Assembly (NCBI GenBank): GCA_021296215.1
Contig: JAGWBA010000019.1
Location: 1 to 35,099, forward strand
Length of the DNA stretch: 35,099 nucleotides
Direction: 5' to 3'
Source of the DNA: Flavobacteriales bacterium
GTDB taxonomy: Bacteria; Bacteroidota; Bacteroidia; Flavobacteriales; ECT2AJA-044
Shown here in pieces: positions 1 through 35,099 of this stretch; within the stretch, counting starts at the first letter, position 1; each line of letters begins with the position of its first letter. The notes under the pieces were generated by a model that was not told the DNA's origin, did not search any database, and saw only the letters and a list, made by a program, of their open reading frames with translations. A program made the position numbers and the translations under genes.

Positions 1-104
1 CCGGTTGGCTTATCTACTTGAATGCCCGACTCTACGATTGTGAAGTACTCCAATAGCTCACTCGGAAAAACATGCCCTGGGGCTTCCAATACCAAATCCC
101 CCAT
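1..104 (-). CDS. N-terminal start of an unidentified protein, cut by the window edge
   Basis: An open frame begins at an ATG (complement of 102-104) and runs off the left edge without a stop. Its 34 codons begin MGDLVLEAPGHVFPSELLEY and look protein-like, with a helical acidic-hydrophobic pattern. An in-frame stop lies a short way upstream of the ATG. The segment LVLEAPGHVFPSELLEYF vaguely recalls the N-terminal region of ISAon1-type transposases of Bacteroidota (a run like LPEGLLDYF), but this is only a resemblance in pattern. It is divergent from the 78-aa gene at 315, with an AT-rich 210-base gap between. Too little is visible to name it. Confidence 0.4.
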   Translation of the reverse strand, partial: MGDLVLEAPGHVFPSELLEYFTIVESGIQVDKPT

Positions 105-278
105 TTCTTTTGAACGAAATGTAGGAATTCTTCAAACGCTCCCCACAAAATGGACGTGACCCGTTTTTCATCAATAAAATGTGGTACGAATAAGTACAGA
201 AAGAGTGTTCTTAAACGAGGAAATTGAAAGAAACAAGAATTAACACGGCTTAAGACCAGAACAATTAAATAATAATGA

Positions 279-286
279 TATATTTG
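279..286 (+). promoter_or_regulatory. Candidate Bacteroidota -7 promoter box
   Basis: TATATTTG matches the Bacteroidota primary sigma -7 consensus TANNTTTG at every fixed position and lies 28 bases before the ATG of the 78-aa gene in a clearly AT-rich stretch. No convincing TTG -33 element is seen at the usual 17-23 base distance, so the assignment rests on the -7 box and its position. Confidence 0.45.
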
Positions 287-314
287 TGAAAAGAATAAAA
301 ACAAAGATGTCGCT

Positions 315-551
315 ATGTCAACTAAGTTAACACCAAAATTTTTCGTTGAAAAAATACGAGAAAACCAAAACAACAACGGAACTTTGAAAGCCGTTTTCGC
401 CAATCAATTCCTGAGTAAATTCGAAGAGCACGAACTCCTCGGTATGTCGGCCAGTATCGACAAAGAACTCGCTAAACGCAGCGGAGCCCGCGCCGATGAA
501 ATGAAAAGAGAATTGGAGGCGCTCGGGTACGAAGTAAAAAAGAAGAAATAA
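315..551 (+). CDS. Small conserved-looking hypothetical protein, 78 aa
   Basis: Unrecognised. The 78-residue product is charged and probably helical and soluble: no signal peptide or membrane segment, an Asn-rich stretch near residues 17-21 (QNNNG), and a basic tail ending in KKKK. The second half (SIDKELAKRSGARADEMKRELEALGYEV) reads as a single amphipathic helix. The coding assignment is supported by a perfect -7 box just upstream, an ATG start and a rho-independent terminator 27 bases after the stop. It is therefore probably a monocistronic unit separate from the asnB operon. A longer minus-strand open frame overlaps its start but has no features of a real protein. Confidence 0.65.
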   Translation: MSTKLTPKFFVEKIRENQNNNGTLKAVFANQFLSKFEEHELLGMSASIDKELAKRSGARADEMKRELEALGYEVKKKK

Positions 552-577
552 ATCTCACTTTTTTAACGATCCAAAAC

Positions 578-616
578 AGAGCTCACTTTTTAAGAAGTGG
601 GCTCTTTTGTTTTTTC
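578..616 (+). terminator. Rho-independent terminator after the 78-aa gene
   Basis: An 11-bp stem (AGAGCTCACTT at 578-588 pairing with AAGTGGGCTCT at 595-605, one G-U pair) with a 6-nt loop is followed by a T-rich run TTTGTTTTTTC. It lies between the 78-aa gene and asnB, 25 bases before the asnB ATG. Some transcription of the glycan operon may pass through it, because no clear promoter fits in the short interval. Confidence 0.75.
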
Positions 617-629
617 GCACCTTTACGTC

Positions 630-2369
630 ATGTGTGGCATTAGTGGTATAACTTCCCCCGATCGCGAGCTCATCGAACGCATGAACCGGACCATGACCCA
701 TCGCGGTCCCAATGCCGAAGGGTATTACCTGAACGACTACCTCGCTCTCGGCCACCGCCGACTCAGCATCATCGACCTCAGCGCAGGCGGTGCCCAACCC
801 CGCATACAAGACCACCTCGCCCTCACCTTCAACGGCGAAATCTACAACTACCTCGAACTGCGGTCCGAACTCCAAAAACTCGGACACCGATTCCACTCCG
901 AAAGCGATACCGAAGTGCTGCTCGCCGCCTACCTAGAGTGGGGCACACAGTGCTTCTCCCGCTTTATCGGTATGTGGGCTTTGGCGCTGTGGGACGACCG
1001 GCAAAAAACTCTTCTGCTCTGTCGCGACCGCATGGGACAAAAACCGCTGTACTACCGCTACCAAAAAAACATCCTGGCCTTTGCCTCCGAACTCAAAGCA
1101 CTGCTCCAAATCGAAGGTGTCGGAACGGAACGGCCCGAAGTGCTGGCCGAGTACTTCGCGTTTTCGTACAATCCGGAACCGCGAACGGCCTATTCCGACA
1201 TCCACACCCTGCCGCCCGGATCCTACCTCATCTGGACACCCAATGGCGATCTAGCTTCTCCACAACACTACTGGCAGCCGACCTTTGACCTGCAGCGACC
1301 GTCGGCCGACGATGCCATCGCGGAGCTCGATGAATTATTGAAGGATGCCCTTCGACTGCGTCTACGGGCCGATGTGCCTCTCGGCGTGTTCCTCAGCGGC
1401 GGACTCGACAGCATGGGCATGACGACCCTGTTCAACCAACACTGGACCGGTTTACATGTGGCGTTGAACGATGAAGAACGGACCTTGGTCGAAAAAGTGA
1501 TGGTCCAAAAAAAGGCCGACTTGGTGATCGCCACACCGGAAGAATTCGACTACCGGGCCGATTTTGACCACATCATGCGGCATTTCGATACGCCCTTTGC
1601 CGATAATTCGAGTATTCCGACCTACTGGATCTGCCGCGAAGCGCGCCGAAAAGGCTTCATTGTGATGCTGGGCGGCGACGGGGGCGACGAACTGTTTTAC
1701 GGCTACAAGCGCTACAAGCAGCTCGACCTCTACTCTAAAGGCGGCGGCACGGTCCTTATGCGCGGCGCCCATGCTCTGAGCCGGCGATTGCTGCCCGGAC
1801 ACGATATCGACAAGGCTCTACGATTCCTATCAAAAGACACGTTCGAAGACTTCTATATCAAACTGCGAGGCGGATTCACGCGGGACGAGTGGCCCCATTT
1901 GTTTACCCGGGATTATCGCGACCAACTGGGCGATTACAATCCGGCCGAAGAGGTCCGCCACCGCTGGCCTACCGACAACGACTGGCCATTGGCCAAGCAG
2001 GCCCAGGTGTTCGACTGGCAACACAGTTTCCTGAGCGATATCCTGGTCAAGGCCGATCGCATGTCCATGGCCAATAGCATTGAGTTAAGAAGCCCCTTCC
2101 TGGACCATAGACTTTTCGAGTGGTCGGCCAAATTACACCCCGATGTGCTCTACGGCGGCGAACTTAAAAAGCTTTACAAAGAGTGGTTGGTGCCCCGGCT
2201 GCCAAAAGAAGTTTTGAATCAGCCCAAACGCGGGTTCGGGATGAACGAAAACGAGGTCTTGGGCCAGTACCAAAACCCTCGTTTGAACAAAAAGGCCGTA
2301 CCTTTCCTGCTCGAACAAAAGAAGATCTTTTTTGCCAATAGCCTAAACGCCATTGCATGTACGAAATAA
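630..2369 (+). CDS. asnB: Glutamine-dependent asparagine synthase-type amidotransferase
   Basis: 579 aa. It transfers glutamine-derived ammonia to an adenylated carboxyl group; in surface-glycan loci AsnB-type enzymes are often thought to amidate a sugar acid rather than free aspartate. The start at 630 is chosen because it places the catalytic Cys at position 2 (MCGISGI), as required for a class II glutamine amidotransferase; the frame is open further 5' but that part lies in the terminator. The N-terminal Ntn domain (about 1-190) carries RGPNAEG and RRLSIIDLS. The synthetase domain has the PPi loop SGGLDS at 256-261, GGDGGDELFYGY, and the C-terminal LRSPFLDHRLFEWS. It is slightly shorter than many family members but looks complete. 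It overlaps the next gene by 13 bases and so heads a translationally coupled operon. Confidence 0.92.
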   Translation: MCGISGITSPDRELIERMNRTMTHRGPNAEGYYLNDYLALGHRRLSIIDLSAGGAQPRIQDHLALTFNGEIYNYLELRSELQKLGHRFHSESDTEVLLAAYLEWGTQCFSRFIGMWALALWDDRQKTLLLCRDRMGQKPLYYRYQKNILAFASELKALLQIEGVGTERPEVLAEYFAFSYNPEPRTAYSDIHTLPPGSYLIWTPNGDLASPQHYWQPTFDLQRPSADDAIAELDELLKDALRLRLRADVPLGVFLSGGLDSMGMTTLFNQHWTGLHVALNDEERTLVEKVMVQKKADLVIATPEEFDYRADFDHIMRHFDTPFADNSSIPTYWICREARRKGFIVMLGGDGGDELFYGYKRYKQLDLYSKGGGTVLMRGAHALSRRLLPGHDIDKALRFLSKDTFEDFYIKLRGGFTRDEWPHLFTRDYRDQLGDYNPAEEVRHRWPTDNDWPLAKQAQVFDWQHSFLSDILVKADRMSMANSIELRSPFLDHRLFEWSAKLHPDVLYGGELKKLYKEWLVPRLPKEVLNQPKRGFGMNENEVLGQYQNPRLNKKAVPFLLEQKKIFFANSLNAIACTK

Positions 2370-3073
2370 AGAAAGATTACATCCACGGAACCTCCAACGT
2401 GAGTTTCGACGACAACCGAACCGACGGCACCAAGTACTGGAACCGCCAACGCATCGCCAGCTCGCTCGTGTATCAGTATTCATTTTATAAGTGGGTATAC
2501 GAAAAGTACCGAAAACAACCTCAAGCGCGCATTCTGGATGTTGGCTGCGGACCGGGAACCAAGCTCATGCATTTTTTCGGTAAAAAGAACTTTGAGGTGG
2601 TAGGTATTGATCAGCCCGATGCCGTCGACTACTGCAATACGAAGTTCGCAAAGTATACCAACGCATCGTTCCACGCGGATAATTTTGACGATCCTGTAGA
2701 CCACGATTTAGGCACTTTCGACGCCATCATTTGCTCCGACGTGATCGAGCACCTAGAACGACCAGACAATTTACTCGCTTTCATCAAGCGCTTTGCAGAC
2801 GACAATACCCGCATTTTCTTGTCGACTCCCGAACGCGACCGATTGCGGGGAAAAGACAATACTCGATCACCCAAGGTGGAGCACCTCCGCGAGTGGAATC
2901 AACCCGAGTTTGAGCGCTTTCTCGAAAAAAGCGGGTACGAAGTCCTAGAGAGCAAAATATTCACTTTTATGAAGCCCAATCTATACTACCCACATGGACT
3001 CAAATATGTGAAGAATGTGCTACTCAGATTGCTCTACACCAATCAAGGCGTCGAAGCCCGCATCAAAGCCTGA
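2357..3073 (+). CDS. Class I SAM-dependent methyltransferase, 238 aa
   Basis: The Rossmann motif I is plain at residues 61-68 (DVGCGPGT), followed by an acidic residue at the end of strand 2 (VVGIDQP, Asp85) that would bind the SAM ribose. Motif IV is FDAIICSDVIEHLERPD, typical of Methyltransf_11/23-type small-molecule or glycan methyltransferases. There is no signal peptide or membrane segment. The ATG lies inside the end of asnB (13-base overlap), and only 3 bases separate its stop from the following glycosyltransferase. The context suggests O-methylation of a surface-glycan sugar or intermediate; the acceptor cannot be read from the sequence. Confidence 0.85.
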   Translation: MYEIKKDYIHGTSNVSFDDNRTDGTKYWNRQRIASSLVYQYSFYKWVYEKYRKQPQARILDVGCGPGTKLMHFFGKKNFEVVGIDQPDAVDYCNTKFAKYTNASFHADNFDDPVDHDLGTFDAIICSDVIEHLERPDNLLAFIKRFADDNTRIFLSTPERDRLRGKDNTRSPKVEHLREWNQPEFERFLEKSGYEVLESKIFTFMKPNLYYPHGLKYVKNVLLRLLYTNQGVEARIKA

Positions 3074-3076
3074 TCT

Positions 3077-4219
3077 ATGCGCTGGGCCTACGTGTACCAA
3101 AACGAACTTGGCCGGCGCAGTGCCAACCTAAAGCAAACGCTGAATACCGTAGACCGACTCTCTACTCAAGTGGATCTCCGCTTCTTATGTTCTACTTATG
3201 AATCCGCCGAGCGGTCGTTCATTTCGAAACAATTCGGATTGAATGTAGACAAGACGGTGCTTCCATTGAACGTAAGCTTGCGAACGACGAACCTCATCGC
3301 GGAGTTCCGATCGCGCTATCGATACAACAAGGCCGTGGTCCGCGAACTCCAAAAACAGCAGTTCGACGTAATCTACACGCGCGATTTCGGCTTTCTGTTC
3401 TACCTGTGGCTTACGGGGCAGCGTAAAAATATTCCCGGCTACATCGTGTACGAACCCCACAAGGTATACCACCGGTCTTCGTCAAAGGTCATGCGCTTTA
3501 TGGAAGCCGGCGCGCTGAAACAATGCGATGCCATAACGCCCATAACGAAAGGTCTTTTGCAGGACCTGCGGTCCGATTTTTCACTCGCCCAACCCGCTCA
3601 TGTACTGCCCGACGGAGTGCGCATCGTGCCGCAGGCACAAATAAATAAAAAGCTCCACGACAGTCCGGTTCGCTTCATTTACGCCGGCAGTTTTAAAAAG
3701 TGGAAAGGATTGGATACGCTGATCGATGCGGTAAAGATCCTCTCGAAGGATGAGCCGGAATTGTGCGTGACCATTTGTGGTGGCAGCGAATCTGAAGTTG
3801 AGTCCATGCAAGCCCGCTGTCGTGAATGGAGTATCAATGAGTTCATCCATTGGAGAGGCTACCTCAACGACCACGAGCTACAAAAAGAGTACGAACGGCA
3901 CCATGCCGCCATACTGCCCAACACCACCGAAACCATTAGTGCGCGGTACACCTCGCCGCTAAAACTTTTTGAATACCTGGCGCACGGGCTGCCTATAGTA
4001 GCCTCCGACCTGCCGAGTTTACGCGAAGTACTCGACGATCACAGCGCTCTATTCTTTACGGCCGAAAACCCGCAAGCCCTGGCCCAGGCGATGAGTAAAA
4101 TAGCGGCCCAAAGTGACTTGCGACTGGCCATGAGCGAGCGCAATGCTACCTTTGCACAGCAGTTCTCGTGGGAGAACCGAGCTAAAAATCTGGTGAAATT
4201 CGTTCATGAGCAGCTTTGA
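3077..4219 (+). CDS. GT4-family (GT-B fold) glycosyltransferase
   Basis: 380 aa, soluble. The C-terminal Rossmann domain starts near residue 195 with FIYAGSFKKWKGLDTLIDA, the nucleotide-binding entry strand and helix of GT4 enzymes. The donor-binding signature follows near residue 295 (SPLKLFEYLAHGLPIVASDL), including the usual E of the EX7E region. The N-terminal acceptor domain contains YEPHKVYH, as seen in GT4 hexosyl- and glucuronosyl-transferases. It should add one sugar to a lipid-linked glycan at the cytoplasmic face. The gene overlaps the following sulfotransferase by 14 bases, placing glycosyl transfer and sulfation in one operon. Donor and acceptor are unknown. Confidence 0.88.
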   Translation: MRWAYVYQNELGRRSANLKQTLNTVDRLSTQVDLRFLCSTYESAERSFISKQFGLNVDKTVLPLNVSLRTTNLIAEFRSRYRYNKAVVRELQKQQFDVIYTRDFGFLFYLWLTGQRKNIPGYIVYEPHKVYHRSSSKVMRFMEAGALKQCDAITPITKGLLQDLRSDFSLAQPAHVLPDGVRIVPQAQINKKLHDSPVRFIYAGSFKKWKGLDTLIDAVKILSKDEPELCVTICGGSESEVESMQARCREWSINEFIHWRGYLNDHELQKEYERHHAAILPNTTETISARYTSPLKLFEYLAHGLPIVASDLPSLREVLDDHSALFFTAENPQALAQAMSKIAAQSDLRLAMSERNATFAQQFSWENRAKNLVKFVHEQL

Positions 4220-5075
4220 ACTACATGCGGTGGGCATCGGCGCGCAAAAAGCGGGCTCTACGTGGGTATCCGACATGGCTCGGCAGCACCCCGATGTAGC
4301 GGTGTGGCACCCCAAAGAGCTCGAGTTCTTCAACGACCGTAAATCATACTATCAAGCGACCCGTAAAAAGGCTTACCAGTCCGACCTTGCAGGCCTTGCA
4401 AAGTACTTCAATGACCCCGAGAACGAGCTATACCACTTAGAAGTCACACCGAACTATTTCTGGGATCGGGCGGCGGCTGAACGCATCGCAGCACTTTTCC
4501 CGAACATCAAGATCGTCGCCAACCTGCGCCAGCCCGTCGAGCGCGCCTTTAGCCAATGGGTCATGGCCCGCTACAACCACAGGCGCGAAACCCGCTCTTT
4601 CGAAGAGGTCATGCAGCACGAAACCGAGTACACCGAGCGCAGTCGGTATGCCCAACAACTCGATCTCTGGCTCGCCCATTTTCCACGAAAACAGATCCAC
4701 CTCATTGCTCTGGACGAAATCCTCTCGGATCCCGCTTCCACCGCCTACCGCCTTTTTGAGTTTTTGGGCCTGCGGCCCGATGTGTTCCTTAACGCCTCTG
4801 GCAAAAGCAACCAGGCTAAATCGACCCGTATACCCGCTCTGCAGAACGGTATAAACGCGCTCGTACGCCAATTGAGCGCGGTCGGACTCACATCCGTGGT
4901 AGAGCGGGCCCGCGGTAGCAAGCTGCGCAACTGGGTACTTCAAAAAAATCAGCACACTTCGGAATTCCCTAAATTCGACTCCGCCTACAACGCTCAATAT
5001 TGGGATCGATTCGCTGCCGACGTCGATCGGCTCGAAAACGAATGGGGGCTTCAACTAAACGCCTGGAAACCATGA
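4206..5075 (+). CDS. PAPS-dependent sulfotransferase (first of three)
   Basis: 289 aa, soluble. The 5'-phosphosulfate loop is at residues 11-20 (IGAQKAGSTW, with Lys15) and the 3'-phosphate site at 106-117 (ANLRQPVERAFS, with Arg108 and Ser116). These are the two PAPS-binding signatures of the Sulfotransfer_1 / heparan-sulfate-type superfamily. A likely substrate region (HLEVTPNYFWD) precedes the 3' site. The expected reaction is transfer of sulfate from PAPS to a hydroxyl or amino group of a glycan. Its ATG lies inside the glycosyltransferase gene and its stop overlaps the next sulfotransferase start as ATGA, so the genes are translationally coupled. Confidence 0.9.
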   Translation: MSSFELHAVGIGAQKAGSTWVSDMARQHPDVAVWHPKELEFFNDRKSYYQATRKKAYQSDLAGLAKYFNDPENELYHLEVTPNYFWDRAAAERIAALFPNIKIVANLRQPVERAFSQWVMARYNHRRETRSFEEVMQHETEYTERSRYAQQLDLWLAHFPRKQIHLIALDEILSDPASTAYRLFEFLGLRPDVFLNASGKSNQAKSTRIPALQNGINALVRQLSAVGLTSVVERARGSKLRNWVLQKNQHTSEFPKFDSAYNAQYWDRFAADVDRLENEWGLQLNAWKP

Positions 5076-5905
5076 GCCGGGTGAAGGTGCTTTACGTTTT
5101 GGGCATGAGCTACTCCGGTTCGAGCCTCCTGGGGTTTGTTCTCGGCGCCGTTCCCGAAGTCTGGAACCTCGGCGAAGTCAAGGTGTTTCCGCGCGAGCAC
5201 AAGCTCAGCCGCATTTGCACCTGTAAAAAGCCCACGCTCGAATGTGAATATTGGGGTGCGCTGTACCGTCAAAACCTCCAGGTCTTCAATAAAGGATCGC
5301 GTTGGATGCGTTGGAGCATTACCCTAAGGCTGCTGCTCGGACTTCCGGTAAAGGCCAAATCGAACCACGGCGACGCCCATATGCTCGCCGCCGCGCTGGA
5401 ACACGCAAAATCCTTTGAATCGCGCAGTACCTGGCTGGTCGACACCTCCAAAAGCCTTTGGCGACTCCTCGTCTTGTGGACCGACCCCGACATCGAGGTC
5501 AAGGTGATATACCTCAAACGGGGAGCTAAGGAAAACATCGCATCGTACCGCAAGCACGGCCACGGGTTCTTCAAAGCGCTGTTCCAGTATGCTTTATTCC
5601 ACCTTTTGGCTAAGCGTTGGTTGAGGCGGTATACCACCGAAAGCCAATCGCTTACGCTACATCACGAAGACCTAGCCTTGCGCGAGCAAGAGGCCATGAA
5701 ATCCATTTCCGCTTTTATGGAACTCGACTACAGCGGGTACAAAGAACAAATGAAATCGCGCGTCTACCATATTCGCACAGGGAATCCGAGAACGGTTGAT
5801 CAGTTCCGCGATGGGGTCGAAGGATTTTTCTACGATGAGCATTGGAAGGATATACTAAAGCCAATCCAGTTGAATCTGTTGACCCAATTATTTCGATCGA
5901 ACTGA
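5072..5905 (+). CDS. Sulfotransferase of the Cys-containing (Sulfotransfer_3-like) type
   Basis: 277 aa. The start at 5072 is chosen because it gives an ATGA overlap with the previous gene and begins directly before the first beta strand (MSRVKVLYVLGMSYSGSSLL); an upstream ATG at 5000 would add 24 basic residues lying inside the neighbour. The P-loop-like 5'-phosphosulfate site is residues 11-20. A Cys motif CTC...C (Cys49, Cys51, Cys58, then EYW) matches the pattern seen in one subgroup of bacterial sulfotransferases. The 3'-phosphate site is at 145-159 (VIYLKRGAKENIASY, Arg150 and Ser158). It probably acts on a different position or sugar than the preceding enzyme. It joins the flippase start through a TGATG overlap. 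Confidence 0.82.
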   Translation: MSRVKVLYVLGMSYSGSSLLGFVLGAVPEVWNLGEVKVFPREHKLSRICTCKKPTLECEYWGALYRQNLQVFNKGSRWMRWSITLRLLLGLPVKAKSNHGDAHMLAAALEHAKSFESRSTWLVDTSKSLWRLLVLWTDPDIEVKVIYLKRGAKENIASYRKHGHGFFKALFQYALFHLLAKRWLRRYTTESQSLTLHHEDLALREQEAMKSISAFMELDYSGYKEQMKSRVYHIRTGNPRTVDQFRDGVEGFFYDEHWKDILKPIQLNLLTQLFRSN

Positions 5906-7233
5906 TGGCCGCGGACATGCAAAAAAATATGCGGGCTACCTTTTTGACCAAGATCCCTATTTCGATCCTGGCCTTTTTGCATTCGGTGATCATCACGCGT
6001 TTGCTCGGCCCCGAAGGATTTGGTGTCTTCCAGTACATCACTACAAACGTTCAGTTCTTGGTTATGGCCGTGGCCTTCAACATGACACATGGAGTGCTCT
6101 ATTTCAGTGCTTCAAAGCGAATCGACGAGTCCAAGATCGTTTCCCTCGTGCTCTTGTTGTTTCTAGGGTCTTTCACCGTTATGAACCTGTTGGTCCTCGC
6201 CGCGCCAAAATCTTCTTGGATTGCTCTTTGGCTGTTGCCCAAAGGGTTTCAAGACTCGCCTTTCGCCTGGTATTTCTTAGCGGCATTCGCGTACCACTTC
6301 GCCCAAATTTTCATGCACGCCCACCTCAAAGGCCGCAAGTCCTTTATTCGATCCAATAATGTGATGCTCCTGAGCGGTGTGGTCAATGTGCTGGTCAGCG
6401 GTTTGTTATACGTCATGACAACCCGTGGTTTTAACGCCGACCTACGTGTACTTTTCAATATTTTGACCGCCTTGCAGATCGGACTCCTAGTCGTGGTACT
6501 CATTGGTTACCTCCCTAGTGCGCGACCTCGTCTGAATTTTAACTGGACCAAGTCCGAATTCAAAACCTATTTCGGATATACTTCGCTTGGCTATGGCAAC
6601 ATGTTCAGCAAATTCTTCAATAAGCGGCTCGATGTATATTTCGTTCAATACCTCTCTGGCTCCGTGTCTCTAGGGCTCTATGGCGTGGCTACGACCTTGA
6701 CGAATTTTCTTTTAGATTTTGTTCAACCTTTGAATCAGGTCATAATCCCCTACCTCACCACGATGAATCGAGATGAAACGGTCAATACCTATCCCGTCTA
6801 CCTCAGAATCCTCACCACCATTATTATAGTGCCGGTCATCGTACTAATCGCCTTTGCGAGCCCCATCGTAAATTTGATCTATGGAAGTGCGTTCTCCCCT
6901 GCAGTATCAGCCCTACAGGTGATTTCTATCGCCATAATCTTCGCTTATCTGCGCAATTATTTTTCATCGTACAACAACGCCAAAGATCGAATCCGATTCA
7001 ATTTACTGGCCAATGTCACGGCCCTCATCGTCACCATCGCTTTGGACATCGTTTTGATTCCAAAATACGGCATACTTGGAGCGGCTTATGCTACCTTGGC
7101 CGCCTATGCCATTTCCTGTTTTATCGTTGGGCGTACCGTAAAGAAACACCTACAAATTTCGTGGGCGAGTTTGTTACTTCCAAAAACGAGCGACTGGGAT
7201 GTGCTCTTGAAAACCATTCGAGGAAAGCGCTAA
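5905..7233 (+). CDS. Wzx-like polysaccharide flippase (MOP/MATE superfamily)
   Basis: 442 aa, very hydrophobic, with about twelve predicted membrane segments spread over the whole length and short charged loops, the usual layout and size of RfbX/Wzx polysaccharide transporters. The start at 5905 overlaps the sulfotransferase stop as TGATG; the frame is open further upstream but those codons lie inside the previous gene. The N-terminus (KNMRATFLTKIPISILAFLHSVIITRLLG) has the charged start and first helix typical of the family. As the last gene of the + strand operon it should flip the finished, modified lipid-linked glycan to the periplasm. Its 3' end overlaps the convergent sulfotransferase by 4 bases. 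No polymerase (Wzy) is seen in the window. Confidence 0.85.
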   Translation: MAADMQKNMRATFLTKIPISILAFLHSVIITRLLGPEGFGVFQYITTNVQFLVMAVAFNMTHGVLYFSASKRIDESKIVSLVLLLFLGSFTVMNLLVLAAPKSSWIALWLLPKGFQDSPFAWYFLAAFAYHFAQIFMHAHLKGRKSFIRSNNVMLLSGVVNVLVSGLLYVMTTRGFNADLRVLFNILTALQIGLLVVVLIGYLPSARPRLNFNWTKSEFKTYFGYTSLGYGNMFSKFFNKRLDVYFVQYLSGSVSLGLYGVATTLTNFLLDFVQPLNQVIIPYLTTMNRDETVNTYPVYLRILTTIIIVPVIVLIAFASPIVNLIYGSAFSPAVSALQVISIAIIFAYLRNYFSSYNNAKDRIRFNLLANVTALIVTIALDIVLIPKYGILGAAYATLAAYAISCFIVGRTVKKHLQISWASLLLPKTSDWDVLLKTIRGKR

Positions 7234-8027
7234 CGCCAATCGCAGGCCCATGATCCAAAACGGGCACAACAAGCTTCTATTTCAGTGGCGTACTTTTGGT
7301 GCAGATAGGCCCTTAAGTGCGGCGGAATTTCTTCTTGCAGTCCGACATTCGACTTTTGAGCAGTGGGAAGCAGACTCATATCCACATCCTCGGCTCGACC
7401 TAAAAAGCGAAAGATATCCTTGAGCAGACCTTCCGGATCTTCTTTTATTTGTTCATAGAACCCCACGAAGATCCGCTCTTCTCCGAATACCCTACTCCAC
7501 TTGACATAGGTTTCGGTGTATGAGCCTCTCTTTTCGGATTTCTGACCATCGAAGTGCGCGATCCATTGGCCCTCCGATATGTCTTCAAAAGGCCTTCCTT
7601 GAATTTTACACAAGACCATCTTCGAATGAGACCAAGCCCGTTCGATCGGGTTTCTCAATAGGTAAATGACCTTTAGGTCCGGATTCATCCGGGCTATGTG
7701 TCGAATTCTGCGTTCAGTAATGGATCCGTAGGCCGGAGTGATCTCTCCCTTTAGGCGACCCTTTGCATGAATAAATTTTCTTCGATACCAGGAATAGCTC
7801 TTCCAGTACTTCCAATCGAAGAAGTGGACTTCCTTTTCTTCGGGAAGATAAATTTCAGGATGAGCTATCAAACAAGTGTGCAGCCATGTCGTGCCCGACT
7901 TTTGGGCTCCTATACCGAGAAAATCCGGAAAATCATCTGGTTGGGCGGACCCTCTACCGATGACAAAGCTGATTGATTTTAGTCCGTCTTCAACGCCTCT
8001 TTTTATTCTTTTGATCAGTTCTTTCAC
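7230..8027 (-). CDS. PAPS-dependent sulfotransferase (third), heparan-sulfate-type
   Basis: 265 aa. The 5'-phosphosulfate loop is canonical at residues 38-49 (GIGAQKSGTTWL, Lys43) and the 3'-phosphate site is at 121-133 (IYLLRNPIERAWS, Arg125 and Ser133). The segment GEITPAYGSI supplies the usual catalytic/substrate strand. The amphipathic basic N-terminus (KELIKRIKRG) could touch the membrane, but no transmembrane helix is clear. It is the last gene of the long minus-strand unit that begins at cysQ, 12 bases after the yfhO-like gene. A sulfotransferase and the genes making its donor therefore lie on the same strand with short gaps. Confidence 0.9.
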   Translation of the reverse strand: MKELIKRIKRGVEDGLKSISFVIGRGSAQPDDFPDFLGIGAQKSGTTWLHTCLIAHPEIYLPEEKEVHFFDWKYWKSYSWYRRKFIHAKGRLKGEITPAYGSITERRIRHIARMNPDLKVIYLLRNPIERAWSHSKMVLCKIQGRPFEDISEGQWIAHFDGQKSEKRGSYTETYVKWSRVFGEERIFVGFYEQIKEDPEGLLKDIFRFLGRAEDVDMSLLPTAQKSNVGLQEEIPPHLRAYLHQKYATEIEACCARFGSWACDWR

Positions 8028-8039
8028 GGAGGATAAAAT

Positions 8040-10499
8040 CTAGCTTTGCTCTGCATCCTGGTTCCCAACCTCTTCGATAGGTGGGTTCGAGCGCGACTTT
8101 CGGAAATCGACAAAGGCCAAACCCAGCCAGGCGATCAAAGCCGCTAAAGAGGCAAAGCCCCCCTCCTTCGAACCCGGTGGAACAAAGTAAAGCTGCACTT
8201 CCTGAGCCGGGCCTTCGACCACAGGTATGGCCGTGAACCCAAGTTGTGCACGAACCGGCACTACTTTTTTTTGGCCCACTTCGGCGCGCCAGCCTTCGTC
8301 GAAAGGAATAGTAAAGAACAACCAGCCCTCTGATGGCGCATCGAGCGTTCCTTCAATACGGTTTTGTCCAAAGGAGGTCATGCTAAAGGTTCCGGCCGCG
8401 GCCCGGCGATCGATGATTTGCTGAAACTGCTGAACGGTGAGGTTCTTAGTGTTGACTCGCTCTACCTTCGCGGCAGAGCTCAGATCATCAGATCCTAGCG
8501 CGATGTGATCGTATACCTGAAAAGCCCGCTGCGTCTCGCCCATGGCCAACAAGGTATCTTCGCTGATGGCCGAATCGTAGAACGCCCCGAATGGAAAGCG
8601 ATGCTGATTCTTATAAATATTAATGCCCTCAATTGTGCCTACAGGCTGGTAAGAGTTGACCAGCAAGGGGTGCGTGACTTCGGTCTTGCGCAAGAGGTAG
8701 TCGACCCCGGCAAAGGGATATAAGAGTGGATTCCGCTCTACCCCGGCTGCCCAGCGCGTATCGGTTTCCTTGGTTGAATCGATCAAGGCCATTTCCGACA
8801 AGAATCGAATATAATTGGCCTGATTAAAGCTGGAGTATTGTGTAGTTCCGTAGAATCCGAGAACACGACCCTCGTTCAGGGAACGATGAATGCTGTTGGC
8901 ACTTGCGTAATCCTTGATCAACCTGTAGAACCCTTGATCTTGCCCATCGATGAATTCGAGGGCCTCTACGGTGTAGTCGTTGTATCCCACGCGTTGTTTC
9001 AACTCGCGCTTGGTCATGGTATCGCGTTCGCCGAAGGCGTAGCCCGAGTTGAATCCGAGGTCCAGCATCATAACGGCCAACAGCGCATACGGCGCAGCCT
9101 TGCCGAGCTTCTTAAAGTGGACGCCGACCAATATGGCGGTCAGCAAAAGCACGGCGAAAGTATCGACCCCCCGAACGGCCTTCACGAGCTCTAAGCGTCC
9201 ATCGTAGTACGGATAGTGCAGCGATAACAGCATTACGGCCGCGGTAGCAAGGAGTCCGATCAAATGCACGCGTTTTTCGCGCACGATGGCCTCGAGTGAT
9301 TTGGTGCTGATGAGCACGAAGATCAGTGGGATGAATAAGCTAAGGGCCTTCTTGTAGTAGTTTCCTTGAAAAAGGTAAATAGCATAGCGGAAATAAGGGA
9401 AGAGCAGTGGAATCAGGGCCAATCCAAGTACGATTCCCCATAGGCGTTTTTCGTTGCGCGATCCCAGCAAAAACAGCTGTGGAATGAGCAAGATCATCAG
9501 TATAGAGCAGTAAAAGAGCGGCGCTTCGAGGTAGTTGTTCCACCCGTTGAAATCACCCCCTACACCAAGCAAATCGTTACTCAGCGTGCGCATCCAAGTG
9601 GTAAGCAAGTGCCCGCCATCGTGCATCGCAAAAATGGGTTGGGCACTCAGGTCTTCAGAAAGGGTCGCTGCGGTCGACATCCGCGGACTGTCGGTCACCG
9701 TGGTCACGCGGGTCAACAAACCGGTGGCGTTTCCTAGAAAACCCAAAATTGCCAATCCGGCCGCGAGGCCGCCCTCCTTCACCCACTGAATGGGCTTCCA
9801 CTCCATTTCTACACCGCGAACGACGAAATAGAGTAAAGCGAATTGAAAGAAGAAAAAGAGTTTGGGGTCGACCCCGAAGTTGTAGAGCACCAAAGGAAGC
9901 ACGAAGTAGATCTTTTTGGTCCACAATAGGTCGAGTCCCCATAGAACGAACACGGCGTTGAGCACAAAGGCATCGTGCACGTACCACGAGCCTCCGACGA
10001 TGGCGTATCCGCTAAAGGCCATGGCCAGACCTGCAAATAGGGCGATCCACTCGTTGTTGCTGCGCAGCTTGATCCACTCGAAGGTGATCACCGCTATGGC
10101 CAGCGCCTTGGCCCAGGCAACCCGGGCGATGCGCTCGGCAACCGAACCTGAGAACAGATCAAACACCCAGTGAAAGAGGCTCTCAAGTCCAAAGTGCCAA
10201 CCGGAATACATGTTCTGTCCCATTCCGATGTAAAAGGACCAGGCCATCGGAAAGCCCTCGTTTTTAAGGTAGCGATCGAGGTGGATCAGGTTGGGGTATT
10301 TCAAGTTCAGCGTGTCGCTTCCAATGTCTTTAAAGATGTAGAGATCGCTGCCAAAAATAAAGGGGTAGAATACGATCAATCCCAGTATAGAGGGCACTCC
10401 GATTACCCAGAGATAAGTGCTGAAAGGGAGTTTGTCGGATAAGAACTCAAAGGCTTTAACGTCCTTGCTCTTCGCCTTCTTGGTCGCTTTCTTGGCCAT
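8040..10499 (-). CDS. YfhO-family multi-pass membrane protein
   Basis: 819 aa. A Lys-rich cytoplasmic N-terminus (KKATKKAKSKDVK) is followed by a first membrane helix near 28-52 and then roughly a dozen helices to about residue 480. A large extracytoplasmic domain (about 500-780) comes next, then a last helix near 785-805 and an acidic tail. The layout and phrases such as GWLFFTIPFDEGWRAEVGQK match the YfhO family, GT-C-like membrane proteins that in Firmicutes glycosylate lipoteichoic acid. Bacteroidota carry them without a settled function. Lying between the GT-C remnant and a sulfotransferase, it plausibly modifies or elongates the surface glycan from the periplasmic side. Confidence 0.83.
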   Translation of the reverse strand: MAKKATKKAKSKDVKAFEFLSDKLPFSTYLWVIGVPSILGLIVFYPFIFGSDLYIFKDIGSDTLNLKYPNLIHLDRYLKNEGFPMAWSFYIGMGQNMYSGWHFGLESLFHWVFDLFSGSVAERIARVAWAKALAIAVITFEWIKLRSNNEWIALFAGLAMAFSGYAIVGGSWYVHDAFVLNAVFVLWGLDLLWTKKIYFVLPLVLYNFGVDPKLFFFFQFALLYFVVRGVEMEWKPIQWVKEGGLAAGLAILGFLGNATGLLTRVTTVTDSPRMSTAATLSEDLSAQPIFAMHDGGHLLTTWMRTLSNDLLGVGGDFNGWNNYLEAPLFYCSILMILLIPQLFLLGSRNEKRLWGIVLGLALIPLLFPYFRYAIYLFQGNYYKKALSLFIPLIFVLISTKSLEAIVREKRVHLIGLLATAAVMLLSLHYPYYDGRLELVKAVRGVDTFAVLLLTAILVGVHFKKLGKAAPYALLAVMMLDLGFNSGYAFGERDTMTKRELKQRVGYNDYTVEALEFIDGQDQGFYRLIKDYASANSIHRSLNEGRVLGFYGTTQYSSFNQANYIRFLSEMALIDSTKETDTRWAAGVERNPLLYPFAGVDYLLRKTEVTHPLLVNSYQPVGTIEGINIYKNQHRFPFGAFYDSAISEDTLLAMGETQRAFQVYDHIALGSDDLSSAAKVERVNTKNLTVQQFQQIIDRRAAAGTFSMTSFGQNRIEGTLDAPSEGWLFFTIPFDEGWRAEVGQKKVVPVRAQLGFTAIPVVEGPAQEVQLYFVPPGSKEGGFASLAALIAWLGLAFVDFRKSRSNPPIEEVGNQDAEQS

Positions 10500-10526
10500 A
10501 GGTCTGTGCTTTGTTCGGACCCGAAT

Positions 10527-10682
10527 TTAGTTCATTAGTCCGTATTTCTCCTTGATCGCAGGAGCCAATTCGTCGTATGCCCTTATCAATTGTTTCCCTT
10601 TGATGAGCATTTCACCGGTGAAATCCGGGTAAATCGCTTTCACGAACTCGAACACGGGCTGCCGCGGCGGCTTGTTGAACAT
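10527..10682 (-). CDS. 51-aa ORF coupled to, or the displaced C-terminus of, the GT-C-like gene
   Basis: The frame begins with MFNKPPRQPVFEFVKAIYPD and ends ...EKYGLMN; it is soluble. Its ATG overlaps the stop of the preceding fragment as TAATG, a classical coupling arrangement. The content, however, reads as the missing end of the previous protein. That protein stops right after a beta strand (DAIYFFV) in a small soluble alpha/beta domain, and this ORF supplies the next helix and strand. One inserted base at the junction would fuse the two. It is therefore either a real small coupled gene or the out-of-frame tail of a damaged gene; I favour the latter. It ends 27 bases before the yfhO-like ATG. 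Confidence 0.5.
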   Translation of the reverse strand: MFNKPPRQPVFEFVKAIYPDFTGEMLIKGKQLIRAYDELAPAIKEKYGLMN

Positions 10683-11683
10683 TATACGAAGAAATAGATC
10701 GCATCCGGATGATTCTGTGCTGCTTCATGAAGGTCGTCGATGGTCGTTTTCGAACCCAGTTTATAAGCTGGAATGTCCGGAAAGTAATGCTGTAAAAGAC
10801 CCACCTGACCCGTGATGAAAACCACGTCGGAGCCCTGTTTTTCAAGTTGATCGGTCTGTGCCGTCACATAGTCGAGTGCCTTTTGATCGTGCCTCGGAAT
10901 CAAGCTAAAATCTTGCTCATCCATGGTAAAGGGCGAAAAAATATTGCCTGCGGCAAGATACAGGAATGCACCGGCACTAGTAATCACCACGGCGGGTGTC
11001 CAACTCCTCGTGGCTAGTTCAAAAACCTGTGCGAGAACCATGTGGGTGAAGGTCACTATCGACAGCAGGTAGGCCACGTGTACGATCAAATAGTACCTGT
11101 TAAAGCCAAAAGGAGGATTAAAGACCCCTCCCATGATCATGGAGTACAACACGAGGGCGAAAAGAAAATATCCCGCCGAAAGGCGGAAAAACCGCGCAAA
11201 GAAATCATTGCGTTTGAACGACAAATACCCCCCGCCAACGAGTAAGATCAGGTTAAACAGGAACCAACCCGCTCCTTCGCGATTGTTCACCGACATGTAA
11301 TTGCCTATGGCTTGCCCGAAGGTCGATGGATCCCATTCGCGGAAGAATCGCTCGATGGCCACGTTCAAGCGGCCGGCCGGAACCGTTGCTGCTATCGTTA
11401 AAAGAGCGGTGATGCCAATAGCGCCTCCGATAACGAGCCATCGCGGATACTCCTTGCGCAGGCCCGAGGTAAAGAAATCAACGGTGAGAGCGATGATCCC
11501 AAATGCCAAAAGAGAGAATAGCGTTTGGTGAAAGAGTCCGGAAACGAGAAGGAGAATAAGAACACCCAATACCCGCAACCAATAAGGTCTTTCAGAAGTG
11601 TAAAGCTTGTATGCAGCAAAGGAGCACACAATTCCGAATACGTACATGTAGCCATAATAGCGGACGAAATGAAGCGATGACAA
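10682..11683 (-). pseudogene. C-terminal part of an interrupted GT-C (GT39/ArnT-like) membrane protein
   Basis: 333 codons in exactly the same frame as the upstream fragment 11687-12121, separated from it only by TAG and one ACC codon. The first codon counted here is TTG (the first ATG is at 11647). The segment has about eight membrane helices (for example IALTVDF, LFNLILLVGGGYLSF, YFLFALVLYSMIMGG, YYLIVHVAYLLSIVTF). A soluble alpha/beta tail follows (DVVFITGQVG, then KTTIDDLHEAAQNHPDAIYFFV), typical of GT-C glycosyltransferases with a short C-terminal domain. With the upstream part it makes a continuous protein of about 479 codons. If expressed alone, the fragment lacks the acidic catalytic loop. 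Confidence 0.72.
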
Positions 11684-11686
11684 GGT

Positions 11687-12121
11687 CTAGCTGGAGAGTA
11701 CGGTCGGAATCAACAGCACGATGAGTTCCTCTGGTCCGGAATCCTTTTTACGAATCCACAAGGCCGCCAATGCGATCACCATGGTCAAGAGGAAAGGCCA
11801 GGCTCCATACCATTTCTCGACCCGAAGACCGAGTCCATTAACGACGAAATAGGCGGGTACGTTGAAGTACAGTATGAACTTGTGAGACTCGTATACGTCG
11901 TAGTCCTCATCCGGATCGTACATCACGCTTTCGGGGCGGGGGGCATCCAAAGGCACACCGGTCTTTACGGCATGCATCAATCCGTTGTACGAGCTCACCT
12001 CGTCGCTCAGGTGAAGGTACTTATCGAGGTAGTTCACGGACGATATACCCGCGTACAGCATAACGAGCACTCCCAGGGAGAGTACGATTCTTCGAATCAG
12101 TACGCTCTTTGAGTTGCCCAT
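11687..12121 (-). pseudogene. N-terminal part of the interrupted GT-C membrane protein
   Basis: 144 aa. A first membrane helix (residues 9-27) is followed by an acidic loop with YLHLSDEVSSYNGLM, which fits the DE motif found after TM1 in PMT/ArnT-type GT-C enzymes, and by a second helix region (PFLLTMVIALAALWI). Translation stops at TAG (complement of 11687-11689) at the start of what should be the next helix, while the frame stays open beyond. Its ATG overlaps the cysN stop as TAATG, so it is coupled to PAPS synthesis. The intact protein would be expected to transfer a lipid-linked sugar in the periplasm. Sequence error, a recent nonsense mutation and readthrough are all possible. Confidence 0.72.
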
Positions 12122-13386
12122 TAAATGATCATTCCGGCCGCTACCGTTTCATTCGTTCCTTCGTCTACCAAAATGATACTTCCGGTATTGCGATTCTTGC
12201 GATAGCTATCGGCCAACAAGGGTTTGGTGGTGCGTAGGCGGATCCGCGCGATGTCGTTCATGCCAATGTTGTTGTCCGTTTCATCGCGGTGCAAGGTGTT
12301 GATATCGACCTTGTACACGATCTCTTTGACCATAGCACGGGCATCGGTGGTCGTGTGGCGAATTGCGTATTTTCCACCGTTGATCATCGGCCTGTTATTG
12401 AACCAACAGATCATAACGTCGAGGTCTTGGGTGGGCTCGGGCTGATTATTCACTCGGCAGATCATATCGCCTCGTGAAATATCGATCTCGTCTTCCAAGG
12501 TCAGGGTGATACTCCTTGGAGCAAAGGCTTCTTTGATCTCCTGATCGCCGTCGTAAAGGGCCTTGATCTTGCTGGTAAACCCGCTCGGTAGCGCGATCAC
12601 GTCGTCACCCGGCTTCAAGATACCACCGGCCACGCGCCCCGCGTATCCCCTAAAGTCGTGGAACTCGTCGCTGTGTGGGCGAATGACCGTTTGAACCGGA
12701 AAGCGCACGTCGATGTGGTTTTGATCCGAACCGATGTGAATGGTTTCCAAGGTATTCAGTAGTGTAGAGCCATCGTACCACGGCATGTTCTCAGAACGGT
12801 TCACCACATTGTCGCCATGCAGGGCCGATATCGGAATAAAGCGAATATCGCCGATCTCAAGTTTGGCACTAAAGTCTTTGAATTCCTGCACGATCTTCTC
12901 GTACTGATCTTCGCTGTAATCGACCAAGTCCATTTTGTTGATACACAAGATCACGTGCGGGATCTTGAGAAGGCTCGCTATAAAACTGTGTCGACAGGTT
13001 TGTTCGATCACTCCTTTGCGCGCATCGACAAGGATCAACGCCAAGTTGGCCGTTGACGCACCGGTCACCATATTTCGGGTGTACTGGATGTGTCCCGGAG
13101 TATCGGCAATGATGAACTTTCGCTTAGGCGTGGCGAAGTAGCGATAGGCCACATCGATGGTGATTCCTTGCTCGCGCTCATCTTTGAGTCCGTCCGTAAA
13201 CAAACTCAAATCTACATGGTCCAATCCACGCGTTTTCGAGCTCGTCTCCACGGCTTCGATCTGATCTTGGAAAATACTTTTTGAATCGTACAGCAAACGA
13301 CCGATCAAAGTCGATTTACCGTCGTCTACACTCCCCGCCGTGGTGAAGCGTAGGAGTTCCATATCTAAGTAACCCTTGGTGTTCAT
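12121..13386 (-). CDS. cysN: Sulfate adenylyltransferase subunit 1 (GTPase)
   Basis: 421 aa from the ATG at 13386. CysN uses GTP hydrolysis to drive formation of adenosine 5'-phosphosulfate by the CysD partner. Motifs: G1 P-loop GSVDDGKST (18-26), G3 DTPGH, G4 NKMD, then two beta-barrel domains as in EF-Tu-like GTPases. There is no fused APS-kinase domain, consistent with the separate cysC. An in-frame ATG at 13413 would add nine residues, but those codons fall in the CATGGCC-type repeat words upstream; MNTKGYLDMELLRF is the more natural N-terminus. It is separated from cysD by the 470-base hairpin array instead of the usual few bases, and it overlaps the GT-C-like gene by one base (TAATG). 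Confidence 0.95.
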   Translation of the reverse strand: MNTKGYLDMELLRFTTAGSVDDGKSTLIGRLLYDSKSIFQDQIEAVETSSKTRGLDHVDLSLFTDGLKDEREQGITIDVAYRYFATPKRKFIIADTPGHIQYTRNMVTGASTANLALILVDARKGVIEQTCRHSFIASLLKIPHVILCINKMDLVDYSEDQYEKIVQEFKDFSAKLEIGDIRFIPISALHGDNVVNRSENMPWYDGSTLLNTLETIHIGSDQNHIDVRFPVQTVIRPHSDEFHDFRGYAGRVAGGILKPGDDVIALPSGFTSKIKALYDGDQEIKEAFAPRSITLTLEDEIDISRGDMICRVNNQPEPTQDLDVMICWFNNRPMINGGKYAIRHTTTDARAMVKEIVYKVDINTLHRDETDNNIGMNDIARIRLRTTKPLLADSYRKNRNTGSIILVDEGTNETVAAGMII

Positions 13387-13856
13387 TCTTTCTATGCTTT
13401 GGCCATGAGTCATAGGCCATGGGCTTCTTTATACTTTGGACCGTGGACCATGGACTGCTTCTAACTTTAGCGAAGTTCAAATTTCCCTTAAACTAAGCTA
13501 AGGCTAAGGCTAACAGCTTCATTCTGATCGCTTGAGCGACCTTATTCAAAGAACCTGATTGCGCGCAGCGCAACCTGATTTCATCTTTTCACATCCTCGA
13601 GCCTGTGGCTCGATTTTTCCACCCCCAGCCCCTGCCCACGGGGGACTTCTACTTACTCACTACTTGCCCAGACGCAGATGTCCGGGAGCCTTCAGCTCTA
13701 ATATCCTCGCCCTCTACGCGAATTTCCCTGCTGCTTTGCAGCAACTTTACTCGCCTCCGGCGAACTAACTTGCCGCTGCGCGGCAAACAGACTTGCTGCT
13801 CACCAGCAAATCGACTTGTGGCCCTGCCACAAACTGTCTCGAGCCAACGGCTCGAA
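13387..13856 (-). repeat. Mosaic hairpin array between cysD and cysN
   Basis: This 470-base gap holds no credible gene. It is packed with short inverted repeats. The regular part, in plus coordinates, is TGCTGC/GCAGCA (13729-13743), TCGCC/GGCGA (13751-13763), TTGCCGC/GCGGCAA (13770-13786), TTGCTG/CAGCAA (13793-13809), TTGTGGC/GCCACAA (13816-13832) and TCGAGCC/GGCTCGA (13839-13855). Loops are 3 nt except one of 5. Spacers are ACTTTAC, ACTAAC, ACAGAC, ATCGAC and ACTGTC. Further stems are at 13528-13539, 13559-13573 (TTGCGC/GCGCAA) and 13597-13613 (TCGAGCC/GGCTCGA again). A C/G-rich stem lies at 13619-13645. The part next to cysN holds TTAGCC repeats and CATGG-type palindromes (13410-13455). The last stem ends 1 base before the cysD stop codon. 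Confidence 0.85.
13619..13645 (-). repeat. C/G-rich dispersed repeat, copy 1
   Basis: CCACCCCCAGCCCCTGCCCA followed by CGGGGGACTT (plus strand). The run of Cs pairs with the run of Gs to form a stem on the transcribed strand. A second copy at 19387-19416 has nearly the same sequence and the same flanking logic. Confidence 0.7.
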
Positions 13857-14762
13857 TCAGAAGTATCCTTGTTTCTTCCGATCCTCCATCGCGCTTTCGC
13901 TCCTCTTGTCATCGGCTCTACCTCCGCGCTCGGTCACCCGCGTACTGGCCACTTCTTCAATGATCTTCTCCAGAGTATCGGCATCACTTTCAACAGCTCC
14001 AGTGATCGTTAGATCACCCATGGTTCTAAAGCGCAGGGTTTTCATTTCGGGGACCTCGTTCGGTTTCTTATTCAGGAATTCCGAGTCGCTCAAATACTGT
14101 CCATCGCGCAAGATCACACTTCGCTCATGAGCGAAGTAAAGACTCGGTATTTCGATATTCTCCAACAGGATGTACTGCCAAACATCCATCTCCGTCCAGT
14201 TCGAGATCGGGAACACCCGGAAGTGCTCGCCGTAATTCTTTTTCCCATTGAATAGGTTCCATAACTCAGGACGCTGATTCTTTGGATTCCATTGCCCAAA
14301 CTCATCGCGGTGACTGAAGAAACGCTCCTTGGCACGCGCCTTTTCTTCATCGCGTCGGGCTCCACCCATGGCCGCATCGAACTTATTCGATTCTATCGCC
14401 TCCAACAAGGCGGGGATCTGCGCGGTGTTACGACTCGCATCGGTCCCTTTTTCTTCGGAGGCCTTTCCTTCGTCAATGGCTTTTTGCACCGAACCCACCA
14501 CGATTTGAGCCCCGAGTTTTTTAACGAGCTCATCGCGAAACTCAATGGTTTCCGGAAAGTTGTGCCCCGTATCGATGTGCACCAGCGGAAACGGCACCCG
14601 CGCCGGCCAAAAGGCCTTTTTGGCGAGGTGGGTCAAAATAATACTGTCCTTACCGCCCGAAAAAAGCAGACAAGGGTTGTTGAATTGTGCATACACCTCG
14701 CGAATCACATAAATGGATTCCGCCTCTAATTCACGGAGGTGTTTCAAATAATATCTATTCAT
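13857..14762 (-). CDS. cysD: Sulfate adenylyltransferase subunit 2
   Basis: 301 aa, the normal length. CysD catalyses adenylation of sulfate by ATP and pairs with CysN. The PP-loop is SGGKDS at residues 35-40, followed by [11 protein letters not shown] and the PAPS-reductase-like fold; the C-terminus has the conserved [16 protein letters not shown] and [13 protein letters not shown], ending DRKKQGYF. The ATG overlaps cysC by 8 bases. The stop codon is followed after one base by the first stem of the hairpin array, so the array begins at the gene boundary rather than after a normal 3' spacer. Confidence 0.96.
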
Positions 14763-15363
14763 CCTCTAGGGTGATTTTGGGTAGAAGTACCTCCAGCACT
14801 TGCCGAACGTTTTCTTCTAAGTCGTCTTTATCGGTATCGATACGGATCTCCGGGTTTTCAGGCACTTCGAACGGACTGTCGATACCCGTGAAGTTAGAAA
14901 TCTCTCCCTTTCGAGCCTTCTTATAAAGTCCTTTTGGGTCCCGCGATTCAGCCACTTCCAAAGGTACGTCCACATGGACTTCTACCATTTCGCCTGCGGC
15001 GAGAAGATCGCGTACGCGTTTTCGATCCGCCTTGAAGGGCGAAATGAAGGCTGTAAGTACGATCAAGCCGGCATCGACCATCAATTTACTCAGTTCTCCA
15101 AGTCGACGAATGTTTTCAATCCGACCAGCCTCCGTAAAGTCGACATCGCCATTGAGTCCGGTCCGCACATTATCGCCATCGAGTAAATAAGTGTGAAAAC
15201 CATGAGACATGAGATCTTGCTCAACGCAATTGGCTACCGTTGATTTACCAGACCCGGAAAGACCGGTGAACCACACCACACAAGGACGCTGTCCGAGTGC
15301 ACGACTTCGGTCGACTTTAGTGATCTTATGATCGTGGGGAATGATGTGCAGTTTTTCGCTCAT
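14755..15363 (-). CDS. cysC: Adenylyl-sulfate kinase
   Basis: 202 aa. It phosphorylates APS to PAPS, the donor used by the three sulfotransferases in the window. The Walker A loop is GLSGSGKST at residues 34-42. [13 protein letters not shown] and [16 protein letters not shown] are the APS-binding signatures, and the fused-type loop [15 protein letters not shown] is near the C-terminus. The start at 15363 is chosen because its ATG overlaps the permease stop as ATGA; codons further upstream lie inside the permease gene and are not kinase-like. A dedicated kinase in an operon without PAPS reductase points to sulfation rather than cysteine synthesis. Confidence 0.95.
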
Positions 15364-17156
15364 ATCCATCCGTATCGAATCCAGACAAAGGTAAGGGAAA
15401 TAACTGCGTAAAGAAATGACAATGGACCGCCAATTCTCATGAAATCCCTGAATTGATAACCTCCCGGTCCCATGACCATAAGATTGGTCTGATACCCCAT
15501 GGGAGTAATAAAAGCGCAACTCGCGGCAAAGGCGATGACCATATAATAGCCTTCAGCTACAGCCACAGCACCAGTCGTTGTATCCGTTGCTGTTGCTAGA
15601 GAATACGCAATCGGAAATACAATAGATACAGCTGCGGCATTCGTAATGAAGCTGGTAAGCACGAACGTAACGGCGAACAAAACGATGCTGATAACGATCG
15701 GACCTGCGCCTTTGAACTGGGTACCTATACCGGAAGCAATGAGATCGGCTGCACCGCTTTCGGTCATGGCCTTACCGAGGGCAAGAGCCGAAACGAGGAT
15801 CAGCAACAACTTGACGTCCATTTCTTTTTTCATGCCGTCAACGTTCACGAAACCCAGCACCAATAAGGCGGCCAGCAAGATCAAGGTCGCCATGAACAGG
15901 TTCACATGGCCGAAAATTCCGGCCACCGCTACTAAACCGACCACGGCCAAGAAGATCCGCTTGGGTGGTGCTTCCTTTATCGATGGGTTCTTAACTTGCT
16001 TTACGATGTACAGGTTATTGAAGCGGAATTCGTTCCGCGCAAAGCTGCGACCGGTGGTCAAAAGCAAGAGGTCACCTGCCTGGAATCGTATTTCACCGAT
16101 TTTTCCACTAACTCGTTCGCCATTTCGGTGGATGGCCAAAATTCCGGCTTGATATCGCTCCCGGAAATTCACCTGTTTCACGGTTGAACCGATGAGTGAA
16201 GAGTTGGCCGGGATCACAGCCTCTACGATAGTGCGGTCTTCAGAAGAGTCGAAATCCGTGTGCTTGCTGAGCTCGAGCCCGTTGGAGCCATCGACCAGCT
16301 CAACGATGCGCTCGGTCTCTCCTACGAACATAAGCGAATCGCCTTCTTCGATCACCTCCTCGGGCTCCACGGGGGTAATGACGTGTTCGGTACGAACGAT
16401 CTCTATGAGGAACACACCATTCAGATTTCGCAATCCGACTTCTTGCACACTTTTTCCGATGAGCCTTGAGCCCGGGCGCACCTTGGTTTCGACCATATAC
16501 TCTCGGGTTGGATCGGCCAGCTGATCAAGCACATCCTGCCGTTGAGGCAGTAATGTAGGTCCCGCGAGTACCAAGTAAATGATTCCGCCCGCGGTCACCA
16601 GCAATCCCGGAATCAGAAAATCGAAGAACGAAAACAGGGGTTCACCGCTCTGTTCGAGGAAACCGTTGAGGACGAGGTTGGTGGAGGTTCCGATAAGGGT
16701 GATCATGCCGCCGAGGATGGCCGCGTAGCTGAGGGGAATGAGCAACTGAGATGCGGCAATGCCGCGTTTTTTACTCCACTCGCCGATGTAGGGAATCATG
16801 AGGGCGACCACGGGGGTGTTGTTGAGCACGCTTGATCCGAAAGCCACGATACTGGTCATCCGGAGTATCATGTCGCGAACCGTGGTTGCCGATTTGAAGG
16901 GTTTGTCGAGCAGACTCAACAGATTAAAATGATCGCGGAGGGCACCTGTGATGAAGATCAACATAAAGATGATGGCGATCTGCCGGTTGCCAAATCCCTT
17001 GAGGAATTCATCGGTGGTAAGCACGCCGGTGATGATGAGTACCAGAACGGCCATGAAGAACGTGAGTGCCGCTCTATTTCCTTTGCGAAAAAGCGCCAGA
17101 ATGAGTCCGACCAAGGTAGCCGAAGCGACGTAAATATGGTACTCGGCCGGAATCAT
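15360..17156 (-). CDS. SLC13-family sulfate/anion permease with paired RCK_C domains
   Basis: 598 aa. The N-terminal block of membrane helices (1-200) carries the family signatures NNTPVV (112-117) and [11 protein letters not shown] (155-165). A cytoplasmic insert of about 180 residues follows, holding two TrkA_C/RCK_C-type domains (near 210-290 and 300-380; GDSLMFVGE and GDLLLLTTG mark the ends of each). The C-terminal helices have the second half-site [13 protein letters not shown] and [15 protein letters not shown]. This layout is that of SLC13-like sodium/sulfate symporters of the YfbS/SAC1 type. Embedded between cysQ and cysC (1-base gap, 4-base overlap), its substrate is very likely sulfate. 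Confidence 0.9.
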
Positions 17157-17157
17157 A

Positions 17158-17952
17158 CTACTTGCGGCGGACGATGAACCAAGGATTCAGCAGATTCTCT
17201 TTGTTGTAGGTCAGCGGTTCGCCGGAATCGTGCCGCACGACTTCGCAGCCTGCTTGCAACGCAATTCCGTGTCCGGCCCCGGTATCCCACTCCATAGTAG
17301 GCGCAAAGCGCGGATACACTTGTGCCGAGCCTTCGGCCACCATGCAGAGTTTGAGTGAGCTTCCCCGACTCAGAATCTCGATTTGGCCATGTTCTTTTTC
17401 GAGGGCCGAGATGAATTCCTCAGTCTCCGCGCTCATGTGACTGCGACTTCCGACCACTGTAAAGGGACCGTCGTTGGGAATGGGCAGCGAATGGCCTTCG
17501 GCCCGTAGGGCCCCAATGGTATGGATCTTATGGCCATTTTCGGCCTTGTACGCACCAATGCCTTCAGCGGCCGCGTAGAGCGTGTCGGTCACCGGCAAGT
17601 ATATTACGCCCAAGATAGGTGTGCCCTCCTGAACCAGCGCGATGTTCACGGTAAACTCGCCATTGCGCTTGATAAATTCCTTGGTGCCGTCGAGCGGATC
17701 AACGAGCCAGAAGGTGTGCCAATTCGAGTGCATGCTGAAGTCGGCCAAATCGCCCTCTTCGCTGAGGATGGGGTATTCCGTTCCGCGCAGATATTCCATG
17801 ATCTTGAGGTGGCTCTTTTGATCGGCCATGGTCAGCGGGCTGCTATCTTCCTTGATATCGACGGAAAACTCGGTTCCATAGACTTCGAGGATTTCTTTTC
17901 CGGCCGCGACGCCGGCTTCGATGGACAGGGAGAGGAGGTGTTCTAAATTCAT
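17158..17952 (-). CDS. cysQ: 3'(2'),5'-bisphosphate nucleotidase
   Basis: 264 aa. It hydrolyses 3'-phosphoadenosine 5'-phosphate (PAP), the by-product left when PAPS donates sulfate, to AMP and phosphate, relieving product inhibition of sulfotransferases. It belongs to the inositol-monophosphatase superfamily: metal site SEEGD (65-69 region), DPLDGTKEF at 85-93, and the C-terminal WDTGAGHGIALQAG. First gene of the minus-strand unit, 1 base ahead of the permease. Its leading position suggests PAP removal is set to match PAPS use. Confidence 0.95.
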   Translation of the reverse strand: MNLEHLLSLSIEAGVAAGKEILEVYGTEFSVDIKEDSSPLTMADQKSHLKIMEYLRGTEYPILSEEGDLADFSMHSNWHTFWLVDPLDGTKEFIKRNGEFTVNIALVQEGTPILGVIYLPVTDTLYAAAEGIGAYKAENGHKIHTIGALRAEGHSLPIPNDGPFTVVGSRSHMSAETEEFISALEKEHGQIEILSRGSSLKLCMVAEGSAQVYPRFAPTMEWDTGAGHGIALQAGCEVVRHDSGEPLTYNKENLLNPWFIVRRK

Positions 17953-17971
17953 GGGGCTTCGGTGTTTGGCG

Positions 17972-17979
17972 TAAAACTA
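17972..17979 (-). promoter_or_regulatory. Weak candidate -7 box for the cysQ operon
   Basis: On the minus strand TAGTTTTA matches TANNTTTG at all but the last position and sits about 20 bases before the cysQ ATG. A TTG occurs 16 bases further upstream inside the AATGGCCATTGGC word, which is slightly closer than usual. It is the only reasonable candidate in the short upstream gap. Confidence 0.3.
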
Positions 17980-17992
17980 CGAAATAGCCATT

Positions 17993-18010
17993 AGCCAATG
18001 GCCATTAGCT
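17993..18010 (+). repeat. Left inverted repeat flanking the four-helix-bundle gene
   Basis: AGCCAATGGCCATTAGCT. The reverse complement of 18397-18414 matches it at 17 of 18 bases. The core AATGGCCATT is itself palindromic, so part of the match is unavoidable; the inverted alignment (17/18) is still better than the direct one (15/18). Confidence 0.5.
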
Positions 18011-18050
18011 TAGGCAATGGATTTGTGGGTGGCCTTGGGTATACATATCA

Positions 18051-18473
18051 TTGAACTATGAGAAAGTTCCAAAAATACGATGTTGGAATAGGGCTCAGGA
18101 TTTAATTCCACTGATATATCAAGTAACTCAAAAGTTCCCCTCTGAAGAAAGGTATGGAATCACCTCTCAAATTAGAAGAGCTTCGAACAGTATTGCAGCC
18201 AATTTTGCAGAAGGCTGCAGCAGGTCTTCAGAACCGGAGTTCAGAAGGTCTCTTGAAATATCAATAGGATCGGTTTTCGAAGTAATCAGTTTTCTGGAAA
18301 CGTCTAAAAGACTGCGCTACATAGAAGCTTCGCAGTTTGCAAAGCTGGAAAATGATTTGCTGATAATAGTTAGAATGCTAAGTGTACTGCGCGCAAAGCT
18401 AATGGCCAATGGCTCATTGGTGCTCAAGCACCAATGGGATGCCACGTCGTCTTATACTCCACGAAATCCGTGA
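18051..18473 (+). CDS. Four-helix-bundle protein (S23 / IVP / Avd-like family), probably frameshifted near its start
   Basis: 140 codons from a TTG. The core is a clear match to the family: FPSEERYGITSQIRRASNSIAANFAEGCSR followed by EFRRSLEISIGSVFEVISFLE. Such proteins are encoded in 23S rRNA intervening sequences and at many scattered loci in Bacteroidota; related Avd proteins assist retroelements. The ATG at 18058 lies in the next frame and gives MRKFQKYDVG; one extra T near 18078 would turn this into MRKFQKYDVWNRAQDL, which fits the family N-terminus much better than the TTG reading. A one-base deletion is therefore likely. The last codons run through a repeat word and 50 bases into the convergent ALDH-like gene, so the natural C-terminus may be near 18396. 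Confidence 0.75.
   Translation: MNYEKVPKIRCWNRAQDLIPLIYQVTQKFPSEERYGITSQIRRASNSIAANFAEGCSRSSEPEFRRSLEISIGSVFEVISFLETSKRLRYIEASQFAKLENDLLIIVRMLSVLRAKLMANGSLVLKHQWDATSSYTPRNP
18397..18414 (+). repeat. Right inverted repeat flanking the four-helix-bundle gene
   Basis: AGCTAATGGCCAATGGCT, the partner of 17993-18010. It is read as codons at the end of the four-helix-bundle frame and is followed immediately by a perfect hairpin at 18415-18436. Confidence 0.5.
18415..18436. other. Perfect hairpin at the convergent 3' ends
   Basis: CATTGGTGCT at 18415-18424 pairs with AGCACCAATG at 18427-18436 around a 2-nt centre. It contains the TGA of the minus-strand ALDH-like gene and lies inside the + frame of the four-helix-bundle gene. 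There is no T run on either side, so it is not a standard intrinsic terminator, although it could stabilise the 3' end. Confidence 0.6.
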
Positions 18474-19257
18474 TGTTCTCCAAGCCGTCCGTGGCCCTTA
18501 AGGTCACCACCCGCTTAACATTCGCCGCCGCCGCCGACTTAGTGGCTCCATCATTAGCTAATGCTAACGCTAAAGCTATGGCATCCACATCCATATGACC
18601 GGCCATATGCGGAAGCAACTCCTCTGGATTACCTGTGAGCAGATTGACCACTCCGCCCGGTACGTCACTACTGTGAATGACTTCGGCCAGTGAAAGGGCC
18701 ACATGGCCAAATTGCTCAGCGGCCAGAGCGATCACGGTGTTTCCACTTGCGACTATAGGAGCCAGAGTGCGCGTAAGACCACGCAATCCACTATCGGCCG
18801 GAGCTACGGCCGCCACTACTCCTGTTGGTTCCGGAGCGGTAAAATTGAAATGCGGGCTTGCGACCGGATTCACGCTACTCGCGAGTTGCTGGTACTTATC
18901 GCACCAACCCGCATAATACACCCACGTGTCGATAGCGTCCATGACTTCTTGTTTTGCGGCCTGTGGCTTTGCCCCTACCGCGATCAACTCCTCGACGAAT
19001 TGCGCGGCCCGGCCCTCGAGCATCTCGGCAATGCGATAGAGGATTTGCCCTCGATTGTAACCTGTCTTTGATGCCCATCCATCTTGGGCCTTACGGGCAG
19101 CTACCACGGCATTTCGAAAGTCTTTACGCGACGCCAAACACAAATTGGCCACTAACTGCCCCTTGTGCTCGAGTTTATAATACCGTCCACTTTCGGTACG
19201 CGGAAAAGCTCCGCCGATATACAGCTTGTAGGTTTTCTTTATGTCAAGTCTAATCAT
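18424..19257 (-). CDS. Truncated, catalytically dead ALDH domain (ALDH16 second-domain-like)
   Basis: 277 aa from the ATG at 19257 (MIRLDIKKTYKLYIGG); the frame is open further 5' but those codons lie in repeat words. It aligns by eye with the N-terminal NAD-binding half of aldehyde dehydrogenases: YIGGAFPRTESGRYY, WASKTGYNRGQILYRIAEMLE, DTWVYYAGWCDKY, SGNTVIALAAEQ, PGGVVNLLTG. At the place where the ELGGK catalytic Glu should come it diverges and ends ...TTWHPIGA, with no catalytic Cys domain. This is the shape of the second pseudo-domain of ALDH16. With the complete ALDH just upstream it resembles a two-domain ALDH16 split in two. A LALALA stretch near residue 230 is encoded by TTAGC-like repeats. 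A structural or regulatory subunit role is inferred. Confidence 0.72.
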   Translation of the reverse strand: MIRLDIKKTYKLYIGGAFPRTESGRYYKLEHKGQLVANLCLASRKDFRNAVVAARKAQDGWASKTGYNRGQILYRIAEMLEGRAAQFVEELIAVGAKPQAAKQEVMDAIDTWVYYAGWCDKYQQLASSVNPVASPHFNFTAPEPTGVVAAVAPADSGLRGLTRTLAPIVASGNTVIALAAEQFGHVALSLAEVIHSSDVPGGVVNLLTGNPEELLPHMAGHMDVDAIALALALANDGATKSAAAANVKRVVTLRATDGLENITDFVEYKTTWHPIGA

Positions 19258-19295
19258 AGGTTTAACTATTTCGGTCAATTCTAGTGGCAGTGAGC

Positions 19296-19313
19296 CATGG
19301 CCCATGGGCCATG
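19296..19313. repeat. Perfect 18-bp palindrome upstream of the ALDH-like domain gene
   Basis: CATGGCCCATGGGCCATG is self-complementary over 18 bases and lies 38 bases before the start codon of the truncated ALDH gene, followed by AGTCTGA. Related words (GGCCATGAGTC, GGCCATGGGC) lie just before the cysN start at 13400-13425. Confidence 0.7.
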
Positions 19314-19340
19314 AGTCTGACCAAGTATTTTTCAAATTCC

Positions 19341-19515
19341 GATTCGCCTTTGGCGATCATGATTTCGGTTTAGTCAAATTATCATTCCACCCCCAACCCC
19401 CGCCAGCGGGGGACTTTCTTTTTATTCCTGATTCGCCTTAGCGAACCTGATTTTCGCTTTTCGAAAACCCGATTCCGGCTTCATCGGAACCTAATCTCGC
19501 AGGTACCCTGCGAGA
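19341..19515 (-). repeat. Mosaic hairpin array between the two ALDH genes
   Basis: Stems in plus coordinates: TCGCC/GGCGA (19344-19356), C/G-rich stem (19397-19412), TTCGC/GCGAA (19432-19445), TTTTCG/CGAAAA (19451-19467), TTCCG/CGGAA (19473-19489) and TCTCGCAGG/CCTGCGAGA (19495-19515). Successive spacers are CCTGA, CCCGA and CCTAA. The final stem is formed by the last codons of the ALDH gene itself (...LAGYLRD), and the spacer CCTAA contains its stop codon. The layout mirrors the cysD-cysN array. Confidence 0.8.
19387..19416 (-). repeat. C/G-rich dispersed repeat, copy 2
   Basis: CCACCCCCAACCCCCGCCAG then CGGGGGACTT. It matches the copy at 13619-13645 with few changes and also forms a stem (CCCCCGC/GCGGGGG). 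Motifs of this kind are scattered in many Bacteroidota genomes as far as I recall. Confidence 0.7.
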
Positions 19516-20948
19516 CCGGGAAGCCCGCCTTCGCGTCCAAATCCGCTTTCTTTGTATCCACCGAACGGACTTGCGGCATCGAACAGGTTGTAGCTGTTCG
19601 CCCACACGACCCCGGCCTTCAGTTTTCCCGTCAGTTCAAATATCTTCGACCCCTTCTGTGTCCATACACCGGCGCTCAGCCCATAGGGTGTATTATTCGC
19701 CTTCGTGATCACCTCGTCCAGCGACCTAAAGGTCTGCACCGCCAGCACGGGTCCAAAGATTTCTTCCTGAACGATCCGATGGCTCTGCGACGTCTCCAAG
19801 AACAGGGTCGGCGCGCACCAGTAACCCTTTTTCGGCAGCGCGATGTCCTGGGTATACATTTCAGCCCCTTCTTTTTTACCCAGCTTTAGGTATTCTTGAA
19901 TGGTCTTCAATTGTCCCTTGCTGTTAATGGCTCCGATATCGGTGTTCTTATCGAGCGGATCACCGACGATGAGGCTCTCCATGCGCATCTTTAATTTTGC
20001 GATCACCTCATCGGCCACCGCCTCTTGAACGAACAGGCGGGACCCGGCGCAGCATACATGACCTTGATTAAAGAAAATGCCGTTGACGATGCCCTCTACG
20101 GCTTGATCGATCGCGGCATCGCGACAAATAATATGCGCTGCCTTGCCCCCTAATTCAAGGGTCAATTTCTTGTTGGTTCCGGCCGTCGCCCGCTGAATGA
20201 TCTTGCCCACTTCCGTGGATCCAGTAAACGCAATTTTATCGACATCGGGATGATTCACCAGTGCCGCACCCGTTTTCCCGGCACCGGTCACGATATTGAC
20301 CACTCCTTTCGGAAAGTCGCAATCGGCGACCAGTTCGGCCAACTTCAAAGCGGTCAACGAAGTAGTCTCGGCGGGCTTCAATACCACCGTATTTCCGGCC
20401 GCGAGCGCTGGCGCCAGCTTCCACGCAGCCATGAGTAAAGGGAAGTTCCAAGGGATTATTTGACCGCAAACGCCCAGCGACTCAGCACCCCTCGGAAAGG
20501 CGTAATCGAGCTTGTCGGCCCAACCGGCGTAGTAAAAGAAGTGTTGGGCGACAAGTGGAACATCCACGTCGCGGCTCTCGCGGATGGGTTTTCCGCCGTC
20601 CATACTTTCGATCACGGCAAACTCGCGCGCTCGCTCCTGGATCATGCGGGCCAAGCGGAACAAGTATTTCGCCCGCTCCTTTCCGGGCAATTTGCTCCAT
20701 TTTTTGTGGGCCCTACGGGCCGATGCGACCGCCCGATCGACATCGGACTCATCTGCTTCGGCGATTTGGCTGAGCGGCAATTCGGTGGCTGGATTGACCG
20801 TAGGAAAATACCTTCCGGCCGTAGGCCGAGAGAATTCCCCATCGATAAAGAGTTCGTACTGTTCGGCGATGGATACGTGTTCGCTGCTTTCGGGTGCCGG
20901 TTCGTAGGTCCAGCCGCTGTGAAAGTCAAATTCGTGTTCTTGTGCCAT
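19491..20948 (-). CDS. NAD(P)-dependent aldehyde dehydrogenase, ALDH16-like first domain
   Basis: 485 aa, a complete ALDH. It oxidises an aldehyde to a carboxylic acid. Seen: IPWNFP (165-170), FTGSTEVGK (241-249), ELGGK with Glu265 as general base, NQGHVCCAGSR with the catalytic thiol at about Cys299, EEIFGPVLAVQTF, and the C-terminal PFGGYKESGFGREGG. The N-terminal extension (FHSGWTYEPAPES) resembles the start of ALDH16-type proteins. It lies 1 base after deoC. DeoC releases acetaldehyde from deoxyribose 5-phosphate, so acetaldehyde is a natural substrate. The stop codon is embedded in the hairpin array, which separates it from the truncated ALDH domain; the two are in different frames. Confidence 0.92.
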   Translation of the reverse strand: MAQEHEFDFHSGWTYEPAPESSEHVSIAEQYELFIDGEFSRPTAGRYFPTVNPATELPLSQIAEADESDVDRAVASARRAHKKWSKLPGKERAKYLFRLARMIQERAREFAVIESMDGGKPIRESRDVDVPLVAQHFFYYAGWADKLDYAFPRGAESLGVCGQIIPWNFPLLMAAWKLAPALAAGNTVVLKPAETTSLTALKLAELVADCDFPKGVVNIVTGAGKTGAALVNHPDVDKIAFTGSTEVGKIIQRATAGTNKKLTLELGGKAAHIICRDAAIDQAVEGIVNGIFFNQGHVCCAGSRLFVQEAVADEVIAKLKMRMESLIVGDPLDKNTDIGAINSKGQLKTIQEYLKLGKKEGAEMYTQDIALPKKGYWCAPTLFLETSQSHRIVQEEIFGPVLAVQTFRSLDEVITKANNTPYGLSAGVWTQKGSKIFELTGKLKAGVVWANSYNLFDAASPFGGYKESGFGREGGLPGLAGYLRD

Positions 20949-20949
20949 A

Positions 20950-21855
20950 TCAGTCGATCGAGAAATAGTTCATACTCTGGTACGCGCCGGTGCGCTGTTT
21001 TTCGAGTTGCATTAGCACGTCGTTGGCGAGTGAGCTGGCGCCGAAGCGAAAGAGGCCCGGCGTGAGCCAGTCGGCCCCCAAGGTTTCTTTGACCATAACG
21101 AGATAATGCAATGCGAGCTTACTGTTGCTGATTCCGCCCGCAGGCTTCATACCGATGCGCTTACCCGTTCTCAGGTAGTGGTCGCGTATAGCGTAGAGCA
21201 TGACCAGGGTCACGGGAATGGTCGCCGCACCGGGGATCTTTCCGGTGCTGGTTTTAATGAAGTCAGCTCCGGCCGCAATGGCTAAATCAGATGCCAGTCG
21301 AACATCGTCGTAGGTATCGAGCTCGCCCACTTCGAGGATCACTTTTAAATGAGCTTTTCCACAAGCCTCCTTTACGGCGGCAATCTCATCGTACACGAAA
21401 TTGTAATCGCCGGCCAAGAACCTCCCTCGGGAGATTACCATATCAATTTCATTCGCCCCTTCGTCTACGGCGAATTTGGTATCGTCAATTTTGACTTGAT
21501 GGCTCGATTGCCCACTGGGGAAATACGTTGCCACAGCTGCCACATTGATCGGGCTGTTACCCAATGCTTCGCGGGCGGTTCGCACCAAGGTGGGGTACAC
21601 GCACACCGCTGCGACTTGTGGAAGTCCGGGGTAGGAATCGTGTAAATGCTGAGCTTTGTAACAAAGCTGTCGCACTTTACCGGGTGTGTCCATTCCTTCG
21701 AGAGTGGTGAGATCGATCATGGACAGCACTTTCTCAAGGCCCGAGATCTTTGCAGCCTTTTTAATGCTGCGCGATTGAAACCTCTTGGCGCGCTCTTCTA
21801 AACCAACTCGATCGATGGTTGAAACCCGGCTCGGATTGAAATTCATGAACGGCAT
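20950..21855 (-). CDS. deoC: Deoxyribose-phosphate aldolase
   Basis: 301 aa, the long (eukaryote-like) form rather than the roughly 220-260 aa form. It cleaves 2-deoxy-D-ribose 5-phosphate to acetaldehyde and glyceraldehyde 3-phosphate in the cytoplasm. The active-site Asp is in ANEIDMV (Asp138), the Schiff-base Lys in ADFIKTSTGK (Lys201), and the helper Lys in GMKPAGG (Lys237). The ATG at 21855 is used, but MNFNPSR nine bases later would serve equally well. First gene of the unit deoC-ALDH-ALDH-like, which gives a deoxynucleoside scavenging route. A weak -7-like TATCTTAG lies just upstream. Confidence 0.94.
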   Translation of the reverse strand: MPFMNFNPSRVSTIDRVGLEERAKRFQSRSIKKAAKISGLEKVLSMIDLTTLEGMDTPGKVRQLCYKAQHLHDSYPGLPQVAAVCVYPTLVRTAREALGNSPINVAAVATYFPSGQSSHQVKIDDTKFAVDEGANEIDMVISRGRFLAGDYNFVYDEIAAVKEACGKAHLKVILEVGELDTYDDVRLASDLAIAAGADFIKTSTGKIPGAATIPVTLVMLYAIRDHYLRTGKRIGMKPAGGISNSKLALHYLVMVKETLGADWLTPGLFRFGASSLANDVLMQLEKQRTGAYQSMNYFSID

Positions 21856-21960
21856 TTTAGGTGAACTAAGATAGGGTGAATTCTACTTTTTGCATGCTTT
21901 TCTTAATTCACTCAATTACAGTATCTTGCGACTCCCACCGAAAAACCGTAGATCCCAGTC

Positions 21961-22122
21961 ATGAAACGGGTTTCTCGGCGGTTCCTAATTATTCTTGCCT
22001 TATTGAGCCCACTGGCTCCAAAGGCCAATGTTCCCGACAGTTTAAGTCTGTACGAGGAGACGCTCGACATGTACTACTATGTGAGAGAGAATCCCGACTC
22101 GGTAATGAAGAGGGCGTGGTGA
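21961..22122 (+). pseudogene. Signal-peptide N-terminus of the interrupted histidine kinase
   Basis: 53 codons starting MKRVSRRFLIILALLSPLAP, a clear Sec signal sequence, followed by a helical stretch (LYEETLDMYYYVRENPDSVMKRAW) of TPR character. It ends in TGA at 22120-22122. Reading on in the same frame gives LLSD, a second stop (TAA, 22135-22137), then ELTGAFRGNMHEILGD, which continues into the kinase TPR domain. No shift of frame is needed, so this looks like the true start of the kinase gene, broken by two nonsense codons. Confidence 0.7.
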
Positions 22123-22164
22123 CTTTTGTCCGATTAAGAATTGACCGGAGCTTTTCGAGGGAAT

Positions 22165-23958
22165 ATGCACGAGATTCTAGGTGATGGTTTTTACATGAAA
22201 AGTCAATACGATTCGGCCATGTATCATTTCTTGCGGGCCGAAGAGTATTTCAAGAATTACGGAAGTGAGTACGACCTTGCATGGAATCACAATTACCAGG
22301 GCAACGTGTACATGGAGCTTGGAAATACCTCCGAAGCTGTAGCGCACTTTTCGGCTGCTGAAGAGTATTTCGAAAAGGTGGGAGACGATCCTTTGGGGCA
22401 CTCGACTATCTTGTACAACTATTGCAATTTATACCTTCAACAAGGCAATATCGAAACTGGGTTTGCCATAGCCAAAACAGCTATGAATATGATTTTAAAG
22501 TCCGACTCATTCGGGCTTCCCGGTATTTACGGCATCATGTCTGAGTTTCAGGCAGAATTAGGTCAGCTCGATAGCGCCATCTACTATGCAGAAACGGGAT
22601 TAGCGATCAATAAAGAGCTCCATACGGGTCTTCTCGATAAGGCCGTGCTCTTGAACGACCTTGCTTACAATTATCACCTGCTCGGAAAGCATGAAATGAG
22701 CCTTATATATGCTGATAACGGCTTAACCGTGAACAGAAAACTGGGCGATAAAGCTGGTATTGCCTACTCATTCCTTGGCCGAGGACTTGCCCTGAATGAA
22801 CTCGAAGAGGTACATATGGCCGAAATCGCCTTGGATTCGGCCTGGCACTATGCCCTTCTCAATAAGTCCCCCTCGTTGATCGGATATTTGATCGACGAAG
22901 AGGTGGATTTTCATCGCACTCGGGGCAATTGGGAAAAGGCCTTAAGCATGAGTGACTCACTCAATTCGTACAACGATCGTATTCGCTCAACTCCTTTAAA
23001 GGAGTCGTTTCTGGAAGCTGAATTGAAAAGAAAATCGGCACAACTCGCGGCTCTTTCAGAGCGTGAGAACTTCGTCTCTACTCGATTGCAACGAGGTCGA
23101 ATCGTATTTGTATTGATTTTTGTCGGCGGTTTACTGTTGGCCTATCTGTTCTACACATCGAATAAAAACAGAAAAAAGCTACAGCGATTGGCAAACCTGC
23201 TTAAAGGAAAGAATAATACGCTTCAATCGCAATACGAGCTGCTCGAAACCAGTCAGGCTCAGATTATGGACGATGCCCGGTTGCGCGATCGACTCGTTGC
23301 GCTGATCAGTCATGACCTTCGCGCACCCTTAACTCAAGTGAAGATGGTCGCCGATCTGCTGCAGGACCCTTTGACCCCTGAAGCGGAAAAAGCAGGTCTG
23401 GTCAAGGCTTTGACGGAACGCTCTGAGCAATCGCTCGGCGAAATAAACAAAGTACTTGAATCGGTCCGAAAAATTATGCGTGGAAATCGGCCCGAGATTG
23501 AAGCCGTTTCCTGCTACGAGGCTTTTGAAGGCACCCATAAACTGCTTGCACTAGATATGGAGAGCAAGGGTATAAATTGTATTCCGGAAATCGAACCGGC
23601 GGATTTAACCGTACGACTGAACCCGGTATATCTTCAATCGATCATGCGGAACCTTATTTCCAATGCGATTAAATTCTCTAGCCCCGGAGATTCCGTGACT
23701 TTTTTTGCATATCGCGATGAAGATGAGATCGTTCTGGGGGTTCGAGATCAAGGCGTGGGCATGACCGAGGAAGTGCGCAAGAAGATTTTTGACGAAGATC
23801 GTTCCTATAGCTCGGTAGGTACCCTGAAAGAGCAAGGAGTCGGTGTTGGACTCCTGCACGTCAAGGAGTTTGCTCGCATGAATCAAGGTCGGGTGACCTG
23901 CTCGACCGAAGTTGGTAAAGGAACGGAGATCGCCCTCCGATTTCCTCTTTCTGCCTAG
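22165..23958 (+). CDS. TPR-domain sensor histidine kinase, body of the interrupted gene
   Basis: About 597 aa from the ATG at 22165 (a TTG at 22141 is also in frame). TPR-like helices fill the first 290 residues (for example YDSAMYHFLRAEEYF, EAVAHFSAAEEYFEKVG). A membrane helix follows (RIVFVLIFVGGLLLAYLFY), then a coiled coil, HisKA with the phospho-accepting His in LISHDLRAPLTQVK, and HATPase_c (N box NLISNAIKF, G1 DQGVGM, G2 EQGVGVGLL). This is the common Bacteroidota kinase with a periplasmic TPR sensor. No response-regulator gene is adjacent. Without the upstream signal peptide the TPR part could not be exported, so the present form may be inactive or mis-oriented. The stop overlaps the convergent tonB-like gene by 4 bases. 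Confidence 0.85.
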   Translation: MHEILGDGFYMKSQYDSAMYHFLRAEEYFKNYGSEYDLAWNHNYQGNVYMELGNTSEAVAHFSAAEEYFEKVGDDPLGHSTILYNYCNLYLQQGNIETGFAIAKTAMNMILKSDSFGLPGIYGIMSEFQAELGQLDSAIYYAETGLAINKELHTGLLDKAVLLNDLAYNYHLLGKHEMSLIYADNGLTVNRKLGDKAGIAYSFLGRGLALNELEEVHMAEIALDSAWHYALLNKSPSLIGYLIDEEVDFHRTRGNWEKALSMSDSLNSYNDRIRSTPLKESFLEAELKRKSAQLAALSERENFVSTRLQRGRIVFVLIFVGGLLLAYLFYTSNKNRKKLQRLANLLKGKNNTLQSQYELLETSQAQIMDDARLRDRLVALISHDLRAPLTQVKMVADLLQDPLTPEAEKAGLVKALTERSEQSLGEINKVLESVRKIMRGNRPEIEAVSCYEAFEGTHKLLALDMESKGINCIPEIEPADLTVRLNPVYLQSIMRNLISNAIKFSSPGDSVTFFAYRDEDEIVLGVRDQGVGMTEEVRKKIFDEDRSYSSVGTLKEQGVGVGLLHVKEFARMNQGRVTCSTEVGKGTEIALRFPLSA

Positions 23959-24686
23959 TGCAAAGCGAATTTTATAGGTAACCCGTATTGTATTGGAACA
24001 GGCTTGCCACGTTGCATTGCAGGACTACTCATCTTAGGGAGAGAGTTCACCAATCGAGCTCCTTCATCAATCAAATACTTATCGGGACCTCTGGTCACCT
24101 CCACATCTTTGACCTCACCATTCTTATCGACGACGAATGAAACAAACACACGACCTTCAACACCCATAACCTTGGACATTGTGGGATACTTCACATTATC
24201 AGCAACGAACTTGAGGAGTCTTTCTTCAAAGCACAGTTTTAGCTCCTCCCCTTTTAGTCCTTCGCATCCCGGAAAAACAGGCATGCTCTCTACTAATACA
24301 TATGGAACGGGCTCGGTAAGTTCCTCATCTTGGCCTTTAGGAATATAATCAGGTACTCCCCAATTCTTTTCAGCGTTAGGAACGATCTGTGTATTACTTA
24401 CGACCACGAGCTTCTTTTTTACTGCCGGAGTTGCTTTGGTCTTTAGGTCAGCCGGCTTCTCGGACTTGGGTTTGGCCGGTTTTCGATCATCGCTGATGTA
24501 CACTACCGGTGGCAGTTCTTCAACATACGGTCGGTCTGCTTCAATGATCGAATGAGTTTTGAGGTCTGAGAAAGACTTCCATTGAATAACAGTGATGGCC
24601 AGTAAAATTGCAATGCTGGCCCCGATCAATCGAAACACGAATTTGTGCCTTTCGAGATCAGCTTTAGGCGACTTCTTGAGTTCCAT
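23955..24686 (-). CDS. TonB-family energy transducer (paralogue 1)
   Basis: 243 aa. A short basic cytoplasmic start, one membrane anchor (residues 18-38, FRLIGASIAILLAITVIQW), a Pro/Lys-rich periplasmic spacer (KPAKPKSEKPADLKTKATPA), and a C-terminal TonB domain from about 150: YPTMSKVMGVEGRVFVSFVVDKNG, then PIQYGLPIKFAL. It should link the ExbBD proton-motive system to TonB-dependent receptors. A motif PVFPGCEGLKGEELKLC with two Cys sits just ahead of the TonB domain and recurs in both neighbours, showing tandem duplication. A 9-bp AT-rich stem (24695-24716) lies immediately upstream. Confidence 0.88.
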   Translation of the reverse strand: MELKKSPKADLERHKFVFRLIGASIAILLAITVIQWKSFSDLKTHSIIEADRPYVEELPPVVYISDDRKPAKPKSEKPADLKTKATPAVKKKLVVVSNTQIVPNAEKNWGVPDYIPKGQDEELTEPVPYVLVESMPVFPGCEGLKGEELKLCFEERLLKFVADNVKYPTMSKVMGVEGRVFVSFVVDKNGEVKDVEVTRGPDKYLIDEGARLVNSLPKMSSPAMQRGKPVPIQYGLPIKFALH

Positions 24687-24694
24687 AAATAGTA

Positions 24695-24716
24695 CAGTTT
24701 AATTGAGATTAAACTG
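24695..24716 (-). other. AT-rich hairpin upstream of tonB paralogue 1
   Basis: CAGTTTAAT (24695-24703) and ATTAAACTG (24708-24716) pair around TGAG. On the minus strand it lies between the 139-aa TonB-domain gene and the 243-aa gene, 9 bases before the ATG. There is no following T run, so it may be an operator or leader stem rather than a terminator. Confidence 0.4.
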
Positions 24717-24777
24717 GGTGGCTACTAAAAGAGCGACAAAAAGGGTGCCGAGATTCTATACCGGTGTTCAATGGCGT

Positions 24778-25197
24778 TCAGGAAAGCCGGAAATTGATCG
24801 GAACGGTCAACGCAACCGGTACAGGCTTCCCGTTTCGAGTTGCGGGATTGAATTGAGGCAATGACTTTATGACCTTCACAGCTGCTTCATCCAATGAAGC
24901 ATGAGCGGAAAGAGCAACTTCAATATCTCTAACGCTACCATCCATTGAAATAACGAAGGTCACATAGACCTTGCCTTCTATGTTTTTTTTCATCGCTAGT
25001 TCAGGATACTCAAAGTGATTGCTAATGTGTTCAGCGAGCTTCATGTTAAAGCATGAAGTGCGCTCATTTTCATCCTTAACTTCTTCGCATCCCGGAAAAA
25101 TGGGCATTGTATCAACCGAATTGAAGCTCACCGCTTCCTGTGCCATGGAGCCCAAGGACGCGATAACCATCATGGAAATGAAAATGGTTCTGTACAT
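24778..25197 (-). CDS. Stand-alone exported TonB C-terminal domain protein (paralogue 2)
   Basis: 139 aa. It starts with a signal peptide (MYRTIFISMMVIASLGSMAQ, cleavage expected after MAQ or SMA) and then goes straight into the shared motif MPIFPGCEEVKDENERTSC and one TonB_C domain (YPELAMKKNIEGKVYVTFVI ... LTVPINFRL). There is no membrane anchor and no Pro-rich spacer, so unlike its neighbours it should be a soluble periplasmic protein and cannot span to ExbBD. A role as receptor-binding accessory or competitor is only inference. It lies between two full-length paralogues and follows a strong terminator. Confidence 0.85.
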   Translation of the reverse strand: MYRTIFISMMVIASLGSMAQEAVSFNSVDTMPIFPGCEEVKDENERTSCFNMKLAEHISNHFEYPELAMKKNIEGKVYVTFVISMDGSVRDIEVALSAHASLDEAAVKVIKSLPQFNPATRNGKPVPVALTVPINFRLS

Positions 25198-25203
25198 AAG
25201 TGT

Positions 25204-25236
25204 GAAATTAAAAAGGCCCTCGAATACTCGAGGGCT
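25204..25236 (-). terminator. Rho-independent terminator after tonB paralogue 3
   Basis: On the minus strand the stem GCCCTCGA / TCGAGGGC (25228-25235 with 25216-25223) has a 4-nt loop and is followed by C and TTTTTAATTT. It lies 20 bases after the stop of the 235-aa tonB gene and before the 139-aa gene, so the latter is probably transcribed separately or by readthrough. Confidence 0.85.
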
Positions 25237-25255
25237 GTACTTGTGGTCAAATACT

Positions 25256-25963
25256 TTACTGCAACTTAAAGTTGATCGGCACCGTAAAGGCTACCGGCAC
25301 GGACTTTCCACGTTGTTTTGCGGGAGTCATTTGCGGTAGTGTGTTCACAATTCGAACAGCTTCTGCATCGAGGTGCTTGTCTACACCACGCCCTACTGTT
25401 GCATTCGTGATCTTACCTTGTTGGTCGATTACGAAGGTTACAAATACTTTCCCTTGAATACCCATATCCCTTGCGATCGGCGGGTATTTAAAGACCGTAA
25501 GAATGTGTTCGTTGATTTTCTGGTTGAAACACATGTCTTGCTCATTCGCATCTTTAAGGTTCTCACAACCTGGGAATACCGGCTTGTTTTCCACGACCAT
25601 GAAGTTCATGGGTTCCAAAACCTCTTCCTCTTCCGGTTCTTCAATGATCTCGATGATCTCTTCCTCGTCGAAATCCTGATCTTGGATCTTGATCTCGTCT
25701 TCGATCTCCTTATCATCCTCTACCACTTGAATAACCTCGGGGGGAGGTGGTGGCGGGGGAGGTGGCTTCTTTTGACGCAAGGTCACGGGGACCATTTCTT
25801 CGTCGATCTCCATATCCAGACTTCCTAAGTCCATCAACTCACGCTCGTAGGTCTTCCACTCAAATAAGAAGATCACTACCCCAAGAGCAACGATCAACCC
25901 GATCAAAGTGAAGATCGAACGAGAGCGTTCGAGATCCGCTTGTGGATTTTTCTTCTGTTCCAT
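25256..25963 (-). CDS. TonB-family energy transducer with poly-proline spacer (paralogue 3)
   Basis: 235 aa from the ATG at 25963 (MEQKKNPQADLERSRS); the open frame upstream is non-coding leader holding the promoter. Membrane anchor at about 20-38 (FTLIGLIVALGVVIFLFEW), a run of nine prolines (KKPPPPPPPPPEV), a very acidic segment (DFDEEEIIEIIEEPEEEE), then NKPVFPGCENLKDANEQDMC and the TonB_C domain ending AFTVPINFKLQ. This is the classic Bacteroidota TonB form. It has its own candidate promoter and terminator, so it can be an independent transcription unit beside the vanZ-gcvH-sprA operon. Confidence 0.92.
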   Translation of the reverse strand: MEQKKNPQADLERSRSIFTLIGLIVALGVVIFLFEWKTYERELMDLGSLDMEIDEEMVPVTLRQKKPPPPPPPPPEVIQVVEDDKEIEDEIKIQDQDFDEEEIIEIIEEPEEEEVLEPMNFMVVENKPVFPGCENLKDANEQDMCFNQKINEHILTVFKYPPIARDMGIQGKVFVTFVIDQQGKITNATVGRGVDKHLDAEAVRIVNTLPQMTPAKQRGKSVPVAFTVPINFKLQ

Positions 25964-25984
25964 TACCTTTTCAGAATTGGACGT

Positions 25985-26015
25985 TAAAAATAGGCATTCG
26001 CCCTGTGCACTCCAA
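25985..26015 (-). promoter_or_regulatory. Candidate promoter for tonB paralogue 3
   Basis: On the minus strand TTG (26015-26013), 20 bases, then TATTTTTA (25992-25985), one mismatch from TANNTTTG. The spacing is right for the Bacteroidota -33/-7 pair and the box is 21 bases before the ATG. A short GCACT/AGTGC stem overlaps the -33 side. Confidence 0.45.
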
Positions 26016-26030
26016 AAAGTGCTATTAATT

Positions 26031-26411
26031 TTAGGTAAAACTTCCACCTCTCAATAGCCTGTGCATGGGATACGCCATCAATGCACCACCCAAATTCGCA
26101 GCTATATCGAGCAATTCACCTCTTCGGCCTTCGATTATATAATGTTGTACCAACTCGAGCACCCCACCCAAGACCATGCTTAGTATAAACGCGAGCAAGA
26201 AAGCTCTATTGCGCCACACGACTTTGTGATCTTGCTTTAACCACGCTCTCGCAAGTAATAAGGTCAAAACGAAATAGACGAAAGCATGGGCGAACTTATC
26301 CGAAAATTGCACTCGTGGCATATCGCTACCGGGAGTCAAACTCGTCAAGAGTATGATTCCCGCCCAGAGAATTGAGGGAATGAATCGTCTAAGCCAACCT
26401 TTATTAGGCAC
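26031..26411 (-). CDS. VanZ-like small membrane protein
   Basis: 126 aa with four predicted membrane helices (about 10-28, 40-57, 68-86, 98-115). VanZ-family signatures: an N-terminal SLTPGSDMP loop, [18 protein letters not shown], and the third-loop E-Q-H cluster [28 protein letters not shown]. Function in Bacteroidota is unknown; vanZ of enterococci gives low-level teicoplanin resistance. The ATG overlaps the gcvH end by 8 bases, and this small gene regularly follows gcvH in the sprA neighbourhood. Confidence 0.88.
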
Positions 26412-26784
26412 CGATCACCTCCTTGTAGGCCCCAGCATCTAATAAGTTGTCGAAATCCTCCGCGTTGTCAGGCTTTATTTTGATCATCCATCCGGCTCCG
26501 TATGGATCCTCATTTACTTTCTCGGGATCATCTTCCAAACCTTCATTGAACTCAACGACTTCTCCGGTGACCGGCATAAAAAGATCCGAGACGGTCTTTA
26601 CTGCTTCAACCGATCCAAATACTTCCTCAGCGTCGAGTTGGTCTCCTTCGGTTTCCACTTCCACATATACAATGTCGCCCAATTCGCCTTGTGCGAAATC
26701 GGTGATACCCACCACAAACAAGTCTCCTTCCTTACGGATCCATTCGTGGTCTTTGGTGTACTTCAAATCTTCAGGGATATTCAT
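26404..26784 (-). CDS. gcvH: Glycine cleavage system H protein
   Basis: 126 aa from the ATG at 26784 ([15 protein letters not shown]); an upstream in-frame ATG would add eleven residues that are not family-like. The H protein carries the aminomethyl group on a lipoyl arm between the P, T and L proteins. The lipoylation site is Lys63 in [12 protein letters not shown], followed by [12 protein letters not shown] and the [10 protein letters not shown] end, all canonical. Encoded alone here, away from gcvP and gcvT, as is usual beside sprA. Confidence 0.96.
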
Positions 26785-26830
26785 CTTCTGTATAGCGATT
26801 AATTGAGGCCCTAACATAGAGAATCTTGCA

Positions 26831-29800
26831 TCACTGACCTAAGGTGAAGCGCATCTCGATACCGAAGTTGGTATTTGCCGTCGAGACAGCGGTAGAAACC
26901 TCGTAATTCGTCATAACGCGGTCGAAGAACAAGCGCACGTTAAAACGGCGCGAAATCACGTAATCGGCCGAAAGCTGGATCTTGATCAGACTTTGCCCTC
27001 CGGTAGGTAGTGTGGTTCCTTCGACGATTCGTCGGATGACCGTCCGGTTTTGTCGAATACTGACATCAGCCTGAACATTAAGGTCCGAAACGATTCTTTT
27101 CGTTCGTCCACCACTCTTCATTCTGAATGGAACGTCGCGGAAACGGTAACCCGCTCCAAAAATATACTCCCGACCGGTGATCTCGGTGATCTGATTATTC
27201 GCGAAGCTCATCGTCATACTTCGGTCGCGGCGCATCTCAACTCTCGAAGTCAAGCTGTTGTTCATGGTCACATCGACCTTGATCAGAGGCGAAAACTGCT
27301 CGCGAACAGCAACGGTCTGAATCTGGTATTCTGCAAAGTAATTTCCGGATGGATCCAAACCGTCGTCAGAATCCTGAACCCTTAAGTCCGTTTGAAAGCT
27401 CCCTACCGTGTACGTCGATCTATAGGCGTGGCTCAAAGTCACGGTTCTAAAGGTTTCGCGAATCCATGGAATCTTCATGAGTCCGTCATACGTGATGCGC
27501 CAGTTCGGTAAGGGCACATCTCGTAGGGTTCTTGTGCTGTATGAGGATGCATCCGAACCCTGATAGGCCGCAAGGAATGCTGGGATCAGTACATCTTGTT
27601 GAGTAGGGCCATAACCTACCGGGAATCCTGTTGTGTCGTCGATTATAACCACACCATCTCTATCCAAAGCCAAGCGTTCGGCGATCACATATCGATTCTC
27701 CAGGAATTGATCGTAGGTATCAGACTGGAACTCTCCTTTACTGATGAAGCTTACTTTTTCAAAAGCGGTAGCCCAACTCAAAAAACTAATGCTCAAATTA
27801 CCGCGGTACATCGGATTCAAATCTTGGAAATTGTCATCGTCCGGCACATAGCGGAAGAATGATTCGAAATTCTCGGTATAGGTTCTGTTGCCCGTTAACT
27901 CGATGCGGAAATCCCGAATGGGTTCTAAATTCAATCGCAGGTTAAGGTTCTGCGAAACCGTCTGCGCATACCGCTGTGGTTGAAGCGTATCGGTAGTGAT
28001 CCAGCCATTGGCGGCGGCCTGCGGCCGGATGTCTTCTTGACTCCCAAATACGAACCCTAAGGTCGGAGCCATGCCTCCGTTGTAATTCGTCATACCAAAG
28101 TACGAAGTCGAAGGCAAGTAACCGGGCAATAAGGTTCCCACATTCGTGGTATAACTGATGTTCCCGTTTTTCACCATCATTAGAAAGCGCAACAAAGCCT
28201 TTCCGAATTCTCCTTCTTTTTCTTCTTCCTCCTCCTCTTCGTTATTCTCCGGCTCATTCCCATTTCGCGTTCGGCGATTCGGCATTCTTCGCTGACTGTT
28301 GTTACGCTGATTGGCATTTCGCAAAAAGCCCACTTTATTGTACAGTTGTGTAAAGTTGAACTGAACGTTATACTGCTGCGTATTACTGTTTTCAATAGTG
28401 TTACCAAAACTCAATCGGGTTAACGAGGCCGTAGACCAATCGTAATTACTGGTGTAGCGATAAGTAGCATTGGTCCAGTCGAGTATAGGGATCAAATTCA
28501 CCGGCAATTGCCAGTTGAAATTCAAGGTTTGGTGGAATCGCGTTGAACGGCCGCCATTCCAGAAATTGGACCAAATACTGTCCCGTGCACTATCGTCAAT
28601 GGCTCCTTCGGGCTCATCGATCCGGTTGTTCGAGGTAGCCGTATAGTCGATCTTAATGTTCTTGGTCAGGTCGTATTTGAGGTCGTACACCCGATCCATG
28701 GTAAATGCCTTGTTGTAGTTCGGTTCAATGAGCAAAATTGCATCGCTGTTATTTCGCAGCTTGGTCTCGGCATAATCCCTCCGAATATTCGTCTGGAACG
28801 CAAAACGGCTCGGTAAGTAGTAGAAATTCGCCTCACTGAACAATCGAAGCCACTTAGAGCTTCTCAGGAAATTCACATTCCTGAATGGACGCACATTCTC
28901 AGGGCGGGTATTGAAGTTATATGCCAACTGGCCTTGCGTATTCTTCATTACCGAATATTCCGTATTCACATCGCGGTGATAAGTTTCGTTGCACGAGTAG
29001 GTCACCGAGAAGTTTTCGATATCCCAAGGCATTTCCTTTTTCGGAGCCTGTTGGTTTAAAGCTCCCGGACCTTGTGGCACCCCGGGTGCTCCGGGCGAAG
29101 GTCGGTTGCCTCCCGTAGTCCGTTCCTTGCGAACATTCGTAAAGTTCACGCTGGTGCGCCGCGTGTAGTCCTGAATGATCGATTTCAGCGAATCGCGCTC
29201 CTGTGCATTATCCAAGGCGTCGTACGCTTCTGGCGTTTCGATATCCGTATCCAATTCGTTGAACATCGGGTTGGCGATTCGCTCTCCGTATCCGAAGTAC
29301 ATCGGAATACGAATACCCGAGTTGCCAAAGAATTGACCCAAGTTCAGGTTCGACTGGAAGTTGTATTCGATGATCTCTTCCTTGTTCCGATCCTGGACCG
29401 CCTTGTCGATACCTCCAAATCCGACCGTGCTGTAGTTACCCGAAAGGCTCACCGTACCAAAATCGGCCAACTTCGCCACGGCCCTTACGGTAGCTGCGTA
29501 GCCTCCACGTTGATCAAAGTCGGTCAATCGCAATTCATTAAACCATACCTCGGCACATTTGCTCATTCCATCATCCGGATTCGAAGGGCCTAGCTTTTTC
29601 GGGTTTCGCATACCCAACATGATGGTACGCACATTACCCAAACTCGGGTTACCCACAATGGTTATCCGGTGGCCCTTCGCGTTTATCACAGTAAACGGAG
29701 TGGTCAAATTCACGTCCGGATTCCCCTGCATGGCACCGTTTCGTGCCAACTTCGCTTGGGTGATCTCTTCAAATGCAAAGTCGAATTCGTTCTGTTCGGG

Positions 29801-32800
29801 CCAAATGGCTCCGGGATCAGAGGTTCCCCACGGGGTTACTTTGACCGGAATCTCATATTCGTAATAGTTCTGAGTGAAGTCGGACCCCAATCGCATGAAC
29901 GCCGTCAAATCCCCATCCTGCAGATCGTCTCCGTCGCGAGCATCCTCGGCATGGACGAACATCTTGATGCGGTTGTAGTTCCGCATATCCATATTGATGT
30001 TCTTAAATGCCGCACGGGCATCTCCATCTTCTAACTCACAGGCCCGAAGGCTTATCGACTGCTCGTTCTGAGCTTGAAGGTTGGTGGTTCCAAAGAGTAC
30101 CTGACGATCGATACCGGGGGGAATCACATAAGGTATGGGCGAACGCTGACCATTCTCTTCGAGGTTGACTGCGGTCAAGTCAAAGTTGGTGTCATCATCG
30201 AAATCATCGTCCAAATCCTCACCCGGAACAGCGAGGTTATCAGAATATCGTCTCCAGTCTGAACGCACGAACTCCAGGCGAGCAAAACGCATGATCAAGG
30301 AGTCCTGGAACCCGGTATACACCATACGCATAAAGCGAATACTGCGGAAATCGAAGATATTACCAACTACGCGATCCGGCTCGAAGATGGGAACTTTCAA
30401 CTGATACCAAGTCACCTCATCGACCTGTCCGTTTTGAAGTTTAACCGATGCTGTTACCGCGTCTGTAATGTAGTTTTCACCGATGACCATGTCCTCGGGG
30501 CGAATACTGATCCGGTACTGGTAGTAGGCCTCGGTTTTACTAAGCGTTTGATCTTGGTTAATGTCCTCCACATCGGGTAAGGTGGTCGCCGCGGTCGGAT
30601 AAGGCTCGATACTGTTCCCTACCGGGGAGTTCCCCTCTGTGTTGTTATATCGTTTGTATCGCTCGAGAATAGGAACCTCCGCGTTGTCGTAATCGGATCC
30701 ACGATAGTAATGATAGTCGTCGTTTGCAGGGTCGTTCAAAGCTTGTTGGTACGCGCCCGAACTAGTTCCGTAGGCGGCTGCTACGAGATCGAGATAAGAG
30801 GGAGTGCCTGGCAAAGTATCTCCATTATAAGGCCAGTTAGCCTCTAGGCCATTATTGAGCCCGTCAAGTCCAATATCTTGTCGCGCACGAGCATCCGGGT
30901 CATTGGCAAAAGCGTTTACGATCGACTGATTCGTCGGCACATGCCCCCACTGCGTGGTATCTACTTCCTCGATAACGGTTCCTTCAGGTAAGCCGTTCTC
31001 AAAGGCCTTGCGGTTGTCGCGAAGAATATCCTCGCTGATGTTTCCCAAGTGGATATAAAGGTCTCCACCTTGTGCATTCGGGTCATACACGAATGGATCG
31101 AGGATCCACATCTGAATGAACTCTACGTTTGCTGTTTCGAAGTTCGACTGAGTGATCGAGCGCATGATCCCTCCCCAGCGCGTTTCGGGCTGAGCCAAAC
31201 TACCGTCGGGGTTGAGTCCGGCCGAGTGCTGGCCGGGCTCTACATCGAAGTTGTACGGTCCGCGTTCGCTTGGATAAAACGCCATGTTGAGCACCGCCAT
31301 GTTGGTGGGCTGGCCGTTTGGAATATCTTTAGCAGGGAATAGCTCGGTGATCAGGACTTCCCGAACAAAGTGGTTACTCTGTTGATCGGGGTCGTTTCGA
31401 ATGTGGTCGGGCGTGAGCGAGTTATTTCGGTGGAAAAGTGGATCCACTACGTACCAAGCCAACTTTGCACGGTTGAACCCATATGCCACGTTCTTACTTT
31501 CTCCGGCCTCGGGCCAGAGGTCCGATTGACCTTGAGGTGTCGATGCAATGGACCACTGCGTAACGGTTCGTATATCGATGGTGATTTGGCTATTCTCAAA
31601 ATCATCGATGTAACTGGTTCCATCGCCGTCGATCTTGATACCTCGTGGAGATCCCGGGATCAATTGAGCGAACTCTCCCGTTACGTTGATCGTGGATTTC
31701 GACTTCGTGCTTATTCCCGGCAACGCATCGACCATTCGCGTCAAGAAGCGCGACTCAGTTGTGTAATTTCCGTTAAAGCCCCAAATCGTGTTATTTATGG
31801 GCTCGTCTCCCATATTCACCTTCTGGGTAAGCGGACGTTCCCCGAGGTTCAAAATGGTACCTCCCAGCATAAAGTCGTCGCTAACTTCATAATCGACATG
31901 GGCTCCCATGAACCGCTTAGCCTGAAAGTTGAATAGTGAATTATTTTCCAGCGAAATCTGGATTGGTGTTCCCGAATTTAAAAGTCCTTCGTCGATGATC
32001 TTCACACGCCCGAGGTTGTAATCGACCGTATAGTGAACATTCTCGACCAGTTGTTGGCCACCCGCAGTAACCGTAACCGATCCTTGCGGCACGTTCATGG
32101 CATTCAATGGGATCTCGCTACTGCTGCTACTTCGATAGCTCCCTCGGAACAAGAACTTATTGTGCACAGCGTCCTGTTGAGCTACGAACTTAGTACTGTC
32201 GTACAGCTGATCATATACATAGTCATCGGCCAAAGTTCCGTCGCCCACGGCTTCGAATTGTGCCCTCAGGTGATCACCAAAGGGCTCTGCAACGGGGAAC
32301 ATTATTCGGCCATTGCTAGGTATTATAGTAATGTTCGGAACAAAGTCATAGACCCCATCGGGCAGTGGGTCATTGTTGTTGTTCAACTTATCGACATTCA
32401 AGACTCGAAGAAGGATCTGGTCGCTCAGTCCACCCTCGGGAATGAAGTTCATGGGCTGACCCGTTTCATCGTTGGCGTACAGTACATCGAGGCGGAAATC
32501 TTGCTGATTCACCCGGAAGGCACCGATGTTATACACGTTCTTCATCATCAGGTCCCACATCGGTTCATTCACGGCCACGATCACACTCTTCAGCAACTTC
32601 ACCATCAGGGTTTGCGGTGCGTCGATACCGTCGTTCGAGAATTCACCGACCTGATACGTTTGACCGTTATAGGTATACTGGAAAGCAACGCCCAAGACCT
32701 CATCGGCATTGAGCGATTGGTTCAAGGATATATATCCCAAGTTCGGGTGGTAGGTAAACTCGTTGGTCCTCAATCGACGTGCGGTCTCCAGCTCGGCGTA

Positions 32801-34036
32801 GTCGATTTGCTCGCGGAAACCAAGGGCATTGAGGTAATCATTGACTTGGTTGATATTACGGACTTGTGGATTGGCGAAATCTTCTGGATTCAAACTATTG
32901 ATAGCATTATCGGGCAACGTTCCGCCATTGTAGCTTATGGCCGGATTGTTTATTTCCGACTCCCCCATATCCATGAAACCGACGATATTTCGTGTATCGT
33001 CGGTAATGTTGGTTCGGTTGGTCACCCACACTTCGATCTTGGTAATCTCTACCCCGGAGGTGATCACCGGAAGCTGTTCGAGCGATTCATCGTACCGGTC
33101 GCGGAAGAACCGGCTCAGGAAGAAGTGACGGTTGGCTTCGTATTCATCGACCCGAATTTCGAATTCCTGAGTACGTGCACCGCCTTCGACGTTGATGGTG
33201 CTGGTCTCACTCTTTTGCTCTGAAAACACTCCGGTAACGGTCGCCTTTCCGAATCGTGCTTGCGCCTTGACCCCGAAAAGGCTTTGCGCTCCTGTAATAA
33301 GTGTTGAGTTCAAAGGCAGTCCTACGTTACCCACTTCGAGCCGTTGAATGATCTCGTCTTCATCACCCGTGTACTCGAGCTTCATTTGGTTCTCGAAACT
33401 AAAAGTGGCTTCGGTATCGTAGTTCGTTGTGATGCGAAGTTTGTCGCCGATACTTCCGGTGACGTTCATTTGGATGCGCTCGTCGAAATTGAAGCTGGCC
33501 GTTCGCCGGTTTCGTTCGGGGAGGGCCGGGTTATCGGTTCTGTTGATCATGGCCCCGAAAATGAGCGATGCGGATCCTCGCGGGCGTATATCTACGGTGT
33601 TTCCACCAAAGAGTCGGTCGAAATCCTCGCCCCAAACTTGGAATTGTGGTAGGAGTCCACCCTGCTCCTCGAGTCCGCCGCCCAGACCGCTATTACCCCC
33701 CTGACCGGTCTTGTTGTTCCAGTAGGTCTCGTTCTGTTGGCTAAAGACGTAATCTTGGTATTCGGTCGGAGAAAGGAATTGAGGTGGTCCCAGTGGGAAG
33801 TCGCCCAGCATACGTTGGATCACGTATTGGTTCGAAACGGGATCGTACTGCACCGACTGGGTCACATTACCTGGCTCATCCAGAAGGAGATCGCCCTGTT
33901 GGCCACCGCCATTACCGATTGTGTCGGATTGTGCCCATCCTGCCGCAGGCAGAAATAACGCAACCGTTAAATACAAAAATAGCCACCCTAGGCTCTGTGT
34001 TCTATGGCCCAATGCCACCTTCAAATTTCCGCTCAC
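26831..34036 (-). CDS. sprA: SprA, type IX secretion outer-membrane translocon
   Basis: 2401 aa, full length for the family. SprA forms the very large beta-barrel through which T9SS cargo crosses the outer membrane and is needed for gliding in Flavobacterium johnsoniae. A signal peptide is seen at about 1-35 ([17 protein letters not shown] then QSD). Family-typical phrases recur, such as [48 protein letters not shown] and [21 protein letters not shown]. The sequence is rich in Asn, aromatic and alternating-strand segments and ends in a C-terminal beta strand ([13 protein letters not shown]). A Glu-rich cytoplasm-like patch ([13 protein letters not shown]) near residue 1930 is probably a periplasmic or surface loop. 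It overlaps ruvA by 4 bases. Long open frames on the opposite strand here are shadows. Confidence 0.96.
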
Positions 34037-34614
34037 ATATTGTTCAACGCCTTCTTGATCAGGACCTCCACGCTCGAATCGGGACCTTGCTTCAAAAGTG
34101 CGTCCACTACTTTTTGCGACTTCGCCTTAGGGAAGCCCAGCACATCCAATGCAGTTAACGCCTCGTCTCGGGCGGTATTGCTCAGCGGTAAAGATATTTC
34201 TCCATCAACTTCAAGAGTAGCTGCTTTGCCCTTGAGATCGATGATGATCCGCTGGGCCGTTTTTGCGCCAATTCCTTTGATACTTTGCATGGCGGACACG
34301 TTCTCCGTCACCAGCGCCTGCTGGAGCTCGGCCGGATTCATACTACTCAGTACCACCTGCGCCGTGCTCGCCCCAACCCCACTCACTCCAATGAGCAGCC
34401 GAAAAAAGGCACGCTCAGTAGCATCGGCAAATCCGTACAGCTTATGGGCGTCCTCGCGCACCTGCAAGTGGGTGTGTAAGAATACGGCCTCATCGGCCGG
34501 AAGCTGCTCATACGTGTTCAGAGTAATATTTACTTGGTAGCCGACCCCGTTGCATTCTATAACCACATGGGTGGGCGATTTTTCGATGAGTCGTCCTCTC
34601 AAATGTGTGATCAT
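34033..34614 (-). CDS. ruvA: Holliday junction branch-migration protein RuvA
   Basis: 193 aa, normal size. RuvA binds four-way DNA junctions and loads the RuvB motor. Domain I is the OB-fold (MITHLRGRLIEKSPTHVVIECNGVGYQVNI). Domain II has two helix-hairpin-helix motifs (LLIGVSGVGASTAQVVLSSM and IKGIGAKTAQRIIIDLKGK). Domain III is at the end (RDEALTALDVLGFPKAKSQKVVDALLKQ). The ATG overlaps the stop of the preceding malic-enzyme gene (ATGA) and the stop overlaps sprA, giving the maeB-ruvA-sprA order common in Bacteroidota. Confidence 0.96.
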   Translation of the reverse strand: MITHLRGRLIEKSPTHVVIECNGVGYQVNITLNTYEQLPADEAVFLHTHLQVREDAHKLYGFADATERAFFRLLIGVSGVGASTAQVVLSSMNPAELQQALVTENVSAMQSIKGIGAKTAQRIIIDLKGKAATLEVDGEISLPLSNTARDEALTALDVLGFPKAKSQKVVDALLKQGPDSSVEVLIKKALNNM

Positions 34615-35099
34615 CTGCTTTTTGTTTGGGCTTCGGCAGCGGCGATCGTAACCATGTTCACGATCTCGTGCACCGTTGCACCGAGTTGTAGCACGTGCAT
34701 GGGCTTGTTCATCCCCATCAAGATGGGTCCAATGGCTTCGGCACCGGTGAGTTCCTGAATGAGTTTGTACGAAATGTTTCCGGAATCGAGGTTCGGGAAT
34801 ACGAGCATATTGGCTCCGTACTTGGACAAATCGGAGAATGAGAAGGTCTCTTGCAATAGTTCTACGTTCAGAGCGAAGTTCCCTTGAATTTCACCATCGA
34901 TGATCATTTCCGGAAAACGGCGTTTGAGCAAGTCGCGCGCATAGGCCATTTTGCTTGTGTTCGCATCGCGCGAGCTCCCGAAGTTGCTGTAGCTCAACAA
35001 TGCGATTCGCGGCACTATACCGAACTGTCGAACGGCCTGGGCCGCCATCAGCGCGATGTCGGCGATCTCGCTGCCATCGGGATTCACATTGATCGTGGT
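34611..35099 (-). CDS. maeB: NADP-dependent malic enzyme with phosphotransacetylase domain (C-terminal part only)
   Basis: Open to the right edge; about 162 codons of the 3' end are visible. The sequence TTINVNPDGSEIADIALMAA, then YSNFGSSRDANTSKM, DGEIQGNFALN and GPILMGMNKPMHVLQLGATV, is the C-terminal phosphate-acetyltransferase-like domain of MaeB-type malic enzymes. In these hybrids the PTA domain does not usually transfer acetyl groups but regulates the malic enzyme part, as known for E. coli MaeB. A stand-alone Pta is less likely because of the ruvA-sprA context, but the N-terminal malic domain lies outside the window. Confidence 0.85.
   Translation of the reverse strand, partial: TTINVNPDGSEIADIALMAAQAVRQFGIVPRIALLSYSNFGSSRDANTSKMAYARDLLKRRFPEMIIDGEIQGNFALNVELLQETFSFSDLSKYGANMLVFPNLDSGNISYKLIQELTGAEAIGPILMGMNKPMHVLQLGATVHEIVNMVTIAAAEAQTKSR

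Follow-up and report, generated by a model that had tools for sequence, protein, structure and literature searches.

A tandem array of short hairpins between cysD and cysN of a Flavobacteriales genome, its relatives in the same genome, and a candidate fold-defined DNA word of the genus

To our knowledge, all DNA words described to date that are spread over whole genomes (uptake sequences, Chi, KOPS) are read by sequence, and Chi in addition shows a replichore strand bias. Hairpins in high copy number are familiar from the REP, BIME, and REPIN elements of the TnpA-REP (RAYT) systems, short palindromes that are mostly found in intergenic regions near gene ends and are often arranged as tandem or inverted pairs. 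The RAYT enzyme reads the REP hairpin together with a tetranucleotide tag. The early promoters of phage N4 contain hairpins with stems of 5-7 bp, a closing C-G pair, and a 3-nt loop of the G..A form, and this C(GNA)G arrangement of closing pair and loop is needed for hairpin extrusion from supercoiled DNA, while some of the stem bases are free if paired (PMC4496689). Very short DNA hairpins with a C(GNA)G loop are also of unusual stability (PMC4686876). In mitochondria, the repetitive hairpin-forming elements (RHE) and double-hairpin elements are dispersed intergenic hairpin repeats, which are reported to have invaded some lineages and not their sisters (PMC2800124).

The locus described here lies in a window of 35,099 nt (the whole stretch of DNA that was analysed) from a Flavobacteriales genome. 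Both cysD and cysN are encoded on the minus strand, and the array is thus located between two genes of one transcription direction. The gap between them comprises 443 nt and is a mosaic of the array and other modules. In the following list, which proceeds from cysD to cysN and then to features elsewhere in the window, the sister is the only other member of the genus that was compared, and the covariance model R2 and the genus word are described further below.

13857-14762, minus strand: cysD, sulfate adenylyltransferase small subunit (profile and sequence)
13729-13855, unstranded: core array, six perfect hairpins in tandem with a period of 19-23 nt and 21-23 nt from centre to centre (sequence, top R2 matches)
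13729-13743: hairpin 1 of the core array, TGCTGC-ttt
13751-13763: hairpin 2, TCGCC-tcc
13770-13786: hairpin 3, TTGCCGC-tgc
13793-13809: hairpin 4, TTGCTG-ctcac
13816-13832: hairpin 5, TTGTGGC-cct
13839-13855: hairpin 6, TCGAGCC-aac; read on the minus strand, TC-GAGCC-gtt-GGCTC-GA, it is the first one to follow the cysD stop codon (sequence)
13618-13646, unstranded: C-rich module CCACCCCCAGCCCCTGCCCACGGGGGAC, with relatives at 19385-19416 and in the flanks of the arrays L196 and L187
13597-13613, unstranded: separate hairpin TCGAGCC-tgt-GGCTCGA, adjoining the C-rich module
13553-13580, unstranded: CCTGATT-spaced hairpin TTGCGC-gca-GCGCAA of a second array type with the near-constant spacer CCTGAT (R2 match at 13559-13613)
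13437-13513, unstranded: degenerate 6-7-nt repeats (TGGACCA, CTAAGG), which are also present beside arrays elsewhere
12121-13386, minus strand: cysN; the start at 13386 agrees with the sister protein, and the reading frame is open to 13413
19340-19515, unstranded: second hairpin-rich insertion of the window, CCTGATT type plus C-rich module
20709-20723, minus strand: example of the genus word inside a gene, ATC-GGCCC-gta-GGGCC

The initial annotation had described six perfectly paired stems at 13729-13855 between cysD and cysN, and the stems, their loops and spacers, and the identity of the two genes (cysD at 13857-14762 and cysN at 12121-13413, both on the minus strand) were all found as described. 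All six stems are perfect, the loops comprise 3 nt with one exception of 5 nt, and the spacers comprise 6 nt with one exception of 7 nt (actttac, actaac, acagac, atcgac, actgtc). Such regularity had been supposed to exceed that of shuffled sequence, and this is the case: the segment 13528-13856 contains 8 hairpins and a chain of 6, compared to an average of 0.75 hairpins and a chain of never more than 3 in 20,000 shuffles of the segment that keep the dinucleotides. The array had further been regarded as neither a CRISPR nor a single terminator, and as an element without a name, with which our results agree. CRISPRs consist of constant direct repeats and unique spacers, whereas no direct-repeat family is present in 13380-13900. 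An intrinsic terminator consists of a GC-rich stem and a subsequent U-tract, whereas none of the six array stems is listed as such or followed by a U-tract, and the four terminator-like matches are all located outside the array. The window does not contain any match to Rfam 15 above the gathering score, and a description of such an element was not found among open-licence papers. Further stems of the same style had been proposed to continue to 13528. Perfect stems are indeed present at 13559-13573 and 13597-13613, but they belong to other modules, namely the CCTGATT-spaced hairpins and a module of the form CCACCCCC...GGGGGAC. The stem word at 13597-13613 is identical to that of the first array hairpin and has a different loop. 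The module CCACCCCC...GGGGGAC is common to the cysDN gap, the region 19385-19416, and other loci. At the second locus of the window (19340-19515), the genes of the sister are separated by about 6 nt. A perfect hairpin of 9 bp (19495-19515) is formed by the final codons of the gene at 19491-20948, and the sister protein has the same end point but a different sequence and no hairpin. The region 17983-18440 contains a gene for a four-helix-bundle protein (23S rRNA-intervening sequence protein, PF05635), which lies between degenerate AATAGCCATTAGCC / GGCTAATGGCC repeats in mutually inverted orientation, and together these look like a possible mobile unit.

The sequence read comprises 1.55 Mb of this genome, which is a 97% complete draft of 135 contigs with several arrays at contig ends, and 0.8 Mb of the sister. 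The genus sample is these two genomes, whose cysD are 94% identical, and genes outside the named families were called with a home-made codon model. Pairs of hairpins with 3-nt loops at a centre distance of 20-22 nt were seen 35 times in this genome compared to about 11.6 expected, and 4 times in the sister compared to 4.7 expected. A scan for three-unit chains in the 1.55 Mb revealed 14 chains at a score of at least 15.5, and one shuffle gave a single chain at score 15. The array units follow a common grammar of a T, a stem of 4-6 bp enclosing a 3-nt loop, and an A, followed by a 6-nt spacer of the type ATNNAC. Within an array the spacers are alike and the stems differ. Nearly all arrays are intergenic and most are near a stop codon. 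R1, a covariance model of one sequence-related array subfamily, identified about 39 distinct loci in this genome, one relic in the sister, and no match in 58 other genomes of the order. The general three-unit model R2 was built from other loci without any window sequence, because a MAFFT alignment including the window array with its 7-bp stems was misaligned. In an unfiltered R2 search of the 35-kb window the cysD-cysN gap accounts for all of the top four matches (E 8e-5 to 3e-4), and the best two, 13793-13855 (E 8e-5) followed by 13729-13785, are within the array. This ranking ties the cysDN array to the array class of the genome, with the E of 8e-5 reached in the window alone and the window array absent from the genome-scale R1 and R2 reports. 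This genome contains dozens of such arrays, and the one at cysDN is not an isolated oddity.

The expectation that comparable arrays would be detected elsewhere, and throughout the Flavobacteriales with a covariance model, was borne out for the same genome, which contains many arrays and 34 R2 matches, but not for its relatives, with the one relic in the sister and no R2 match in 147 other genomes of the order. Similarly, the proposed comparison of cysD-cysN gaps yielded a compact gap with one hairpin in the sister, but no comparable arrays in the gaps of 80 other genomes. The arrays are lineage-specific, nearly absent from the sister and unseen elsewhere in the order, and do not represent a general Flavobacteriales element. 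Several array types can be distinguished. The second type, with the spacer ACCTGAT/CCTGATT and variable hairpins, is found at L222 (about 1640-1780), at 19430-19515 of the window, and at L003 (1465-1525), and a third type has CACTTATA-like spacers (L225, L231, L237). An array of about ten units is located in frame within an outer-membrane beta-barrel gene (L158:13444-13660, corresponding to about 33444-33660 of contig C8), where it encodes an Asn/Ser/Gly-rich linker, and this gene has no match in the sister.

Sequence similarity shows many of the arrays to be homologous copies. In an alignment of ten copies, 13 of the 28 pairs show two-sided changes, and these occupy 30 cells compared to 10.1 in shuffles, none of 500 being as high, although the copies share kinship and such cell counts, like the loop and mismatch counts below, are not independent events. 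If the partner is slid by one base, the covariation signal collapses. Two copies of 108 nt with 95% identity have five differences, of which two constitute a matched change from A-T to G-C. In this near-identical pair (TTCGAataTCGAA versus TTCGGataCCGAA), the arm sequence has changed and the pairing has been kept. Both the covariation of the dispersed copies and this pair are in accordance with the earlier claim that pairing is retained while the arms change.

The array splits a gene pair that, according to the initial annotation, normally needs matched expression, and cysD and cysN are compact in the sister, where the gap of about 50 nt contains the single hairpin ATC-GCGCC-gta-GGCGC. The first array hairpin behind cysD (TC-GAGCC-gtt-GGCTC, minus strand) has the same place and form as TC-GCGCC-gta-GGCGC of the sister, which suggests that the two are the same ancestral hairpin. 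The sister's orthologous gaps are either empty or contain one genus-word hairpin. The cysDN hairpin of the sister belongs to this genus-wide word, CATC-NNNCC-GNA-GGNNN. This genome contains 281 copies of the word in 1.55 Mb, and the sister contains 81 in 0.4 Mb. These copies are the sites with complementary arms among 413 and 115 TC-NNN-CCGNAGG-NNN sites, respectively, so that 68-70% of the TCNNNCCGNAGGNNN sites have complementary arms versus 1.6% by chance, and in 80 other Bacteroidota loci none of five TC-NNN-CCGNAGG-NNN sites has them. The profile of the word consists of C-A-T-C, five pairs with C-C beside the loop, G-(C/T)-A, and a subsequent A-rich sequence. Most sites are inside genes, where they occupy every reading frame; their spacing is random (CV ~1), and the two strands carry equal numbers. 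The window contains ten perfect copies, near 3562, 3624, 4766, 10944, 14990, 17498, 20709, 20814, 28015, and 33938. Single stem versions occur 63 times and 50/98 times in the genus, no other sampled genome has more than one copy, and reversed controls gave essentially zero.

At orthologous sites that could be aligned without gaps, all five pairs are kept in 27 of 42 cases, and six of these 27 show matched double changes at a flank identity of about 70-76%. The positions of the word are 78-95% identical (loop centre 59%) versus about 70% in the flanks. Sites lost in the other of the two species have been replaced without indels where they are alignable ungapped. Neighbouring sites in two regions of the sister (1.0-1.4 Mb and 0-0.4 Mb) are on opposite strands in 88 of 137 pairs, which is above expectation. 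A replichore-oriented word was rejected because the strands are represented by 42 versus 39 sites in a stretch where one GC skew prevails. A phage origin of the word was also rejected, the 16-mer being found once each in five IMG/VR contigs without enrichment.

It appears to be as DNA, and not as RNA, that the arrays work. Among 101 hairpins oriented by the spacer alone, 54 have GNA loops and four have TNC loops, and the closing pair is C-G in 82. GNA and C-G are the features of the N4-type apex, which the genus word contains by construction. In the window array only two of the six loops are GNA, and these are on the minus strand, opposite to the spacer rule. In the alignment of the R1 family, TNC-type loops are mainly found in the first half and GNA-type loops in the second half of the same strand. 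Wobble-type mismatches are balanced, with 23 G-T versus 20 A-C and no strand bias. The GNA/C-G loop preference, the flip of the GNA strand in the middle of the arrays, and the balanced wobble mismatches argue against selection on the transcript. It could nevertheless be imagined that the tandem stem-loops make the cysD message more stable, cause some of the transcripts to terminate, or uncouple cysN, because the array begins 1 nt past the cysD stop codon on the sense strand, many other arrays are closely behind stop codons, and the cysDN transcript folds far better than shuffles (z -5.8). However, the six stems lack a U-tract, the terminator-like matches being outside them, and the neighbours of 22 inspected R1 loci revealed both orientations relative to the genes. 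In addition, G-U is not in excess over A-C on either strand, 3-nt C(GNA)G loops are a preference of DNA and not of RNA, one array sits within an ORF, and a TAnnTTTG promoter for cysN is not seen between the two genes. A role at the RNA level is unlikely, and a strict RNA element was rejected on the grounds of the mixed orientation to genes together with the wobble mismatches without strand bias.

Pairing could also be kept by template-switch correction without any function, if strand slippage gives rise to the tandem units and the arms of imperfect palindromes are perfected by intrastrand template switching. Quasipalindrome correction is an established type of mutation (e.g. PMC7202029), degenerate short tandem repeats accompany the arrays, and the combination of like spacers and unlike stems within an array would fit. 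Such a neutral origin is nevertheless doubtful because it leaves unexplained why CATC and C(GNA)G are constant in the genus word, why genes contain several hundred copies of it on both strands, and why it is retained at orthologous positions whose flanks are only about 70% identical. It is very improbable that the hairpins are REP/RAYT-like non-autonomous palindromes whose mobility depends on a Y1 (HUH) transposase recognising hairpin and flank. They are dispersed, mostly intergenic, and have homologous copies, and the genus word combines a hairpin with the constant 5' tetranucleotide CATC like a REP tag. However, Y1_Tnp (PF01797) is absent from the 97% complete draft, while E. coli and four other control genomes were positive, the stem sequences are not conserved as they are in REPs, and the lost genus-word sites were replaced without indels in the ungapped alignments. 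This candidate was rejected based on the missing Y1 transposase and the variation of the array stems between neighbours and copies.

The reading that we favour, with moderate confidence, is that the arrays are a lineage-specific, dispersed class of DNA mini-hairpins in tandem, with apices of the C(GNA)G type, which would be maintained as DNA folds and not as RNA elements, terminators, or CRISPRs. The arrays appear to be elaborations of the fold-defined word CATC-NNNCC-GNA-GGNNN carried by the whole genus. The hairpins may act as single-stranded or supercoil-extruded DNA folds, the folded strands being what is recognised or copied, so that the arm sequence could drift while the pairing stays. 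The pairing might be kept by selection for the fold, by arm-to-arm template switching, or by both. The arrays would have grown and spread through tandem duplication and copying in this species only, and would have settled where they are least harmful, mostly near gene 3' ends. At cysDN, an ancestral single hairpin may have developed into the 443-nt array region. A consequence for cysDN expression is possible, but any effect of the array on cysD or cysN expression is probably secondary. More tentatively, the genus might use a signal in its chromosomal DNA of which the fold is read and not the full sequence, namely the about 180-200 copies of the word per Mb in and outside genes, which would be kept at orthologous sites by matched changes of both arms and of which the tandem arrays, including cysDN, would be amplified clusters. 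Its job might resemble that of an uptake sequence, a recombination hotspot, or a nucleoid/supercoiling site. If this were true, a word of several hundred copies with free but complementary arms inside protein genes would differ from sequence-read words, in that the folded strand would be what is read in the chromosomal DNA of an entire genome. The arrays would represent an amplified test bed for fold extrusion. If the folds extrude, cysDN and the compact locus of the sister would allow expression, supercoiling, and mutation to be compared at the same gene pair.

Among the described systems, REP, BIME, and REPIN share with the arrays the short palindromes, the high copy number, the mostly intergenic location near gene ends, and the frequent tandem arrangement, and dispersed intergenic hairpins in high copy number are indeed found here at the R1 loci. 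However, REPs retain their stem sequence together with a tag of the GTAG or CGTC type, whereas the array stems vary between neighbours, and the genus word has a constant CATC yet a variable outer stem. We know of no fixed 21-nt tandem grammar or GNA apex in the RHE/double-hairpin elements. The arrays and these elements, as the latter are reported (PMC2800124), are both dispersed, intergenic, and lineage-patchy, but RHE elements are mitochondrial. The genus word equals DNA uptake sequences and Chi in density and in its even distribution over genes. Uptake sequences and Chi are read by sequence, whereas three base pairs of the genus word are free if complementary, and unlike Chi the word has no replichore strand bias. 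The hairpins of the phage N4 early promoters are alike in stem length and 3-nt loop, and their closing C-G pair and G..A loop bases (PMC4496689) recur as a preference in the array family and by construction in the genus word, but they serve a virion RNA polymerase at three promoters, whereas here there are hundreds of chromosomal sites, on both strands and mostly in genes.
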